Assembly (NCBI GenBank): GCA_016191435.1
Contig: JACPOQ010000046.1
Coordinates: forward strand, 1-64,000
DNA: 64,000 nt
From: Chloroflexota bacterium
GTDB taxonomy: Bacteria > Chloroflexota > Dehalococcoidia > Tepidiformales > Tepidiformaceae
Direction of reading: 5' to 3'
The position numbers were made by a program, and so were the translations under genes. The stretch's first letter is position 1; each line of letters begins with the position of its first letter. Below, piece by piece: positions 1 through 64,000 of the stretch. The notes under the pieces were generated by a model. It saw nothing but the letters and a program-made list of their open reading frames with translations, was not told the origin of the DNA and did not search any database.

Positions 1-246
1 TCGACATCGGTGAAACTCGGCTGCACATCCTTCATGCCGCCGAGCTTACCGTCAGCGCCGGGCTGGTGGCTTGCCGCACGCTATCGCTGCCGCCCTCCTC
101 ATCGCCCAGCGGCCACCAATTAATCAGTGAATCCTTAGCGGCCCGAGGCCCCGCCGCGCCGCACCCCTACGCCGGTACGACCACACCCCGCCCCTCTGCT
201 ACCATCGTCCAGCACCCATACGCCCATACCTCAACCCGGAGGCCCG
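1..246. other. Upstream region of glyA, no assignable gene
   Basis: No convincing complete gene is seen here. A short minus-strand open frame begins at an ATG at 37 and runs off the left edge; it could be the start of a divergent gene but is too short to judge. The last 40 bases before glyA contain short CCCATAC-type direct repeats and end in a good Shine-Dalgarno (GGAGG, 4 nt before the glyA ATG). Confidence 0.3.
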
Positions 247-1500
247 ATGAGCGCCCTCTCCCAGCGCGACCCCGAAATCGCCGCCATCGTCGCCCGCGAG
301 CGCACCCGCCAGGTCGAGACGCTGGAGATGATCGCGAGCGAGAACTACGCCTCCGCGGCGGTGCTCGAAGCCACCGGCTCGGTGTTCACCAACAAGTACG
401 CCGAAGGCTACCCGGGCAAGCGCTATTACGCCGGCAACCAGTTCAGCGACCAGGTCGAAACCGCCGCGATCGAGCGCGCTCGCGCGCTGTTCGGCATGGA
501 CCACGTGAACGTGCAACCCACCTCCGGCGCCGAAGCGAACATGGCCGCCTATTTCGCCACCATCCAGCCGGGCGACACGGTGATGGGGCTGAACCTCGAC
601 CAGGGCGGCCACCTCACCCACGGCTCGCCCGTGAACTTCAGCGGCCGGCTCTACAATTTCGTGCCCTACACCGTCGACCGCGAATCCGAGGTCATCGACA
701 TGGCCGCCGTGCGCGACCTCGCGCGCCAATCGAAGCCGAAGGTCATCGTCGCGGGCTACACCGCCTACCCGCGCGCCATCGATTTCGCCGCGTTCGCGGA
801 GGTCGCGAAGGATGCCGGCGCGCTGCTGATGGTCGATATGTCGCACATCGCCGGGCTGGTCGCCGGCGGCTACCACATGTCCCCCACCGGCCTCGCCGAC
901 CTCGTGACGACGACCACCCACAAGACGTTGCGGGGACCGCGCGGCGGCATGATCATGGCGAACGCGGAGCTCGCCGAGGCGGTCGATAAGGCCGTGTTTC
1001 CCGGTACCCAGGGCGGCCCGCACCTGCACAGCATCGCCGGGAAAGCCGTCGCCTTCGGCGAGGCGCTCAAGCCGGAGTTCAAGGAATACGCGTGCAGGAT
1101 TGTCGAGAACGCCGCGGCGCTGGCGGAGGCGCTCGTCCAGGGCGGGCTGCGCCTTGTCTCCGGCGGCACCGACAACCACCTCATCCTCGCCGACTGCAAC
1201 TCCATGAACATCAGTGGCCTGAAGGCGCAGAACGCACTCCAGGGCGCCGGCATCATTACCAATAAGAACACCATCCCCTACGACACGCGCTCGCCATTCA
1301 TCGGCAGCGGGCTGCGGCTGGGCACGCCGGCGTTGACCTCGCGCGGGATGGGCCCGGCCGAGATGCAACGGGTCGCGGCCTGGATTGTCCGCGTGCTGCG
1401 AGACCCCGACGGCGATGGCGTGCGCGAGACCGTGCGGCTCGAAGTCGCGGAGTTCGCCCGCGCGTTCGCGGTCCCCGGGATCACCGACGCGCAGGCGTAG
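247..1500 (+). CDS. glyA: Serine hydroxymethyltransferase
   Basis: Cytoplasmic PLP enzyme that interconverts serine and glycine while charging tetrahydrofolate with a one-carbon unit. The 417-residue protein has the usual family length. It shows the N-terminal ETLEMIASENYAS block, the QPTSGAEAN segment, the VDMSHIAGLVAGG loop and the PLP-lysine motif TTTTHKTLRGPRGG with the Schiff-base lysine at about K226. The start is fixed by GGAGG four bases before the ATG. The next gene follows after 132 bp in the same direction, so co-transcription is possible but not shown. Nothing is missing or odd. Confidence 0.97.
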   Translation: MSALSQRDPEIAAIVARERTRQVETLEMIASENYASAAVLEATGSVFTNKYAEGYPGKRYYAGNQFSDQVETAAIERARALFGMDHVNVQPTSGAEANMAAYFATIQPGDTVMGLNLDQGGHLTHGSPVNFSGRLYNFVPYTVDRESEVIDMAAVRDLARQSKPKVIVAGYTAYPRAIDFAAFAEVAKDAGALLMVDMSHIAGLVAGGYHMSPTGLADLVTTTTHKTLRGPRGGMIMANAELAEAVDKAVFPGTQGGPHLHSIAGKAVAFGEALKPEFKEYACRIVENAAALAEALVQGGLRLVSGGTDNHLILADCNSMNISGLKAQNALQGAGIITNKNTIPYDTRSPFIGSGLRLGTPALTSRGMGPAEMQRVAAWIVRVLRDPDGDGVRETVRLEVAEFARAFAVPGITDAQA

Positions 1501-1632
1501 GGCGTATCGGCGTCCCGGCGAACCCGCGCGACTGCAATGGAGTTGCGAGGAGCGCGGCGTACCGGCGGCAACCTATGGGCCTAAGCTGGATGCATTCGCT
1601 GTGCGCTGTGCGCCGGCCGCAAGGAGGAGCCA

Positions 1633-2400
1633 ATGGCCACCGGGTTGTTGCTTCTGCATGCATTCCCGCTCGACCACACCATGTGGGAGCCCCAGCGGGA
1701 GGAGTTCGAACACGTCCTGCCGGTGGTCGCGCCGGACCTGTTCGAGGCGGGCGCGGGGCACCACGCCGCGACCATGGACGCCGCCGCCGATGCCGCCGTA
1801 CGCGCGCTTGATGGCGCCGGGCTCGATGACGCGGTCGTCTGCGGGCTGTCGCTGGGCGGGTACGTCGCGTTCGTGCTGCACCGCCGCCACCGGGATCGCG
1901 TGACAGGCATCGTGCTGGCGAACACGCGCGCGACCGCCGACGATGCCGCCGCGGCGGAGCGCCGTAACGCCCTTGCCGCCCGGCTGCTGGCGGAAGGCGC
2001 CGCGTTCCTCGCGGATAGCCCGCCGGCGCTGCTGTCGTCGCACGCCGGCGGCGAGCTGCTGGCGCGGGTCAAGAACATGATCGGCAGCCAGCCCCCGCAG
2101 TCGCTCGCCGACGCGTCCACGGCGATGGCCCTGCGCCCGGATTCGACCCCCGGGCTCTCGCGCATCACCGTGCCGGCCCTCGCCATCTCGGGCGATGGCG
2201 ATACCCTCATCCCCGCCGCCGAGACCGAGGCGATGGCGCGCGGCATCCCCGGGAGCCGCTTCGAGATCATCGCGCGCGCCGGCCACCTGACGAACCTCGA
2301 GCAACCGGAGGCGTTCAACCGGCTCCTGCGCGAGCACCTGGTGCGCTGCGGCATCGTGCGCGAGGGCCTCCCGAAGGGCGTCCGCTCCGCCCGGGCGTAG
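1633..2400 (+). CDS. Alpha/beta hydrolase
   Basis: A 255-residue single-domain alpha/beta hydrolase of unknown substrate. It opens with the strand and oxyanion loop LLLLHAFPLDHTMW. The nucleophile elbow is GLSLGG, with the serine at about residue 73. The acid is probably in SGDGDTLIP (about 188-190) and the catalytic histidine in ARAGHLTNLEQP (about H218). This arrangement matches the 3-oxoadipate enol-lactonase/esterase branch of the fold, but the sequence does not reveal the substrate. AGGAGG lies 6 nt before the ATG. No signal peptide is seen, so it is cytoplasmic. It lies downstream of glyA without an obvious pathway link. Confidence 0.88.
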   Translation: MATGLLLLHAFPLDHTMWEPQREEFEHVLPVVAPDLFEAGAGHHAATMDAAADAAVRALDGAGLDDAVVCGLSLGGYVAFVLHRRHRDRVTGIVLANTRATADDAAAAERRNALAARLLAEGAAFLADSPPALLSSHAGGELLARVKNMIGSQPPQSLADASTAMALRPDSTPGLSRITVPALAISGDGDTLIPAAETEAMARGIPGSRFEIIARAGHLTNLEQPEAFNRLLREHLVRCGIVREGLPKGVRSARA

Positions 2401-2496
2401 CAAGCCGCCGCGGGCGTGCGACGGGATCGCGCGGACACGGAGCCGGGCGCGTACGCAAGCGGCCGGAAGAGGACCATCGCCGGCGATCCCGCGGGG

Positions 2497-3432
2497 CTAC
2501 CGCCCGCGGCCGATGTATGTCTCCGGTTCGTACCAGTCGCCGTCGTAGCCTTCGTAGTCGTCGACGCCGTCCGCGGCCGCATCCTGCGTTTCGCCGGCGG
2601 ACTGGCGCGTGGCGAGCGAGAGCACGACCGCGATAGCCGCAATCGCCGCGCCCGTGATCGCCACGATCAGGTAGTTGCGAGTGGGGATATCGATGACCGA
2701 CTGCACGATGGTGCGGATGTCCCGCGAGAATCGGTCGCCGCCGCCGGCGCGTCCCGCCAGCCGCCCGATCAGGTAGAACAGCGCCCAGCCGGGTAGCGCG
2801 CCCGCGAATGCGGCGACCCCCAGCGAACGCATCCGCCCGAAGCCGTCGTTGCGTAATACCACGAGCACGGCCGCACCCGCCGCCAGCAACGCGAGCACGA
2901 TCGTGGCAACTCGCGCTTTCGCGTGCGTGTCGTCGGACAGCAGACCCACGAGCTGCTCCAGCACGCCTTCCGAGGAGAACGTGCTGAGCGACTGGTTGCC
3001 GGTGCGGTCGAAAGCGCCGAGCCCGGACGTATACACGACCGCCGAGGAGCGCTCCAGCAGCAGGTCGCGCAGCTGGCCGTTCGAAAGCGTGAGCAGCTCC
3101 TGCTTCGTGAGGAAGATTTCGATCGGGTAGCCGGGGACGGCGAACGATGCGTCGTTCGAAGCGCGCGCCTGGTCGCGCAGCGCGTCGCCATACTGCGCGA
3201 CCAGCAGGTCCGCCTCGGTCAGCGACGATATCCCATCTTCGAGCACGGTACGGGCGGTACCGGGCGCGGTAGCCTGGGATAGGCTGACGGCGAGCAGGAG
3301 GAAGAAGATGAGGAGCCCCAGCACCACCGAATAGAAGCCCGAGCGGCCATCGTAGGCCGGGTCCTGGCGCCTGATCCTCGCCATCGCGGATTCCGGGCCA
3401 TGGTCCGGCGGGACGTTCGAAAAGCGGGTCAT
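2497..3432 (-). CDS. Membrane protein of unknown function
   Basis: I do not recognise the family. The chosen ATG at 3432 gives 311 residues; the open frame runs further upstream but there overlaps the RDD gene in another frame. The protein has a short cytoplasmic N-terminus, one membrane segment at about residues 30-52, a roughly 130-residue soluble region, then three further hydrophobic segments, and it ends in an acidic, tyrosine-rich tail (DYEGYDGDWYEPETY). It starts 13 nt after the RDD stop codon, so the two are almost certainly one operon and may act together at the membrane. Confidence 0.7.
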   Translation of the reverse strand: MTRFSNVPPDHGPESAMARIRRQDPAYDGRSGFYSVVLGLLIFFLLLAVSLSQATAPGTARTVLEDGISSLTEADLLVAQYGDALRDQARASNDASFAVPGYPIEIFLTKQELLTLSNGQLRDLLLERSSAVVYTSGLGAFDRTGNQSLSTFSSEGVLEQLVGLLSDDTHAKARVATIVLALLAAGAAVLVVLRNDGFGRMRSLGVAAFAGALPGWALFYLIGRLAGRAGGGDRFSRDIRTIVQSVIDIPTRNYLIVAITGAAIAAIAVVLSLATRQSAGETQDAAADGVDDYEGYDGDWYEPETYIGRGR

Positions 3433-3445
3433 CGGGTGCGCCGCA

Positions 3446-4024
3446 TCACTCGATCCGGACGACGACCGTGCCGGCGATGCGGTCGTGGAGCGTCCGGCGG
3501 TGAGGATCGAAGGCGGCCATGATGAAGCCCGCCGCCACCAGCAGGAAGGCCGCGCCGACGGCGATGCCGGCCTCGACGGTCGACTGCCGGACGGCGAACG
3601 CCACAATCACGCCGCCGCCGATGATGAGCACGTAGATGAGCTGGCCAATCACCCGCGCGACGGAACCGAGCACGCCCAGCGGGCGCCCATCGGAGCGGAT
3701 CACCATCAGCGCCATCACCGCCGCGCCAACCGTCTGTCCTTTCCACGCCAGCGAGATGAAGAAGTACAGCAGGAACGCCGGGGCGATAGCGCCGACGGAA
3801 CCCCAGAAGATGTTGATCGCCGTGTCCGAGGCCTCGGTGCGCTCGAAATCGGAGGAGATGAGCACGACCAGCGAGCCCGCCACGACCAGCAGGGAGGCGA
3901 TGATGAACAGCACGAGCATATCCAGCGTCCCCGCGACCACGCGCGATTCGAACGATGCATAGCTGATCCGGAAGGCCGGCCGGGGACGCGCAGTCCCGCG
4001 CACGGAAGCGCTGCTAACGGTCAT
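3446..4024 (-). CDS. RDD family membrane protein
   Basis: A 192-residue integral membrane protein of the RDD family. The family name comes from an Arg-Asp-Asp pattern near the first membrane helix; here the segment is FESRVVAGTLDMLVLFIIASLL. A second membrane pair follows, and the typical GQTVGAAVMALMVIRSDGRPLG loop lies between helices. RDD proteins are mostly of unknown function; some are implicated in transport. I chose the ATG at 4024 because the RDD core starts soon after and because a TACCAT hexamer lies 9 nt upstream, the leaderless-type start signal seen at other genes here. It leads a two-gene operon with the membrane protein that follows 13 nt downstream. Confidence 0.85.
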   Translation of the reverse strand: MTVSSASVRGTARPRPAFRISYASFESRVVAGTLDMLVLFIIASLLVVAGSLVVLISSDFERTEASDTAINIFWGSVGAIAPAFLLYFFISLAWKGQTVGAAVMALMVIRSDGRPLGVLGSVARVIGQLIYVLIIGGGVIVAFAVRQSTVEAGIAVGAAFLLVAAGFIMAAFDPHRRTLHDRIAGTVVVRIE

Positions 4025-4175
4025 GACCCCAGCATGGTACCGCCACAGGGCGTAGGGCATAGAAAAGGGGTGGGCCGCCCGGTGATAGGAAACTGTCACG
4101 TTCTGCCCGGCCGGGCCGTGATCAGAGGCCGGGCGGGGACCGTACTACTCCCCGGAACCCGTTGAAGGAGGAGCG

Positions 4176-4419
4176 ATGACCAAAGCGCCTCAACCTGCTC
4201 CTTGTGCAGCAGGTTACGAACGCCACGGGCGGCCCCGAGAAGTACACCGGGCGCGACATGAAGACGACGCATGCGGGCCTCAAGATCACGATGGCCGATT
4301 TCAACGCGCTCGTCGAAGACCTCGTGAAGTCGCTCGATAAGTTCGAGGTCCCGGCCGCCGAGAAGAGCGAACTGCTCGGCATTCTCGGCCCTCTCAACAA
4401 GGACATCGTCACGGCGTGA
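4176..4419 (+). pseudogene. Group-1 truncated haemoglobin remnant (C-terminal half)
   Basis: The frame from the GTG at 4204 encodes 71 residues that match the C-terminal half of group-1 truncated haemoglobins: ATGGPEKYTGRDMK, then THAGLKITMADFN with the proximal haem histidine, and a C-terminal helix ending in LGPLNKDIV. The N-terminal half, including the B-helix tyrosine and E helix, is absent. A perfect start region (AAGGAGGAG, then ATG at 4176) remains upstream, but it is in another frame and 28 nt from the GTG. This looks like an internal deletion that removed the first half and shifted the frame. A 71-residue globin fragment is unlikely to bind haem normally. Confidence 0.7.
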
Positions 4420-4588
4420 ATAGCGGCTGCGGGCTGCCGCCACCGGCCGGTCACGCATTCGCGTCAGCCCCCGTGTGGCAGTAGTTCGGAGGCAGGTCGC
4501 ACGGGTCACGCGCCAGACCCCGGGCGGCCGAGCGCGGCCGCTTCCCGCGGTTCCCGTCGGGCTACGGCGTCCTGGACGCATCCCGAGC

Positions 4589-5494
4589 TTAGGTTTTGCC
4601 GCGGAGGCGGGGGTCGAGGACATCGCGGAGGCCGTCGCCGAGGAGGTTGATGGCGAACACCGTGATGATGATGGCGATCCCCGGCGCGAGCGCGAGCAGC
4701 GGGTCCTGCTCCCATTTCGCCGCGCCCGTGTTGAGCATGTTGCCCCACGTGGCCGCGGGGATGCGCACGGAAAGCCCCAGGTAGCCGAGCGCCGCCTCGA
4801 TGATGATGACCGAGCCGACAGTAATTGACGTGAGCACGATGACCGGCGCGAATGTGTTCGGCAGGATGTGCGCGAAGATGATGCGCCCGGGCGAGGCGCC
4901 GATCGCCCGCGCCGCCTCCACAAACGTCATCTCCTTCAGGGTCAGCACGGACCCGCGCACCACCCGCGCCGTGCCCGGCGCGATGAATATGGAGATCGCG
5001 ATGATCACATTCCGGAAGTTCTGGTCCAGGGTGCTGGCCAGCACCATCAGCAGGATCAAGGGCGGCAGCGCCATGATCGCGTCCATGATGCGCTGGATGG
5101 TCATATCGACGAAGCCGCCGGCATAGCCGCTGACCAGGCCCAGCACAACGCCGGCCGCGACGCCGATCGCCGTTGCACCGAGGCCCGCCCCCAGGGAAAT
5201 GCGCGCGCCATAGAGCAGCCGGCTCCAGACGTCGCGCCCGAGCTCGTCGCCGCCGAGCGGGTGGTCCCAGCTCGGTCCGGCAAGGCGTTCGGCGAGGTTC
5301 TGGGCGTCAGGCGGTTGCTTCGCCAGGAGCGGCGCCGCGACCGCCATCGCGCAGATGAGCACCAGCACGGCGAGCGAGGCGGCGGCAATCGGTTGCCTGC
5401 GGGTAAAACTGGCGAACCAGCGCACCCAACGTGGCACGCGCGTTTCGGGCGGTGCGAAGTAGACGTCCTGGGTGGTCTGGCTCGTTGCCGCCAT
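4589..5494 (-). CDS. Dipeptide/oligopeptide ABC transporter permease, DppC type
   Basis: Inner-membrane permease of a peptide-class ABC importer, 301 residues. It has the family N-terminal cytoplasmic segment and first helix, the conserved HPLGGDELGRDVWSRLL stretch, five further membrane segments and the EAA loop FVEAARAIGASPGRII that docks the ATPase. The C-terminus LGDGLRDVLDPRLRGK is characteristic of DppC/OppC. It begins 9 nt after the DppB-type permease stop, giving a binding protein-DppB-DppC operon. No ATP-binding subunits are encoded next to it, so they must come from elsewhere. Substrate may be peptides, nickel or another solute of this class. Confidence 0.95.
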   Translation of the reverse strand: MAATSQTTQDVYFAPPETRVPRWVRWFASFTRRQPIAAASLAVLVLICAMAVAAPLLAKQPPDAQNLAERLAGPSWDHPLGGDELGRDVWSRLLYGARISLGAGLGATAIGVAAGVVLGLVSGYAGGFVDMTIQRIMDAIMALPPLILLMVLASTLDQNFRNVIIAISIFIAPGTARVVRGSVLTLKEMTFVEAARAIGASPGRIIFAHILPNTFAPVIVLTSITVGSVIIIEAALGYLGLSVRIPAATWGNMLNTGAAKWEQDPLLALAPGIAIIITVFAINLLGDGLRDVLDPRLRGKT

Positions 5495-5503
5495 TCAGTG
5501 CTC

Positions 5504-6457
5504 CTAGCTATACCGGACGCGAGGGTCGATCCAGCCGTATGAGATGTCCACGAGCAGGTTCAGGAAGACAACGATCGCGGCCGCGACGAGGGCGGAGCCC
5601 TGGACCTGCGGGTAATCGCGATTCTGGATTGCCTGCAGCGTCAGCCGGCCCATCCCCGGCAGCAGGAAGAGCAGCTCCACCAGCAGCGCGCCACTGAAGA
5701 CGAACGCCGCCTGGTTGCCGACGAAGGTGACCACGGGAATAAGGGCGTTGCGCACCACGTGGCGGTACACCACCGCGCGCTCGGCGAGGCCCTTGGCGCG
5801 GGCGGTGCGGGCGTAGTCTTCGTGCAGCGCTTCGAGCACGGTGGACCGCGTGATGCGCATAATCGAGGCCGCGAACCCGAACCCCAGCACCAGCGCCGGG
5901 ATCCACATCATCTTGAGGTTGCCGATGGGGTCGTCCTCGAACGGGATCCACTTGCTCGGCGGGGCGTAGCCGAGGTAGCGCGTGCCGTAGACGATGATGA
6001 TGATGCCCAGCCAGAACTGCGGGATCGAAAGCCCGAACAACGAGACCACGCGGATCAGGTAATCCAGCGGGCTGTCCTGTTTCACCGCGGAAATCACGCC
6101 CAGCGGCAGGCCGATGATGAGCGCCGACGCCATGCCGAGGATGCCGAGTTCGATAGTCACGGGCAGCGCGTTCCCGATGCGGCTGCTGACCGAGCGGCCC
6201 GTGAAGATGAGCGAATCGCCCATGCTGCCATCGAGGATGTCCCGCACCCAGTTGATGTACTGCACAACCAGCGGGTCATCGATGCCCATCTTCGCGCGCA
6301 ATTCGGCCATCTGGGAGGGCGGGATGCGGCCGGTCTCGCCGAGCTTCACCACCAGGGCGTCGCCCGGCAGCAGGTGCATCATCCCGAAGACGAACATGCT
6401 GACGAGGACCAGCACGACGAAGGCAGCAAGGGTCCGGCGGATGACGAAATCGCGCAT
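5504..6457 (-). CDS. Dipeptide/oligopeptide ABC transporter permease, DppB type
   Basis: Inner-membrane permease partner of the downstream DppC-type protein, 317 residues. It starts with the family N-terminus MRDFVIRRTLAAFVVLVLVS, followed by LLPGDALVVKLGE and a periplasmic domain. The EAA loop DYARTARAKGLAERAVVYRH is intact. The C-terminal stretch DISYGWIDPRVRYS is the usual DppB end. It lies 66 nt after the substrate-binding lipoprotein and 9 nt before dppC. The sequence does not specify the transported solute. Confidence 0.95.
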   Translation of the reverse strand: MRDFVIRRTLAAFVVLVLVSMFVFGMMHLLPGDALVVKLGETGRIPPSQMAELRAKMGIDDPLVVQYINWVRDILDGSMGDSLIFTGRSVSSRIGNALPVTIELGILGMASALIIGLPLGVISAVKQDSPLDYLIRVVSLFGLSIPQFWLGIIIIVYGTRYLGYAPPSKWIPFEDDPIGNLKMMWIPALVLGFGFAASIMRITRSTVLEALHEDYARTARAKGLAERAVVYRHVVRNALIPVVTFVGNQAAFVFSGALLVELLFLLPGMGRLTLQAIQNRDYPQVQGSALVAAAIVVFLNLLVDISYGWIDPRVRYS

Positions 6458-6523
6458 GCGTCTCTCTGGGGGCGAGGCACGGGAAGGTGGCCGAGCCGCC
6501 GCACCTTCCCGTTGGGTGGCGAG

Positions 6524-8359
6524 CTAGGTTGTGCGGCGGTACGCCATGTCGAGCCCGACGGAGCCCCAGCCGAGCGGGTTCCAGGCGGCCTCGGTATCGA
6601 TCAGGTTGAAGAAGTTCGGCCGGCGGACGTTGATCTTGTACGGCGTCACGAGCCAGATCCGGGTGGCCTGGTCGAGGTCGTAGTCCATGAACTCCTGGAC
6701 GATCTTCTTGCGTTCGTTGATGTCGAAGGTCTCGCGCTGCTTCACCCCGAGCTCGTCGAGCTTCGGGTCCTTCGCGAAGGTGTAGTTGGTCAGCGACTTC
6801 GAATGCAGGGCCTTGTAGGTGAACGTGTCCGGGTCCATGCCGGGGCCGAGGAGGCCCGTGCCGGCGAGGCCCTTGAACTTGCCGCCGTAGAACGTACTGA
6901 CGATCGTCGCGACATCCTGCGGGGCGTCGATGTTCGTCTTCACCCCCTGGGCGTTCAACATGCCGGCGGCCGCGCTCCAGACATCGAAGTTCGCGCCCGC
7001 GAAGGCCTGCATGAAGAAGTCGAGGTTCAGGTCCTTGACGCCGGCGGCGCTGAGGAGGTCCTTCGCGGCTTTGGGGTCGAACTTGTTCCACTTGCCGAGC
7101 TCGTTCGATTCCCACGGCCATTCGCGGCCGAAGAAGGTCCAATCCTGGCCGTAGCCGTAGCCGGCCATGCCCTGGTGGATATTCTTGATGATCGAATCGC
7201 GGTCGATCATGAGCGAGAGCGCCTGGCGCACGCGCACATCGTTCAGGGGCGGCGTATCGAGGCGCATGACGATGTAGGGCTGGAAGCTCGGCGGCGGCGT
7301 CGTCACCTGGGTGACCGAATCCGGGTCCGTCTCCATCACCTGCTCCCACCGCTCCCGGCTGTCCGGGTAGTAATGGTCGAGCTGCTTCGCGCGGTAGGCG
7401 GCGAGCGTCTGCGCCGGGTCGGTGATGTAGGTGGTCTCGATGGCGTCGAGGTACGGGAGCTGCTTGCCCGTGACCGGGTCCTTGCGGAAGTAGGTGGGGT
7501 TCTTGACGACCTTGTAGCCGCCGTTGTCCTGCACCGAATCGAGCATGAACGCGCCCGTGCCGATCGGCTTCTTCGCCAGCCCGTCCGCGGACTCTTTCTG
7601 CTCCCTCGAGAAGATCCAGTGGAATGGGGTGCCGAGCGCGCTGAGGAAGTAGGCGGCCGGGCGGCTGGTGGTGAACTTCACCGTGTACTTGTCGGTCGCC
7701 TCGATCTTATCGACCTGTTCGTAGGTGGGGCCCTGGGCGGGCGCCTTCCGGTACGCCTCGCTGGCGTAGACGATATCCTGGGCGGTGAGTTCGCGGCCGT
7801 TTACCGGCGGGAGGTTCTGGAACTTCACGCCCTGCTGCAACTTGAAGATATAGGTGAGGTTGTCGGGCTGCTCGGGCATCGCGGTGGCGAGGCCGGGCTC
7901 GAACTCCATGAAGTTCGGGTTCTTGAGCGAATCGTTCACCTTGATCTGGAGCAGCTGGTTGTGCGCGAACATGTACGAGGCCATCAGGCCGCCGTTCGCG
8001 CCCGTGGGGTCCCAGTCGGGGAGGCTCACGAACCAGTAGCGAAGCGTGCCGCCCGCCTGGGGGCCGGCTTTGTAGCCGTCGAGGTTCTTGAAGCGCGCGC
8101 CCGTGAAGGTGGTGCGCATGTCGTTCAGCGTCATCTTCTTGAGGTCGCTGAGCTTGGTGGGGACGTTGCCGCCGGTGGCCCCGCTGCTAGAGGCGCCGTT
8201 GCCCTTGTTGTCGTCGTCGTCGCCGCAACCGGCGAGCGCGAGGCCGGCGGCGCCGGCCGCCGCCACACCGGCGCCGGCGAGCACCCGTCTCCGGCTGAAG
8301 TGGCGCCCCTGGAGCCGGAGCCAATAGTTGCCGTTGGTGGACGGATTGCCGTTGGACAT
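6524..8359 (-). CDS. Peptide-class ABC transporter substrate-binding lipoprotein (SBP_bac_5)
   Basis: Extracytoplasmic binding protein of family 5, 611 residues. The N-terminus carries a twin-arginine-like signal (SRRRVLAG), a hydrophobic stretch and a lipobox LAGC followed by an acidic DDDDN linker, so it should be a lipid-anchored and possibly Tat-exported protein. The mature domain has the family pattern, including DIVYASEAYRKA, GTGAFMLDSVQDNGGYKVVKNPTYFR and NDVRVRQALSLMIDRDSI. The start at 8359 is preceded by GGAGGGG; longer in-frame starts upstream lack both an RBS and the signal layout. It is the first gene of the permease operon and lies behind a near-consensus promoter. Confidence 0.93.
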   Translation of the reverse strand: MSNGNPSTNGNYWLRLQGRHFSRRRVLAGAGVAAAGAAGLALAGCGDDDDNKGNGASSSGATGGNVPTKLSDLKKMTLNDMRTTFTGARFKNLDGYKAGPQAGGTLRYWFVSLPDWDPTGANGGLMASYMFAHNQLLQIKVNDSLKNPNFMEFEPGLATAMPEQPDNLTYIFKLQQGVKFQNLPPVNGRELTAQDIVYASEAYRKAPAQGPTYEQVDKIEATDKYTVKFTTSRPAAYFLSALGTPFHWIFSREQKESADGLAKKPIGTGAFMLDSVQDNGGYKVVKNPTYFRKDPVTGKQLPYLDAIETTYITDPAQTLAAYRAKQLDHYYPDSRERWEQVMETDPDSVTQVTTPPPSFQPYIVMRLDTPPLNDVRVRQALSLMIDRDSIIKNIHQGMAGYGYGQDWTFFGREWPWESNELGKWNKFDPKAAKDLLSAAGVKDLNLDFFMQAFAGANFDVWSAAAGMLNAQGVKTNIDAPQDVATIVSTFYGGKFKGLAGTGLLGPGMDPDTFTYKALHSKSLTNYTFAKDPKLDELGVKQRETFDINERKKIVQEFMDYDLDQATRIWLVTPYKINVRRPNFFNLIDTEAAWNPLGWGSVGLDMAYRRTT

Positions 8360-8439
8360 GCTGCCTTCCCCTCCTGCCCCCGCCGGTCGAGCGCTCGACC
8401 AATTCACGTGAGCGAAACCAACCGGCGGCGAGCCGCAGG

Positions 8440-8469
8440 AGTATAGGAGCGGCATCTTGGGGATGTCAA
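8440..8469 (-). promoter_or_regulatory. Near-consensus sigma-70 promoter for the ABC operon
   Basis: On the minus strand TTGACA (8469-8464) and TATACT (8445-8440) are separated by 18 bp, about 70 nt upstream of the binding-protein RBS. The region just upstream (8470-8530) is unusually AT-rich for this window and contains the inverted pair CTGTGA...TCACAG (8483-8488 and 8505-8510), a possible activator site. Confidence 0.7.
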
Positions 8470-8744
8470 CGAAACTGAATGGCTGTGACTCTTTTGTGGA
8501 CTATTCACAGTTTAACTAGTAGGCATTAGATAGTTCATTCGAGAGCAGAATAGCGGCGATGCGGGCGGATCCCGCGGCCCCGGCATGGCTGCAACGCGCA
8601 GGCGCTCGCTGCCGCTGGCGGGACGCCTCTGATGGCGTAGAGCCGGTAAAGCGCGCGTCCAGCTATCGTTATCCCTGACAGACGGCACGGCGCGTTGTGC
8701 CTAACATAAAGGAGCAAGGGGTTGCCACACCGCTCTCCCTGCGG

Positions 8745-8781
8745 CCCCGTCGCGGTTGCGCCCGCGGCGGGGTTTTGCTTT
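8745..8781 (+). terminator. Plus-strand intrinsic terminator in a gene-free gap
   Basis: An 11-bp stem with one G-U pair (8745-8755 with 8762-8772) and a 6-nt loop is followed by TTTTGCTTT on the plus strand. In the minus direction there is no T run, so it does not serve the histidine kinase that ends at 8780. No plus-strand protein gene lies upstream in the 8360-8780 gap, so it may end an unannotated small RNA. The rest of the gap holds the ABC promoter and no recognisable gene. Confidence 0.55.
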
Positions 8782-10372
8782 ACCCGGAGCCGTACCCGGC
8801 CGGGCTGCCGCCATCCGGCAACGCCGGGATGCTCAACACGAACCGGACATCGGGCCCATCGATCGCCGCCTCCAGCGTGCCCCCGTGCAACGCCGCGATG
8901 TCCCGCGCGATCGGCAGGCCGAGGCCACTCCCGCGCGCGTTGCCGTCCCGCCGCCGGTAGAACCGTTCGAACAGCTGCGGGAGGTCGCCGGCGGTGAGCT
9001 CCGTGTTCGGGTTGGCCACCGATATTTCGCACACGTCTCCGTTTCGCCGCACGGCCACGCTCACGCGCCCGCCCGCGGGCGTGAACTTGCGTGCGTTGTC
9101 CAGCAGGTTCTCGACCGCGCGTTCCAGCTTTTCGCCGTCCGCCGTCGCTTCGACTGAGCCTTCGGGCAAGATTTCGTAGCGCAGGTCGCTCGGGCCTAGC
9201 ACCCGCTGCGCCGCCTGCGATACCAGCCGGCTCACATCGATCACGCTCGTATCCAGCAGCGCCTGCCCGGATTCCAGCTCCGAGAGGTAGAGCAGGTCGT
9301 CCAGCCGCGCCGCGAGCCGCTGGGCTTCCTCGTGGATCACCTGGCCCATGCGGCCCGCCTCGTCCGGAGTCGCCGGCTGCCCGCTCGAAAGCGCGCGCGA
9401 GAAGCCGAGGATCGAGGTCAGCGGCGTCTTCAGGTTGTGCGAAACATCAGCGATGAGCGCCGTCATTTGCGCGCGCGATTCGCCCACGCGCGCCGTCATG
9501 GTCGAGAATGCGGTCGCGAGCTGGCCTACTTCGTCGCGGCGGCCGACGGCAACATCGACATCGAACCGCCCATCCGCGACGAGGTTCGTCGCGGTGGTGA
9601 GCTTGCGCAGCGGGCGCGTGATGTAACGCGCGAGCAGCACCGCCAGCAGGATGGCCACCGGCAACGCGATCCCCGCGGCGATCCCGAGCCCCGGCAAAAG
9701 CTCCAGCCACGCGTGCGCGAGGTCGCTTTCGGAGACGGCGAACACCAGTTGGTAGTCCGAAAGCTCGCGGCCGGGCCTCCGGAACGGGCCCGGTACGCCG
9801 TTGGTGGTAGCGGCGGCCGGAGTTGCGCCCGCTTCCGGCGCGATCCCGCCAGTAGTCTCAGCCGTCTCGGGCACCGGCGTGGCCGCTGCCCCCGCACCGC
9901 CTCGGAGTTCGGCGGATGCAGAGCGCATTGGCCCGAACGTCTCTCGTCCCGGCGCGAGGAGCACAAGCGCGGCGTCGCGCGAGCCTTCGACCTGCAGCTC
10001 CGTGAAGTTCGCACCGACAGACGGCACGACGTCGTTCGGCACCGGGACCAGCTGGCGGTTGACGAGCACACCGTCGGTATCGGCGAGTACCTTCCGCGCC
10101 CGGTCCGTGATCAGGATGCGGACGTCGTGGTCCCTGGCGACCTGGCGCGCGAACGCGACCAGGTCAGGGAGGTCGTCGCCCTCGAAGCGCCGCACGAGGA
10201 AGGTGGTGTAGATCCCGCCCGATTGCGCGGCGACGTGGTCCAGCGCCTGCGCCCGCTGGTCGCCTTCGCGCAGCCGCACGAACAGCACCCCCGCCACCGC
10301 CAGCGAAACGACCGTGACCCCGACGAAGGCCGCGATCAGTTTCGCCTGCAGGCCGGCCAGCGGGCGTTTCAT
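8780..10372 (-). CDS. Membrane sensor histidine kinase
   Basis: Sensor of a two-component system, 530 residues. It has a first membrane helix at about 10-33, an extracytoplasmic sensor domain of about 190 residues with a Pro/Ala/Thr-rich insert, a second membrane helix at about 226-250, then HAMP (RPLRKLTTATNLVADGRFD). HisKA carries the phospho-acceptor in DVSHNLKTPLTS at about H312. The ATPase domain has an N box (LLDNARKFTPAGG) and a G box (ARGSGLGLPIARDIAALHGG). Its ATG overlaps the response-regulator stop as ATGA, so the pair is translationally coupled. The stimulus is unknown. Confidence 0.94.
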   Translation of the reverse strand: MKRPLAGLQAKLIAAFVGVTVVSLAVAGVLFVRLREGDQRAQALDHVAAQSGGIYTTFLVRRFEGDDLPDLVAFARQVARDHDVRILITDRARKVLADTDGVLVNRQLVPVPNDVVPSVGANFTELQVEGSRDAALVLLAPGRETFGPMRSASAELRGGAGAAATPVPETAETTGGIAPEAGATPAAATTNGVPGPFRRPGRELSDYQLVFAVSESDLAHAWLELLPGLGIAAGIALPVAILLAVLLARYITRPLRKLTTATNLVADGRFDVDVAVGRRDEVGQLATAFSTMTARVGESRAQMTALIADVSHNLKTPLTSILGFSRALSSGQPATPDEAGRMGQVIHEEAQRLAARLDDLLYLSELESGQALLDTSVIDVSRLVSQAAQRVLGPSDLRYEILPEGSVEATADGEKLERAVENLLDNARKFTPAGGRVSVAVRRNGDVCEISVANPNTELTAGDLPQLFERFYRRRDGNARGSGLGLPIARDIAALHGGTLEAAIDGPDVRFVLSIPALPDGGSPAGYGSG

Positions 10373-11061
10373 ACCGGCGGTTCCGGCACGAGCCGGTAGC
10401 CCGTGCCCCACACCGTATCGATCCGCAGGCGGCTGCCCTGGAGCTTGTCCCGCAGCCGCGCGACGTGCACGTCCACGGTGCGGACGGCGTAGAACGACGT
10501 GCCCCAGACGAGGTCCAGCAGCTGTTCGCGGCCGAGCACTACGCCCGGGAACCCGGCGAGCGTCGCCAACAGGTCGAACTCGCGCGGGGTGAGCGTCAGC
10601 GCCTTGCCGCCGACGTTGGCGATCCGCCCGGCGGGGTCGATCTCGAGGTCGCCGACGTTCAGGCGCTGGCGGGGTTTCGGGCCGCCGGTGTGGTGCGCGC
10701 GCCGCAGTACCGCCTCGATCCGGGCCACCAGCTCGTCCGGGTTGAACGGCTTCGTGATGTAGTCATCGGCGCCCAGCCGCAACCCCGCGACCTTGTCGAT
10801 GTCGGAGGTACGCGCCGTCAGCAGCACGATCGGCACGTCGCCGCGCTGGCGCAAGGTCCGGCAGATCTGGAGGCCGTCGGGCCCGGGCATCATCACATCG
10901 AGGACGAGGAGGTTGGGCCGCAGTTCGCGTTCGCGCGCCAGCGCTTCATCGCCATCGCGGGCGGTCGCTACGGTATAGCCGCTTTTGCGCAGATAGAGCG
11001 ACACGAGCTCGAGGATGTGCTCGTCGTCATCGGCAACCAGGATCGTGGGACGTTCGTCCAT
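10369..11061 (-). CDS. OmpR/PhoB-family response regulator
   Basis: Transcription factor partner of the adjacent kinase, 230 residues. The receiver domain has the acidic pair (VADDDEH), the phospho-acceptor aspartate at about D55 in LVLDVMMPGPDG, and the switch lysine at about K104 in DYITKPFNPDE. The C-terminal winged helix (about 135-230) shows LTPREFDLLATLAGFPG and RTVDVHVARLRDKLQG followed by TVWGTGYRLVPE. The ATG at 11061 begins the canonical receiver; the longer upstream frame has no receiver homology. It is first in the operon with the kinase. The secreted protein gene 142 bp upstream, on the same strand, is a plausible target. Confidence 0.96.
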   Translation of the reverse strand: MDERPTILVADDDEHILELVSLYLRKSGYTVATARDGDEALARERELRPNLLVLDVMMPGPDGLQICRTLRQRGDVPIVLLTARTSDIDKVAGLRLGADDYITKPFNPDELVARIEAVLRRAHHTGGPKPRQRLNVGDLEIDPAGRIANVGGKALTLTPREFDLLATLAGFPGVVLGREQLLDLVWGTSFYAVRTVDVHVARLRDKLQGSRLRIDTVWGTGYRLVPEPPV

Positions 11062-11203
11062 CGGTGCACCGTTGGCAACCAGTATGGCGTACGGCCGGGC
11101 GAGGCGCCGTGGGAAAGCGCCTCGCCCGGACGGAGGGGCTTCGGCCCGCCAGCCTTCGGTCGTCGGGGAGGGGGCCTCCGAACCGGGCTGCGGACCGGGC
11201 TTC

Positions 11204-11983
11204 CTATGGGGTATGCACGGCGCCCTTGACCCGGTTGGGGACCGTCGCGTCCAGCATTTTCTCAATGCCGTCGGCGAAACGCTGCTTTTCCGTCGCCGCC
11301 TGGTCGGCGGTGAGCTTGCCGGCGGCCACGGCGGCATCGATTTCCTTCGCGTTTTCGGCGATCAGGAACGCCTTGAGTTCGTCACGCGTCTTGCCGTGCG
11401 CTTGCGCCTCCTGCGCGAGCGTCTTGCCGCCCAGCTCGCTCTTGAGCACGTCCGTGGTGATGCCGAGGAACCCGGCGACGGCATCGAGGTTCTTGCCACC
11501 CGGGAACAACCCAAATCCGAACCGGCCGGGCTTTTGCGGCGCGCCGTTCGGCGCCGCGCCGTCCGGCTTGATCTCCCAGCGGCCGATGCGCAGGCCGCCG
11601 AGACCCAGGGCGCCGAGGTCGCCGGAACTGATCGCCGCGCGGATCTTGTCGGCCATGGCCTGGGGGATCTTGCCACTGGCAACCGCCGCATCGAGCTCCT
11701 GCAGGGCCGTGGTCTTGAGCGCGTCGCGGAGCTTCTGCTCGTCGATGCCCAGGTTCGCGGCGAGCTTCGCGATGTAGTCGTCGGTGAGGTTGGCGTTGGC
11801 CGCCAGCGCGAGCGTTGGGTCGCTGTTCGCGCCCGACACCTCGTCCGAAACGGTGGCCGCGCCCGTGGCCGGGCGGTCGCCGCTTGCGCGGGCTACCAGC
11901 ACGCCGCCACCGATTACGCCGACAAGCGCCAGCGGCGCGATGCCGGCAAGTCCAGCCCGGCGCAACGTCATGTGAAGTCGCAT
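11204..11983 (-). CDS. Secreted protein with two related helical repeats
   Basis: No named family recognised. The 259-residue protein has a signal-like N-terminus (APLALVGVIGGGVLVARAS). It contains two similar helical segments, one near residues 65-120 (LGIDEQKLRDALK...ELDAAVASGKIP) and one near 175-250 (LGITTDVLKSELG...EIDAAVAAGKLTADQA), separated by a Gly/Pro-rich linker. Duplicated segments of this type occur in secreted proteins of unknown role. It starts with GGAGAGG upstream of an ATG at 11983. It lies directly upstream of, and in the same direction as, the two-component genes, which suggests a shared envelope-related role. This is inference. Confidence 0.65.
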   Translation of the reverse strand: MRLHMTLRRAGLAGIAPLALVGVIGGGVLVARASGDRPATGAATVSDEVSGANSDPTLALAANANLTDDYIAKLAANLGIDEQKLRDALKTTALQELDAAVASGKIPQAMADKIRAAISSGDLGALGLGGLRIGRWEIKPDGAAPNGAPQKPGRFGFGLFPGGKNLDAVAGFLGITTDVLKSELGGKTLAQEAQAHGKTRDELKAFLIAENAKEIDAAVAAGKLTADQAATEKQRFADGIEKMLDATVPNRVKGAVHTP

Positions 11984-12122
11984 CTGTCCCTCTCCTCCGG
12001 CCACTCCAGCTGGCCCTCTCCCAATGTAGGGCCGCGGCGGTGCGATGGTGTTTCGAAAGTTTCATCTGAGCTTCACGGCGGTAAGGCCGTCTTTCGCCCC
12101 GGGGAGGCGTTGTTGATGCGGC

Positions 12123-13076
12123 CTAAGCCCGCATCTCCGAGTCGCTCTCCGCCAGCCGCCGCAGGCGGCGCCCTTCGCGGCCGAACGCCGGGACGCCCCG
12201 CCACGGGTACATGCTCTGCACGATCAGCACGCCGCCGATGATGAGCGCGAGCCCCGCGAGCATCGCCCACCCCACGGGCTCATCAAGGAACAGCCAGCCG
12301 AGCGCGATCCCGATCGGCGGCATCATGTAGGTCACGACCGCGGCGCGCACCGGCCCGATGCCCTGGATGAGCCACATGTAGATCACGATCGCGCCGCCGG
12401 ACCCACCCGCACTGAGCAGGAAGAGGCTCAGCCATTCGTGCCACCCCATGCTGGCGTTGCCATAGGCGCCGGTCAGCAGCGCCAGCGGCGCAAGGTAGGC
12501 GAACGCGAATCCGAGCTGGCTGAACGTCAGCGGCAGCGCCGGCACGTGCCCCAGCCACCGGCGGATGGACACCGCCGAGCCGCCGTAGCAGACCGTCGCC
12601 AGCACCATCACGGGGATGCCCTGCAGGGCCTCGCGGTCGAAATCGCGTGCGCGGCCCTCCATCAGCACGACGACGCCGGCGAAGCCCAGGAGCAGCCCCA
12701 CGACGCGCCGCGGCCCCAGCGCGTCGCCCTTGATCAAGAGCGTCGAGAAGAGCGCGGCCCACAGCGGCTGGGCCGAGTTCGCGATGCTGCCCACGCCGCT
12801 GGGGACCTGCTTCTGGCCGATGCCGAACAGCGTCCACGGGACGGCAAAGTTCGCGAACCCGAGCGCCGCCAGCGCGACGATGGTGCGCCGGTCGCGCGGG
12901 AAACGCGCGCGTGACCGCCAGGCGAAGGGCAATAGCGTAGCCGCACCGATACCCGTGCGCGCCGCGCTCACGCCCAGGGGTTCCATCCCGGCCGTCACCA
13001 GCACGCGCAGCAACAGGAACGAAGCGCCCCACACGCCGGCGAGCACGCAGAGAGCGACGGCGTAACGGGGTGCCAT
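12123..13076 (-). CDS. EamA/DMT-superfamily transporter
   Basis: An inner-membrane drug/metabolite transporter with ten predicted helices in two EamA repeats, 317 residues. The first repeat ends near LLGFAGVVVLMEGRA and the second carries PPIGIALGWLFLDEPVGWAMLAG, the usual EamA hallmark. Such proteins export amino acids or other metabolites, but the substrate cannot be read from the sequence. The start at 13076 (MAPRYAVALCVL) places the first helix immediately; an in-frame ATG at 13118 would add 14 basic residues and cannot be excluded. Confidence 0.9.
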   Translation of the reverse strand: MAPRYAVALCVLAGVWGASFLLLRVLVTAGMEPLGVSAARTGIGAATLLPFAWRSRARFPRDRRTIVALAALGFANFAVPWTLFGIGQKQVPSGVGSIANSAQPLWAALFSTLLIKGDALGPRRVVGLLLGFAGVVVLMEGRARDFDREALQGIPVMVLATVCYGGSAVSIRRWLGHVPALPLTFSQLGFAFAYLAPLALLTGAYGNASMGWHEWLSLFLLSAGGSGGAIVIYMWLIQGIGPVRAAVVTYMMPPIGIALGWLFLDEPVGWAMLAGLALIIGGVLIVQSMYPWRGVPAFGREGRRLRRLAESDSEMRA

Positions 13077-13162
13077 CAACCAACGATAGATGCGGCCGCG
13101 CCAACGCGGCAGAACCAATGCCGCGCTCCGCCCGCGGCCACTCGAGGGCGGCGGCCGCGGCG

Positions 13163-13522
13163 TTAGCCCCAGCGGCTCAAGAACTCGACGTGTGACCGCA
13201 TGAGCTCGGGAGTGAGATCGGCGTCCAGCCTCCGCAATCGCCGCAAAAGGTCGCCGACCGAATAGCGCTGCTGTGCGATGAGCACAATGCCGCCATGTTC
13301 GCGGCGAGCGCTCACGAGGTCACGATGGAGACGCAGGAAGTCGCCCATGTTACTTGAACACAACACCCGCCCCTCACCGGTTGCGAAGGCGAGATGCTCG
13401 TCATCGGGTCGTCCCCGCATCTCGACGCTTTGGGGTCCGATCGCGTCAAGACCCGCTGCGCTCAACGCCCTTAGGAGCGCGGTTTGGGCGCTGTCGTCGT
13501 CGAAATAGAACCGAAGCGCCAC
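13163..13522 (-). CDS. DUF5615 PIN-like toxin-type protein
   Basis: A small 119-residue protein of the DUF5615 PIN-like family. Its N-terminal strand RFYFDDDSA provides the first acidic residues. A central CSSNMGDFLRLHRDL segment and the later GIVLIAQQRYSVGDLL match this group, which is related to Mut7-C and to PIN ribonucleases. The GTG start at 13522 lies immediately after the TAG of the upstream DUF433 gene, so translation is coupled. DUF433/DUF5615 pairs are widespread and regarded as type II toxin-antitoxin modules; activity here is inferred from that pairing. Confidence 0.8.
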   Translation of the reverse strand: MALRFYFDDDSAQTALLRALSAAGLDAIGPQSVEMRGRPDDEHLAFATGEGRVLCSSNMGDFLRLHRDLVSARREHGGIVLIAQQRYSVGDLLRRLRRLDADLTPELMRSHVEFLSRWG

Positions 13523-13825
13523 CTAGACGCGGGCAGCCAGGGAGGGCCACTCGGCGGCCACGCGTTCGTACTCCTGGTCCTGGGCCGCGAGGTCCGCATC
13601 GATAAGGTCCCTGTTCAGCAAGTAGACGGCGACCGCTGCGTGCGCTTGAGCGAGAGACAGCCGCATTTCTTCGGCGATCGCTTCCGCGGAAAGGCCGCCC
13701 GTATAGAGGACGCCGACGCGTCCCACGGACACCCCCGTGCCGGCGACGAATGGGCGGCCGCCACGGACGCCAGCGCGCTGCTCGATCAGCGCACCCACAT
13801 CGACGAGACCTTCGAGCGTTGCCAT
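13523..13825 (-). CDS. DUF433 antitoxin-type protein
   Basis: A 100-residue DUF433 protein, the usual partner of DUF5615 toxins. It shows the family stretch GVRGGRPFVAGTGVSVGRV and a C-terminal helix-turn-helix-like segment (LSAEAIAEEMRLSLAQAHAAVAVYL) that probably binds its own promoter. The ATG at 13825 is preferred over an upstream in-frame start because a TACACT hexamer (13837-13832) stands 6 nt before it with no Shine-Dalgarno, which suggests a leaderless transcript. The stop codon abuts the toxin GTG directly. Confidence 0.82.
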   Translation of the reverse strand: MATLEGLVDVGALIEQRAGVRGGRPFVAGTGVSVGRVGVLYTGGLSAEAIAEEMRLSLAQAHAAVAVYLLNRDLIDADLAAQDQEYERVAAEWPSLAARV

Positions 13826-13990
13826 GAGCCCAGTGTACAACGCACCGCTCCGCGGACGTGTGGCGATTGGGCGTCAACGCGCCGGATCAGCAAATGTTTC
13901 CTGCAAGGCCCGGGATTAGCGAATGCGCCAGCCGGGATTGGCGAACCGTTGGGAGACCGTGCGAGTTGCGGCGCCCGGGGGCAAAAGAAG

Positions 13991-14042
13991 CGGATGTCCG
14001 TTGGACCGTTGCGGGTTGGGACCCGCCTGGCGCGGACATCCG
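13991..14042. repeat. Nested inverted repeat in a gene-free gap
   Basis: Perfect 10-bp arms (CGGATGTCCG at 13991-14000 and its complement at 14033-14042) enclose a second perfect hairpin (GCGGGT/ACCCGC around a 4-nt loop, 14011-14026). The 13826-14203 gap holds nothing else recognisable apart from start signals for the flanking genes. Confidence 0.5.
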
Positions 14043-14142
14043 TCGGCGCCAAGCATCCCGCGGTCGGCATTTGAGAGTTCCCACGCGGGAACCGCTGCGC
14101 CTTGCGAATTCGTGGCAACGCGCACGCGCCCGGCGTAATGAA

Positions 14143-14169
14143 TTGAAACGGAAGTTATCTTCCTATAAT
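14143..14169 (+). promoter_or_regulatory. Promoter for the 14204 membrane protein
   Basis: TTGAAA (14143-14148) and a perfect TATAAT (14164-14169) with a rather short 15-bp spacer lie in a locally AT-rich stretch. The gene's GGAG Shine-Dalgarno and ATG follow about 25-35 nt downstream. Confidence 0.55.
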
Positions 14170-14203
14170 CTCCTTCTGCGGACGCCGAAAGGAGACGAAC
14201 CCC

Positions 14204-14794
14204 ATGGACCGCGCCATGCTCACCCTTCCCGCCGACTTCCTCGACCGGCCGCCGGCGCGCCCGGCGAGCCGCCGCCGATACGTCCTCGCGGGCGCGTTGT
14301 GTGGACTTGTTGTGGCCGTGTTCGCGCGCATCTGGATGCGCACGATCTCGGACGAGCACGTCTTCACGGTCCCGGGGACCACGCTCATCCTGCTCGTCTT
14401 CAGCGGCATGGGCGCCTGCGCGGGGGTCGCCTTCGCCTGGCGCAGGCTCGGCTCCACGCGCCGGCTGTTCGTGCAGCGCGCTGTGGCGCTCGTGCCTTAC
14501 CTGTTGCTGGGGCCGTTCACGCTCCTCTTTCTTCCCGGGTTCACGCTCGCGCTCGTGCTGGGCCACCGCGGCTGGCGGCGCCTTGTCCGGCGGGCGCTGT
14601 TCGCGGTCACGACGGCCGCGCTCGCCTTTATCCTGCTCATCATGCTCTCCCGCGGTCCGCTCACCGCGGCCCTGTACCTGGGCCTCGCCTACGCGCTCTT
14701 CCTGACGAACCGCATCGCCATCGAACCGCGGGCGCGAGACGCTCCCACGCCAGCGCCGCATCCGCCCGGCCCGTGGTCTGAGGCAGTGGCGTAG
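14204..14794 (+). CDS. Membrane protein of unknown function
   Basis: Family not recognised. The 196-residue protein has a proline-rich basic N-terminus and about five hydrophobic segments (near 27-45, 58-78, 92-118, 130-150 and 153-168), then a short proline-rich cytoplasmic tail. No catalytic motif is visible. GGAG lies 10 nt before the ATG and a TATAAT hexamer lies 35 nt upstream, so it is probably transcribed on its own. A heptanucleotide array and secA follow. Confidence 0.6.
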   Translation: MDRAMLTLPADFLDRPPARPASRRRYVLAGALCGLVVAVFARIWMRTISDEHVFTVPGTTLILLVFSGMGACAGVAFAWRRLGSTRRLFVQRAVALVPYLLLGPFTLLFLPGFTLALVLGHRGWRRLVRRALFAVTTAALAFILLIMLSRGPLTAALYLGLAYALFLTNRIAIEPRARDAPTPAPHPPGPWSEAVA

Positions 14795-14833
14795 TCCCCG
14801 GCCGCGGCATGGAGCCCTCGGGCCGCGCGCCCC

Positions 14834-14875
14834 ACTCAGGACTCAGCACTCAGCACTCAGGACTCAGGACTCAGC
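14834..14875 (+). repeat. Heptanucleotide tandem array (ACTCAGS x6)
   Basis: Six uninterrupted 7-bp units of ACTCAGG or ACTCAGC lie about 55 bp before the secA start. The same heptamer occurs at 57524-57551 and, in reverse complement, inside the E2-like gene at 42984-43114. This is a short tandemly repeated repetitive (STRR-like) sequence. Confidence 0.9.
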
Positions 14876-14931
14876 ACTACGTAAGACCCCTTCCCCGCGC
14901 CAACCGCCCGGTGATCTACACTGGATGGGTT

Positions 14932-17580
<2,649 letters not shown>

Positions 17581-17737
17581 CTGCCCCGGCCGGTGCATCG
17601 CGCCCGTGGCCTTCGCCCCGTTACCGGCGAGCGCCGTGCCCGCCCTGGCGGCGCGACAGATTCGCCAGGTAGTCAGCACCAGCTGAAGGTGCCATCTTCC
17701 AGGCGGTCGAGCACGGTAACAACCCGCGAAGTCCGCC

Positions 17738-17975
17738 GCTGAAGGGCTCGAGGCCGTGCTCACGGGCATGTCCACCGCCAGATGAGCCGCGAGCTCCGCC
17801 GCGACATCGACCGGCATGCGGCGAACTGCGAGGCCTGCACCGAGCGTAAAGCGCCAGGTGTCGCCGCTGGCAGGTTTCGCGGCATTGCCGCTCATCCCTG
17901 CGCCGGCGGGTTCGAAGGCCGCTATCCTCCAGGGGCTTCTCGCGCAATGGCCCGCGCCGGGCCCGGCCGCGGAGG
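17738..17975 (+). pseudogene. Remnant of a sigma-factor/zinc-finger-like gene
   Basis: Two overlapping frames together resemble the C-terminus of ECF-sigma-type proteins that end in a zf-HC2-like finger. From 17782 the frame reads a basic helix RELRRDIDRH and the motif HxxxCxxC (HAANCEAC). After a one-base frame change near 17850, the other frame continues with KRQVSPLAGFAAL and IPAPAGSKAAILQGL, a common linker in such proteins. The rest of the gene is missing. The remnant runs directly into an epimerase fragment. It is read as decayed DNA, not as a working gene. Family assignment is by motif only. Confidence 0.45.
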
Positions 17976-18609
17976 AAGCACCCGTCCCGGGATTTACGGG
18001 CCGCGCCAGGTCGCGCCGAGCGAGTGGTCGGTCATCCGGCGCGTGCTCGATGGCCGCGCCGGGATGATCCTGCCCGATGGCGGGCTCGTGGCCTACTCGC
18101 GCATGGGCACGCGCAACGCCGCCCACGCCGTGCTTCTCGCCGTGGACCGGCCGGCCGTGGCCGCCGGCCGCATCTACAATTGCGCGGACGGCGAGCAACT
18201 GACCCTGCGCCAGTGGATGGAGACGATCGCCGGGATCATGGGCGCGCGGCTCGAATGCTGGTCGCTCCCGCGCGAGCTGGCGACTGCCGCCGCCGCGATC
18301 GCCCGCGCCCCCGGCCACGTGCTGGTGGACACGAGCCGCGTGCGGATCGAGCTCGGTTACCGCGACGTGCTGCCCGTGCACGAAGGGCTCCGCGAGACCA
18401 TCGCGTGGTACCTCGCGAACCCGGTTACGCGCGACGACTACCCCTGGCTCAGTGACACCTTCGATTACGCCGCGGAAGACGCGCTGGTCGCGGCCTACGG
18501 CGCGGCCGTGGCCGCGCTTTCGCCACCCACCGAGGCCGTCCCGCCGTTCGTCCACCCCTACGCCCACCCGCGCCTGCCCCACCAGGCTCGCGACCACCGC
18601 GCGCGGTAG
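17976..18609 (+). pseudogene. N-terminally truncated NAD-dependent epimerase/dehydratase
   Basis: About 210 residues match the C-terminal half of extended short-chain dehydrogenase/epimerases: RPGIYGPRQVAPSEW, then the substrate-domain pattern YSRMGTRNAAHAVLLAVDRP, IYNCADGEQLTLRQWME and a C-terminal LPVHEGLRETIAWYLANP. The Rossmann N-terminus with GxxGxxG and the YxxxK catalytic pair is absent. The frame is open and in-frame ATGs exist (17947, 18064), so a protein could be made, but it could not bind NAD. It is joined to the sigma-like remnant at about 17975, which points to a deletion joining two genes. Confidence 0.6.
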
Positions 18610-18752
18610 CCGCGGCCAGCCGGGCTCGCCGGCGGGCGCCAGGGGCGGGCGCGGCAGTTGTGGCCCGGGCCAGATTCGCTGCCGGCCTCGATTGGGGCGT
18701 GCGTTCGTGCCCGGTGTCGTCTGCCGCGGCGCGTCTGGGTAGAGTGTCGCGC

Positions 18753-20732
18753 ATGGGAGTTTTCGGCGTCCTCCGGCCGGTGCGGAACCGCGATGACCCG
18801 GCGGTGCGGGCGCCGGGCGTCTCGCAGATGGCGGCCGCACCGTCCCCCTACCGCCGGCGTGCGTGGTCCCCTCCCGCGGCAGCGGCCGTGTGGATGCGCT
18901 TGCGCGCGGAACCGCTTGCCTTCCTGGCGGTGCTCGCGGTGGCGATTTTCTTGCGGTTCTTCCGGCTCGATGACACGGCTCAGAACCTTTACTACGCGGC
19001 CGGCGTGCGGAGCATGCTGACCTCGTGGCACAACTTCTTTTACGTCAGTTTCGAGCCCTCCGGGTCGGTGATGATCGACAAGCCGCCGCTCGGGCTCTGG
19101 CTGGAGACGGGCGTGGCGCGCGTGGCCGGGTTCCACTACTGGGCGCTGGCGTTGCCGCAGGCAGTGAGCGGGGTCGCGGCGGTGGCATTGTTGTTCTTCG
19201 TCATCCGGCGGACCTATGGCGGGCCGGTCGCATTGCTGGCGGCCGGCTGCCTCGCGGTGCTGCCGGTGAGTGTCGCCTCGGCGCGGAACAACACGTTCGA
19301 CACGCTGACGATGTTCTTCGCGCTGGCGGCCGCGTGGGCGCTGCTCGAGGCGGTCCGCCGCGGGAGCCTGGGCTGGCTCCTGCTCTCCGCGGCGATGCTC
19401 GGGCTGGGGTTCAACACCAAGATGTCGGAGGCCTTCCTGCCCTTGCCGGCGTTCGCGCTCTTCTTCGCTGCACAGAGCTCCCTGCCGCGAAAGCGGCGCC
19501 TGGCCCACGGGGCGGCGTTCGCCGCCGTGCTGGCGGCCGTCTCCCTCTCGTGGGTGGCGGCCGTCGGCCTGACGCCCGCGGCCGACCGGCCGACCGTCTA
19601 CAACGGCGACGGCAACAGCATCTGGGCACTGACATTCAGGTACAACGGCATCGACCGGGTCATCGGGACGCATGCGCAGCAGCGCATCCGCGGGACGGCG
19701 CCGCTGCCGGCAGATGGTGATACGGCGCTGTTCCTGAAGGCCGCGCAATCGCCGCCACGCGGGCCGTTCCGGTTGCTGGTGGGCAAGCTCGGGACGCAGA
19801 TCGCCTGGTTCCTGCCGCTCGCGGCGGCAGGAGTGCTGGTGGTGGCAAGGCGGCGGCGGACGCCGCTGCCGGGAGACATCCTGTGGGTTTCATGGTTCGT
19901 CAGCGGAGCCTTGTACTTCTCGGTTTCGGCCCAGGCCGTGCCGCAGTACCTGGAGTCGATCGCGGCGCCGGTGGCGGTGTTGGCGGCGCTCGGGCTCAAG
20001 CTTGTGGCGGATCTGCTGGTCAGGCGGCGGGCGGCCGGGGCCGCGTTCGTGGCCGCAAACGCGCTGCTTTCGGTGGTGCTGCTCGTGTCCTCCCGGGGGG
20101 AATCGCGGGCGGCGCTGCCAATCGTTGTAGCGGCGTTGGTGGTCATGGTGGCCGCAGGCTCGCTCATCCCTCATGGCCCCGGCCACGTCCCCACTACCCG
20201 GGTCGCACGGACGGCCGTGGCGGCGGCGTTCCTGGCGCTGTTCGCAGGGCCGGTGGCGTGGTCCGCCGTGACGGCAGCCGAGCCGGCGGCCGGGGTCGCT
20301 GCCCGGTATCCGGTGGCCGGACCCGCGGAGTACCGCAACTCCCGCCCGGCGACTGGCGGCGACTTTCCCCCAACATCACCACCCGGGCCGGCGTCCGACC
20401 CGGCGCTCGCACTCATGGCGGCAGCCACGCCGGGCGGCTATCTCGTGCTGGCTGAGCGGTCACTCTTCGGCAACGCCGCCCGCTACGTCATCGAGACGGG
20501 GCGCCCCGTGCTGACCTTCGACGCCTTCCAGGCGGACCAGTTGCTTGCCGCCCGGACGCTCGCGCAACTCCACGAGGCCGGCAAGCTGCGATTCCTCGAA
20601 CTGCCGGCGGCCGGACCGTGGGCGGACCCGATAACGCCGTTGGGCGTCTGGTTCGGGGCGCACTGCACGGACGTGACGGCGACCGGCGCGCGCCCGCTCG
20701 GCGGCGAGACGAACCTGTACGACTGCCGGTGA
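18753..20732 (+). CDS. Family 39 (ArnT/PMT-like) membrane glycosyltransferase
   Basis: A polytopic transferase, 659 residues, that uses a polyprenyl-phosphate sugar donor. The first extracytoplasmic loop carries the acidic RLDDTAQN (about 71-78), and MIDKPPLGLWLE (about 107-118) is the diagnostic loop of this family. About eleven hydrophobic segments follow, then a C-terminal extracytoplasmic domain of about 150 residues. Acceptor may be a lipid or protein. TAGAGT stands 7 nt before the ATG at 18753 and no Shine-Dalgarno is seen, so I chose this start as a leaderless one; in-frame ATGs at 18828 and 18894 are alternatives. Confidence 0.85.
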   Translation: MGVFGVLRPVRNRDDPAVRAPGVSQMAAAPSPYRRRAWSPPAAAAVWMRLRAEPLAFLAVLAVAIFLRFFRLDDTAQNLYYAAGVRSMLTSWHNFFYVSFEPSGSVMIDKPPLGLWLETGVARVAGFHYWALALPQAVSGVAAVALLFFVIRRTYGGPVALLAAGCLAVLPVSVASARNNTFDTLTMFFALAAAWALLEAVRRGSLGWLLLSAAMLGLGFNTKMSEAFLPLPAFALFFAAQSSLPRKRRLAHGAAFAAVLAAVSLSWVAAVGLTPAADRPTVYNGDGNSIWALTFRYNGIDRVIGTHAQQRIRGTAPLPADGDTALFLKAAQSPPRGPFRLLVGKLGTQIAWFLPLAAAGVLVVARRRRTPLPGDILWVSWFVSGALYFSVSAQAVPQYLESIAAPVAVLAALGLKLVADLLVRRRAAGAAFVAANALLSVVLLVSSRGESRAALPIVVAALVVMVAAGSLIPHGPGHVPTTRVARTAVAAAFLALFAGPVAWSAVTAAEPAAGVAARYPVAGPAEYRNSRPATGGDFPPTSPPGPASDPALALMAAATPGGYLVLAERSLFGNAARYVIETGRPVLTFDAFQADQLLAARTLAQLHEAGKLRFLELPAAGPWADPITPLGVWFGAHCTDVTATGARPLGGETNLYDCR

Positions 20733-20847
20733 ACCCGCAGCGGCAGGCCGCCCGGGAGCGCTCATCCGGCGGCAACGCGCGTGCGTTCCCCCACGAGCTG
20801 CGCGCACTGCGGATGGCAGCGCCCTGGCTCGCCGGTACCGCCTGCCG

Positions 20848-21717
20848 CTAACGGCCTTCCGCTGCCTCCAGGCGTGCGCGGCGTTCGAGGTTGTACTTGA
20901 CGATCGGGCTGGCCTCTGCCGGCTGCCAGTCCTTGTACGCCGTCACAGTGTCGATCGGCCACTCGATGTCTGCGTCGAGGCGGTAGCCGGGCTCCTTCGC
21001 CTCGCTCAGCGCGCGTACGGCCAGCCGCGCCACTTCAAGCTGCATCGCCCGGTCGTTCGGCAGCCCAAATGCGTGGCCGAACGGGAATTCCACCCCGACG
21101 ATGCGGGCAAGCCGGAACTTCTCCGCAAGCGCGGGCATCATCGTCACGATGACCGTCGGGATTCCAGCCTCTTCGATCGTACGTGCCAGCACGGGCACGT
21201 TCCTGCAGCAGTCTGGTCAGGCAGGGGCAAGCACCACTGCCTCCACCTCGGCGTCCTTCAGCCGTTGGACGACCTCGGGGCCATAGCGCGTCCGCCACTC
21301 TTTGGCGCCCCGGGCCTGGAAGCCCATGAAGGCATAGTGCTCATCGGCGAGTCGGCCAATAGCGCCCTCCGCCTCGAGCCGGGAGAACGCGGCAATGGGC
21401 AAAGCGACATTGAAATCGATCAGAAAGTCGCGCGTGTTCAGGTGGAGATGCTCTGCGGCGATGTCGTCCTGCTGCACGTCGCGCGGGATGATGCGATACG
21501 TGGAGTCACCCCACAGCGGCTCGCGCTTTTCGCGTTCGACGTCAAAGGGCGGCTGGCTAGCTTTCAGGTAAAGCCCGGCCGACGTGAGAAGCGCCACCGT
21601 CGCCTGGCCGATCGGTGTCGCCAGTGGTGACCACACGGGCGCCTCAGCCTGGAACCCCACGCTCTCGAAACCGGCGCGGAAGCTGCGGGGCAGGAACTTG
21701 AAGCTATCGACCGGCAT
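20848..21717 (-). CDS. Putative selenoprotein of the GrdB/PrdB (glycine/proline reductase B) family
   Basis: Two open frames (21717-21217 and 21216-20848) lie in the same reading frame, separated only by TGA at 21219-21217. Read through, they give 289 residues with selenocysteine at position 167. The N-terminal part has the family pattern VALLTSAGLYLKASQPPFD, STYRIIPRD, NTRDFLIDFNVALPI and YAFMGFQARG. The TGA falls in AVVLAPA-U-PDCC, exactly where GrdB/PrdB-type reductases carry Sec (U-P-x-C variant), and the rest (VLARTIEEAGIPTVIVT, EFPFGHAFGLPND) continues the family. A hairpin suited to be a bacterial SECIS follows the TGA. No selA/selB/selC is in this window. The alternative is a recent nonsense mutation of a Cys or Trp codon. 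Confidence 0.75.
21181..21200 (-). promoter_or_regulatory. Candidate bacterial SECIS hairpin
   Basis: In the mRNA, 16 nt after the UGA, a perfect 7-bp stem (ACGUGCC/GGCACGU) closes a 6-nt loop CGUGCU. The apical loop starts 23 nt after the UGA and has G in its second position, both in the range I recall for bacterial SECIS elements. An additional CCAG/CUGG pairing flanks the hairpin starting directly after the UGA. Confidence 0.6.
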
Positions 21718-21949
21718 GTGCAGCTCTCTCGGACGGGTTCGCTGAGTCTAGCCCGCCACGCAGAAGGTGTCATTACGCCCGCGCGGCTCACAAATCGGCC
21801 GAAGAAGGATCGTGCGTCCCGCTTTTGAGGTCCGAACGGCTCCTGTTGCCGCGATTGCCGCGAGCGATGCTGCATACAGCGGCTGGACTTCGGAAGCAGG
21901 TGCCGGCGGCGCTAACGGCCGAGACAGTCCCGCCACAGGAGGCACGGTG

Positions 21950-22489
21950 ATGGTTGTCGCGACTGCGGTCGATCGGGATCTCTCGAGGGTGATGGAGCAA
22001 CTGGCCTACGGCTGTTACATCGTTGGCAGCCAGGACGCCGACGGTGAGCCAAACGGCATGATGGCCGACTGGGTGATGCAGGTCTCGTTCGTCCCCCGGA
22101 TGCTCGCGGTCGCCTTTGAGAACGACGCTCACACCCTGGCCAACATCAGGGCCAACGGCGCGTTTACGCTCAACCTGCTCCCCCGCGACGACGACGGCCT
22201 CCGCCTGGCGGCGCGCTTCGCGCAACCGCACAACGGCGCCAAGGTCGGCGGCCGCGGCAACTCCGGACACGAGCGCATCCACCACAAACTCGAGACGGTC
22301 CCACACGAGCTGGCCGCCAACGGCGCCCCGGTGCTTACCGGCGCCTGTGCCTGGCTCGAATGCGAGGCCGTCGACTTCGTGCCCACAGGCGACCATGTCG
22401 TCGTCACCGCGCGAATCCTCCACGGCCGCCTCGTCACGGTGTCCGACATCCTCACCTCGGAGTTCACCGGCTGGTCATACGCAGGCTAG
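21950..22489 (+). CDS. Flavin reductase-like (FMN-binding split-barrel) protein
   Basis: A 179-residue split-barrel flavoprotein of the flavin_reduct family. Typical features are the N-terminal LAYGCYIVGSQDADGEPNGM, MQVSFVPRMLAVAFEND, and the later GAFTLNLLPRDD segment that contacts FMN. Such proteins reduce flavin with NAD(P)H or use bound FMN in small oxidoreductases. GGAGG precedes the ATG by 8 nt; a GTG three bases upstream is equally possible. It is divergent from the selenoprotein gene with about 230 bp between starts, so shared control and a redox partnership are possible but unproven. Confidence 0.88.
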   Translation: MVVATAVDRDLSRVMEQLAYGCYIVGSQDADGEPNGMMADWVMQVSFVPRMLAVAFENDAHTLANIRANGAFTLNLLPRDDDGLRLAARFAQPHNGAKVGGRGNSGHERIHHKLETVPHELAANGAPVLTGACAWLECEAVDFVPTGDHVVVTARILHGRLVTVSDILTSEFTGWSYAG

Positions 22490-22535
22490 TCCCCATGCGC
22501 CGGTTGGCCGCCCTCGGACGGTGAGGAGTCGACAG

Positions 22536-23885
22536 ATGACGACCGTCGCACGGATACCGGCTCGAGTTGGGCCGTCTCTGCCGGAGGTTCGCCCCTCCCG
22601 CCAGGTTTTCTCGCGCGCGATCGTCGGCATCACCGCGCTGAACTTCGTCTTCTTCAGCGGCTACCTTCTCTTCTTTCCCACCCTGCCGTTCTTCATCGAA
22701 AAGCTCGGCGGAAGTGAGAGCGAGATTGGCCTGCTGATCGCCGTCTCGAGCCTCACGGCGATGCTCGTGCGCCCCCTTGTCGGCTACCTGGTGGACAGGG
22801 TAGGCCACCGGCCTCTCCTGATCGCCGGCCTCGCCGCGTTTGGCGTCACAGCGCTCCTTTACAACCTCGCCCTTGTCCCGGTGGCGCTCATGCCCCTCCG
22901 CGTTCTCACCGGCGCGTCGCTCGCCACGGTCGTGACAGCCGCCACGGCCTACGTGGCCGATGCAGCCCCCCCGCTGCGCCGCAGCGAAGTCATCGGCTAT
23001 TACGGCATGGCGAACAGTCTGGCGTTCGCCGTCGGCCCGGCCATCGGCGGTTTCATTATCCGCGCCGACTGGCTCAACGGCACCGACGGCACGCTGGTGA
23101 GCTGGGCGCCCTGGTCCAGTGGTGCGCGCACAGGTGATCTCCACTTCGCCACGCTGTTCGCCGTTGCCGCCGCGATCACGCTTGTCGCCACGGTCATCGC
23201 CATCGCTCTACCACCTGGCCGCAGCGTCCACCCCGGCGCCCGCGCCGGCGGCACCGCCTTCGCTGCCGGACGGGCTGCGCTCTTCGGCGCGGGCATCAAC
23301 GCGAGCGGGTCGTTCAGCTTCGCCGCCCTGGTCGCCTTCATCCCGTTGTTTGCGCGCGACCAGGGCGTGAGCAACCCGGGCCTGCTCTTCGTCGCCTATG
23401 CGATCGCCCTTATTGCCTGCCGGCTTCTGCTCGGCCGGCGGCTGGAAGGCGCGCCGCGCGAGCTCGTGGTGGCAATCGGCCTGGCCTTCGTGGCGCTCGC
23501 AATGGGCCTCGTGGGGAGCGTCGCCGCCCCGCCCGCACTCGTGCTCGCCTCCGCTATCTTCGGCCTTGGCGCCGGCCTCTATCAGCCCGCCCTGATGGCC
23601 TACGTCATCGACCGCATCGACCCGGCGACACGTGGGCGCGCGATGGGCACATTTACGCTCGGAGCCGATTTCGGGATCAGCAGCGGCTCCTTCCTCCTCG
23701 GCGTCGTCACCGAGGCCGCCGGCTACGCGGCCGCCTTCTGGGCTGCCGCGCTCGTCACCACGGCCGGCGCCGCGACCATGGCCGCCTGGTGGACCCGGCC
23801 CGGACACGCTGCTTCCGGGCCTGCCGGCTCACAGGCCGACGACGCCGCCGGCCTCGCGCCCGCTCGCCTCACCGGACAGCGCTAA
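22536..23885 (+). CDS. Major facilitator superfamily transporter
   Basis: A 449-residue, twelve-helix MFS carrier. The signature loop between helices 2 and 3 is recognisable as GYLVDRVGHRPLLIAG (GxLaDrxGrRx-type), and a matching loop between helices 8 and 9 contains RRLEGAPRELVV. The central cytoplasmic loop follows helix 6. Likely an exporter of small molecules; the substrate is unknown. GAGGAG lies 8 nt before the ATG at 22536. It starts 46 nt after the flavin reductase stop on the same strand, so the two may be co-transcribed. Confidence 0.9.
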   Translation: MTTVARIPARVGPSLPEVRPSRQVFSRAIVGITALNFVFFSGYLLFFPTLPFFIEKLGGSESEIGLLIAVSSLTAMLVRPLVGYLVDRVGHRPLLIAGLAAFGVTALLYNLALVPVALMPLRVLTGASLATVVTAATAYVADAAPPLRRSEVIGYYGMANSLAFAVGPAIGGFIIRADWLNGTDGTLVSWAPWSSGARTGDLHFATLFAVAAAITLVATVIAIALPPGRSVHPGARAGGTAFAAGRAALFGAGINASGSFSFAALVAFIPLFARDQGVSNPGLLFVAYAIALIACRLLLGRRLEGAPRELVVAIGLAFVALAMGLVGSVAAPPALVLASAIFGLGAGLYQPALMAYVIDRIDPATRGRAMGTFTLGADFGISSGSFLLGVVTEAAGYAAAFWAAALVTTAGAATMAAWWTRPGHAASGPAGSQADDAAGLAPARLTGQR

Positions 23886-24234
23886 CCGGCGGAAGGAGCG
23901 CGTTCGAGCGGCGCGAGTTCCGAGCGCGGACGGTGGCGATGGAGCCGAGGGCGACATGCCGCTGCTCATGCAGTATCGCCGCGACATGGCGTGCGCTGGT
24001 ATACCGCCGGCCGGCATCGAACCTGCAGCAAAGCGGTTCGGAATCGGCATTCGCGCGGCCGGCGGCTTCATGTAGTGCGCACTGGCAGCTTCCGTCTGAG
24101 GGCAAACGGCGGCAGACGAAGGCGCATTTGTACCAGCTGCGGTCACCTCAGTCGTCGCCCTTGACGCGCTCGGCCGTCTCCGATTCTCCGAAGCCGTTCC
24201 TTCCAGCCTCCGCTGAAGTCCGCGGCCGCGTCCG
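23886..24234. other. Gene-free gap
   Basis: No supported gene or RNA. Short open frames here have no recognisable domain, no ribosome binding site and atypical composition. The gap may contain decayed sequence related to the adjacent permease remnant. Confidence 0.4.
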
Positions 24235-24792
24235 TCAGAGCTGGCGGAGGCGCGGGTCGAGGATGTCGCGAAGGGCGTCGCCGAGCATGTTGAACGCGAA
24301 AACCGTCACGGCGAGCAGGCCGCCCGCTGAAGCAATGATCCAGGGCGCCTTGACCAGATAGGCCGTCTCGGTGCCGCTGACCATGCCTCCCCAGTCGGGG
24401 TTGGGTGGCGGGATGCCAAGTCCGATGAAGCTGAGGGCGGCTTCGGTGATGATCGCGAAGGCGATGTTGATGCTGACAATGACAACGATAACGTCGAACA
24501 CGTTGGGCAATACATGCCTGAGCAGGACCCGCGGGTAAGAGCAGCCGATAGAGCGCGCCGCTTCAATGTACATGTTCGCTTTGACGGTCAGCACCTGCCC
24601 CCGGATCACCCGTGACGGCCCGGCCACCAAGAAGATGGCAATGGCGATGATCGTGTTCCGCTCGCCGGGGCCCAGGACGGCGGCGATCAGGAGGATGAGG
24701 ACGAACGACGGGAACGCCATCAGGACGTCGCTGATCAGCTGGCGCTGCTCTGGTACCGCGCGGTCTACGGCGCAGACCCCATGTAGGCCCAT
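24235..24792 (-). pseudogene. Truncated DppC-type ABC permease remnant
   Basis: About 170 residues match the C-terminal part of DppC/OppC permeases: LISDVLMAFPSFVLILLIAAVLG, the EAA loop YIEAARSIGCSYPRVLLRH, and the diagnostic C-terminus MLGDALRDILDPRLRQ. The first helix and the periplasmic N-terminal segment (about 110-130 residues) are missing, and no N-terminal coding sequence is found between 24793 and 25044. No binding protein, second permease or ATPase is adjacent. The sequence differs clearly from the intact copy at 4589-5494, so it is a leftover of another transporter, not a partial duplication. Confidence 0.75.
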
Positions 24793-25044
24793 CCGGCACG
24801 CTCTCCCCGGCCGCGCCCGACAGCCCTGCCTGGCAGCCCATCTTTAGAGAAACGATTGCGCGATCTCTCGAAACGGCCGCTGCTCGCGGCCGTCCATCGA
24901 CCCGCACCGGCAGGGTTGCCCCTTCGGCATCGCCGAAGCTGAAGATGGGGACGCTCGGCCCCTGGAGAAAGGGCCGCGCGGCCCTACGCCAGGGGCAGGC
25001 CCGGGCGCATGGTCGGAGCTATCTGACCAGGAGGTTCGGAAGTC

Positions 25045-25497
25045 ATGCCCACTACCGTCACCCGTTGGAATCCATTCACCGAAATCGAGCGCATCTGGCC
25101 CCGCGACCTCTTCAGCGGGGATTTCTTCGGGCGGCTCCGCCCCGGCGGCGAGCTCGCCGTCGAGTGGAGCCCGCGCTGCGATGTCACCGAGAACGACAAT
25201 GCCATCGTCGTCCACGCCGAGATCCCCGGCGTCGAAGCGAAGGACGTCACTATCACCGTCGAGGGCTCCGAGTTGCTCCTGCGCGGCGAGAAGCAGTCCG
25301 AGAAGAAGGAAGAGAAGGAAGGCCGAACCTATAGTGAGCGCTTCTTCGGCTCATTCGAGCGTGCCATCGCCATCCCCGAGGGCGTCGATGCTTCGAAGAT
25401 CGAGGCGAAGATGAAGGACGGCGTGCTCGAAGTGCGCGTGCCGCGGCCGGCAGCGTCGAAGCCAGGGGCAAAGAAGATCGAAATCAAGGTCAACTGA
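25045..25497 (+). CDS. Small heat-shock protein, Hsp20/alpha-crystallin family
   Basis: ATP-independent holdase chaperone, 150 residues. The N-terminus MPTTVTRWNPFTEIERIWP is typical for the bacterial branch. The alpha-crystallin domain (about 45-145) shows DVTENDNAIVVHAEIPGVEAKDV, the ERFFGSFERAIAIPEGVD segment and the final GVLEVRVPRP. The C-terminus ends KKIEIKV, carrying the I-x-I motif that docks into neighbouring subunits. AGGAGG lies 12 nt before the ATG. It stands alone and ends in a strong terminator. No CIRCE element is seen upstream. Confidence 0.95.
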   Translation: MPTTVTRWNPFTEIERIWPRDLFSGDFFGRLRPGGELAVEWSPRCDVTENDNAIVVHAEIPGVEAKDVTITVEGSELLLRGEKQSEKKEEKEGRTYSERFFGSFERAIAIPEGVDASKIEAKMKDGVLEVRVPRPAASKPGAKKIEIKVN

Positions 25498-25580
25498 CCA
25501 TCCCATATCGTGTTGGGAGCAAACGCGCATCGTGCTCGCGCCGCACCCTTTTCCTCGGGTCACGCGTGCACGCGAAACGC

Positions 25581-25620
25581 AAAGAACTGCGCCGGCATTC
25601 GCCGGCGCAGTTCTTTTCAA
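25581..25620. terminator. Strong, probably bidirectional intrinsic terminator
   Basis: A perfect 16-bp stem (25581-25596 with 25601-25616) and ATTC tetraloop are followed by a T run on the plus strand, ending hsp20. A-rich sequence on the left arm gives a T-rich exit on the minus strand too, so it can also stop the tRNA transcript. Confidence 0.9.
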
Positions 25621-25658
25621 ATCTCGCGTAGTGCGCGGGACACGGGCGCGAAAGACTG

Positions 25659-25734
25659 TGGTGGGCCCGCCGGGATTCGAACCCAGGACCAACCGGTTAT
25701 GAGCCGGCCGCTCTCACCGCTGAGCTACGAGCCC
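25659..25734 (-). tRNA. tRNA with CAU anticodon (Met, possibly Ile2)
   Basis: The minus strand folds into a full cloverleaf: acceptor GGGCUCG pairs with CGGGCCC (one U-G), D arm GCUC/GAGC, anticodon arm GCCGG/CCGGU with loop CUCAUAA, T arm CUGGG/CCCGG with UUCGAAU. CCA is encoded. The paired 1-72 position excludes initiator tRNA. CAU can be elongator Met or lysidine-modified Ile2; the UUGGUC variable region is also common in Ile2, so the charge is not settled. Confidence 0.93.
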
Positions 25735-25766
25735 CCGGGAAAGAGAATACGGCCCGAGTTGAGCCG

Positions 25767-26273
25767 TTACCAGCGCCTACCGCGGTCGCCACGCCCACCG
25801 CCGCCGCCACGGCCGCCGCGGTCGCCGCCGCCACCACCGTAGCCGCCGCCGCCGAAGCTGCCGCCGCCACCGCCGTAGCTGCCGCCACCACCACCGTAGC
25901 CGCCGCCGCCACCACCGTAGCCACCGCCGCCGCCGCTGCGGCCACCGCCGCCGCTATAGCCGCCACCGCCCGTCCGGGGCTGAGGCTGGAAGCAGTCGCT
26001 GCAGTAGACCGGGCGATCGCCGCGTGGCTGGAAGGGGACTTTGGCATCCTTACCGCAGGACGCGCAGGTTACGCTGAACAGCTCTCGATCGGGGCGGGCG
26101 CCACCCCCGCCTCCGGCTCCGCCGCCACCATCGCTCCGCCGGGCTCGCCGGCAATTTGGACACCGGCGAGGTTCATTCGTGAACCCCTTCGATGCATGGA
26201 ATTCCTGCTCTCCCGCTGTGAACGTGAAAGCCGCTCCGCAATCGGAGCAGGTCAGTGTTTTGTCGGTGTACAC
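25767..26273 (-). CDS. Zinc-ribbon protein with glycine-rich tail
   Basis: A 168-residue protein with two zinc-binding segments: CSDCGAAFTFTAGEQEFHASKGF...CPNC (the zf-trcl type probable zinc-ribbon) and CASCGKDAKVPFQP...YCSDC, which resembles the CxxCGK ribbons of bacterial nucleic-acid proteins. Residues from about 100 to the end are almost entirely Gly with Tyr, Ser and Arg (GGGGYGGGG-type repeats, ending RGDRGRRW). RNA or DNA binding is likely but not demonstrated. The GTG start at 26273 is preceded by AAGGAGG at 8 nt. It is transcribed towards the tRNA gene on the same strand. Confidence 0.85.
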   Translation of the reverse strand: MYTDKTLTCSDCGAAFTFTAGEQEFHASKGFTNEPRRCPNCRRARRSDGGGGAGGGGGARPDRELFSVTCASCGKDAKVPFQPRGDRPVYCSDCFQPQPRTGGGGYSGGGGRSGGGGGYGGGGGGYGGGGGSYGGGGGSFGGGGYGGGGGDRGGRGGGGGRGDRGRRW

Positions 26274-26521
26274 CCCGACGACCTCCTTGAGTTTCCTGGA
26301 TCCCTACGGTCATCGAGCACCGGTGACAACTGAAGCCTCTCCGTGAGGCCGATGGAACGCGAGAGCCATCTACACACTACTTCATCCGGACGTTGCCTGT
26401 CATTACTGCTACACGAGCGCGGGAGCGGCGCACGTGAAGAAACGGACCACGAACGTGACCGCGAGTTCTGGCGCCTTCGCGCCGCCCGCCACGGCGCCCT
26501 CTGCTGGTACACTGCACCGAT

Positions 26522-27325
26522 ATGCTGGAACTGACCATGCGCCTCCTGCGCGCCGCCGAGGGCGGCGCGCCCGTGGTCCTCGCCGCGGTCCTGGAGGCAG
26601 GCCCCCTCCCGCTCGAACCGGGCACGCGCATGCTGATCGAGCAGTCCGGCGAGCGCGTGGGCAGCCTCGGATCGGTCATGCTCGATGACCTGATGGCTGC
26701 CTATGCCCGCGACGCCTTCCCCCGGCACGCCGCCGAGACCGTCTACGTGGGCGAAAACGGTATCTCGCCCCGCACGATCGTCGGCGCAGCGAGCATCTAT
26801 ATAGAAGTCGTCGAAGCGAAGCCCGTGTTCTTCGTGATCGGCGGCGGGCACATCGGCCGTTCGCTGGCGAAGCTCGCCGATTTCCTCGATTTTCACGTCG
26901 CCGTGCTGGACGACCGCGAGGAGTTTGCAGACCCCGCTCGCATCCCGGAAGCCGACGAAGTCATCTGCGACGACTATGAGGCGGCCATCGACCGCTATCC
27001 AATTACTTCGAACACCTACATCGTCATGGTCACGCGCGGCCACAAGCAGGACGAGGTCGCCCTGCGCCGCGCACTCGGGCGCGGGGCGGGCTATCTCGGC
27101 ATGATCGGTTCGAAGCGGCGCACGGCGACGGTGCTGCAGCACCTGCGCGACGAGGGCTACGACGCGGCCGAGCTCGCCCTCGTGCGCACACCGATCGGGC
27201 TCGATATCGGTGCAGAGACGCCAGAGGAGATCGCTATCAGCATCATGGCCGAGGTGATCATGTTCCGCCGCGGCGGCCGGGCGAAGCCGATGTACCACCG
27301 CCCGGCAAACCTGCGCGCGGATTAG
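26522..27325 (+). CDS. XdhC/CoxI family protein (molybdenum enzyme maturation)
   Basis: XdhC-family proteins bind and sulfurate molybdenum cofactor for insertion into xanthine dehydrogenase or CO dehydrogenase-type enzymes. The 267-residue protein has a short XdhC N-domain and a C-terminal Rossmann domain with FFVIGGGHIGRSLAKLADFL and the conserved VMVTRGHKQDEVALRRAL, GYLGMIGSKRR and IGLDIGAETPEEIAISIMAE. No molybdenum hydroxylase subunits are encoded in the window. TACACT lies 8 nt before the ATG with no Shine-Dalgarno, so the start is probably leaderless. A DUF1801 gene follows 10 nt downstream. Confidence 0.93.
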   Translation: MLELTMRLLRAAEGGAPVVLAAVLEAGPLPLEPGTRMLIEQSGERVGSLGSVMLDDLMAAYARDAFPRHAAETVYVGENGISPRTIVGAASIYIEVVEAKPVFFVIGGGHIGRSLAKLADFLDFHVAVLDDREEFADPARIPEADEVICDDYEAAIDRYPITSNTYIVMVTRGHKQDEVALRRALGRGAGYLGMIGSKRRTATVLQHLRDEGYDAAELALVRTPIGLDIGAETPEEIAISIMAEVIMFRRGGRAKPMYHRPANLRAD

Positions 27326-27335
27326 CGCAGCGAGG

Positions 27336-27731
27336 GTGCCAACGCTAACCCACTTCGAGAGCGTCGACAGCTACATCGCCAGTTTCTCCGGCGCCGAGCA
27401 GGAGGTGCCCCGGACCATTCGCGCCATCATCCGCGAGGCCGCCCCGGATACCGCCGAAGTCATCAGCTACCAGCAGCCCGCGCACAAACTGAACGGGCAG
27501 GCCCTCTGGTCAGCGGGCTTTAAGAGGCACTTCTCGCTCTTCGTGCCGTCCGAGCGGGTGAAAGAGGCGTTCGCGCAAGAGCTTTCGCGCTACGAAGTGC
27601 ACAAGGCGACCATCCGCTTCCTGCTCGCTGAGCCCGTGCCCGTGCAGCTCATCCGCGATATTGCGGCGCTCCGGGCCGAAGAGGCCCGCGCCCACGAGAA
27701 GCCGAAGCGGGCGGCCCCGAAGCAGAAGTAG
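27336..27731 (+). CDS. DUF1801 (YdhG-like) protein
   Basis: A 131-residue cytoplasmic protein of the DUF1801 family, which has an iron-chaperone/frataxin-like fold. Characteristic parts are SVDSYIASFSGAEQEVPRTIRAIIREAAP, then EVISYQQPAHKLNGQ and the KRHFSLFVPSERV strand. The C-terminus is a lysine-rich tail. The GTG start lies 10 nt after the xdhC stop, so it is translated from the same mRNA. Function is unknown; the link to a molybdenum-enzyme maturation gene is only positional. Confidence 0.85.
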   Translation: MPTLTHFESVDSYIASFSGAEQEVPRTIRAIIREAAPDTAEVISYQQPAHKLNGQALWSAGFKRHFSLFVPSERVKEAFAQELSRYEVHKATIRFLLAEPVPVQLIRDIAALRAEEARAHEKPKRAAPKQK

Positions 27732-27755
27732 CCACGCCCGCTGCCCCTCGCGGCG

Positions 27756-28418
27756 CTACTTCGGGTCGCGCCACATGAGCCAGACTTTCGGCCCGCCGTT
27801 AGGGATGACCATCTCCTCGGTGACGCGGAAGCCGTTGCGCTCGTACAGCGAAACATTGCGCTCCTTCGAACTCTCCAGGTAGGCCGGGACACGGTCGCGG
27901 TCGCAGATTTCGAGCACGGGCGCCATCAGCTGGGTGCCGATGTTGCGGCCCTGGGACTCCGGCTCCACGCCGACCGCCAGCAAGTAGTAGTGCGGCGCCT
28001 GCGGGTGCTTCTTTTCGATCGCGTTCATGCCGCCCATGATCGCGGGGATGCGGCGATAGCTCGCCGATTTCGCCATCGCCGGGATGAGCATCAACTGCTG
28101 CAGCATGCCCATCTTCCACTTGCCCGGCGGCGTCCAGTACGCCCCGCCTTCGATGTTCTCGGACGTATACGCGAAGCCGTAAGGAAGCGTGAGCTTCGTG
28201 AGCGCGATCTCCATGAAGTTGTAGATGCGCGCCGCGCGGCGTTTGTCCTGCGCGCAGAACCAGTTGACCACCGGGTCGTCATCGAAGGCGCGCGCCATCA
28301 CCGCCGTCGCGTGCGGCACGTCCGCCCGCGTCAACTTGCGCACCGTCACTGCCAGCCGCTCACGCTGCGCCGGCGCCGGCGCCTGTTCGGCCCCGGCCGA
28401 TTGCTGCGTCTGTGTCAT
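27756..28418 (-). CDS. GNAT-family N-acetyltransferase
   Basis: A 220-residue acetyltransferase. The N-terminal 30 residues are Gln/Ala/Pro-rich. The fold then shows VRKLTRADVPHATAVMARAFDDDP, and the acetyl-CoA motif A appears as LLAVGVEPESQGRNIGTQLMAPVLE (Q/RxxGxG-like), followed by PAYLESSKERNVSLYERNGF, the usual motif B. The substrate is unknown. GGAGGGG precedes the ATG at 28418. It converges with the DUF1801 gene, 24 nt apart. Confidence 0.9.
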   Translation of the reverse strand: MTQTQQSAGAEQAPAPAQRERLAVTVRKLTRADVPHATAVMARAFDDDPVVNWFCAQDKRRAARIYNFMEIALTKLTLPYGFAYTSENIEGGAYWTPPGKWKMGMLQQLMLIPAMAKSASYRRIPAIMGGMNAIEKKHPQAPHYYLLAVGVEPESQGRNIGTQLMAPVLEICDRDRVPAYLESSKERNVSLYERNGFRVTEEMVIPNGGPKVWLMWRDPK

Positions 28419-28640
28419 CGCGGTTCCCCTCCGGTAGCTGGTAGCTCTTAGTGCCCGAGCGGCGGGCGGCCGTTGCCGCTGTCTGTTGCGCGTCCCCGAG
28501 CAGCATACGCGCGTGGTCAAGCATCCGATGATTCGCGATGCGACACGCCCGTCCGCGACCACGAGACGCCGTCACGCCCACACGCCGGCACGCCCACACT
28601 CCGATACCCCGCCGCCGCCCCGCCCGCTACCATTGCGCGC

Positions 28641-29822
28641 ATGACTTCCACCGCCGCCTTCAACCCCCCCACTCGCGTCCTCATGGGCCCCGGCCCCAGC
28701 GGCGCCAACCCCCGCGTGCTGCGCGCGATGACGGCCCCGCTGCTCGGCCACCTGGACCCCGAGTTCCTGCGCATCATGGATGAGTGCCGCGCGATGCTGC
28801 GCCAGGTGTTGCGCACGCAGAACGGCGTCACCCTCGCGACGCCCGGCACCGGCACGAGCGGCATGGAAGCGGCAGTCATGAACCTGGTCGAGCCCGGGGA
28901 CAGGGTCGTCGTGGGCGTCTGCGGCTACTTCGGCGAACGCATCGCGCAAATGGCCGAACGCGCCGGCGGCGCCGTCACGCGTGTGAACGCGGCCTGGGGC
29001 TCACCTGTGGACCCCGCGGCCGTCGAGACGGCGGTGAAGGCGGCCGGCAGCGTGAAGCTCGTGGCGATGGTCCACGCCGAGACCTCGACGGGCGTGCAGA
29101 CGCCCGTCGAGCCGATCTCGAAGGTGGCGCACGCGGCGGGGGCGCTGCTGCTGGTGGACTGCGTTACCTCGCTCGGGGGCGTGCCCGTGGAGGCCGACGC
29201 CTGGGGCGCGGACGCGGTCTACTCGGGCACGCAGAAATGCCTCTCGGCGCCGCCCGGCGTCGCGCCCATCACGATGTCGCCGGCGGCGTGGGCGGCGGTC
29301 AAGACGCGCGAAGTGCCAAGCAACACCTGGTACCTCGATATGCAGTTGCTCGAGGCCTACTGGGACGACCGCCGCAACTACCACCACACGGCCCCCATCT
29401 CGATGGTGTACGCGCTCCACGAAGCGCTCGCGCTCGTGCTCGAAGAGGGGCTCGAGCAGCGCTGGGCGCGCCACGAGCGCAACGGCCGCGCCCTCCAGCA
29501 GGGCTTCGAAGCGATGGGCCTGGTGCTCCACGCCGATGCGGGCTACCGCCTGCCTGTCCTCACCACCGTCCGCATCCCGGAAGGCGTGAACGACATGGAG
29601 GTGCGCGGCGCGCTCCTCAAGCGCCATAGCATCGAAATCGGCGGCGGGCTCGGCGACCTCAAGGCGAAGGTCTGGCGCGTCGGGCTCATGGGCGAATCAT
29701 CGAGCCCCGGCAATGTGCTCCTCTTCCTTTCGTCCATCGGCAAGATCCTGCGCGAGCAGGGCTTCGCCGCCGACGTGCGCGCCGGCCTGGCGGCCGCCGC
29801 GGCGCGCCTGGACCAGCCGTAG
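28641..29822 (+). CDS. Class V aminotransferase (alanine-glyoxylate/serine-pyruvate type)
   Basis: PLP-dependent aminotransferase of 393 residues that most likely moves the amino group of alanine or serine to glyoxylate. It begins with the family phrase LMGPGPSGANPRVLRAM. LATPGTGTSGMEAA binds the phosphate, LLVDCVTSLGGVPVEADAWG carries the PLP-ring aspartate, and AVYSGTQKCLSAPPG contains the Schiff-base lysine at about K199. Near the end IEIGGGLGDLKAKVWRVGLMG is typical. TACCAT stands 7 nt before the ATG with no Shine-Dalgarno. It may join glyA in glycine/serine metabolism, but the genes are far apart. Confidence 0.94.
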   Translation: MTSTAAFNPPTRVLMGPGPSGANPRVLRAMTAPLLGHLDPEFLRIMDECRAMLRQVLRTQNGVTLATPGTGTSGMEAAVMNLVEPGDRVVVGVCGYFGERIAQMAERAGGAVTRVNAAWGSPVDPAAVETAVKAAGSVKLVAMVHAETSTGVQTPVEPISKVAHAAGALLLVDCVTSLGGVPVEADAWGADAVYSGTQKCLSAPPGVAPITMSPAAWAAVKTREVPSNTWYLDMQLLEAYWDDRRNYHHTAPISMVYALHEALALVLEEGLEQRWARHERNGRALQQGFEAMGLVLHADAGYRLPVLTTVRIPEGVNDMEVRGALLKRHSIEIGGGLGDLKAKVWRVGLMGESSSPGNVLLFLSSIGKILREQGFAADVRAGLAAAAARLDQP

Positions 29823-29834
29823 GCGGCGGGCACA

Positions 29835-30986
29835 TCAGTCCTCGTACACCCGCTCCAGCAGCTCCGTGGCGAGCCAGTACTGCCGCCCACGGATGCGCCG
29901 GTAGGGTTTGAGGATGCCCTGCGCCACGTATACGTCGATGGCGGCGCGCGCGGTCGGGGCCGTCGTCCCGGTGCGCTCCATCACGTCGCCCACCGAGACG
30001 AACAGCCGCTGCATCACGAGTCCGAGCATGCGCAACGGCATCGGCGACTTCGCCGCCGCGGCCACCAGCGACCGGTACCGTGCCTCGATTTCCATGACGC
30101 GCCGGACGCGCTCGATCGCGTCACGCGCGCTCGCTTCGAGGCCGCGCAGGAAGAACAGCACCCACCCGGTCCAGTCCCCGTCCGTGCTCACCCGCAGCAG
30201 CCGTTCCACGTACTCGTCGCGGCGCTTCTCCAGATAGGCGGCGAGGTAGAGCAGCGGCCGGTCGAGGACGCCCGCGCGCTGCAGGTGCAACGGGATCAGC
30301 AGCCGGCCGAGGCGGCCGTTCCCGTCCTGGAACGGGTGGATGGCCTCGAACTGGTAATGCGCCAGGGCCGAGTCGATGAGCGGTCCGTACATCGCCGGAC
30401 CCTGGAGAAAACGCACCAGGTCTTCGAGCAGCGGGCCCACCTGCTCCGGCGGCGGGGGCACGAAGCGCGCCTCCGCGATCCCCTGCCCGGCGCTGCCGAT
30501 GTAGACCAGGCGCTGCCGCGTCAGCCCGGGGCTGCGGTCGCGGCCGCGCACGCCCAGCATCAGCCGCTGGTGCAGCTCCTTGATGAGCGAGAGGTCCAGG
30601 TCACGGCCGTCCCCGTGCCATTCGAGGGCGACGTTCAGGGTCGCGACGTAGTTCAGCACCTCGTGGAGATCGCTGTCCTCGTCTTCGGGCCGGCCCACTG
30701 TGGCCTCGTGCAGGAGCACCTCGGCGATCTCGGTCTGCGTGCCTTCGATGCGGCTGCTGAGGACCGCTTCCCGCCGCCCAAGGGCGTGGACGATGAGGTC
30801 GGCATTCGCGATCAGCCGTGCCTGGCCCACCAGCTCGCCGATGGCGCCGCGCGCCGCCTCGACGGCCAGCAGCAGTTCGCGCGAGAACGCGAGCTCCGGC
30901 GGCAGCGGCGCGGGGACGAAGGCCCAGCCTTCGCCGATGCGCGCGAGCTCGCCGGTGGCCCCGTCCTGGAACTGCTCACGTCTCAC
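29835..30986 (-). CDS. Fic-domain protein with N-terminal inhibitory helix
   Basis: A 383-residue Fic protein that probably AMPylates a target using ATP. The active-site motif HPFQDGNGRLGR is complete, with the catalytic histidine at about H217. The N-terminus contains the inhibitory motif SSRIEG (about 77-82), placing it in the class where the inhibitory helix precedes the Fic domain. Residues 310-383 form a winged-helix-like domain (VSVGDVMERTGTTAPTARAAIDVYVAQGIL) likely to bind DNA. The start is a GTG. The upstream region contains a cluster of TTAAAG/CTTTAA palindromes, which suggests the protein represses its own gene. This is inference. Confidence 0.92.
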   Translation of the reverse strand: MRREQFQDGATGELARIGEGWAFVPAPLPPELAFSRELLLAVEAARGAIGELVGQARLIANADLIVHALGRREAVLSSRIEGTQTEIAEVLLHEATVGRPEDEDSDLHEVLNYVATLNVALEWHGDGRDLDLSLIKELHQRLMLGVRGRDRSPGLTRQRLVYIGSAGQGIAEARFVPPPPEQVGPLLEDLVRFLQGPAMYGPLIDSALAHYQFEAIHPFQDGNGRLGRLLIPLHLQRAGVLDRPLLYLAAYLEKRRDEYVERLLRVSTDGDWTGWVLFFLRGLEASARDAIERVRRVMEIEARYRSLVAAAAKSPMPLRMLGLVMQRLFVSVGDVMERTGTTAPTARAAIDVYVAQGILKPYRRIRGRQYWLATELLERVYED

Positions 30987-31096
30987 GATTAAAGACTATG
31001 GCACTATATTTTAATCGTCCACCTCACAACTAAAGCCCGCTTTAGTCCGTACCCTATCAATTAAAGCATAGCGGCCAGAACTTTAATCGGTTCCGG
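30987..31096 (-). promoter_or_regulatory. Palindrome cluster upstream of the Fic gene
   Basis: Three inverted pairs share a TTAAAG/CTTTAA core: CGATTAAA...TTTAATCG (about 30986-31017, 16-nt spacer), the tight palindrome ACTAAAGC-CC-GCTTTAGT (31029-31046), and ATTAAAG...CTTTAAT (about 31061-31088). The stretch is AT-rich and contains TATAGT and CATAGT hexamers before the fic GTG. It reads as an operator array over the fic promoter. Confidence 0.6.
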
Positions 31097-31253
31097 TCGA
31101 ATGCAAGCAGCCTTTACAAGGATCACCAACCCTCGCAATTTACCGGCGGCAGGAGACGCGGCCCGCCGCCCGGTCGCCGCATAGCCGCGCGCCGTGCTAT
31201 GTTCGCGCTCTAGCCGGACGTGCCCACGGACCAGTCTCAACCAGGATTCGGGA

Positions 31254-32205
<952 letters not shown>

Positions 32206-32207
<2 letters not shown>

Positions 32208-32240
32208 GCCATTGGCTGTTGGCCATTAGCCATTGGCGAG
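32206..32240 (+). repeat. Heptanucleotide tandem array abutting prs
   Basis: Five 7-bp units of the form TRGCYRT (AGGCCAT, TGGCTGT, TGGCCAT, TAGCCAT, TGGCGAG) begin within the prs stop codon. It belongs to the same broad type as the TAGCTNN arrays at 58113 and 58271. The remainder of the 32208-32485 gap holds GTTTACA direct repeats near 32391-32412 but no recognisable gene. Confidence 0.75.
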
Positions 32241-32485
32241 CACGCGCGGGCGGTGCTGACGCGTGCGGCGCGCCCACCACGATGAGCCCGATCGGGATTC
32301 GAAAATCGTGAACGTGAACTCCGCGCCAAACCCCTGTAAGCCCACCGCAACGCACCCTGCGAGGCCCTTCGGATAACCCTAACCCGCCCACGGTTTACAC
32401 ACAGTTTACATTCCCGTTGCCGTTACCTGATGTTTCGACCCTGTGACGCCCCTACGTTCAGCTCGTTGTTTGAGAGCGTTGTGAG

Positions 32486-33604
32486 GTGACTGTGATTGGA
32501 TTTCCCGTTTTGAAGCGATTCCTGCCGGTCTTCGCGCTGGCCATTTTGGCGGCGCTGCTAGTCCTCCCTTCCGCCGCCTCGGCGGGCGAAGACGCGAACA
32601 GCCCCATCGCAGCCGCCGCCCTGAGCCGCGTCGGCACCTATGGCGGCCAGTGCTGGACCTTCATGCAGGAAGTCGTCCAGGAAGCGACGGGACGCCGCGT
32701 AGGCAACGATTATCGCCAGGGCTTTTTCGATGCCGGCGCCATCGAAGTGTCCGCCGAAGAGGCCCGCAACGGCGACATCATCCAGACCGCCAGCGACGCC
32801 GATACGTCGCCCTGGGCTTCGTATTCGGGCCTCCACACGGGTATTGTCCTCAAGAATCTCGGCGGCGGGCGCTTCGACATCGTAGATTCGAACCAGAACT
32901 GGGACGAGATGGTCAATCTGCGGCCCAATTACGACCCGTATGCCAACGCCGCCCGCTACGGCCTCCAGGTCCACATCTACCGCATCCCCGGGAACGGCTC
33001 TGGTGCTGTTGATGCAGGCGCGGGCTCACCCTCCGTTGATGCGGGCGCCAGCGCTACGTGGTCCATAGGCGAACAGGCGGTTGTCGCCACCGATTTCGGC
33101 TGCCTGAATATGCGCACCGGCGCCAAGCTCGGCGCCAGCGTCGTGAAGTGCCTTGCGAACGGCACAACCGGGACGATCGTCGATGGTCCCGTCTCAGCGG
33201 ACGGCTACTCCTGGGTGAAGATCGAGACGGCGCAGGGCACCGGCTGGGTGGCTACCCGCTACCTGACGAAGGCGCCAACCGCGCATGCTGCGGCTGCAGA
33301 TCTCCCATCGGCGCCCGAGGCCTCGCCCGCACCGGAAAACGCGCCTGTCCCCACCGATAGCGCGCCCGCACCGGTCGCGGACGTCCCGGAGAAGACCGCG
33401 CGAACCGATAACAGCCCCGGCTGCCTGCGCGTGCGCGATTCGGCCGGGCTCGGCGGCGCGGTCCTCGCATGCCTCAGCGCGGGCACCGCGGTGACGGTGC
33501 TGGACGGCGGCGGCGTCAGCGCCGACGGCTACACATGGACGCGCGTCCGCCTTGAAAGCGGCGCCGAAGGCTGGGTCGCGAGCCGGTACCTCGTGTCGTC
33601 CTGA
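32486..33604 (+). CDS. Secreted CHAP/NlpC-like protein with two SH3b domains
   Basis: A 372-residue exported protein. Residues 1-33 form a signal peptide ending SAASA. Residues 40-165 look like a CHAP/NlpC-type papain fold: a candidate nucleophile Cys56 in GGQCWTFMQEV and a candidate His117 in SGLHTGIVLKN, then FDIVDSNQNWDEMV. After a Gly/Ala/Ser linker, two bacterial SH3 domains follow (about 187-258 and 305-372), each with NMRTGAKLG- or RVRDSAGLG-type openings and a GWVA(T/S)RYL end. Such proteins usually bind and cut peptidoglycan; the catalytic assignment is by motif only. A GTG start is used. A perfect terminator follows. Confidence 0.75.
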   Translation: MTVIGFPVLKRFLPVFALAILAALLVLPSAASAGEDANSPIAAAALSRVGTYGGQCWTFMQEVVQEATGRRVGNDYRQGFFDAGAIEVSAEEARNGDIIQTASDADTSPWASYSGLHTGIVLKNLGGGRFDIVDSNQNWDEMVNLRPNYDPYANAARYGLQVHIYRIPGNGSGAVDAGAGSPSVDAGASATWSIGEQAVVATDFGCLNMRTGAKLGASVVKCLANGTTGTIVDGPVSADGYSWVKIETAQGTGWVATRYLTKAPTAHAAAADLPSAPEASPAPENAPVPTDSAPAPVADVPEKTARTDNSPGCLRVRDSAGLGGAVLACLSAGTAVTVLDGGGVSADGYTWTRVRLESGAEGWVASRYLVSS

Positions 33605-33629
33605 GGGCCGAGTTGAGTCATCGGGGAAT

Positions 33630-33654
33630 CGGCGTGCCAGTTGGCACGCCGTTT
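33630..33654 (+). terminator. Intrinsic terminator after the SH3b gene
   Basis: A perfect 10-bp stem (CGGCGTGCCA/TGGCACGCCG, 33630-33639 with 33642-33651) with a minimal loop is followed by TTTCCTT, 26 nt after the stop codon of the upstream gene. Confidence 0.75.
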
Positions 33655-33689
33655 CCTTGCCCTGCCCCGGCGCGGCTATGCTGAACCGC

Positions 33690-34484
33690 ATGTTCGAGCG
33701 CTGGCGTCCCCTCCTGCTGCTCCCGGCCACGGTCGCCGTGCTCGCCACGGCCGCGTGCGGCGGCGGATCCGGGCCGGCGGCCGCAACCACGCCGGCGGCA
33801 ACGGCGCCCGCTGCCAGCGCCGTGGGCTCCGCCACCCGCCCCGCCTCGGCGCAGGCTTCGCCCACCGTCACCGTGACGGCCACGGCCACGCCATCGGCCA
33901 TGCCGTTGCCCCCCGTCGCCGAAGCGAAAGCCGCCGCCATCGCCGCTGCCGTCAAGGCGCTCGATGCGCGCGTCGTTAGCCCCCTCAACCGCGACGCCTG
34001 CCTCCAGGACAACCCTGCGCGCAAGGTGTGCATCGCGCTCGAGGGGCCAGACGCCAGTGTCCAACGCGGCCTCGCGGAGTTCGGCGCCGGCGACCCCGAG
34101 GGCGGCGGTTTTCGCTTCCTCATGGGGCGTTCCGCGGCCGGTGAGTGGGGCTTCTGGTTCGGTTCGCAGCAGCAGTTCTACGTCCAGCTCGTGTTGCCGG
34201 GGACGTTGCTGGCGTGCGGCGAAGGCAATGGCGTAGCCGTGCGCGTGCAGCCATCGGTCAGCAGCGCCGCCGTCAGCACCGTGAAGGACCTCACTCAGTT
34301 GCGGGCGCAGGAGTTTGTCCTCACGACACCCGGCAAGTACGGCGCCGGCGGCGCTCGCGGCGAGGGCTGGTATCACGTTACGACGCCCGTCGATGGCTGG
34401 GTGCAGGCACGCGAAGCGACGGACGCCAAACTCGGCAACTGCCGGCTCCGCGATTCCCTCGAAGGCAGCGCCACGCACGGGTAG
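33690..34484 (+). CDS. Lipoprotein of unknown function
   Basis: A 264-residue lipoprotein. A signal sequence (LLLLPATVAVLATAACGGG) ends in a lipobox with the cysteine about residue 18 and is followed by a long Ala/Thr/Pro linker to about residue 75. The remaining domain contains cysteines and a C-terminal part (VAVRVQPSVSSAAVSTV...GWYHVTTPVDGWVQA) that resembles an SH3-type fold. The ATG at 33690 is chosen because TATGCT lies 7 nt upstream; an in-frame ATG at 33678 overlaps that hexamer. Context with the neighbouring SH3b protein suggests a cell-envelope role. Confidence 0.7.
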   Translation: MFERWRPLLLLPATVAVLATAACGGGSGPAAATTPAATAPAASAVGSATRPASAQASPTVTVTATATPSAMPLPPVAEAKAAAIAAAVKALDARVVSPLNRDACLQDNPARKVCIALEGPDASVQRGLAEFGAGDPEGGGFRFLMGRSAAGEWGFWFGSQQQFYVQLVLPGTLLACGEGNGVAVRVQPSVSSAAVSTVKDLTQLRAQEFVLTTPGKYGAGGARGEGWYHVTTPVDGWVQAREATDAKLGNCRLRDSLEGSATHG

Positions 34485-34489
34485 CTGGC

Positions 34490-34767
34490 CGTTGGAAGTC
34501 GTGCCCCTGTGCGGTCACGACTGAAGCACCCAATGCTCCGGGACAACCACACCGCCACGCCCGGGCCACACGGCCGAGCGGGTGGCGAAGCAAGCCCGTG
34601 GCCGGTCCCGGACGAAACGTCCGGCGCAGATCCCCGGTAGTCGTGGCCCTCCGGGGCCACGGGTCATACATCCAACGCTCCGGGCCCAGCGACATCGATC
34701 GCATGGGGCGCACAGATCAGCGGGCGGCGAAGCAAGCCCGCGGCCGGGTCCGGCGATAGCCGTGGCA
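34490..34767 (+). repeat. Two direct REP units (GTAG type) beside RAYT-1
   Basis: A unit of about 130-150 bp occurs twice in direct orientation, at about 34490-34620 (degenerate left end) and 34637-34767. The intact copy begins GTAG-T followed by an 8-bp perfect hairpin CGTGGCCC/GGGCCACG (34642-34661) and ends with a segment containing GGCGGCGAAGCAAGCCCG (about 34720) and GATAGCCGTGGCAT. A third, inverted copy lies on the other side of the RAYT gene. Confidence 0.85.
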
Positions 34768-34796
34768 TACCGAATGCGCCCGGATCCGAGCCACCC

Positions 34797-35255
34797 TTAC
34801 CGCTCCGCCGCGAACACCCACGGCCACTCATCTTCGGCTCCTGCCAGTCCTGCCTCCCACGGATTCGAGACGACGTAGCACAATGCCGCATCGCGTTCCG
34901 CATCGTCGCGTAACCGCCGGTCATAGAATCGCGGCTGCCACAGATATGCGGGACCGCCGGCTTTGCGCGCAACGGTCGCGGTGTACGACTTGAACGCGTT
35001 CGCCCACGCGATGACGGACCGCCTGTCCGGACGGACGATCGCGTGGAGGTGGTCTGGCATCAGGCATGCCGCGACGAGCACGATGTCGTCGCGCACCGGC
35101 TGCTCCATGACCACGCCCCAGACGGCCTCGCCCACCCGCCCGCAAAACGGCACGGACCTGGCGAACGCCCGCATCACCAGGTGAAATTCGCTTTCACGGT
35201 TCGCGTAGGCCTCACGCGGCAGCCGGATGCGCCGAGGGAATGGGATGTCATTCAC
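34797..35255 (-). CDS. REP-associated tyrosine transposase (RAYT-1)
   Basis: A 152-residue Y1-transposase-fold protein of the RAYT family, which are single-copy, domesticated relatives of IS200/IS605 transposases that handle REP hairpins. The HUH motif is seen as MPDHLHAIV and the catalytic tyrosine is probably in ALCYVVSNPWEAGL. The core opening PFPRRIRLPREAYANRE matches the second RAYT in this window. I chose GTG 35255 because the frame further upstream is the REP unit itself. It is bracketed by inverted GTAG-type REP units, and its insertion side interrupts a vapC gene. Confidence 0.85.
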   Translation of the reverse strand: MNDIPFPRRIRLPREAYANRESEFHLVMRAFARSVPFCGRVGEAVWGVVMEQPVRDDIVLVAACLMPDHLHAIVRPDRRSVIAWANAFKSYTATVARKAGGPAYLWQPRFYDRRLRDDAERDAALCYVVSNPWEAGLAGAEDEWPWVFAAER

Positions 35256-35274
35256 GCCGATCGAAGTGGAAGGG

Positions 35275-35413
35275 CATGCCACGGTTATCGCCGGACCCGG
35301 CCGCGGGCTCGCTTCGCCGCCCGCTCGGTCGTGTAACCCGGACGTGACAGTGTGGTTGTCCCGGGGCATTCAATGCATGACCCGTGGCCACAGAGGGCCA
35401 CGACTACCGGGTT
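35275..35413 (-). repeat. Inverted REP unit (GTAG type) upstream of RAYT-1
   Basis: Minus-strand copy of the unit at 34637-34767: GTAG at 35407-35404, then a 7-bp hairpin CGTGGCC/GGCCACG (35402-35383), the CGGGACAACCACAC segment, and GGCGGCGAAGCGAGCCCG through GATAACCGTGGCAT. Its GTAG end is fused to the interrupted vapC frame. Confidence 0.85.
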
Positions 35414-35521
35414 CTTGCGAGCCGGCGGACTCGACGACGGCCGCCGCGGCTCTCGCTTCTCGGGCTCGGCCCGGGAAAACAGGTAGACGAACACGTTCGA
35501 ATCGACGAACTCACCGCTCAT
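35408..35521 (-). pseudogene. VapC-type PIN toxin, truncated by a REP unit
   Basis: The frame starts MSGEFVDSNVFVYLFSRAE, the classical PIN-domain opening with the first metal-binding aspartate (VDSNV), and is preceded by a VapB-type antitoxin whose end overlaps it by 11 nt. After about 37 residues the frame enters the REP unit (the GTAG hairpin translates as VVVALCGHG) and has no further PIN sequence. The rest of vapC is not found on the far side of the RAYT unit. The toxin is therefore inactive, and the antitoxin is orphaned. Confidence 0.75.
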
Positions 35522-35735
35522 TCATCTCATCGCGCGTAAATTTCCGGCCCCCGGTGTCGGCGTACTGCTGGATTCTCCGGATCACCGCCATCCCCTCGTC
35601 AGCCACGTGCCGGCGCCGGGTGTAATCCGTCAGCCAGCGGCGGAACTGCTCATTCAGGGTCGAGTGCTCTGCGCGCGCGCGGGCGCGTGCAGCCTCGATG
35701 AGGGCGTCATCCGCACTTAGAGTGATGTTCTTCAT
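35511..35735 (-). CDS. VapB-type antitoxin (ribbon-helix-helix-like)
   Basis: A 74-residue antitoxin. It opens MKNITLSADDALIEAARARARAE, the ribbon-helix-helix DNA-binding part typical of VapB, followed by an NEQFRRWLTDY helix and a flexible C-terminal tail that would wrap the toxin. TACACT stands 9 nt before the ATG at 35735 and no Shine-Dalgarno is visible. The partner vapC is broken, so this gene may survive only as a remnant or as protection against a related toxin elsewhere. Confidence 0.82.
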   Translation of the reverse strand: MKNITLSADDALIEAARARARAEHSTLNEQFRRWLTDYTRRRHVADEGMAVIRRIQQYADTGGRKFTRDEMNER

Positions 35736-35829
35736 CGTGTGGCCAGTGTACACGACCGTAGTGACGCCCGCCCAGCAACCCCGGGCTCGCCGAGCAATGC
35801 CGCTTGCAGCCTGCCCGGCGTCCCCATCA

Positions 35830-36891
35830 CTACCCCGGTTCGTGCTCCTCGAGCCACTTCAGGACGCCGGGCCACACTTCGTTCTTCGCGCGCCGGCCGG
35901 CGATGACAGAGATGTGGCCGCCGGGGAGCTCCAGGAACGTCTTGTCCGCGCTGCCGATGACATCCACGAGCGCGCGGGCGCTGGCCGCCGGCACGATGTC
36001 GTCGTTGGTGGCGCCGATCGCGAGCGTGGGCACCGTGATGCGGCCGAGGTCCACCTTTTCGCCGAGCACGCGGAGCTCGCCGCGGACAAGCTCGTTGTGC
36101 TGGTAAAAGTGCCGCACCCACTGGCGGAAGAACTGCTTTGGCAGCGGCTGCCATTCGTTCGACCAGCGGTTCATGGCGCGGTAGCCGCGCAGCCACTCGG
36201 CGTTCCACAGGTTCTCGGCGAGCGTCGCCTGCATCTTCGCGTCGCCGGTGGGGTTGATCATCTTGAACCCCGAGCGCACGAACTCGGCCGGCATCATATC
36301 GAAGGTCTCGACCACGGCGTCGACATCGAACACCTCCTCGTCCGTCATGCGCGGGAAGTCCCCGATGCTGAAATCGATCGGGCCGACCATCGCGAGCAGG
36401 TTCCGTACCGGCAGCGACGTATCGCGCGCAAGGGCGGAAACGGTCATCGGCACGCCCATGCAGTACCCGAACGCCGTGCCGGCATCGGCGCGGGCGTGTG
36501 CGACCGCCTGGCGAAAGAGCGAGGGGATGAGGTCGCCGATGACCTCGTCGAGGCCGGTGTCGCGGTCTTCGGGCCCGAACACGCCCCAATCGCAGAGGTA
36601 GAACGGGACGCCCTTGCCGGCGAGGAATTCGGCAAAAGACTCGCCGGGGCGGAGGTCAAAGATGTAGGGCCGGCTGATGCCGAGGTACGGGAAGAGCACG
36701 AGCGGCGTCTTCAACCGCGGGCCGTCCTCCGGCGGGTAGTAGTACAGCCGCGCCTTGCCGCGATAGCCCACGGCCACTCGCCGCGATTGCGCCACCGGCG
36801 CGGGCGTCGATTGGAGCGCCATGCGCATGCCATTCGCCATGCGCAGCAACTGGCGTTCGGATTCATCGGTGGGCGGGGGCGTGGTGGCCAT
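35830..36891 (-). CDS. PHA synthase (PhaC)-like alpha/beta hydrolase
   Basis: A 353-residue member of the poly(3-hydroxyalkanoate) synthase family. It has the family phrase YLCDWGVFGPEDRDTGLDEVI and a lipase-like box with cysteine, FGYCMGVPMT, with the nucleophile at about C144. A catalytic aspartate lies in IGATNDDIVPAAS and the histidine in LPGGHISVIAGRRA. The length fits the short (class III/IV) subunit, but no phaE, phaR, phaA or phaB is adjacent, so the partner subunit or even the polymerase role is uncertain. A TACACT hexamer lies 28 nt before the ATG at 36891. Confidence 0.85.
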   Translation of the reverse strand: MATTPPPTDESERQLLRMANGMRMALQSTPAPVAQSRRVAVGYRGKARLYYYPPEDGPRLKTPLVLFPYLGISRPYIFDLRPGESFAEFLAGKGVPFYLCDWGVFGPEDRDTGLDEVIGDLIPSLFRQAVAHARADAGTAFGYCMGVPMTVSALARDTSLPVRNLLAMVGPIDFSIGDFPRMTDEEVFDVDAVVETFDMMPAEFVRSGFKMINPTGDAKMQATLAENLWNAEWLRGYRAMNRWSNEWQPLPKQFFRQWVRHFYQHNELVRGELRVLGEKVDLGRITVPTLAIGATNDDIVPAASARALVDVIGSADKTFLELPGGHISVIAGRRAKNEVWPGVLKWLEEHEPG

Positions 36892-36952
36892 GTGCGCGGC
36901 TCCGGGCGGTGTGCCTGCGAGTGTACAGGCGCGCGCAAGCGGCGGCTGCGGC

Positions 36953-37585
36953 TCAGGCGGCCGGGAGCTTGCGTTCGATCGCCGCCGCCTCATCGATGAT
37001 GTGGCGGTAGCGGCTGAACACCTGGCGGGCGGCGGCGTGGGCGCGAGCCAGGTCCTTCGCCCCGAGCCCGCCCGATTCGAGCGCGGCTTCGAACTCTTCG
37101 CGGTCCTCTTCGACCAGCGTGCCATCCGGCTGCGCCCACCAGTCGAGGATGAGGTCGCGGTACTCGATAGCCTCCTCGCCGAGCCTGACATCGGTGACGG
37201 CATCGAAGCGGTGCGCGATGACCTCGCCCGCCACGGTCTTCATGCGATAGAGGTTGTAGGGCCGCCGCGCCCAAAAGTAGCCGAACGAAATGGAGCCTGG
37301 CGGGATGGCGATGGGCGTCCCGAACACCGCGCCGCCTCGCTCCATCACGAAACGCACCACCGCGAGCCCCGGCTCCCGGCGCACCAACGTGCAGGGGTAT
37401 TCGCGCCAGCTGCCGTCGGGCTTCTCCTTGCGTTCGAGGATGGGATGGGGGAGATCGGCCGCGTTGGACGTTGTGGGCTTCTTGGACGGCACGGGTAGGG
37501 ATTCTCTCCCTACCGGTCGCGGCTCTGTTGACCGCTCTGACGATGCCTCGGAATTTTCGTGGGGTGTTGTATGCTCTTGGGCCAC
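36953..37585 (-). CDS. DUF402 domain protein
   Basis: A cytoplasmic DUF402 protein of up to 210 residues. The conserved domain covers about residues 40-190: FVMERGGAVFGTPIAIPPGSISFGYFW, YNLYRMKTVAGEVIAHRFD and IEYRDLILDWWAQPDGTLVEEDREEFE. DUF402 proteins include nucleoside di/triphosphate phosphatases and the FAU-1 RNA-binding group. The start is uncertain: a GTG at 37585 gives a 45-residue low-complexity lead, and a GTG near 37494 would start closer to the domain. It is divergent from the enoyl-CoA hydratase gene, with little room for two promoters if the long start is right. Confidence 0.8.
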   Translation of the reverse strand: MAQEHTTPHENSEASSERSTEPRPVGRESLPVPSKKPTTSNAADLPHPILERKEKPDGSWREYPCTLVRREPGLAVVRFVMERGGAVFGTPIAIPPGSISFGYFWARRPYNLYRMKTVAGEVIAHRFDAVTDVRLGEEAIEYRDLILDWWAQPDGTLVEEDREEFEAALESGGLGAKDLARAHAAARQVFSRYRHIIDEAAAIERKLPAA

Positions 37586-37600
37586 AGACCAATCCTTCCG

Positions 37601-38395
37601 ATGGAGCCCGCGCCGGCGATGCAATTCGAGACCATTCTGTACGAAAAGAAGGGGCCGGTCGCGGTCCTCACGCTCAACCGCGAAAAGGCGCTGAACTCCA
37701 TCAACGCCCAGGCATCGCGCGAAATGGAACAGGCGTGGGTCGATTTCCGGGACGACCCCGCGCTCCGCGTCGCCATCCTCACGGGTATCGGTGAAAAGGC
37801 CTTCTCCACGGGCATGGACCTCGTGGCCACGGCCGGCGGCGAGAACCAGTTCGAAGGCCGGCGATCGGAGTTCGGCGGCTTCACCAAGGGCATGCCCATC
37901 TACAAGCCGATCATCGCCGCGATCAACGGCTTCTGCCTCGCGGGCGGGCTGGAACTGGCGTTGACCTGCGACATCCGCATCTGCGTGCCGGAGGCGCGCT
38001 TCGGCCTGCCCGAGGTGCGCTGGGCGATCATGCCGGGCGCCGGCGGCACGCAGCGCCTGCCGCGCGCGATCCCGCAGGCATGGGCGAATTACCTCATCCT
38101 CACCGGCGAACAGATGGACGCCGAGACGGCGCTGCGCCTCGGGCTCGTGTCGCACGTCGTGCCGCGCGAAGAGCTGATGGACCGTGCGATGCAGATCGCG
38201 GGCATCATCTGCGAGCGCGGGCCGCTCGCCGTGCGCACGGCGAAGGAAGCCATCAGCCGCGGCCAGGACATGCCGCTCGACCACGGGCTCGCCTACGAGG
38301 GCGTGCTGCTCGCGCGGCTCATGGGCACCGAAGACGCGAAAGAGGGGCCGCGGGCCTTCGCTGAAAAGCGCAAGCCCGAGTATCACGGCCGCTAA
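37601..38395 (+). CDS. Enoyl-CoA hydratase/isomerase family protein
   Basis: A crotonase-fold protein of 264 residues, probably hydrating enoyl-CoA in fatty-acid or related acyl-CoA breakdown. The oxyanion-hole segment is KAFSTGMDLVATAGG and AAINGFCLAGGLELALTCDIRI. The catalytic glutamate region is FGLPEVRWAIMPGAGGTQRLPR, with PGxGGTQRL as in true hydratases. The C-terminus KRKPEYHGR is a common ending. An ATG at 37619 is an alternative start. It is followed by the HExxH lipoprotein on the same strand. Confidence 0.92.
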   Translation: MEPAPAMQFETILYEKKGPVAVLTLNREKALNSINAQASREMEQAWVDFRDDPALRVAILTGIGEKAFSTGMDLVATAGGENQFEGRRSEFGGFTKGMPIYKPIIAAINGFCLAGGLELALTCDIRICVPEARFGLPEVRWAIMPGAGGTQRLPRAIPQAWANYLILTGEQMDAETALRLGLVSHVVPREELMDRAMQIAGIICERGPLAVRTAKEAISRGQDMPLDHGLAYEGVLLARLMGTEDAKEGPRAFAEKRKPEYHGR

Positions 38396-38433
38396 CACCG
38401 GAAGGCCGGCGCCACCGGCGAGGGAGTGCCGCA

Positions 38434-39834
38434 GTGTTGGGGAAGGCTGTCCGCGAGCCGGACTCCCGAGACCGGGGACGCTTCGCGGCGCTTGCGACCT
38501 TGGTTGGCGTGGCGCTCATCGCGCTCCTGGCGCTGCCGGGCTGCGGCGGCGGGGCGAAACAGGGGCCGCTCCCGGGGATCGCCGAGGCGAAGGCCCAACG
38601 CGACACCGCCGATGGGGCAGCAAAGCTCACCTCCACGATCACCGTCCGTTTCGACCGCACCTTCAGCTTCGCGCCCCGCAAGGTGCCGCTCGCCTCGCTG
38701 TTCGAACTCTCCCTGCCCATGGGCAGCGGCACGCGCCGCGTGCTCGTGCGCAGCGCCCAGCAGTCCACCGACAACTCGCGCATCGTGACCCTCGGGGTGG
38801 ATGTGCTGGTGCCCGACGGCGCCGAGCTGAAGGTCTTGCGGAAGGCCTTCCGCGCCAACGAAACCGGCGACATCACGACGAAGGTTTCGAGCGACCTCAA
38901 CAATTCGCTCATCGTGCTTGCCTCCGTGGCGCTCACGCCCTCGAACGCGAGCTTCCTCGCTGCGCCCACCGTCGCCGCCGTGAAGCCCGAAGACCGCGAC
39001 CCCGCAGCCATGCGGGCGGTGTTGGAGCAGCACCTTCGCGCCCGTGGCTCGCCCGACGAGGTAGTCAGCCGCGCCCTGGACCGCTACGACACCATGCCCG
39101 ATAGCGTCTCGGGGCCGAAGGCGCGGGCGGCGCTGGCGGCACTTACCGGCACGTTCGCGGAGCCATCGATCGATTCGCTGCTGACCGCAAACAACTGCAC
39201 CGGCAAGCCGCTCGCGAAGCTGTCGTTCGAAGTGCCACCCGATAACCCCGACCTGTTCGCGCGCGTCACCTACACCGCGACCGGCGCGCGCATCGTCTCG
39301 CTGAACCCGCAGATCGAGGGCGACCGGCTCGAAGACATCATGCCGCTGCTCGCCCACGAACCCATCCACTGCGACCAGGTGGACGGCCGCTACGAAGAGA
39401 TTGCCGCCACTGCGTTCGATACGTTCCTCTACCTGAACCTGGTCGCCGCCTTCCCGGAACTTGTGGACATCAACACGAAGCTCGCACGAGACCTGAACGT
39501 CGATGCCGTGGCGATGGTGAACAGCGGCCGCGTGTTCCCGGAGTTCATCGGCATCCTCCCCAGCCCGGGCGTGAGGCAGGTGTTGCCGAACACGAACTCG
39601 CCGTCCGGCTCCTTCGCGGAGCTCGTCGCGAACGCCTACCCCGGGATCACCTTCAACGACTCGCCCGATGAGCCGCTGGCGCAGGCGTACGTCGCGATCC
39701 TGGCGAAAGCGGCGGGCATGCCGGCGGCGAGCGCCTTCAACCTGCGCTACCTCGACGAGCTCCTCGCGCGCAGCTTCGCCGCCGAGGCGTACGGTGCGAT
39801 CCTGCAGGCCTTCGGTTTCGGCACCGGCGAGTGA
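38434..39834 (+). CDS. Lipoprotein with HExxH metalloprotease-like motif
   Basis: Not a family I recognise. The 466-residue protein has a lipoprotein signal (LVGVALIALLALPGCGGG, lipobox cysteine about residue 37). A mid-protein beta-rich region is followed by IMPLLAHEPIHCDQVDG, a zinc-protease-type HExxH at about 308-312, in a helix context and with E/D residues about 10-20 positions further on (GRYEEIAATAFD). This suggests an extracellular zinc peptidase, but the third ligand cannot be assigned. The start is a GTG with GAGGGAG upstream. It follows the enoyl-CoA hydratase by 38 bp. Confidence 0.65.
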   Translation: MLGKAVREPDSRDRGRFAALATLVGVALIALLALPGCGGGAKQGPLPGIAEAKAQRDTADGAAKLTSTITVRFDRTFSFAPRKVPLASLFELSLPMGSGTRRVLVRSAQQSTDNSRIVTLGVDVLVPDGAELKVLRKAFRANETGDITTKVSSDLNNSLIVLASVALTPSNASFLAAPTVAAVKPEDRDPAAMRAVLEQHLRARGSPDEVVSRALDRYDTMPDSVSGPKARAALAALTGTFAEPSIDSLLTANNCTGKPLAKLSFEVPPDNPDLFARVTYTATGARIVSLNPQIEGDRLEDIMPLLAHEPIHCDQVDGRYEEIAATAFDTFLYLNLVAAFPELVDINTKLARDLNVDAVAMVNSGRVFPEFIGILPSPGVRQVLPNTNSPSGSFAELVANAYPGITFNDSPDEPLAQAYVAILAKAAGMPAASAFNLRYLDELLARSFAAEAYGAILQAFGFGTGE

Positions 39835-39959
39835 GGGCGGCAACCCGGAAGCTCGGAACTGCTCTGAAATCGCCCCCGGGGCCGCGCCGATCGCGGCCCA
39901 CCATCCCCTTTCGAACGCGCCGCCGAGCTGCCGCGCCACGGGCGTTTAGTTGTCCACGC

Positions 39960-39990
39960 TTGGCCGCTTGCTTACGCGCGCGGTTCCGTT
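39960..39990. repeat. 31-bp dispersed repeat (other copy 46999-47029, inverted)
   Basis: TTGGCCGCTTGCTTACGCGC plus 11 more bases is identical, in inverted orientation, to 46999-47029. A shorter, imperfect copy lies near 2450-2468. A separate direct repeat, CTCGGAACTGCTCTGAAA, occurs at about 39852 and 40001. The 39835-40379 gap contains only repeats and no gene. Confidence 0.8.
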
Positions 39991-40032
39991 ACGCTCGGGC
40001 CTCGGAACTGCTCTGAAAATCGCCGCCGTGTC

Positions 40033-40056
40033 GGAGTCGCGGCCCTCTGTGGCCGC
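40033..40056 (+). repeat. REP hairpin, GGAG type
   Basis: GGAG-TC followed by GCGGCC-CTCTGT-GGCCGC (40039-40056), a 6-bp palindrome. It is one of the GGAG-type copies around RAYT-2 and lies in the gene-free gap before the CoA-binding gene. Confidence 0.85.
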
Positions 40057-40230
40057 TGGAGTTGGTTGCCCTGTTTCGCGGTGGCAACGAAGGTCACGAG
40101 CAGAAGACGCACGAGCGCCGGGCGCAGCCGGCGGCGCGGCCGCGTGGCTGCACGAGTGTGACACGCGCCAACGGCCGCCGGGCCCCCGCGCCGGTAACTG
40201 CCGAACGCATTGGGCGGGCGGCGCCGCGGT

Positions 40231-40334
40231 CTCGCGTGATCGCCCCGCTGGGTCCGTGTCGCCCCAGCTGGAGCGTCGCCGGCTGGCGCGAAGCTTTGGG
40301 GGCGGGGCAGGCGGCCACGGAGGGCCGCGACTCC
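40231..40334 (-). repeat. REP unit, GGAG type, long copy
   Basis: Ends on the minus strand with GGAG (40334-40331) and the hairpin GCGGCC/GGCCGC (40311-40328). About 80 bp on its plus-strand left side (starting GCCGCGGTCTCGCG) resemble the matching flank of the copy at 40855-40973, so the repeat unit is longer than the hairpin. Confidence 0.75.
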
Positions 40335-40379
40335 CACGACCCGTGCGCACACGGCCCGGCGGTTCGGTAAGCTGGAACC

Positions 40380-40775
40380 ATGGACGACGCACTTGCCGCC
40401 CTGCGCGACGCAAAGACCGTTGCCGTGGTCGGGCTGGACGCCCGCACCAGCCGCACCGCCTACCGCATCGCCGAATACCTCCAGCGAGCGGGCTACAAGA
40501 TCATCCCCGTGAACCTGGGCCAGCCGGGCGATGTCGTGCTCGGCGAGCCCGCGTACGGGCATCTGCGCGACGTGCAGGAGCACGTGGACCTGGTCGATGT
40601 GTTCGTGCGCTCCGAGAATACCGGCCCCGTAATCGATGACGCGATCGCCATTCGCGCGGATGCGATCTGGCTGCAGGTGGGCATCGCCAACGACGACGGT
40701 ATCAGGCGGGCGCGCGCTGCGGGCCTTGTCGCCACGCAGGACCGCTGCACGATGGTGGAGCACCGGCACCTGTAG
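40380..40775 (+). CDS. CoA-binding domain protein (YccU-like)
   Basis: A 131-residue protein of the CoA_binding_2 family, a Rossmann-like domain that binds coenzyme A. It shows KTVAVVGLDARTSRTAYRIAEYLQRAGYKIIPVNL, the later HVDLVDVFVRSENTGPVIDDAI and IWLQVGIANDDGIRRARAAGL, and the closing DRCTMVEHRHL. The conserved cysteine in RCTM is present. Physiological role is unclear; relatives can sense or store CoA. TAAGCT lies 6 nt before the ATG, a leaderless-type start. It is an island between REP units. Confidence 0.9.
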   Translation: MDDALAALRDAKTVAVVGLDARTSRTAYRIAEYLQRAGYKIIPVNLGQPGDVVLGEPAYGHLRDVQEHVDLVDVFVRSENTGPVIDDAIAIRADAIWLQVGIANDDGIRRARAAGLVATQDRCTMVEHRHL

Positions 40776-40854
40776 AGTTCCGAGCCGGTGATGGCGCTGC
40801 GCCACACCAGGGATGAAAATGACGCCGCCCGTGGCGGTGGGTGGCGCAGTGATC

Positions 40855-40973
40855 GCCGCGGTCTCGCGCTCTGCGCTCGCCCCGCTGATCCACGTGTGCC
40901 CGCATTCGAACGCCGGTCACTGGTTCCGGGACTTTGGTGGTTCGCCGGAGCGGCCACAGAGGGCCGCGACTCC
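40855..40973 (-). repeat. REP unit, GGAG type, beside RAYT-2
   Basis: GGAG at 40973-40970 on the minus strand, hairpin GCGGCC/GGCCGC at 40950-40967, and a flank (from GCCGCGGTCTCGCG at about 40855) shared with the 40231-40334 copy. It lies immediately past the 3' end of the RAYT-2 gene. Confidence 0.8.
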
Positions 40974-40985
40974 TAAGGGCGCACA

Positions 40986-41456
40986 TCAGGATGTGAGGGG
41001 TTCAGACTCCCAGGACCATGCCCACGACCGCTTCCAGTCTCGCTCATCGGGACAAAGCCCGGCAGCCACCGGATTCCGAAGGACGTACGCCATCGTCGCT
41101 TCGGCATCATCACCATCTCGGATGCTGCGGTCCCACATTCCCGGCTGCCATAGCCCGCCCCGAAACCCGTTCGTCCACGCAAGGCGCGTAGTCCAGGACT
41201 TCCAAACGTTCAAGAACTTTAGCAGATCCATTTCGAGCGGCCGCAAAACGAGGTGGACGTGATCGGGCATGAGGCATGCTGCCAGCAGCTCCACTCGACC
41301 AGCGGATCGCTGCTCCAGGAGTGTCGCCCAGATGGCGTCCATCAGACCGTCCGGAAACCGTGAAATCTCGGGATGCGCGCGAATCGTGACGTGGGTTGTC
41401 ACCGCCCGGTCCGCGTACGTCGAAGCCGGCAGGCGGATGCTCTTGGGGTACTTCAC
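40986..41456 (-). CDS. REP-associated tyrosine transposase (RAYT-2)
   Basis: A 156-residue RAYT paralogue, clearly diverged from RAYT-1 but collinear with it: KSIRLPASTYADRAV at the start, HUH motif MPDHVHLVL, a GFRGGLWQPGMWDRS segment and the tyrosine in TMAYVLRNPVAAGL, then a Trp-rich end. GTG start at 41456. GGAG-type REP hairpins lie on both sides (40950-40973 inverted, and a half copy at 41511-41530). This is the usual arrangement of a RAYT with its own REP family. Confidence 0.85.
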   Translation of the reverse strand: MKYPKSIRLPASTYADRAVTTHVTIRAHPEISRFPDGLMDAIWATLLEQRSAGRVELLAACLMPDHVHLVLRPLEMDLLKFLNVWKSWTTRLAWTNGFRGGLWQPGMWDRSIRDGDDAEATMAYVLRNPVAAGLCPDERDWKRSWAWSWESEPLTS

Positions 41457-41510
41457 CGCGTCACGCTCATCGCCCGCGCATTCTAATGCGATGCATCATG
41501 CACGGCGATA

Positions 41511-41530
41511 GGAGTCGCGGCCCAATGTCC
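41511..41530 (+). repeat. Half REP element, GGAG type
   Basis: GGAGTCGCGGCCC is the conserved left half of the REP; the right half of the palindrome is lost. It overlaps the end of lipB and lies upstream of RAYT-2, in inverted orientation to the copy on the other side. Confidence 0.6.
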
Positions 41531-42216
41531 TACCGCGTCGCCGCCTTCGGCCGACTCATGTCCACCGCTACTGTCGCGCATTCGAACACTCGCGCGAAGT
41601 GGAACGTGAACGACTCCACCACCTGCTCCATGGGCACCTGCTTGCCGATTTCGTGGCTCAGGCTCGTCATCTCCACGTCTGGCAGGCCGCACGGGTTGAT
41701 CAGGTCGAAGTGGCTCATGTCCGGGTCCACGTTGAGCGCGATGCCGTGCATCGTCACCCAGCGGCGCACGTTCAGGCCCAGCGATGCGATCTTCTTCCCG
41801 CTCGCCCAGACGCCGCGCTGGTCGGTGCGCGCGCCACGCACGCCCCAGTCGCCGAGCACGCCAATGACGGTCTCTTCGAGCCCGTTCACATAGTCCAGCA
41901 CGCTCGTTTGCCAGCCCTTCAGGTCGATGATCCCGTACGCGACGAGCTGGCCCGGGCCGTGATACGTGATATTCCCACCGCGCTCCGTCGGGATGATCGC
42001 GATGCCGTAGTTGCGCAACACATCCGGGGGTACCCGCAGGTCCGGCTCGGGGTGCGAACGGCCGAGCGTGACCACCGGGCGATGCTCGGTGAGCAGCAGC
42101 GAATCCACGCCGCCGCCCTGGCGCCGCTGCGTTTGCAGCCGCTTTTGCAGCAGGTGCACGTCCTCGTAGGACGTGGTCCCCAGCTCGTAGACGTTGACCG
42201 AACGCTGATCCGGCAT
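41530..42216 (-). CDS. lipB: Octanoyl-[acyl-carrier-protein]:protein N-octanoyltransferase
   Basis: First enzyme of lipoate synthesis; transfers octanoyl from ACP to lipoyl domains. The 228-residue protein shows LLTEHRPVVTLGRS, the binding-loop ERGGNITYHGPGQLVAYGIIDL, the catalytic lysine in SGKKIASLGL (about K142) and the acyl-cysteine in INPCGL (about C176). The ATG at 42216 is supported by GGGGAGG upstream; in-frame ATGs upstream lack an RBS. It directly follows an E2-like gene on the same strand (70 nt), which would suit a lipoylation partner, but that E2-like protein lacks its lipoyl lysine. Confidence 0.95.
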   Translation of the reverse strand: MPDQRSVNVYELGTTSYEDVHLLQKRLQTQRRQGGGVDSLLLTEHRPVVTLGRSHPEPDLRVPPDVLRNYGIAIIPTERGGNITYHGPGQLVAYGIIDLKGWQTSVLDYVNGLEETVIGVLGDWGVRGARTDQRGVWASGKKIASLGLNVRRWVTMHGIALNVDPDMSHFDLINPCGLPDVEMTSLSHEIGKQVPMEQVVESFTFHFARVFECATVAVDMSRPKAATR

Positions 42217-42286
42217 CTCTGGCCTCCCCATGGTATCGAAAGCGGCCGGCGCGGCGCGTTGCGTCACTCCGGCCAGTGTAGCCGCC

Positions 42287-44020
42287 TCAATCGGCGAGCA
42301 AGGCGTACGGCGCTTCCAGCAGCTCGCGCACGCGCCCGAGCAGCCACGCCGCTTCGCCCACCGGCAGGTATTCGGGCGAATACGCGATGGTCACCACGGC
42401 CACCTGACCGCGGCGCACTTGCTCGCCTTCGAACACGGGCACGTCGCGCACCGCGCCTAGAGCGAGCGCGAACGCGTGACCCTCGGGCAGCGGCGGCACA
42501 CCCTCGTCGATGCCGTGCTCGCCAAAGTTCACCACCGTGCAGGCGCAGTCGGCGTTGTCGTCGGCGGTCTTGCGGACGGCCGCGAGCTCCGTAACGGCGT
42601 CGCGGAAGGGCCGGTGGGCGGCGCCGCGCACCACGCACAGCCGTTCGGTGTCGCGCTCGGCCAGCAACAGGCCGATGTCGTCGCCGCGGAGCCACAGCGG
42701 CCCGACCCCGAGCAACGCCCGCGCCACGGCGCGGATGACGACGTCCTCGTCGGTCGGCTCGGCGCCGGATTGGCGCCACTCGCGGCCGAGCTGGGCGCGG
42801 AGCTTTCGCACCTCGCCGAGGGCCACCGTGGTGCGAAGCACGAGCGGCACGCTCGCGAAGGACGTTGGCGCCGTGGACACCACAGGCGCGTCGTGGACGA
42901 TGGTCTCCTCCGGGCCCGGGTAGGCGAGCTGGTCGTCCCAGGGCTCCACCACGTCCCCGCGCGCCCCGAAGGCGGGCAAAGTAGTTCCGAGTTCCGAGTC
43001 CCGAGTGCCGAGGTCAGGAGTGCTGAGGGGAGTTCCGAGGTCAAGAGTGCTGAGTCCTGAGTGCTGAGTGCTGAGAGGAGTTCCGAGCTCCGGGTCCCGA
43101 GTTCCGAGTTCCGAGTGGACGGCCGGCGGCGCTTCCGCGGGCGCTTCGAAAACGAACGCGCCTTCGAATGCAGCAGGCTCGTCCTCGGGGTCGAACTGGA
43201 AGTCGAAGGTGTCGGTGCTGTCGGAGGCTTCAGGTGCTGCCTCGAAGTCCTGCCACGAGGTGGCGGCCGGTGGCTCGGGCGCGGGCTCGAAGACGGCCTG
43301 GAGGTCGTCGTCGTTATCAGCATCGGCGTCCGGGGCCTCCGGTTCGCCCGCGAAGTCGTGCGTGCGGTGGGGCCACTGCGGCTCCTCCGGGATGTCGTCG
43401 TTGCCGAAGCCGAACGAGAGGGTCGCCTTCGGCGTCTCGGCGGTGGGAGGCTCACGGTGCAGCAATGCGTCCTGGAAGGCCTCGATGTCGTCCGACTCAT
43501 GCGACCAAAAGCTCGACAGCTCCGGCTCCGGCGGCGGGGGCGGGCCGCCACGGCGGCGGAACAGCAACGGCAGCGAGGCGGGCTCCACCGGCTGCGGCAC
43601 GTGGGCTACGCCGGGGATGGGCTCTTCGTCCCGCGGTGCGTCGAACGCCGGGGGCTCATCGCCGGCCTCCGGCTCGGATTCCCGGTGCTCGTCGAACGCT
43701 TCCGGCTCCGGGCCAGGAGCAGGCGTGTGCGGCTCATCGATGTGCGTGAAGGCGTGTTCGCGTACCCGCGCTTCGAATCGCTCGCCGGGCCCGAGGATCA
43801 CGCCGGCGACTTCGCCCCAGTGGGGCGTCTCGCCCGCGCCGACGCAGTGGCGCAGCACGCCTTCGCCCTCAGCTTCGACTTCGATCGCGACGAACGCCGA
43901 TTCGAAGCGGTAGATCGGTTCGCCCGCGCTCACCGATTCGCCATCCGCCCGGTACCACTCGGCCAGCACGCCGGAGCTCTTGCCGAGCCCAAGCGCCGGG
44001 ACCACAACATCGACGGCCAT
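42287..44020 (-). CDS. Degenerate 2-oxo-acid dehydrogenase E2-like protein
   Basis: Domain order is that of an E2 acyltransferase: an N-terminal lipoyl-like domain (VVVPALGLGKSSGVLAEWY, about 4-80), a long acidic Pro/Glu linker (about 85-385), and a C-terminal 2-oxoacid_dh domain (about 390-577, with CTVVNFGEHGIDEGVPPL). The lipoyl site should read E-T/S-D-K-A; here it is ESAFVAIEV, with Phe43 where the lysine belongs. The active site DHRxxDG is replaced by SPEYLPVG (about 548-555), losing His and Asp. It cannot be a normal E2. About 44 linker residues are encoded by heptanucleotide repeats. The frame is intact, so a structural or regulatory role is possible. Confidence 0.8.
   Translation of the reverse strand: MAVDVVVPALGLGKSSGVLAEWYRADGESVSAGEPIYRFESAFVAIEVEAEGEGVLRHCVGAGETPHWGEVAGVILGPGERFEARVREHAFTHIDEPHTPAPGPEPEAFDEHRESEPEAGDEPPAFDAPRDEEPIPGVAHVPQPVEPASLPLLFRRRGGPPPPPEPELSSFWSHESDDIEAFQDALLHREPPTAETPKATLSFGFGNDDIPEEPQWPHRTHDFAGEPEAPDADADNDDDLQAVFEPAPEPPAATSWQDFEAAPEASDSTDTFDFQFDPEDEPAAFEGAFVFEAPAEAPPAVHSELGTRDPELGTPLSTQHSGLSTLDLGTPLSTPDLGTRDSELGTTLPAFGARGDVVEPWDDQLAYPGPEETIVHDAPVVSTAPTSFASVPLVLRTTVALGEVRKLRAQLGREWRQSGAEPTDEDVVIRAVARALLGVGPLWLRGDDIGLLLAERDTERLCVVRGAAHRPFRDAVTELAAVRKTADDNADCACTVVNFGEHGIDEGVPPLPEGHAFALALGAVRDVPVFEGEQVRRGQVAVVTIAYSPEYLPVGEAAWLLGRVRELLEAPYALLAD
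42984..43114. repeat. Heptanucleotide array inside the E2-like gene
   Basis: On the plus strand, runs of GTTCCGA, GTCCCGA, GTGCCGA, GTGCTGA and GTCCTGA (consensus GTNCYGA) occur in blocks of four to five. Read on the minus strand they encode linker motifs such as DLGTPLST and SELGTRD. GTGCTGA/GTCCTGA are the reverse complement of the ACTCAGS heptamers at 14834 and 57524. The frame is kept open through the array. Confidence 0.9.
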
Positions 44021-44185
44021 GTCTCACCCCCGTGCCACGCGGCTCAGCGCGCGGCATCTGTCATGAGCAACGGCAGGTTGGCCGTGGCGGCGTAGGGGCG
44101 TGACGGCGTACGGCGGGTTCGCCATCCTCGGGCTGTGCACTTCTTCCTTGCGCGCGTCCGTGCGACCCTCGGCGCGGAGCGTTTC

Positions 44186-45094
44186 ATGGCCATGCGTCGA
44201 AATCTGTGTCCCGCCATACTCGCCGGGAGCGTCCTGTTCGGGTTCGCGCTGCTGGCGGGACCGGGCGCGCGGGGCGCGGCGATCTCCCCGCCCGCCCGGG
44301 TTGGCGTGCCCGCCGTCGTCGAACTCCAGCACGCGACCACGCTCCCCGACGGCCGCACGCTGACCGCGTTCACGCTCGTCCGGGCCGATGACGCGGGCGA
44401 GACGGGTACCACGCTCCAGGCCACCAGCGGCGGCGATGCCGCGGCCTTCGCCACCATCGGCGTCTGGGGCGCCGGCGGCGTGCCCGTCCCGGTGAAGTAC
44501 GTGTTCGCCAGCGACCGCCCGGGGCTCTCGGCCTTCCCGGCCATGCTCTGGGCGATGAGCCGCTGGAGTTCGCTCGCCGGGCAGACGTTCTCGTTCGCCT
44601 ACGCCGGCGCCGCGGCGCAACCGCCGGACGTGGCCTGCGAGGATGTCGCCAGGAGCGACGGCATCAACACCGTCTCGTTCGTGGCCACGCTGCCGGCGGA
44701 CGTGCTCGGCTCGACGTGCGTGCTGAGCACCCGGCGCGCCGGCGTTGTGGAGATCGTCGAATTCGACATGGTGTTTTCCGCCGCCATCCCGTGGTCCACG
44801 GCCGCCGGGGCGACGCCCGCCGGCCAGCTCGACCTCTATTCGACTGCCCTCCACGAATTTGGCCACGCCCTTGGGCTCGGCCACAGCGACGACCCAACGG
44901 CGGTGATGAAGCCCGCAATCCACGATGGCGAGCAGGGCCGCAACTTTTCGAACGACGACCTCGCGGCGATCTTTTCGCTCTACGGCACCGGCACCGGCGC
45001 CACGCCCCTCGCCACCCCGGGCGCGCCGCCCGCGGCCGGGAGCGGCGTATTCCAGCTCCGCCTCGGCCAGGTTGCGAGCGGCGAGAAGAAGTGA
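44186..45094 (+). CDS. Secreted matrixin-like metalloprotease
   Basis: A 302-residue exported metzincin. A signal peptide covers about 1-32 (LFGFALLAGPGARGAA). The zinc site HEFGHALGLGH (about 223-233) is complete, and the Met-turn is at about M241 in DDPTAVMKPAI, followed by a short C-terminal Pro/Ala/Thr tail. The length before the zinc site is that of a matrixin catalytic domain without a propeptide switch that I can see. The ATG at 44186 is chosen by the signal peptide; an in-frame ATG at 44135 is possible. Confidence 0.85.
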   Translation: MAMRRNLCPAILAGSVLFGFALLAGPGARGAAISPPARVGVPAVVELQHATTLPDGRTLTAFTLVRADDAGETGTTLQATSGGDAAAFATIGVWGAGGVPVPVKYVFASDRPGLSAFPAMLWAMSRWSSLAGQTFSFAYAGAAAQPPDVACEDVARSDGINTVSFVATLPADVLGSTCVLSTRRAGVVEIVEFDMVFSAAIPWSTAAGATPAGQLDLYSTALHEFGHALGLGHSDDPTAVMKPAIHDGEQGRNFSNDDLAAIFSLYGTGTGATPLATPGAPPAAGSGVFQLRLGQVASGEKK

Positions 45095-45159
45095 AGCGTT
45101 CCCCGTGGCCGCGCCGCCGCCTACGATAGCGAAGCGCGCATCGCGCCCAGGCGGTCCCG

Positions 45160-45777
45160 GTGTCCCAATTCGATGAACTCGCGGCGCGCGAGACGCTGCG
45201 CATCGGCCTCATTTCCGATACCCACATCCCCGAGGCGCGCTTCGAGCTCTGGCCGCAGGTGTTCGATGCCTTCAAGGGCGTCGATGCCATCCTCCACGCC
45301 GGCGATATCCATGACCTCAGCGTCATCGACCAGCTCCACGACATCGCGCCCACCTGGGCCGCGCGCGGCAACGGCGAGGACGGCTCCGGCGGCCGCCCCA
45401 TCCAGCCGGACCACGCGCGCCTGCGCGAGACCTGGGTGCTCACCCTCGGCGGCATCTCCATCGGCATGGTCCATGACCTGCCAATCCCCGAATACCCTCC
45501 CCACCTGACGGTCGAACGCGCGATGCAGCGCCACTTCAAGCGCACGGACCTCGACGTCGTCATCTACGGCGATTCGCACGTGGAAGCGATCGACACTGTG
45601 AACGGCGTGCTCTGCGTGAACCCCGGCTCGCCGACGTACCCGCACAACCTCGATACGCAGCTCGGCACGATCGGCTTCCTCGAAATCAGCAACGGCACGG
45701 CCGAAGCCACGATCTGGCAGCTCACCGAAGACGGCATCGCCCCCTTCGATTGGTCCCGCTGGCGCCGCGGCCTGTAG
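45160..45777 (+). CDS. YfcE-type metallophosphoesterase
   Basis: A 205-residue calcineurin-like phosphoesterase of the YfcE/MJ0936 group. The metal-binding motifs are complete: LISDTHIPE (Asp20, His22), ILHAGDIHD (Asp49), a GN(G)E motif (ARGNGEDG), GMVHDLPI and VIYGDSHVE. Product is likely a phosphodiesterase of uncertain substrate. GTG start. The CoxE gene follows after 40 bp containing CCACACTC-type short repeats. Confidence 0.92.
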   Translation: MSQFDELAARETLRIGLISDTHIPEARFELWPQVFDAFKGVDAILHAGDIHDLSVIDQLHDIAPTWAARGNGEDGSGGRPIQPDHARLRETWVLTLGGISIGMVHDLPIPEYPPHLTVERAMQRHFKRTDLDVVIYGDSHVEAIDTVNGVLCVNPGSPTYPHNLDTQLGTIGFLEISNGTAEATIWQLTEDGIAPFDWSRWRRGL

Positions 45778-45817
45778 GCTTCCACACTCCCACACTCCCA
45801 TACGCAATAATCTCCCC

Positions 45818-46966
45818 ATGCCCTCCGCTCCCACTCCCACGCTCCCGCAACGGCTGATCGCCTTCTGCCGCGTGCTGCGCGAGGTGGGCGTGGGCGTGAC
45901 GCCGGGGCGGGCGCTGGATGCGGCCCGCAGCCTCGCGCTCATCCAGGTCGCCGACCGGGCGACGTTCCGGGCGGCGCTCCGCACCAACCTCACCATCTCG
46001 GTCGATGAGTACGAGGCGTTCGCCGACGCGTTCGACGCCTTCTGGGACTCGACCGAGTTGCCCGGCCTCCTCGCGCCGAAGCCCGAAATGAAGACGATGG
46101 ACTCGCTCCGGCCCCACGAGCTCCCGCTGTATGGGCTCGCCGAGATCGAGCTGCAGGGCATCTCGTCCGAAGGCGATGCCCGCATCGCCGGCGGCCATCG
46201 CACCGCCAGCGATGCCGACGTGCTCACCCATAAGGACTTCGCCGGCTACACCGCCGCCGATATCGCCCGCGCCCGGCGGCTCATCCGCCAGCTTGTCCCG
46301 GACCTCGCGACCATGCCGAGCCGGCGCCTGCGCCCCGCCGGCAGCAGCGGCCGCGTCGATATCCGCCGCACCGTCCACGAAGCGCGGCGGTATGGCGGCG
46401 AAGTGGTCGAGCTTGCGCGCCAGGAACGGCGCCTCCACCGGCTGCGTATCGTCGCGCTCTGCGACGTGAGCGGTTCCATGGACCTTTATTCGAACTACCT
46501 GCTGCAATTCCTCTACGCGCTCCAGCGCGCGACCGCCGGCGTGCGCAGCTTCGTGTTCAGCACGCGTCTGCACGATGTCTCGCACGTGCTCCGCCGCAAG
46601 CGCTTCGATGACGCGCTCGCCGGGCTAGCGGCGGCGGTGCAGGCCTGGAGTGGCGGCACCGCCATCGGCCACTGCCTGGGCGAGTTCAACGAGCGCTACG
46701 CGAAGCAGCTCCTCACGCCGCGCACCGCCGTGATCGTCATGAGCGACGGCTGGGAGCGCGGCGACGTGGGCCGGCTCGCGCGCGAGATGGCCGGCATCCA
46801 CCGCCGCGCCCATCGCGTTATCTGGCTCAACCCGCTCAAGGGCCACGACGGCTACGAGCCGCTCGCGGCCGGCATGTCGGCCGCACTCCCGTACGTCGAC
46901 CACTTCCTCGCGGCGAACAACCTCGAATCGCTGGAGCGCCTGAAGCGCGTCCTCCAGGGCGCATAG
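45818..46966 (+). CDS. CoxE-like von Willebrand factor A protein
   Basis: A 382-residue VWA protein of the CoxE family, usually found with a MoxR ATPase (CoxD) and involved in maturing CO-dehydrogenase-type or other metalloenzymes. The N-terminal domain has LIAFCRVLREVGVGVTPGRALDAAR and a middle segment DIRRTVHEARRYGGEVVELARQ. The MIDAS motif is LCDVSGSMD, with the threonine in SGGTAIG and the aspartate in VIVMSDGWERGD. No MoxR gene or cox structural genes are adjacent. The ATG start overlaps a short-repeat stretch. Confidence 0.92.
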   Translation: MPSAPTPTLPQRLIAFCRVLREVGVGVTPGRALDAARSLALIQVADRATFRAALRTNLTISVDEYEAFADAFDAFWDSTELPGLLAPKPEMKTMDSLRPHELPLYGLAEIELQGISSEGDARIAGGHRTASDADVLTHKDFAGYTAADIARARRLIRQLVPDLATMPSRRLRPAGSSGRVDIRRTVHEARRYGGEVVELARQERRLHRLRIVALCDVSGSMDLYSNYLLQFLYALQRATAGVRSFVFSTRLHDVSHVLRRKRFDDALAGLAAAVQAWSGGTAIGHCLGEFNERYAKQLLTPRTAVIVMSDGWERGDVGRLAREMAGIHRRAHRVIWLNPLKGHDGYEPLAAGMSAALPYVDHFLAANNLESLERLKRVLQGA

Positions 46967-46998
46967 CCCCGAGTGGTACGCGAACAGGACCGCGCGCG

Positions 46999-47029
46999 AA
47001 CGGAACCGCGCGCGTAAGCAAGCGGCCAA
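46999..47029. repeat. 31-bp dispersed repeat, inverted copy
   Basis: Inverted identical copy of 39960-39990, about 7 kb away. It lies in the 46967-47136 gap between convergent coxE and the penicillin-binding protein gene; nothing else is recognised there. Confidence 0.8.
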
Positions 47030-47136
47030 AACCGCGCCCAGACCGATCCCCGTGACGGGCCGCCCGCGCGACGCCCGGTGGCCGCACTATTGATGGGTAG
47101 GATTCGCTCGCTACAGCTGGCGGCTCCGATCCCGCT

Positions 47137-49185
47137 TTACTTGATGGCCACAAGCACGATGTCGCGGGCGATGGGGCCAGCTTCGATCGAGCCGGATTGC
47201 CCGTCATCGAGCACGACCGCGGCGACCGCGCGGGGCGTGTCGGCGGGAGAGAAGGCCACGAAGAGGACGTGCTGCTGGCTGCCGGCGTCCTCGGCGGTGC
47301 CGGATTTACCCCCGAAATCCGTATAACCCGAGAGCGCGAAGGCGGCGCTCGCCGTGCCGGTGGCGCTCGTCACGAGCTTCAGCCCGAGCTTGAGGTGCGC
47401 CGATTGCTCCGGCGTGAGTGGCAGCTTGCCGCGGCTCGTCGCGGGCTGGCCGGCCAGCAGCACCGGCACGCGCAGCTCGCCGGCGAGGAAGGTGCTGTAC
47501 GCGTTCGCGAGCTGCAGCGGCGTGATCAGCAGGTCGCCCTGGCCGATGCCAAGGTTCACTTCGTCACCGGGGTACCACTGCTCGCCCTTCTTCGCCGTTT
47601 TCCACGCCGCGTCTGGCACGAGGCCGCCTTCGTCGTTGAGCCCGACAGTGCCCGTGCTAGCGCCGTATCCGAACAGGCGCGCCATCTTCGAAAGCGCGCC
47701 GTCGCCGGCGTCATAGAGCGTGAGCGCGATCTCGTAGAAGACCGAGTTGCAGGACCGCATGAGCCCCTGCGCGATGGTCAGGAGTCCCTGGGTGCCTTCC
47801 CAGTTCTTGCGCGGCGGGTCCACGCCGTTCCAGGTGGCGCCGCAAAAGATCTGATCGGTGGTCTTGTACTTGCCCGAGCTAAGCCCCGCCGCCCCGGTCA
47901 CGAGCTTGAACGTCGATCCCCCGGAGTAGAGGCCGCTGGTCGCGCGGTTGGTCTGGGGCGCGCCCGGCGCCGCCGCGATCGCGTTCAGGGCAGCGCTGTC
48001 GTTGCGTTCGAAGGCATCGGGGTCGAACGACGGCGAGCTGTTGAGGGCGAGGATGTTGTTGGTGCGCGGGTCGATGACGACGGCCGCGCCCGCGCGCGTG
48101 CCCAGCCTCGCGGCCGCGGCGCGGAGCACGCCCGCATCGAGCGTGGTCGTCACGTCCTGGCCCGCCACGTACTCGCGGGACGCGAGCTGCTTCACCGTGG
48201 TCGCGCCGTCCGCCTCGACGAGCGACAGCTCGGAGCCAGCCTGGCCGGCGAGCACCTTCTCCTGCGAGGCTTCGAGGCCGACCGCGCCGACGCGGTCGCC
48301 GATGCGGTAGCCCTGGCCCTGCCGCTTCGCGAGCTCTTCGGCGGTCAGCTCGCGGGTGTAACCCACGACGTGTGCCGCCGCCGCGCCGAGCGGATGGACG
48401 CGCTGCGATTCGAAATAGAGGAGCACGCCCGGCACGGTCCGCAGGGCCAGCGCTGCCGCCTCGGCCTTTTCATCGGGGACGGCGCCCACGGTGACGCGCT
48501 GGGTGGCCCCGCCGGGGGCGGCGAAGGCGGCGTCCACCTGCGCCTGCGTGAACCCGAGCTGCACGAGCTGCGCGGTGAGTGCAGCCCGGTTCGTGACCGC
48601 CGAGCGGTTCAGGCCGAGCAACCGGACATCCTGCGTGATCGCGAGCGGGCTGCCGTTGCGGTCCAGGATGGCGCCGCGCTTGGGCCGCTGGATGGTGCTC
48701 TTGAAGCTGCGGCCGCCGGTCATGTCGGGGTGGATGGTGTGGCGGTCCCAGGCGACGAGCCAGCGGCCCGAGCTGCGGCTGAGGTTAAGGCTAGTGGTGT
48801 ATTCAAGGTCGCCGAAATAGGCTGTAGCCACGTGCACGGAGAGCCTGGCGTTCGACCCATCGACCGCCGCCACTGTGGCAGTGACCGCGGCCTGCGTCAG
48901 TTCGTTGGCGAAGCTGCGATACTCGGCGACGAACGTCGCCTGCGGGAACGCTCGCTGTGAATCGGCATCGAGCAGCAGGTAGAGGGCATCGTAGCTCTCC
49001 GCCGTCCAGGCCTTCGCGAATTCCGCCGCCAGCGAGGCGGGCGTGCGCTCCTCGGCTTTGGCCGCCGTCGCCGTCGCCGGCGAACCGCCTTTGTCATCCC
49101 CACCGCCGGACACGACACGTACGCCCGCGACAACACCGCCGATGATCAGGCCCGCGAGGATCGCCACGAGGAAAACAGCACGCAT
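47137..49185 (-). CDS. Penicillin-binding protein transpeptidase with NTF2-like domain
   Basis: A 682-residue membrane-anchored peptidoglycan transpeptidase. One N-terminal helix (about 1-22), then an NTF2-like (MecA_N-type) domain at about 47-155 (SLAAEFAKAWTAESYDALY), a PBP dimer segment (RGAILDRNGSPLA) and the transpeptidase domain with all three motifs: STFK with the nucleophile at about S424, SCN at 478-480, and KSGT at 627-630. This layout is that of PbpA/FtsI-like or MecA-like class B PBPs. It is divergent from the GH53-like gene, and the two starts are tight. Confidence 0.94.
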   Translation of the reverse strand: MRAVFLVAILAGLIIGGVVAGVRVVSGGGDDKGGSPATATAAKAEERTPASLAAEFAKAWTAESYDALYLLLDADSQRAFPQATFVAEYRSFANELTQAAVTATVAAVDGSNARLSVHVATAYFGDLEYTTSLNLSRSSGRWLVAWDRHTIHPDMTGGRSFKSTIQRPKRGAILDRNGSPLAITQDVRLLGLNRSAVTNRAALTAQLVQLGFTQAQVDAAFAAPGGATQRVTVGAVPDEKAEAAALALRTVPGVLLYFESQRVHPLGAAAAHVVGYTRELTAEELAKRQGQGYRIGDRVGAVGLEASQEKVLAGQAGSELSLVEADGATTVKQLASREYVAGQDVTTTLDAGVLRAAAARLGTRAGAAVVIDPRTNNILALNSSPSFDPDAFERNDSAALNAIAAAPGAPQTNRATSGLYSGGSTFKLVTGAAGLSSGKYKTTDQIFCGATWNGVDPPRKNWEGTQGLLTIAQGLMRSCNSVFYEIALTLYDAGDGALSKMARLFGYGASTGTVGLNDEGGLVPDAAWKTAKKGEQWYPGDEVNLGIGQGDLLITPLQLANAYSTFLAGELRVPVLLAGQPATSRGKLPLTPEQSAHLKLGLKLVTSATGTASAAFALSGYTDFGGKSGTAEDAGSQQHVLFVAFSPADTPRAVAAVVLDDGQSGSIEAGPIARDIVLVAIK

Positions 49186-50314
49186 TGCAGCTCCCGGTCG
49201 AAGCCGGCTGCACCCCGCGTTCGCCATAGTAGCAGCCGCGCTGGCAGCGCTGGGATTCCTTTCCGGTTGCAACAACAGCGGTGACAAAGAAGAGGGGCCT
49301 GGCCCGACGGTGGCGCGAGCTACTCCCGAAGGCGACCAGCGTTCCGTGCGCATCGGGTTTAGCACGCTCCCGCCCGAACGAACGAGTGCGGCCTACACCG
49401 CCGCCTTCGCCACCGCCGCACAGTACGGCGATATCGTGCTCATCCAGCGCGCGCCGCCGTGGGAGGAATTCCTGCCGGGCGGCCGCGTTTCGAAGGAGAC
49501 AACCGACAACACACGGTACGAGACAGCGCTGCTGGACCAGTACAAGGGGCTGAAACGCTTCTACGCCATCGACCCCACTGATGGCGTGGTCCAGCGCAGC
49601 CGCATCGCCAACCTGCCTTCGAGCATCGATCCCCAGGCCGGGTTCGCAGACCCCGCCCTCCGCGAGGCGTTCACGGCCTATACCGCGTACGTCGCGACGA
49701 ACTACAAGCCCGACTACCTCGCCATCGGCGTCGAAATCAACATGCTCTTCGAACGCTCGCCGAAGCAGTTCGATGCGTTCGTCAGCCTCTACCGCGAGGC
49801 GTACGCGGTCGCGAAGGCCGCGAACCCAAAGGGCAAGGTGTTCCCCACGTTCCAGCTCGAGGACCTCGAGGGGACGTTCGGCGTCACGCATTTGCCGCGT
49901 TGGAATGTGCTCGACTCGTTCCGCGGCCAGATGGACGTGCTGGCGATCAGCACCTACCCATTCCTGGGCGGCGTGGCCAGTGTCGCGGACATCCGCCCGG
50001 ACTACTACAGCCAGCTGAAAGAGCGCTTCGCCGGCGAGGTCATGATTTCCGAGGCGGGCTACGCCTCGGCGCCGGTGGAGGGGCAGGCCAACGTCGGCAG
50101 CGAAGAGGACCAGCGCGCGTACCTTGTGCGGTTGCTCGGCGACGCCGAGGCGAACGGCTTCAGCGCCGTCATCTGGCTTACCGCCCTCGATCCATCGTTC
50201 GCGACCGGCAGCACCGCCGCTGCGTTCAAGGACATCGGGCTGCGGAAGTCGGACGGTTCGAACAAGCTGGCCTGGGACACCTGGGAGGAGTGGGCCCGCC
50301 GCCCGCTCAAGTGA
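49142..50314 (+). CDS. GH53-like TIM-barrel lipoprotein
   Basis: A secreted lipoprotein (lipobox LSGC after AIVAAALAALGF) with a TIM-barrel domain resembling GH53-type glycosidases: IGFSTLPPERTSAAYTAAF, a conserved YLAIGVEINMLFER that holds a likely acid/base glutamate, LAISTYPFLGGV, and VMISEAGYASAPVEGQ with a likely nucleophile glutamate. The substrate is unknown. The start is uncertain: the ATG at 49142 would overlap the divergent PBP start by 44 nt, and a non-ATG start nearer the signal peptide (about 49184-49208) would avoid that. The PAP2 gene follows 7 nt after its stop. Confidence 0.75.
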   Translation: MIRPARIATRKTARIAAPGRSRLHPAFAIVAAALAALGFLSGCNNSGDKEEGPGPTVARATPEGDQRSVRIGFSTLPPERTSAAYTAAFATAAQYGDIVLIQRAPPWEEFLPGGRVSKETTDNTRYETALLDQYKGLKRFYAIDPTDGVVQRSRIANLPSSIDPQAGFADPALREAFTAYTAYVATNYKPDYLAIGVEINMLFERSPKQFDAFVSLYREAYAVAKAANPKGKVFPTFQLEDLEGTFGVTHLPRWNVLDSFRGQMDVLAISTYPFLGGVASVADIRPDYYSQLKERFAGEVMISEAGYASAPVEGQANVGSEEDQRAYLVRLLGDAEANGFSAVIWLTALDPSFATGSTAAAFKDIGLRKSDGSNKLAWDTWEEWARRPLK

Positions 50315-50321
50315 GCCGCCT

Positions 50322-50975
50322 GTGCGCCCGCTGAGCACCCGGCAGCTCTTCGACCTCGCCGCGGCATTTGGCGCGGCGGCGCTTATTCTCACGGTTGCCG
50401 TTGCGCTTCGGGAAGCGCCGCTGCCGGGGGACGTCTCCGCCACGCGGCGCCTCCAGGATGTGGGGCGGCTCCGGGACAACGCCGGGCTCATCAACGGGGC
50501 GGGCGACTGGCGCTGGGTACCCTTCGCGGTGGCGTTCATCCTCGTGGCCACGGGGCAGCGCCTGTTCGCGACCGGACGTGCGCGCGGGCGGCGCGCGGAG
50601 ACGCTCTGGGCGTTCGTCCTAGCGTTTGTCCTGTCGTGGTGGAGCGCCATCCTCAAGCTGATCGTGCAATCGCCGCGGCCGTCAGTTGATTTCGGCGTCT
50701 CTATCGACCGGCTCCGCGACAGCTACGGGTTCCCGAGCGGGCACGTCTACGGAGATGTGGTGATGTACGGGCTGCTGGCAGTGACGGCGCCAGCCTACTT
50801 GCACCCGCGCCTTGTGCCCGCGGTCCGCGCCCTCTGCCTCGCGATCATCGCGCTTGCGGGACCTGCGCGTGTGACCGTGGGGGCGCACTGGCCGAGCGAC
50901 ACCCTCGGCGGGTATCTCTGGGGCGTCGCGGCGCTCTGCCTGGCGCTGGCGGCGGCGCGGCGCATCTCGCGCTAA
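50322..50975 (+). CDS. PAP2-family membrane phosphatase
   Basis: A 217-residue integral membrane acid phosphatase, probably acting on lipid phosphates such as undecaprenyl pyrophosphate or phosphatidate. The three-part active site is complete: KLIVQSPRP, YGFPSGHV and RVTVGAHWPSDTLGGY. About five to six helices. GTG start 7 nt after the previous gene's stop, so translation is coupled. The pairing with a glycosidase-like lipoprotein and a divergent PBP suggests cell-envelope work. Confidence 0.9.
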   Translation: MRPLSTRQLFDLAAAFGAAALILTVAVALREAPLPGDVSATRRLQDVGRLRDNAGLINGAGDWRWVPFAVAFILVATGQRLFATGRARGRRAETLWAFVLAFVLSWWSAILKLIVQSPRPSVDFGVSIDRLRDSYGFPSGHVYGDVVMYGLLAVTAPAYLHPRLVPAVRALCLAIIALAGPARVTVGAHWPSDTLGGYLWGVAALCLALAAARRISR

Positions 50976-51172
50976 CCGAACGGGTCTAAGCGCCATGATC
51001 CGCCCACTGGATTGACTCTTTCGGACTCGCAGCCGAACATATCGTTATTACAGCCCGCCGGCGGTAAGCGCCCGACACATCGGGCGAAGCCCGTCCGCAA
51101 TCAACGTCCCAGGGGCCGCCGGAAGGTGGCCCCTGTATTCTACCCGGGGCCTGAGCGGGCGGAGGCAGACTG

Positions 51173-51817
51173 GTGAACCCCGAATCTGCCCGTACCACCC
51201 ATTCGGGACCTGAACGCGTTCGAATTTTCGTTGATTTCTGGAACCTTCAGATCACGATGAACCAGCGCGAGCGCGCCATAACTGGCTCGCCGAATTTCCT
51301 GTTCGATTGGTCGAAGTTGCCAATGTGGCTGGTCAGGAAGGCGGCCGAGAAGTGCGGCAATCTATCTCTGGCGTACGAGGGCATGCACGTGTACGCCTCG
51401 TATCATCCCCGAGCAAACGACGAGAGGCTTAAGGGGTGGCTGTTGACCTGGCTCAATCGTCAGCCTGGGGTTCAGGTGGTGTTGAAGGAGCGTAGGCCCA
51501 AAGATGCTCCACAGTGCCCCAGCTGCCGCGCGGAAGTCCCATCGTGTCCCACATGCGGGGGCTCGTTGAGGGGTACCCAGGAAAAAGGTGTCGATACCGC
51601 TATCGTCACCGACATGATCCGGCTCGCCTGGGAATCCGCGTACGATGTTGCGGTACTGGTGTCGTCAGATAGCGACCTCGTCCCGGCGGTTGAATTCCTG
51701 GATCTCCGGGGCCGAAAGGTCATCCAGGCTGGCTTTCCGCCGGTTGGCAGCCATCTCGCGGCTGCCTGTTGGGCGTCTTTCGACATGTTCGCCGAACGCG
51801 ATGGCTTCCGCAGGTAG
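51173..51817 (+). CDS. NYN-domain nuclease-like protein with zinc-ribbon insert
   Basis: A 214-residue NYN protein (PIN-like fold, LabA/DUF88 group). Acidic metal-site residues are seen in RIFVDFWNLQ, KGVDTAIVTDMIRLA and LVSSDSDLVPAVEFL. Between the first and second is an insert with four cysteines, CPSC...CPTC, likely a zinc ribbon. The later LRGRKVIQAGF and HLAAACWASFDMF are typical. RNA cleavage is likely but unproven. Codon use and base composition are less GC-rich than the neighbours. GTG start with GGAGG at 7 nt. Confidence 0.85.
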   Translation: MNPESARTTHSGPERVRIFVDFWNLQITMNQRERAITGSPNFLFDWSKLPMWLVRKAAEKCGNLSLAYEGMHVYASYHPRANDERLKGWLLTWLNRQPGVQVVLKERRPKDAPQCPSCRAEVPSCPTCGGSLRGTQEKGVDTAIVTDMIRLAWESAYDVAVLVSSDSDLVPAVEFLDLRGRKVIQAGFPPVGSHLAAACWASFDMFAERDGFRR

Positions 51818-51831
51818 CCGACTGCGAAGTA

Positions 51832-51992
51832 CTGGAGCCAGTCGGGACGATCAACTACGACCCCGACTCCGACACGCTGACCGTCGTCCTCAAGGATTCC
51901 CCGGTGGCGTGAACGATGAAGATAAGCCAGGGATGATCCTCGACTTCGATGCGCATGGCGAGGTCGCGGGGTTCGAGATCCTCGGTGCGTAG
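51832..51992 (+). pseudogene. DUF2283-family gene with a frameshift
   Basis: Frame 1 gives GTINYDPDSDTLTVVLKDSPVA and then TGA (51910-51912); the -1 frame continues VNDEDKPGMILDFDAHGEVAGFEILGA to TAG at 51990. Together these match the short DUF2283 family (YDpeaDaLyi...ilDyDedG.vvGiEIL). No standard start codon precedes the first part. A single-base change near 51909 breaks the gene. DUF2283 genes often lie next to toxin-antitoxin-like genes. Confidence 0.7.
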
Positions 51993-52215
51993 CGGCGTGT
52001 CACCGACCCGCGGCACGTCGAGTTCACCGCCTCCCCGGGGTATTCCCCCCGCGCCGCGCCGGCCGTCCCGACGGGATGCGCCACCGCCCGTCCGGAAGAC
52101 CAGAAAGTCGTCACCATTCCCGCGGCTACCGTTCAGTAGCCGGCGCGCGCTGCCGACGGTATTGATGCAACGGCTTCGCCACAGTGGAGTGGGCCGGGCC
52201 GGAGGTATCCAAGAC

Positions 52216-53847
52216 ATGGCAGTGCGCCGAGCAACGACGGAGCGCTTTGCGTGGTCCCGTGTCGCGCTGCCGGCGGCGGCGCTGGCGCTGCCGCTGCTCG
52301 CCTTCGCCACGTTCCGGCGCTTCCCCGCGACCGACATTAAGCTCGGGTCGCCGGCCTCCCACTTCTACATCGTCTCGGTGGTGGCCGCGCTGGCGCTGGT
52401 GATGGCGGCAGCCGTCATCTGGGCGGCGCGGCGGCTCCCGGATGCGCGCACGTTCTTCCTCGCCATGGGCTTCGTCTCGATGGCCACGATCTTCCTCGCG
52501 CACGGCCTGGGCACGTCGCCGTTATTCTCGAGCGGGCGCCCGGGCCAGGCCGCGGCCGCCGTCGCGGCCCAGGCGGCGGAATATGGCGAATACGGCGAGT
52601 ACGCGCCGCCCGTGCCGGCCGCTGCACCGGGCTCCGATGGCGGGACCGAGGCCGGCGTGGCTGCCCCCGGGCAGCCTTCGGCTCAGCAGCTCACGGCCAG
52701 GGCGCGCGGCCGCGTGGTGGGGTATTCGGCGCAACTGAGCTTCCTCGTGAGCGCGATATTCTTCGCGCTCGCGGCGATCGACTTGCCGGCCCGGGCCGCC
52801 GCCTTCGTGCTCAAGCGCCGGCTTGCATTGCTCGCGGCGCTGACGGTTGCACTCGCGGGGCACGTGGTGGTCGCGCTCCGGTACCCGCAGGTGCTCGCCG
52901 ACGTCCCGCTCGATGCCGGCTGGCTCAAGTACACCGTCGCCGCGACCGCCATCGCCGGCTTCGCCTTCGCCGGGTGGCGATTCTTGCAGGCGCACCGCCT
53001 CGCGATGTTGCCGCTGCAAGGCGCGATGGCGCTCGGCATGGCGTTCCTTATCGAAGCGCAACTGTCGCTCCTCAAGGGCACCTACCCGCTGCTGTCGTGG
53101 TGGGAGTACCACTTCGTGATGCTGCTGGGCTTTTCCATCTGCGTGCTGGGCCTGCTGCGCCAGTACCGTGTCACCGGCGACCTTGGGGCGGTGGTCGAAG
53201 GCCTCTTCCTGCGTAGGCAGATCACCGGCCTGCGCGATGGCGACCCGCGCGCGCTCGTCGCACTGGGCGCCGCCGTGGCCGCCAAGGACACCGAGACCGC
53301 CGGCCACATCGACCGCGTGGGTGACCTGACGGTGGCCGTGGGGACGCGACTCGCGCTGCCGCCGGCGCGCATGGAAGTCCTGCGGCGTGCCGGCCGGCTC
53401 CACGATGTCGGCAAGATCGGCGTGCCCAACAACATCCTGCGTAAGCCCGGCGCGCTCACCCACTCGGAATTCGAAATCATCAAGCAGCACACGGTGCGCG
53501 GCGGGCGCCTCGCCGAGAATTCGAAGATGCTCGCCGAAGTGGCGCCCATTATTCGCGCGCACCACGAGCGGCTGGACGGCCGGGGCTATCCCGATGGGCT
53601 CAAAGGGGACGAGATCCCCTACGAGGCGCGCATCGTCGCGGTCGCGGACGTCTGGGATGCGCTGACCTCACACCGTCCCTACCGGGCGGCGATGAAGTGG
53701 CAGGAAGCGGCGCAGCTACTGGCAGCCGGCGCGGGGACCCACCTCGACCCCGACTGCGTCGAGGCGCTGCTCTCGGTGCTCGGCCTCCCGGACCTGCGCC
53801 GCTTCCTCGATGGCGACCTGCCGGAAGCGGGGCGCGCCGCGGCCTGA
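52216..53847 (+). CDS. HD-GYP cyclic-di-GMP phosphodiesterase with membrane sensor
   Basis: A 543-residue membrane protein. About eight hydrophobic segments occupy residues 15-315, with an Ala/Tyr/Glu/Pro-rich soluble loop at about 105-165. The HD-GYP domain (about 345-543) has RLHDVGKIGVPN with the HD pair at 396-397 and HHERLDGRGYPDGL at 449-462, then PYEARIVAVADVWDALTSHRPYR. It should degrade cyclic di-GMP in response to a membrane signal of unknown kind. GGAGG precedes the ATG at 52216. No diguanylate cyclase is nearby. Confidence 0.93.
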   Translation: MAVRRATTERFAWSRVALPAAALALPLLAFATFRRFPATDIKLGSPASHFYIVSVVAALALVMAAAVIWAARRLPDARTFFLAMGFVSMATIFLAHGLGTSPLFSSGRPGQAAAAVAAQAAEYGEYGEYAPPVPAAAPGSDGGTEAGVAAPGQPSAQQLTARARGRVVGYSAQLSFLVSAIFFALAAIDLPARAAAFVLKRRLALLAALTVALAGHVVVALRYPQVLADVPLDAGWLKYTVAATAIAGFAFAGWRFLQAHRLAMLPLQGAMALGMAFLIEAQLSLLKGTYPLLSWWEYHFVMLLGFSICVLGLLRQYRVTGDLGAVVEGLFLRRQITGLRDGDPRALVALGAAVAAKDTETAGHIDRVGDLTVAVGTRLALPPARMEVLRRAGRLHDVGKIGVPNNILRKPGALTHSEFEIIKQHTVRGGRLAENSKMLAEVAPIIRAHHERLDGRGYPDGLKGDEIPYEARIVAVADVWDALTSHRPYRAAMKWQEAAQLLAAGAGTHLDPDCVEALLSVLGLPDLRRFLDGDLPEAGRAAA

Positions 53848-53852
53848 CTCGA

Positions 53853-54350
53853 TCAGCCGCCGGCGGCCACGGTCGCGTGTTGGCCGAAGCGCGAGATGTA
53901 GCCACCCACGGGCGTGCGCGAGGCCAGCGCGAGGCGGTTCCAGCCGTTGATGGTCACAATCAGCATCATGACCTTGGCTAGGTCTTCCTCGCCGAAATGG
54001 TGCAGCGCCTCGTTGAACACGTCATCGGGGATGTGCGTCTCCGAGACGAGCGTGACCGCTTCCGCCAACGCGAGCGCAGCGCGCTCCTTCTCCGAGAAAT
54101 ATGGCGTCTCGCGCCAGGCGGAGAGCCCGTAGAGCCGCTGTTCGGTTTCGCCGCGGGCGCGTGCGTCCTTCGTGTGCATGTCAATGCAATAGGCGCAGCC
54201 GTTGATCTGCGAACAGCGCGTCTTTACGAGTTCGATGAGCAGTTGGTCGAGCCCGGATTCGGCGACCGCCGCCTCCATCGCGGAGATGGCGTTGTAGCCG
54301 GCAGGCCAGGCTTTGTAGAGGTTCGGACGGCGAGCGTGGGTGTCTGACAT
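53853..54350 (-). CDS. AhpD-like carboxymuconolactone decarboxylase-family protein
   Basis: A 165-residue AhpD-fold protein. The redox-active CxxC lies at about C52 and C55 in RCSQINGCAYCIDMHTKDAR, with the nearby conserved histidine at 59. This pattern is that of peroxidase-related AhpD-like enzymes, not of true muconolactone decarboxylases. TAGAAT stands 6 nt before the ATG, a leaderless-type start. It lies 66 nt downstream of the CoA-ligase gene on the same strand and may be the last member of that operon or transcribed on its own. Confidence 0.9.
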   Translation of the reverse strand: MSDTHARRPNLYKAWPAGYNAISAMEAAVAESGLDQLLIELVKTRCSQINGCAYCIDMHTKDARARGETEQRLYGLSAWRETPYFSEKERAALALAEAVTLVSETHIPDDVFNEALHHFGEEDLAKVMMLIVTINGWNRLALASRTPVGGYISRFGQHATVAAGG

Positions 54351-54416
54351 GATCCAATTCTACCGCGCGATTGGCTCCGGTTCATGGGCCAATCGCGCAC
54401 GGATGCTGGGGCCACG

Positions 54417-55964
54417 CTACCCCCGCGGGCGTTCCCGCAGTTGCGCGCGCTGGATCTTCCCGGTGGCCGTCTTCGGCAGCTCCGGGAGCACGACAATGCG
54501 GCGCGGGCGCTTGTATCCCGCGAGCCGCGCCTTGCAGTGCGCCACCAGCGATGCCTCGTCGATGGCCTGGCCCTCCGCCGCGACCACGTACGCCACCGGC
54601 TGCATCAGCCCCTCGGCCGTCGCTTCGCCGATGACCGCGACCTCCACCACGGCCGGGTCCTCCAGCAGCACGCCTTCCACCTCCGCCGGCGAAACCCATT
54701 CGCCTCCGACCTTGAGCATGTCGTCGGAGCGGCCGAGGTAGCTGTAGAAGCCGTCGTCGCTGCTGGCGTACATGTCGCCGGTGCGCAGCCACTCTCCGCG
54801 GAAGGTCTGGCGGCTGGCGTCCGCGCGGCACCAGTAACCCGTGGCGGCGGTGTCGCCGCTGACGAAAAGGTGCCCGGTGGAGCCGGGCGGGAGGACATGG
54901 CCGCCGTCGTCCTGGAGCTGGACGCGGTAGCCGCCAACCGGCGTGCCGGAGGTGCCGGGCCGGGCGGCGCCGTTACGGTTCGAGATGAAGATGTGTGTCA
55001 GCTCGGTAGAACCGATGCCGTCGAGGATCTCGACGCCGAAGCGTTCGTGGAACCGCGTGAAAAACTCGCCGGGGAGCGATTCCCCCGCCGACACCGCCTG
55101 GCGCACCGAGCGGAAGGTGCCGGCGGGGAGCTCGGCCGCGAGCAGCGCGCCGTAGGCCGTCGGCACCGAAAAGAACAGGGTCGGCTCTTCGGCCGTGACC
55201 ACGCTGGCGACGAGCGCGGGCGTAGGCGGCCGCGTGGGTTCGAGGATGGCAGTCGCGCCCACGGAGAACGGGAAGACCATCGAGTTTCCGAGCCCGTACG
55301 CGTGGAACATCGGGGCCACCGAGTAGCAGCGGTCCTCGGGCACGATGGTCAGCACCTCGCGAGCGTAGCCCTCGGCCGTGAGCCGGATGTCGGCGTGGCG
55401 GTGCATGGCGAGCTTCGGGCGCCCGGTGGTGCCGGAGGTGCAGAGCCAGAAGCCGGGAGAATCGGCCCAGGTGGCGTAGGGCGCGGAATCGGCGGCACCG
55501 GCGGCCAGCGCGTCGTCCCAGCGGTGGATACGCACTCGCCCGGGGCTCTCGGCGCCCGCGCCGGTGGCCACGACGTCGGTGAGCTCGGGCGCGCCGCCCG
55601 CGAGACCGGGGAGCGCCGTTGCGGCCCGCTCGGCCGAGACGATGGCGATGCGGGCGCGGGCATCGGCGGCGCTGAGGGCGAGGTCGGCGCCCGGGAGGAG
55701 CGGGTTCAACGGCAGCGGCACGGCGCCGATGCGCATCGCCCCGAGGAACGCCGCGACGAACTCCGGGCCATCAAGCAACACGAGCACGACGCGCTCCTCG
55801 GGTCGGACGCCAAGGCGGCGCAGACCGCTCGCCGCCATTTCGACCCGCTGGAGCAGCCCGGCGTAAGTGATCGATTCGCCGCGGCAGCGAATCGCGACGC
55901 GGTCACCGTTGCCCGCGGCAACCTGCCGATCGACGAGATACTCCGAGGCGTTGAACAGGTCCAT
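54417..55964 (-). CDS. Acyl/aryl-CoA ligase (benzoate-CoA ligase-like)
   Basis: ANL-superfamily AMP-forming CoA ligase, 515 residues. It shows the P-loop WLCTSGTTGRPKLAMH, the A5 region DGIGSTELTHIFISN, the A7 TGDMYASSDDGFYSYLGRSDDMLKVGGEWVSP hinge and the catalytic lysine in PKTATGKIQR. The similarity to benzoate-CoA or 4-hydroxybenzoate-CoA ligases is in the overall layout; the substrate is not determined. GGAGG lies before the ATG. It follows the thioesterase and enoyl-CoA hydratase genes, forming an acyl-CoA operon. Confidence 0.92.
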   Translation of the reverse strand: MDLFNASEYLVDRQVAAGNGDRVAIRCRGESITYAGLLQRVEMAASGLRRLGVRPEERVVLVLLDGPEFVAAFLGAMRIGAVPLPLNPLLPGADLALSAADARARIAIVSAERAATALPGLAGGAPELTDVVATGAGAESPGRVRIHRWDDALAAGAADSAPYATWADSPGFWLCTSGTTGRPKLAMHRHADIRLTAEGYAREVLTIVPEDRCYSVAPMFHAYGLGNSMVFPFSVGATAILEPTRPPTPALVASVVTAEEPTLFFSVPTAYGALLAAELPAGTFRSVRQAVSAGESLPGEFFTRFHERFGVEILDGIGSTELTHIFISNRNGAARPGTSGTPVGGYRVQLQDDGGHVLPPGSTGHLFVSGDTAATGYWCRADASRQTFRGEWLRTGDMYASSDDGFYSYLGRSDDMLKVGGEWVSPAEVEGVLLEDPAVVEVAVIGEATAEGLMQPVAYVVAAEGQAIDEASLVAHCKARLAGYKRPRRIVVLPELPKTATGKIQRAQLRERPRG

Positions 55965-56060
55965 CGCCGGCCTCCTGCAGGCCCGGATTCTATGCGCTCG
56001 CACGGGCGTTGGTTACCAGGGAGGCCGGGACGTGGAACGGGGACACGGCAATTCGACTGG

Positions 56061-56495
56061 CTATCGGTCGCCAACGGTGCGGAGGGAGTAGATGGTGCGG
56101 CCTTTCGCACAGAGGCGGCCTTCGTCATCGACGATCGAGACCTCGGTGACGGCGAGCGAGCGGCCCTTGCGGAGGACCGTGGCCTCGGCGTAGATGCGGG
56201 CGCCGAGGGCCGGGCGCAGGTAGGTGATGTTGAGGTCGGCGGTGCCCATCGCCTGGGTGGTGGCGTCGAACGTCGTGGAGAGCGCTTCGAGCATCGCGAT
56301 ATCGACGAGCGCCGCAAGGAGCCCGCCGTGGACGCTGCCGCCGACACCGCCGAGCGTGAACGTGCTTGGGCGCATGCAAATGCGGGCGAACCCTTCGCGC
56401 CGCTCTTCGAGCGAGAGGCCGAGCGCCTTGTGGAGAGGGAACTCCGCAAAGGTCTCGGCCCAGCGCTCGCTATCGCGCGGGGAGGCGCCTACCAC
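56061..56495 (-). CDS. PaaI-like hotdog thioesterase
   Basis: A 144-residue hotdog-fold acyl-CoA thioesterase. Characteristic parts are HKALGLSLEERREGFARICM, the family segment GSVHGGLLAALVDIAMLEAL (with the catalytic acid region) and TADLNITYLRPALGARIYAEATVLRKGRSLAVTEV. The GTG start at 56495 overlaps the enoyl-CoA hydratase stop by 7 nt, so translation is coupled. With the ligase it would load and unload CoA in the same pathway. Confidence 0.88.
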   Translation of the reverse strand: MVGASPRDSERWAETFAEFPLHKALGLSLEERREGFARICMRPSTFTLGGVGGSVHGGLLAALVDIAMLEALSTTFDATTQAMGTADLNITYLRPALGARIYAEATVLRKGRSLAVTEVSIVDDEGRLCAKGRTIYSLRTVGDR

Positions 56496-57388
56496 GCGGC
56501 GCCCGATGGCTTCGTGCTGCCCGCCGGGGCGCTGGCGTAGTCGGCGAAGGGGCCGTCGCGCCAGTCGAGGGCGGCTTTCAGCCCCTTTTCGCGCGCGATG
56601 CGTCCGAATTCGGCGCCGCCGGGGCGCACGCGGCCGAGCTCCTGGATATCGCCGCCGACGGCCATGGACGTGCGGATGCCCATGATCTCGTACACGCGGT
56701 TCACCTGGCGCTTCGTCATCTGCAGCATGGGCTGGTCGACGAGGGCGATGCGCTCGGCGAAGGCCTCGGTGACTTCCGCGAGCTGCTCGATGGGCACTGC
56801 GCGGTTCGCCCAGCCGATCTCGGCGGCCTGCTTCCCGGTGACGCTGTCGCCGGTGTAGAGCAGCTCGCGGGCCTTGCGCATGGGCATGTGCCAGGGGTGG
56901 TAGATGATGTCCACCGGCGTCATCGCGCGGACCGGCGGGTAGCCGATGATTGCGTCCTCGGCCACGAACATGAGGTCGCACATGGTCGCCAGCTCGGTGC
57001 CGCCGGCGAGGCAGTAGCCGTGCACCATGGCGATGACAGGCTTCGTACACTCCCAGATCTGCCAGTAGCCGCTGAGGAGGTGCTGGGGCCACTGCCCCTG
57101 ACCCGGGTGGATGGGCCCGACGGCGGGCAGGCCGCTGCGCTTCTCCACGTAATCGCGGTCGTCCTGCGTCTTCGAAATCCCCGAGAGGTCGTAGCCGGCG
57201 CTCCACGCGCGGCCGGAGCCGCGGAGGATGATGACGCGGACATCGGGGTCCATCTCGAAGTCCTTGAGGGCATCGAAGAGCTCGGCGCGAAGGTTGTGGC
57301 TGAGCGCGTTCATCTTCTCCGGGCGGTTGAGCTGGATGATGGCGTGGCGGTCTTTCTTGAACGTAACGATGTCGAAGTAGTCGGTCAT
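56489..57388 (-). CDS. Enoyl-CoA hydratase/isomerase family protein
   Basis: A 299-residue crotonase-fold protein, longer than the 37601 copy. The oxyanion segments are RAWSAGYDLSG and AMVHGYCLAGGTELATMCDLMF. The usual PExxxG glutamate position reads GYPPVRAMTPVDI, so the typical hydratase glutamate pattern is changed and the reaction may differ. It starts the acyl-CoA operon with the thioesterase and ligase. TACAAT lies 10 nt before the ATG at 57388. Confidence 0.88.
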   Translation of the reverse strand: MTDYFDIVTFKKDRHAIIQLNRPEKMNALSHNLRAELFDALKDFEMDPDVRVIILRGSGRAWSAGYDLSGISKTQDDRDYVEKRSGLPAVGPIHPGQGQWPQHLLSGYWQIWECTKPVIAMVHGYCLAGGTELATMCDLMFVAEDAIIGYPPVRAMTPVDIIYHPWHMPMRKARELLYTGDSVTGKQAAEIGWANRAVPIEQLAEVTEAFAERIALVDQPMLQMTKRQVNRVYEIMGIRTSMAVGGDIQELGRVRPGGAEFGRIAREKGLKAALDWRDGPFADYASAPAGSTKPSGAAW

Positions 57389-57523
57389 AGCGAGGGGGAT
57401 TGTAGAGACGCCGCGGTGCGGTGGCGAGGGAGTGCTGCGTCCTGAGTGCGGCGCTGGCGCGAGCTTGCGGCGCCTGTGGTGCCGGTCCCCGGACATGCTA
57501 CGGGAGCCCGGCGGCACGGTGGG

Positions 57524-57551
57524 CTCAGCACTCAGCACTCAGGACTCAGCA
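57524..57551 (+). repeat. Heptanucleotide tandem array (CTCAGSA x4)
   Basis: Four exact 7-bp units, CTCAGCA and CTCAGGA, lie 25 bp before the GNAT start. Same heptamer as at 14834-14875 (there phased as ACTCAGS). A fragment (CTGCGTCCTGAGTGC) also lies near 57434. Confidence 0.88.
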
Positions 57552-57575
57552 CTCCCATCGGCGCAGAATGGCGGG

Positions 57576-58115
57576 ATGGAAGGCTCGCACGATACCGTCC
57601 GGCCAGAGACGTTCGTGCTCCACGATGGGCGCGCCATGCTCATCCGGCGCGTGCGCGTTGGCGACGAAGCGGCGCTCATCGCGTTCGCCGAACGGCTTTC
57701 GCCGCGCACCATCCGGCTCCGGTTCTTCACCTCGGTCCCGCGCGCAAAGCTCGCGACCTCTCCGGTGACGGCCTTCGTGCGGCAACTGGCGAATGTCGAC
57801 TTCGTGGAACAGGCGGCCTACGTGGCGGCCTTTCCCGGCGAGGACGAGATCCGGGCGGTGGGCCGGTACCATCGCGATTCCGCCACGTCGGCGGAGGTGG
57901 CCTTCCTGGTGGAAGACGACCTGCAGGGCATGGGGCTCGGCACGGAGCTGCTCCACCACCTCGCGGTCCACGCCCGCACCGTCGGCATCACTACCTTTCG
58001 CGCCTACGTCCTCATCGAGAACCGCGAGATGCTGGACATGCTGCGGGCGAGTGGCTACCCGATGACCGCGGTCATCGAGGGCAACGTGGAGCGCGTGACG
58101 CTCAGCATCTGCTAG
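57576..58115 (+). CDS. GNAT-family N-acetyltransferase
   Basis: A 179-residue acetyltransferase, with the domain near the Pat/AcuA-type GNATs that act on proteins or acyl-CoA synthetases. The acetyl-CoA loop is VAFLVEDDLQGMGLGTELLHHLAVHA (QGxGxG/A-like). The N-terminal helix region SPRTIRLRFFTSVPRA is typical of that branch. No CoA-binding fusion domain is present. The start is ATG 57576. It ends in a TAGCTNN heptamer array, convergent with pnp. Confidence 0.85.
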   Translation: MEGSHDTVRPETFVLHDGRAMLIRRVRVGDEAALIAFAERLSPRTIRLRFFTSVPRAKLATSPVTAFVRQLANVDFVEQAAYVAAFPGEDEIRAVGRYHRDSATSAEVAFLVEDDLQGMGLGTELLHHLAVHARTVGITTFRAYVLIENREMLDMLRASGYPMTAVIEGNVERVTLSIC

Positions 58116-58154
58116 CTAGTAGCTGTTAGCTACTAGCTCTTAGCTATTAGCCAA
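58113..58154 (+). repeat. Heptanucleotide tandem array (TAGCTNN x6) at the GNAT stop
   Basis: Six 7-bp units begin with the stop codon TAG itself: TAGCTAG, TAGCTGT, TAGCTAC, TAGCTCT, TAGCTAT, TAGCCAA. A related array in inverted orientation starts at the convergent pnp stop (58271-58301). Confidence 0.85.
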
Positions 58155-58184
58155 TCCCGGGGTGCGTGTTCGGGTTACCAGTCA

Positions 58185-58208
58185 GCGGCCGCCCGGGGCC
58201 GCCACTAC
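58185..58208 (-). repeat. REP hairpin, GTAG type, between convergent genes
   Basis: On the minus strand GTAG (58208-58205) precedes the hairpin GCGGCC/GGCCGC (58185-58202, 6-nt loop). It is another REP copy, about 17 kb from the nearest RAYT gene, lying between the two inverted heptamer arrays. Confidence 0.7.
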
Positions 58209-58270
58209 CGAGAAACCGCTCACCGCCGGCAAACGGAAGGGGCGCCGAATGGCACCCCTCCGCGATTGGC

Positions 58271-58301
58271 TAACAGCTAGAAGCTAATAGCCAGGAGCTT
58301 A
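58271..58301 (-). repeat. Heptanucleotide array at the pnp stop
   Basis: On the minus strand, units TAAGCTC, CTGGCTA, TTAGCTT, CTAGCTG, TTAGCCA follow from the pnp stop codon TAA. Its outer end GATTGGCTAA pairs with TTAGCCAATC of the other array, giving a long inverted repeat around a 110-bp core. Confidence 0.75.
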
Positions 58302-60815
58302 CTCGTCTTCGTCGTAGCGGCCGGCGCCGCCGAGACCCGGGCGAGGGGGAGGAGGGGGCTGCGGCGGGCCGCCCGCATCGTCGGTGCGCCGCGTCCAGCC
58401 GCGGCTCACGCCGCCGACCACCGAGCCGCCACCGCCACGCTGGCCGCCGAAGCCGCCACCCTCGCGCTGACCGCCGCCACCGCCGCCGCCACCGCGAGGC
58501 CCGCCGAATCCGCCGCCGCCACCACCGCCGCGCTGGCCGAAGCCGCCGCCACCGCCGCGCTGACCGCCACGGTCGCCGCCGAAGCCGCCACCGCCGCCGC
58601 GCTGGCCGCCACGGTCGCCGCCACGGTCGCCGCCGCCGCCACGGCCGCCGAAGCCGCCGCCACCCGGACGGCCGCCACGGTCACCGCCGCGGCCGCGAGG
58701 AGCCCCGCCGCCGCCCGGGGGAGGCGTCGGCGCTTCTTCGCCCAGGAGCACGGCGCGTCGCGAGAGGTTCACGCGCCCGAGGTTATCGATTTCCGTGACC
58801 ATCACGGTCACTTCATCCCCGACGGAGACTTCGTCCTCGACCGTTTCGACGTGGTCTTCGCCGAGCTGCGAGATGTGGACGAGGCCTTCCTTGCCGGGAA
58901 GGATTTCGACGAAGGCGCCGAAGTTCAGGAGGCGCGTCACCTTCCCCGTGTAGATTTCGCCGATCTTTACTTCCTTGGTGAGGCCTTCGATCATCCCGAT
59001 GGCCTTGCGCGCGACGGCTTCGTTGATCCCACCGACGAAGACAGTGCCATCTTCTTCGATATCGATTGTGGCGCCGCCGGACTCTTCCTGGATCTTGCGG
59101 ACCATCTTGCCGCCGGGGCCGATGATCGTGCCGATCTGGTCCTGGTTGATCTGGATGCGGTACATCTTCGGCGCGAACTCGGAGACTTCCTCGCGCGGGG
59201 CGGGGAGGACTTCGAGCATGCGGGCGAGGATAGTCTCGCGGGCGGTGCGGGCATCGCGCAGGGCGGTCTCCAACAGCTCACGCGAGACGCCACTGGCGAG
59301 CTTGATGTCCATCTGCAGCGCGGTGATGCCGGCCTGCGTGCCGGCGACCTTGAAGTCCATGTCGCCCATGAAGTCTTCTTGCCCGGCGATGTCGGTGAGG
59401 ACGCGATAGTTGCCGTCATCGCCCATGATCAGGCCCATGGCGATGCCGGCCACGGGGGCGGAGATGGGCACGCCGGCGTCCATGAGCGCGAGGGTGCTGC
59501 CGCACACGCTCGCCATCGAAGTCGAGCCATTCGAAGACATCACTTCGCTCACGAGCCGGAGCGCGTAGGGGAAGTCGTCCTGCGATGGGATGACGGGTTC
59601 GAGCGCGCGCTCGGCGAGTGCGCCGTGGCCGATTTCGCGGCGGCCCGCGCCTCGCATCGGCCGCACCTCACCCACCGAGTACGGCGGGAAGTTGTAGTGG
59701 TGCATGTAGCGCTTCGAGTCGTCGGGCGAGAGCGTGTCCAGCTTCTGGGCCATGCTCAGGCCGCCGAGCGTGGCGATCGTCAGCACCTGCGTCTGGCCGC
59801 GCTGGAAGAGCCCGCTGCCATGCGTCCGGGGCAGCACGCCGACGTGGATGTCGAGGTCGCGGATCTGCGTGACGGCACGGCCATCGGCGCGGCGGCCCTC
59901 TTCGAGGATGCGCTTGCGCATGGCCTTCTTGATGACGTTGAAGAGCGCATCGCCGAGCTCGTTCGGCTTGAACTGCTCGCCGAAGCGGTCCACCAGTTCC
60001 TGGCGGATCGCCTTGTTCGCGTCGCTGCGCTCGTGGGAGGCGGTGGCGACGACTTCGTCGATGCGGTCCTTGAGGTAGTCCGCGACGACGTTGTAGGCGG
60101 TCTCGTCCTCGAAGTGCGGGACGTAGTCCTTCTTCACGGGAGCCGCCTCGGCGGCGATTTGCTCCTGGAGGCCGATAATCGCCCGGTTCGCCTCCATGGC
60201 GACCTCGATGGCTTCGAGGATGAGCTCCTCCGAGGCCTCCTTCGCCCCCGCTTCGACCATCACCACGGCATCTTTGGTGCCGGCGACGATGATATCGAGC
60301 TCGCCCTGCTCCGACTGCTCGAAGGTGGGGTTGACGATGAACTCGCCGTTGAGGCGCGTCACACGCACCGAGCTGACGGGGCCATTGAAGGGGATGTCGC
60401 TAATCATCAGGGCGGCGCTGGCGCCGATCGTGATGAGCGTATCGGGCTGGTGCTCGCGGTCCGCCGAAAGCGTCGTCGCAACGACCTGGATGTCCTGGCG
60501 GAAGCCCTTGGGGAAGAGCGGGCGAAGGGGCCGATCGGTGAGGCGCATCGCGAGGATGCCATCGTTGCTGGCGCGGCCTTCGCGGCGGGGGAAGCCCCCC
60601 GGGATCTTGCCGACGGCATAGAGCCGCTCTTCGTAATCGATGGTGAGGGGGAAGAAGTCGATGCCTTCACGGGCATCGGCCATGCAGACGGTGACGAGGA
60701 CGACGGTATCGCCCTGGCGCACCGTGACGGCTCCGTTCGCGAGCTGGGCGAGGATGCCGTGCTGGATGGTGAGGGTCGAGCCCCCAACTTCAAGTTCGTA
60801 GGTTCTGGGTTCCAT
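58299..60815 (-). CDS. pnp: Polynucleotide phosphorylase with glycine-rich C-terminal tail
   Basis: 3'-5' phosphorolytic exoribonuclease, 838 residues. Two RNase PH cores, the active-site FPPYSVGEVRPMRGAGRREIGHG, SEVMSSNGSTSMASVCG and the DMDFKVAGTQAGITALQMDIK segment, then KH (GTIIGPGGKMVRKIQEE) and S1 (GEIYTGKVTRLLNFGAFVEILPGKEGLVHISQL) domains are complete. Unusually, about 145 residues follow the S1 domain and are mostly Gly/Arg/Asp/Gln (GGGGFGG, RGGDRGG repeats) with a proline run and an acidic end. Start 60815 gives the normal N-terminus; a GTG at 60860 is possible. It follows rpsO, as in many bacteria. Confidence 0.95.
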   Translation of the reverse strand: MEPRTYELEVGGSTLTIQHGILAQLANGAVTVRQGDTVVLVTVCMADAREGIDFFPLTIDYEERLYAVGKIPGGFPRREGRASNDGILAMRLTDRPLRPLFPKGFRQDIQVVATTLSADREHQPDTLITIGASAALMISDIPFNGPVSSVRVTRLNGEFIVNPTFEQSEQGELDIIVAGTKDAVVMVEAGAKEASEELILEAIEVAMEANRAIIGLQEQIAAEAAPVKKDYVPHFEDETAYNVVADYLKDRIDEVVATASHERSDANKAIRQELVDRFGEQFKPNELGDALFNVIKKAMRKRILEEGRRADGRAVTQIRDLDIHVGVLPRTHGSGLFQRGQTQVLTIATLGGLSMAQKLDTLSPDDSKRYMHHYNFPPYSVGEVRPMRGAGRREIGHGALAERALEPVIPSQDDFPYALRLVSEVMSSNGSTSMASVCGSTLALMDAGVPISAPVAGIAMGLIMGDDGNYRVLTDIAGQEDFMGDMDFKVAGTQAGITALQMDIKLASGVSRELLETALRDARTARETILARMLEVLPAPREEVSEFAPKMYRIQINQDQIGTIIGPGGKMVRKIQEESGGATIDIEEDGTVFVGGINEAVARKAIGMIEGLTKEVKIGEIYTGKVTRLLNFGAFVEILPGKEGLVHISQLGEDHVETVEDEVSVGDEVTVMVTEIDNLGRVNLSRRAVLLGEEAPTPPPGGGGAPRGRGGDRGGRPGGGGFGGRGGGGDRGGDRGGQRGGGGGFGGDRGGQRGGGGGFGQRGGGGGGGFGGPRGGGGGGGGQREGGGFGGQRGGGGSVVGGVSRGWTRRTDDAGGPPQPPPPPRPGLGGAGRYDEDE

Positions 60816-61019
60816 GTTCTCTTTCTGCGTCTCTTGCTCTTGCGTGCTTGCTGCCTTCACTCCGGGCGGTCATTCGCCACCGGATGGCAGAGTTGGAACG
60901 TCCCGCTGACTGGGGGACGCCGGCAAAGGGACAGGATTGGTGTGTCTGCACCATCGCTCAGGGCCACCGGCCCGGCTCCACCCCTGTTCCTGGGGGAAGC
61001 AGACGAACAAAGACCCCCG

Positions 61020-61286
61020 CTATTTGCGGAGGCCGAGGCGTGCGATCAACTCGCGATAGCGATTCACGTCGCGGTGATTGAGGTACCGAAGGTGGCGGCG
61101 GCGTGCGCCGACAAGCTTGAGCAGACCCCGGCGGGTGTGGAAATCGTGCTTGTTTGCCTTCAGGTGCGTCGTCAGGTACTTGATGCGCTCCGTGAGGACC
61201 GCCACCTGAACTTCGGGGGAACCGGTATCGCCCGTATGGACCGCGAAACTCTGGATCAGTTCGTCTTTACGATCTTTGGTCAGCAA
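61020..61286 (-). CDS. rpsO: 30S ribosomal protein S15
   Basis: An 88-residue S15 that binds 16S rRNA in the platform of the small subunit. Conserved [49 protein letters not shown] and the final [13 protein letters not shown] are all present. The start is TTG at 61286 with a GAAGAAGG stretch just before it. It forms the common rpsO-pnp operon; 200 nt of leader with a short C/G-rich hairpin near 60980 separates it from the pnp start. Confidence 0.96.
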
Positions 61287-61363
61287 CCTTCTTCTCGAGT
61301 CTTCCTTTGCCTATCGTGTGAACGGTTCGAGACTATCACAGGGACAGGGATGGCGCCAATCTT

Positions 61364-61897
61364 ATGCTCACCGGCACCGCCGTCATCCTGCTTTCCGGTG
61401 TGCCCGGCGCCGGCAAAACCACCGTCGCGCGCCGCCTGCTGGAGCTGCTGCCGGTGGCGGCACACATCGAAAGCGACGCGATCCGCCGCAGCCTCTCGCC
61501 ATCCCCGGATTACACCCGGCGTGAGAGTAGCCGCGTGTTCGCGGTCGCCGGGAAGATGACCCGGACGGCGCTGGCGCGCGGCCAGGCCGCCATCATCGAT
61601 GCGACGAACCTCGCCGCCGGCGACCGCGCGCGCTTCATCCGCGCGGCGTACTCGGCGGGCGTGCCGCTGGTTGCGGTGCGCGTACTAGCGCCCGATGGCG
61701 TAGTCCGCGCACGCTTGCGGGCGCCGCGCGACGGCTATTCGCAGGCGGGCCCGGCGGTGTTCGAAGAGATGCGCGGCCGCGCGCGGCCGTTTACCGTGCC
61801 CGTCGTGGCCATCGATACGCGCTTCCCGCTCGAACCCTCGCTGGCGTTGATCGTGGAGCTTTCCCGCGCGCCGGCGGGAGGCACGGATGCTCGGTGA
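61364..61897 (+). CDS. P-loop kinase (AAA_33)
   Basis: A 177-residue ATP-binding protein with Walker A LLSGVPGAGKTTVARRLLELL (GxxGxGKT), followed by HIESDAIRRSL and the AIIDATNLAAGDRARFI segment that is typical of AAA_33 kinases (polynucleotide-kinase-like or chloramphenicol-phosphotransferase-like). Substrate unknown. The C-terminus has LRAPRDGYSQAGPAVFEEMRGRA. Its 3' end overlaps the next gene by 11 nt, so the two are co-translated. Confidence 0.88.
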   Translation: MLTGTAVILLSGVPGAGKTTVARRLLELLPVAAHIESDAIRRSLSPSPDYTRRESSRVFAVAGKMTRTALARGQAAIIDATNLAAGDRARFIRAAYSAGVPLVAVRVLAPDGVVRARLRAPRDGYSQAGPAVFEEMRGRARPFTVPVVAIDTRFPLEPSLALIVELSRAPAGGTDAR

Positions 61898-62216
61898 GGG
61901 GCCGTTCCTGCTGGTGCGGGCGAAGCCGCACGAGGACGCGCGGGCGCGCTTCACCCGCTGGTTCATCGAAGTGCACCTCGCCGATGTGAAGAAGATCCCG
62001 GGCCTCGTCGCGCTGCGGACGGGCGAGACGCGGGCGGGCACGCGGCTCGGCCTGTACTTCTTCGAAGACGGCACGGCTCTGCAAGCCGGCCTTTCGAGCC
62101 CGCAGGCGGCCTACGCTCGCGGGACCTGGGAGCAATGGGCGCCACACCTCGACGAGCTTCTCATCGAAATGTTCGGGACCCTGGCGATGCCACGCTACTA
62201 CGCGTCGCTGAGCTGA
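61887..62216 (+). CDS. Small dimeric alpha/beta-barrel-like protein
   Basis: A 109-residue protein, family not certain. The pattern FLLVRAKPHEDARARFTRWFIEVHLADVKKIPGL resembles ferredoxin-like dimeric alpha/beta-barrel proteins of the EthD type. No catalytic motif is visible. It overlaps the kinase gene by 11 nt, so it may serve in the same process. Confidence 0.65.
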   Translation: MLGEGPFLLVRAKPHEDARARFTRWFIEVHLADVKKIPGLVALRTGETRAGTRLGLYFFEDGTALQAGLSSPQAAYARGTWEQWAPHLDELLIEMFGTLAMPRYYASLS

Positions 62217-62238
62217 TCCGTCCGGGCTGCCCCCGCTG

Positions 62239-62652
62239 TTAGGCCCAGGCGGGGGCGCAGGGCGGCGGGTTCTCCGGCGAGGGGTTGCCTGCGTGATGCG
62301 TGGGCGCGTCCTCCGGGAGCAGCGGCCAGAGCGCGTCGAGCAGCTGCTCGATGCCGAAAGGCTCGAGGATGAACGCGTCCTCGCGCCCGCGGGGCGGGCG
62401 GTCCTCCGCCCCCACCAGGACGGTCCGCACGTCGGGGTGGATCAGCGCGCCCAGCTCGAGGAGGTCGACCTCGGACGTGCTATGCATCCCGGTTTCGACC
62501 ATCAGGATATCGATGTGTTCGTGGGCGAGGATGGCGAGCGCAGCCTCGCTGTCCTCGGCGGCGAGGACCTGGTAGCCGCTCAGTTCCAACCCCATCTTCA
62601 CTACCCGGCGCACGGCTGCTCGCCGGTGCACGATCAACAGAGTTACGGCCAT
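62239..62652 (-). CDS. Degenerate response-regulator receiver domain
   Basis: A 137-residue stand-alone receiver fold with key residues changed. The N-terminal acidic pair is replaced (LLIVHRRAAV), the phospho-acceptor aspartate is Glu53 (ILMVETGMHS), and the switch lysine (KPF) is Glu in ILEPFG. The fold otherwise matches receivers (VLAAEDSEAALAIL, RTVLVGAED). It cannot be phosphorylated normally; the glutamate may mimic the active state. No kinase is next to it. The start ATG 62652 has upstream GGGAAGG; the tail is Pro-rich. Confidence 0.75.
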   Translation of the reverse strand: MAVTLLIVHRRAAVRRVVKMGLELSGYQVLAAEDSEAALAILAHEHIDILMVETGMHSTSEVDLLELGALIHPDVRTVLVGAEDRPPRGREDAFILEPFGIEQLLDALWPLLPEDAPTHHAGNPSPENPPPCAPAWA

Positions 62653-62806
62653 CGCCCTTCCCGGCCCCTCCTGCCACCGCTGCAACCGTAGGGGTACGCC
62701 CTCGTTGATGGAATGACAGAAGCATCAAGCGCGACTCGCAAAAGCATAGTGACGCTCGCTCGTTGAAATTCCGGGGGTGGGTCTTGCGCGCATGTGCCGC
62801 GCGCCC

Positions 62807-63601
62807 TCAGGCGGCCTCCGGTGGCGCCTCCACCGCTTCGGACTCATCGCCGAAGCGCGCGCGCCAGGCGCGATCGATGAAGAACCCGATGCCGAACCCC
62901 GCGAACGACACAATCGCGCCGGCCACGGCATCGAGGACGAAGTGGTTGCCGGTGAGCACGATGGCGAAGAACATCGCGACGGGCCAGAGGACGCCAAAGA
63001 CGCGCAGGATCCACTGCCTCGCGACCACGGCAATCGCCAGGCCGAGCAGCAACGACCACCCGAAATGCAGGCTCGGGACCGCGGCATAGGGGTTCACGAA
63101 CGCGCGGACTTCCTGGGCGTTGTAGCCGACACGGTCGTAGAGGGCCATGGTGTCGACGATGCCCGTGCCTGCCAGCAGCCGTGGGGGCGCCACCGGGTAG
63201 AGCGCGTAGATGACGACGGCGATCGCGCCCGAGGCGAGGAACGCGTTGCGCATGCGCGAGTAAGTCCGCCGGTGGAACACGAAGAGCCAGATCGCGAACA
63301 CGATCACGACCGGCATGTGGCCCCAGAAGTAGATCCAGTTCATCACCTTGATGAGCGAGTAGTGCGGCAGTATCCACCCCTGCATGGCGAGTTCCCGGTA
63401 GATGCCCAGGCGGCGCTCGAGCGCGATCACGTCATCGGCGTTTGCATACGCGGTGCTGGCGTGATTCACGACCATGCCGCGAATGAGGAAGTACACGAGG
63501 AAGGCGATCACGACCAGGACCGCTTCGTGGATGCCAACACGGTGGCTGAAACGCCAGGCGCGGGTGGCGTGATACCGGATGCGTGCCGCCTCGACCGTCA
63601 T
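62807..63601 (-). CDS. PAP2-superfamily membrane protein (inositolphosphotransferase-like)
   Basis: A 264-residue protein of six membrane segments. The PAP2_3-type motifs are present: LYPVAPPRLL, YAAVPSLHFGWSL and GNHFVLDAVAGAIVSFAG, the latter carrying the catalytic His-His pair and the final Asp. This subfamily transfers or hydrolyses lipid head groups (inositolphosphorylceramide synthase-like). Bacterial roles are unclear. ATG at 63601; the next gene, pepA, is divergent. Confidence 0.88.
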   Translation of the reverse strand: MTVEAARIRYHATRAWRFSHRVGIHEAVLVVIAFLVYFLIRGMVVNHASTAYANADDVIALERRLGIYRELAMQGWILPHYSLIKVMNWIYFWGHMPVVIVFAIWLFVFHRRTYSRMRNAFLASGAIAVVIYALYPVAPPRLLAGTGIVDTMALYDRVGYNAQEVRAFVNPYAAVPSLHFGWSLLLGLAIAVVARQWILRVFGVLWPVAMFFAIVLTGNHFVLDAVAGAIVSFAGFGIGFFIDRAWRARFGDESEAVEAPPEAA

Positions 63602-63707
63602 GGACGCCGCCTCGGCGGGCCGGCGCCTGCACGGCGCCTTGCCCGGCAGATCTTCCGCCCTACACTTCCTGACAACCCTAACAAGTCGCGGTGGAGGTCA
63701 CAACACA

Positions 63708-64000
63708 TTGGAAGTACGCGTTGAAGCGGGCGATATTTCGAAGGCCGATGCCGATATTATCGTCGTAAACCTGTTTGAAGGCATTACATCCCCGGGCGGA
63801 GCGACCGGCGCCGTCGATGCCGCGCTCGGCGGTGCGATCAGCCAACTCATCGCGCTCGGCGATATCCGCGGCAAAGCGGGCGAGTTCACCATGCTCCACA
63901 CCTTCGGGCGGATCCCGAGCCCGCGTGTGCTCGTGGCCGGCCTGGGCAAGCCCGCCGACTTCGATATCGATGCCGTGCGAAACCTCGCGGCCAACATGGT
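63708..64000 (+). CDS. pepA: Leucyl aminopeptidase, N-terminal part (runs off window)
   Basis: The frame from a TTG at 63708 encodes EVRVEAGDISKADADIIVVN, then GGATGAVDAALGGAI, GEFTMLHTFGRIPSPRVLVAGLG and DAVRNLAANM, which is the N-terminal (M17_N) domain of leucyl aminopeptidase. GGAGGT lies 9 nt before the TTG, fixing the unusual start. The catalytic zinc domain is beyond the window, so only 97 residues are seen. Confidence 0.9.
   Translation, partial: MEVRVEAGDISKADADIIVVNLFEGITSPGGATGAVDAALGGAISQLIALGDIRGKAGEFTMLHTFGRIPSPRVLVAGLGKPADFDIDAVRNLAANM

Follow-up and report, generated by a model that had tools for sequence, protein, structure and literature searches.

An in-frame UGA in a GrdB/PrdB-like gene of a Chloroflexota bacterium points to an apparently selenocysteine-only U-P-D-C-C clade

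Does the TGA that interrupts an open reading frame of a Chloroflexota bacterium (Tepidiformaceae) specify selenocysteine (Sec), and what kind of protein would this frame encode? The locus lies in a window of 64,000 nucleotides, i.e., the whole stretch of DNA analysed (contig JACPOQ010000046.1), in which an earlier note, made from the sequence alone, had proposed a new selenoprotein of the GrdB/PrdB family. Translation with TGA as Sec yields a single protein of 289 amino acyl residues with this TGA as the only internal stop (Table 1), and the two frames that the note had described as joined by it are recovered exact to the base. Residue 167 is found in the context APA-U167-P-D-C170-C171-RNVPVLAR. 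With the standard code (table 11), the same frame falls apart into ORFs of 166 and 116 amino acids, so that an ordinary gene caller would split the gene, as had been anticipated. Orthologues, at most 77% identical, are full-length, share the start and end at a similar position.

Table 1. Coordinates of the selenoprotein gene and of its elements in the window.
Feature	Position	Strand	Evidence
PrdB/GrdB-like selenoprotein CDS, 289 aa	20848..21717	(-)	read-through translation and full-length orthologues
ATG start codon of this CDS	21717-21715	(-)	
TAG stop codon of this CDS	20850-20848	(-)	
In-frame UGA, predicted Sec167 of the U-P-D-C-C motif	21217..21219	(-)	TGA in 80/80 listed contig matches
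Cys170 and Cys171 codons	21205..21210	(-)	both invariant in the clade alignment
Predicted SECIS hairpin, 7-bp stem ACGUGCC/GGCACGU	21181..21200	(-)	fold, frozen synonymous sites, paired stem changes

Profile comparisons place the protein within the GrdB/PrdB superfamily, as it scores 35.9 bits (E 7e-9) with PF07355 (GRDB), for which the gathering score is 22. The best NCBIfam match is TIGR04483, the PrdB family (E 3e-39), but the 134.7 bits obtained fall short of the cut-off of 300, whereas annotated PrdB proteins reach 310 and 425 bits. The GrdB-type family TIGR01918 is matched with 44.2 bits against a cut-off of 65.45. Thus, the family assignment of the earlier note stands at the level of the superfamily and fails at the curated limits of both PrdB and GrdB. 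The PrdB from Terrisporobacter with 425 bits is itself encoded with an in-frame TGA, one gene away from prdA, and its Sec151 and Cys154 occupy the same alignment columns as U167 and C170, so that the UGA is situated where the family has its Sec, as had been claimed. Cys170 is also invariant in comparison with annotated PrdB and probably serves as the resolving residue in the UxxC pair, and Cys171 is specific to the clade. PrdB and the protein studied here are homologous over most of their length. They differ in motif (U-G-T-C-H in PrdB), share only about 31-34% identity (31-32% when aligned with the clade), and the protein studied here is about 50 residues longer; its gene is located outside of any prd operon. 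Homology to the selenoproteins B (GrdB/GrdF/GrdH) of the reductases for glycine, sarcosine, and betaine is found in the C-terminal half, which includes the UxxC site. However, they comprise about 435 residues, and no GrdE-type proprotein was found to accompany the 289-residue protein.

The best surviving alternative is that the gene encodes a true subunit B of D-proline reductase, the PrdA partner of which is divergent or unassembled. The TIGR04483 match and the identity to annotated PrdB, with Sec and Cys aligned, would agree with such a reading, but the score below the cut-off and the search for a partner make it improbable. PrdA was not found in the genome that carries the locus, a draft of 3.8 Mb in 98 contigs with 89.8% completeness, and no PrdA above the cut-off was found in 400 genomes of the phylum. 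A pyruvoyl proprotein of the PrdA/GrdE type (PF09338) was found neither in this genome nor in seven other carriers of the gene, although the same search was positive for two further members of the phylum, of which one, G404, also has the selenoprotein gene. Since the genome is a draft, the missing proprotein is no proof of its absence. D-proline reductase was rejected on account of the low score together with the missing partner, and for the same two reasons the protein is, as judged from sequence, best described as belonging to a U-P-D-C-C clade that is sister to PrdB/GrdB and apparently uses Sec only, and not as PrdB or GrdB itself.

In the window, the selenoprotein gene stands alone; a glycosyltransferase gene converges on it from downstream. 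A gene for a protein with a flavin-reductase domain (21950-22489) is situated just upstream in divergent orientation. Clustering of the ORFs around 97 loci revealed no general neighbour gene, and no gene of the PrdA/PF09338 type was found among the neighbours examined. Instead, neighbours are lineage-specific and encode PhzF-like and luciferase-like proteins, FAD-linked oxidase, CoA-transferase III, or MsrB. For example, in one soil/Dormibacterota lineage (L053 577-1973 and similar loci) a PhzF-like gene lies immediately upstream in the same orientation, and genes for MsrB and luciferase-like proteins are often nearby. These Dormibacterota neighbours are a possible hint to function.

Is the UGA translated, then, or is it a real stop, which would leave a pseudogene or two separate genes? 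The two ORFs obtained with the standard code are what a real stop would produce, but the conservation of the codon argues against it. Besides the genome under study, 18 further genomes among 148 relatives carry this gene. Their matches, some full-length and some fragments, are identical to at least about 48%, and all those that cover the site have TGA at this codon. More distant members of the superfamily that span the site in these relatives also have TGA there, except for one. When 84,980 species genomes were scanned with the pattern TGN-CCN-GAY-TGY-TGY-N6-GYN-CCN-GTN-YTN-GC, i.e., [U/C/W]-P-D-C-C-x-x-[VA]-P-V-L-A, which permits TGA, TGC, TGT, or TGG at the site, 83 stretches were reported, and among the matches listed all 80 loci have TGA, with the frame open on both sides and both halves conserved; neither a Cys nor a Trp codon, nor any other sense-codon version, was found at the site in these 80. 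When 400 genomes from the phylum were searched with a profile, every match spanning the site had TGA as well. The occurrence of TGA at exactly the same codon in 19 related genomes and 80 contigs is not due to chance. The earlier note had been wary of a different residue in sister lineages and of a sequencing error at the TGA; homologues from sister lineages carry the UGA at this position too, and since the same TGA is present in independent genomes, i.e., in all 80 listed matches, a sequencing error is excluded and a pseudogene was rejected.

A second line of evidence is provided by the hairpin ACGUGCC-CGUGCU-GGCACGU, which starts 16 nt after the UGA and whose stem of 7 bp, loop of 6 nt, and position were confirmed by folding exactly as first described. 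Bacterial SECIS elements (bSECIS) are constrained to loops of 3-9 nt, stems of 4-16 bp, a distance of 16-37 nt from the UGA, a G within the first two loop positions, and a minimum free energy of at most -7.5 kcal/mol (PMC13188914). The hairpin agrees with all of these constraints, as its loop (CGUGCU, 21193-21188) starts 23 nt after the UGA and has G as its second nucleotide with U next to it, and as its folding energy is -10.5 kcal/mol. The bSECIS prediction that the earlier note had recommended for the region after the UGA thus gives a fitting element, and this element is conserved at the nucleotide level. In 83 distinct sequences, the synonymous codon entropy of the hairpin codons V-P-V is 0.10, 0.09, and 0.00 bits, whereas 51 other conserved columns have 1.55 bits on average and never less than 0.79; the third positions of these three codons had been left free by the genome search pattern.

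Among 23 distinct hairpin variants, 90% of the stem cells pair, and changes on both sides occur at three stem pairs. The stem covariation score is 0.180 versus 0.118 for shuffled alignments, none of 500 shuffles reaches 0.180, and the score peaks at the named register and becomes lower when partners are slid by 1-3 columns. One C-G pair is replaced by U-A together with amino acid changes on both arms, and the outermost pair is lost in most variants. The stability of the element in the present gene exceeds that of shuffled sequences modestly (z = -1.62), and the evidence for the hairpin resides in its conservation and not in the stability of a single copy. When 39 genes were randomly recoded with synonymous codons, hairpins became weaker by about 5 kcal/mol on average and 6.5% were equally stable. 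One detail of the first description has to be given up: the CCAG/CUGG pair said to flank the hairpin lies outside the predicted fold, and most homologues have CCG or CCC after the UGA.

The earlier note had also supposed that the organism makes Sec and had proposed a search for the sel genes. All of them are present, i.e., those for SelA (513 bits, cut-off 268), SelB (309 bits, cut-off 242), and SelD (343 bits), as well as a tRNA-Sec with the anticodon UCA (69 bits, above the Rfam cut-off). An in-frame UGA is common in SelD, and the selD of this genome (L020 1501-2433) is a selenoprotein gene itself, with an in-frame TGA in an SCGGU motif (TSCGG-U). Matches to selA are found in 45 of the 46 named carrier genomes, in 44 of them above the cut-off. 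Among the 19 carrier relatives, own genome included, selA is present in 16, and none of the remaining three genomes is more than 81% complete, compared to 90 of the 148 relatives overall with selA above the cut-off. Both selA and the PrdB-like U-P-D-C-C gene were sought without success in another species of this genus (G001), the genome of which is 94% complete. With the conserved TGA, the frozen hairpin codons, and a complete set of Sec genes in the same genome, a real stop is very improbable, and UGA167 almost certainly codes for Sec, as far as Sec insertion can be predicted from these sequence data.

The genome encodes a second GrdB/PrdB-like selenoprotein outside the window, with the motif U-P-V-C-H-Q (L002 1411-2331; G000:C27:105803-106522). 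It belongs to the same superfamily and also has an in-frame UGA and a hairpin, but is only 29% identical to the U-P-D-C-C protein. Its hairpin, AUCAGAC-CGUGA-GUCUGAU, has a different stem, also of 7 bp, at the same place after the UGA. Tandem GAGTGCT repeats precede the start of this second gene, which is situated just downstream of a gene for a luciferase-like oxidoreductase. In G001, the homolog of this paralogue (L153 1742-2641) has TGC (Cys) at the UGA site and an eroded hairpin, apparently a recent change from Sec to Cys or its reverse. If UGA were recoded as Trp or Cys, by suppression or in the manner of code-4 lineages, the frame would stay open as with any other read-through. This is the least credible of the alternatives, as residue 167 falls in the column of the PrdB Sec, a dedicated Sec-type UCA tRNA exists, and in the sister genome without detected selA the corresponding codon of the second paralogue is one for Cys.

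Carriers of the U-P-D-C-C gene are widespread in Chloroflexota and Actinomycetota. Among the listed loci, those of Chloroflexota are from Dehalococcoidia, Anaerolineae, Dormibacterota, and soil lineages, and those of Actinomycetota are mostly from Acidimicrobiia and also from Rubrobacter. Single bins labelled Alphaproteobacteria and Acidobacteria are listed as well; their copies (L084 and L104) group with those of Actinomycetota in a phylogenetic tree, reflecting either horizontal transfer or misbinning. In this tree of 78 rows, a clade of 74 separates from other PrdB-like proteins with a support of 100/99, on a long branch of 1.07 changes per site, with the reservation that the outgroup rows are long. 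The U-P-D-C-C clade seems to be Sec-only, as judged from the codons at the site.

An AlphaFold model (pLDDT 91, pTM 0.90) predicts an α/β protein in which residue 167 is located between strand 160-164 and helix 168-183. Such a junction of strand and helix is a usual place for a redox-active Cys or Sec. A fold search against the PDB gave no match at E values up to 0.001, the best TM-score being 0.35. Weak sequence matches to phosphotriesterases were judged spurious.

The reading that we favour is that SelB together with Sec-tRNA-Sec would read UGA167 as Sec, directed by the hairpin 16 nt downstream, and that Sec167 would pair with Cys170 as redox partner, perhaps also with the clade-specific Cys171. 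The protein would then most likely be a selenol/thiol-dependent reductase that acts on a small molecule and cycles via a Se-S bond, and it would probably work without the pyruvoyl partner used by PrdB and GrdB. As a whole, a selenoprotein of the GrdB/PrdB superfamily with hairpin-directed Sec and a Sec167-Cys reductase site is a highly probable explanation. The Se-S redox chemistry is likely, and so, to the same degree, is the independence from a pyruvoyl partner; the enzyme is probably a stand-alone selenol/thiol reductase. If a pyruvoyl partner is indeed absent, the protein would be neither a D-proline nor a glycine reductase, and homology to PrdB alone does not imply proline reduction of the Stickland type. 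It seems rather likely that the U-P-D-C-C proteins constitute a distinct Sec-only clade of Chloroflexota and Actinomycetota, which has no Cys form among the listed matches and would carry out a different reduction without a pyruvoyl proprotein.

Proteins of this kind have been known for some time. Sec-containing 'PrdB' with UxxC motifs were reported from the Sargasso Sea (42 genes; PMC1088965) in 2005 and from GOS data (235 sequences; PMC2398784) in 2008, and they resemble the U-P-D-C-C proteins in their UxxC motif, their richness in Sec, and their origin from free-living bacteria. In the accessible parts of these reports they appear as one family named by homology, in which the U-P-D-C-C clade, the absence of PrdA, and the host lineage are not defined; these sequences may already include the clade. 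Thus, of the 'new selenoprotein' of the earlier note, the reading as a selenoprotein is supported, whereas its novelty is reduced to a new clade within a known selenoprotein family. New are the U-P-D-C-C clade, its apparently strict use of Sec, and the missing partner. A literature search that covered few subscription papers found no report of the clade in Chloroflexota or Acidimicrobiia and no description of its apparently strict Sec use or its independence from PrdA. According to the accessible part of the GOS survey, members with Cys far outnumber those with Sec in most selenoprotein families (PMC2398784), and in comparison a clade with Sec in all 80 listed copies and Cys in none is unusual and well suited to studying why bacteria retain selenium. 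As gene callers would cut at the UGA, annotations probably show only fragments of an enzyme that is widespread among bacteria of soil and water. Other PrdB-like proteins of the phylum (family f81, L178-L188) share the motif U-G-[LI]-C-N-Q and a hairpin of the CAGUCC-GUG-GGACUG type; they form a further clade with Sec, the SECIS of which differs in sequence.
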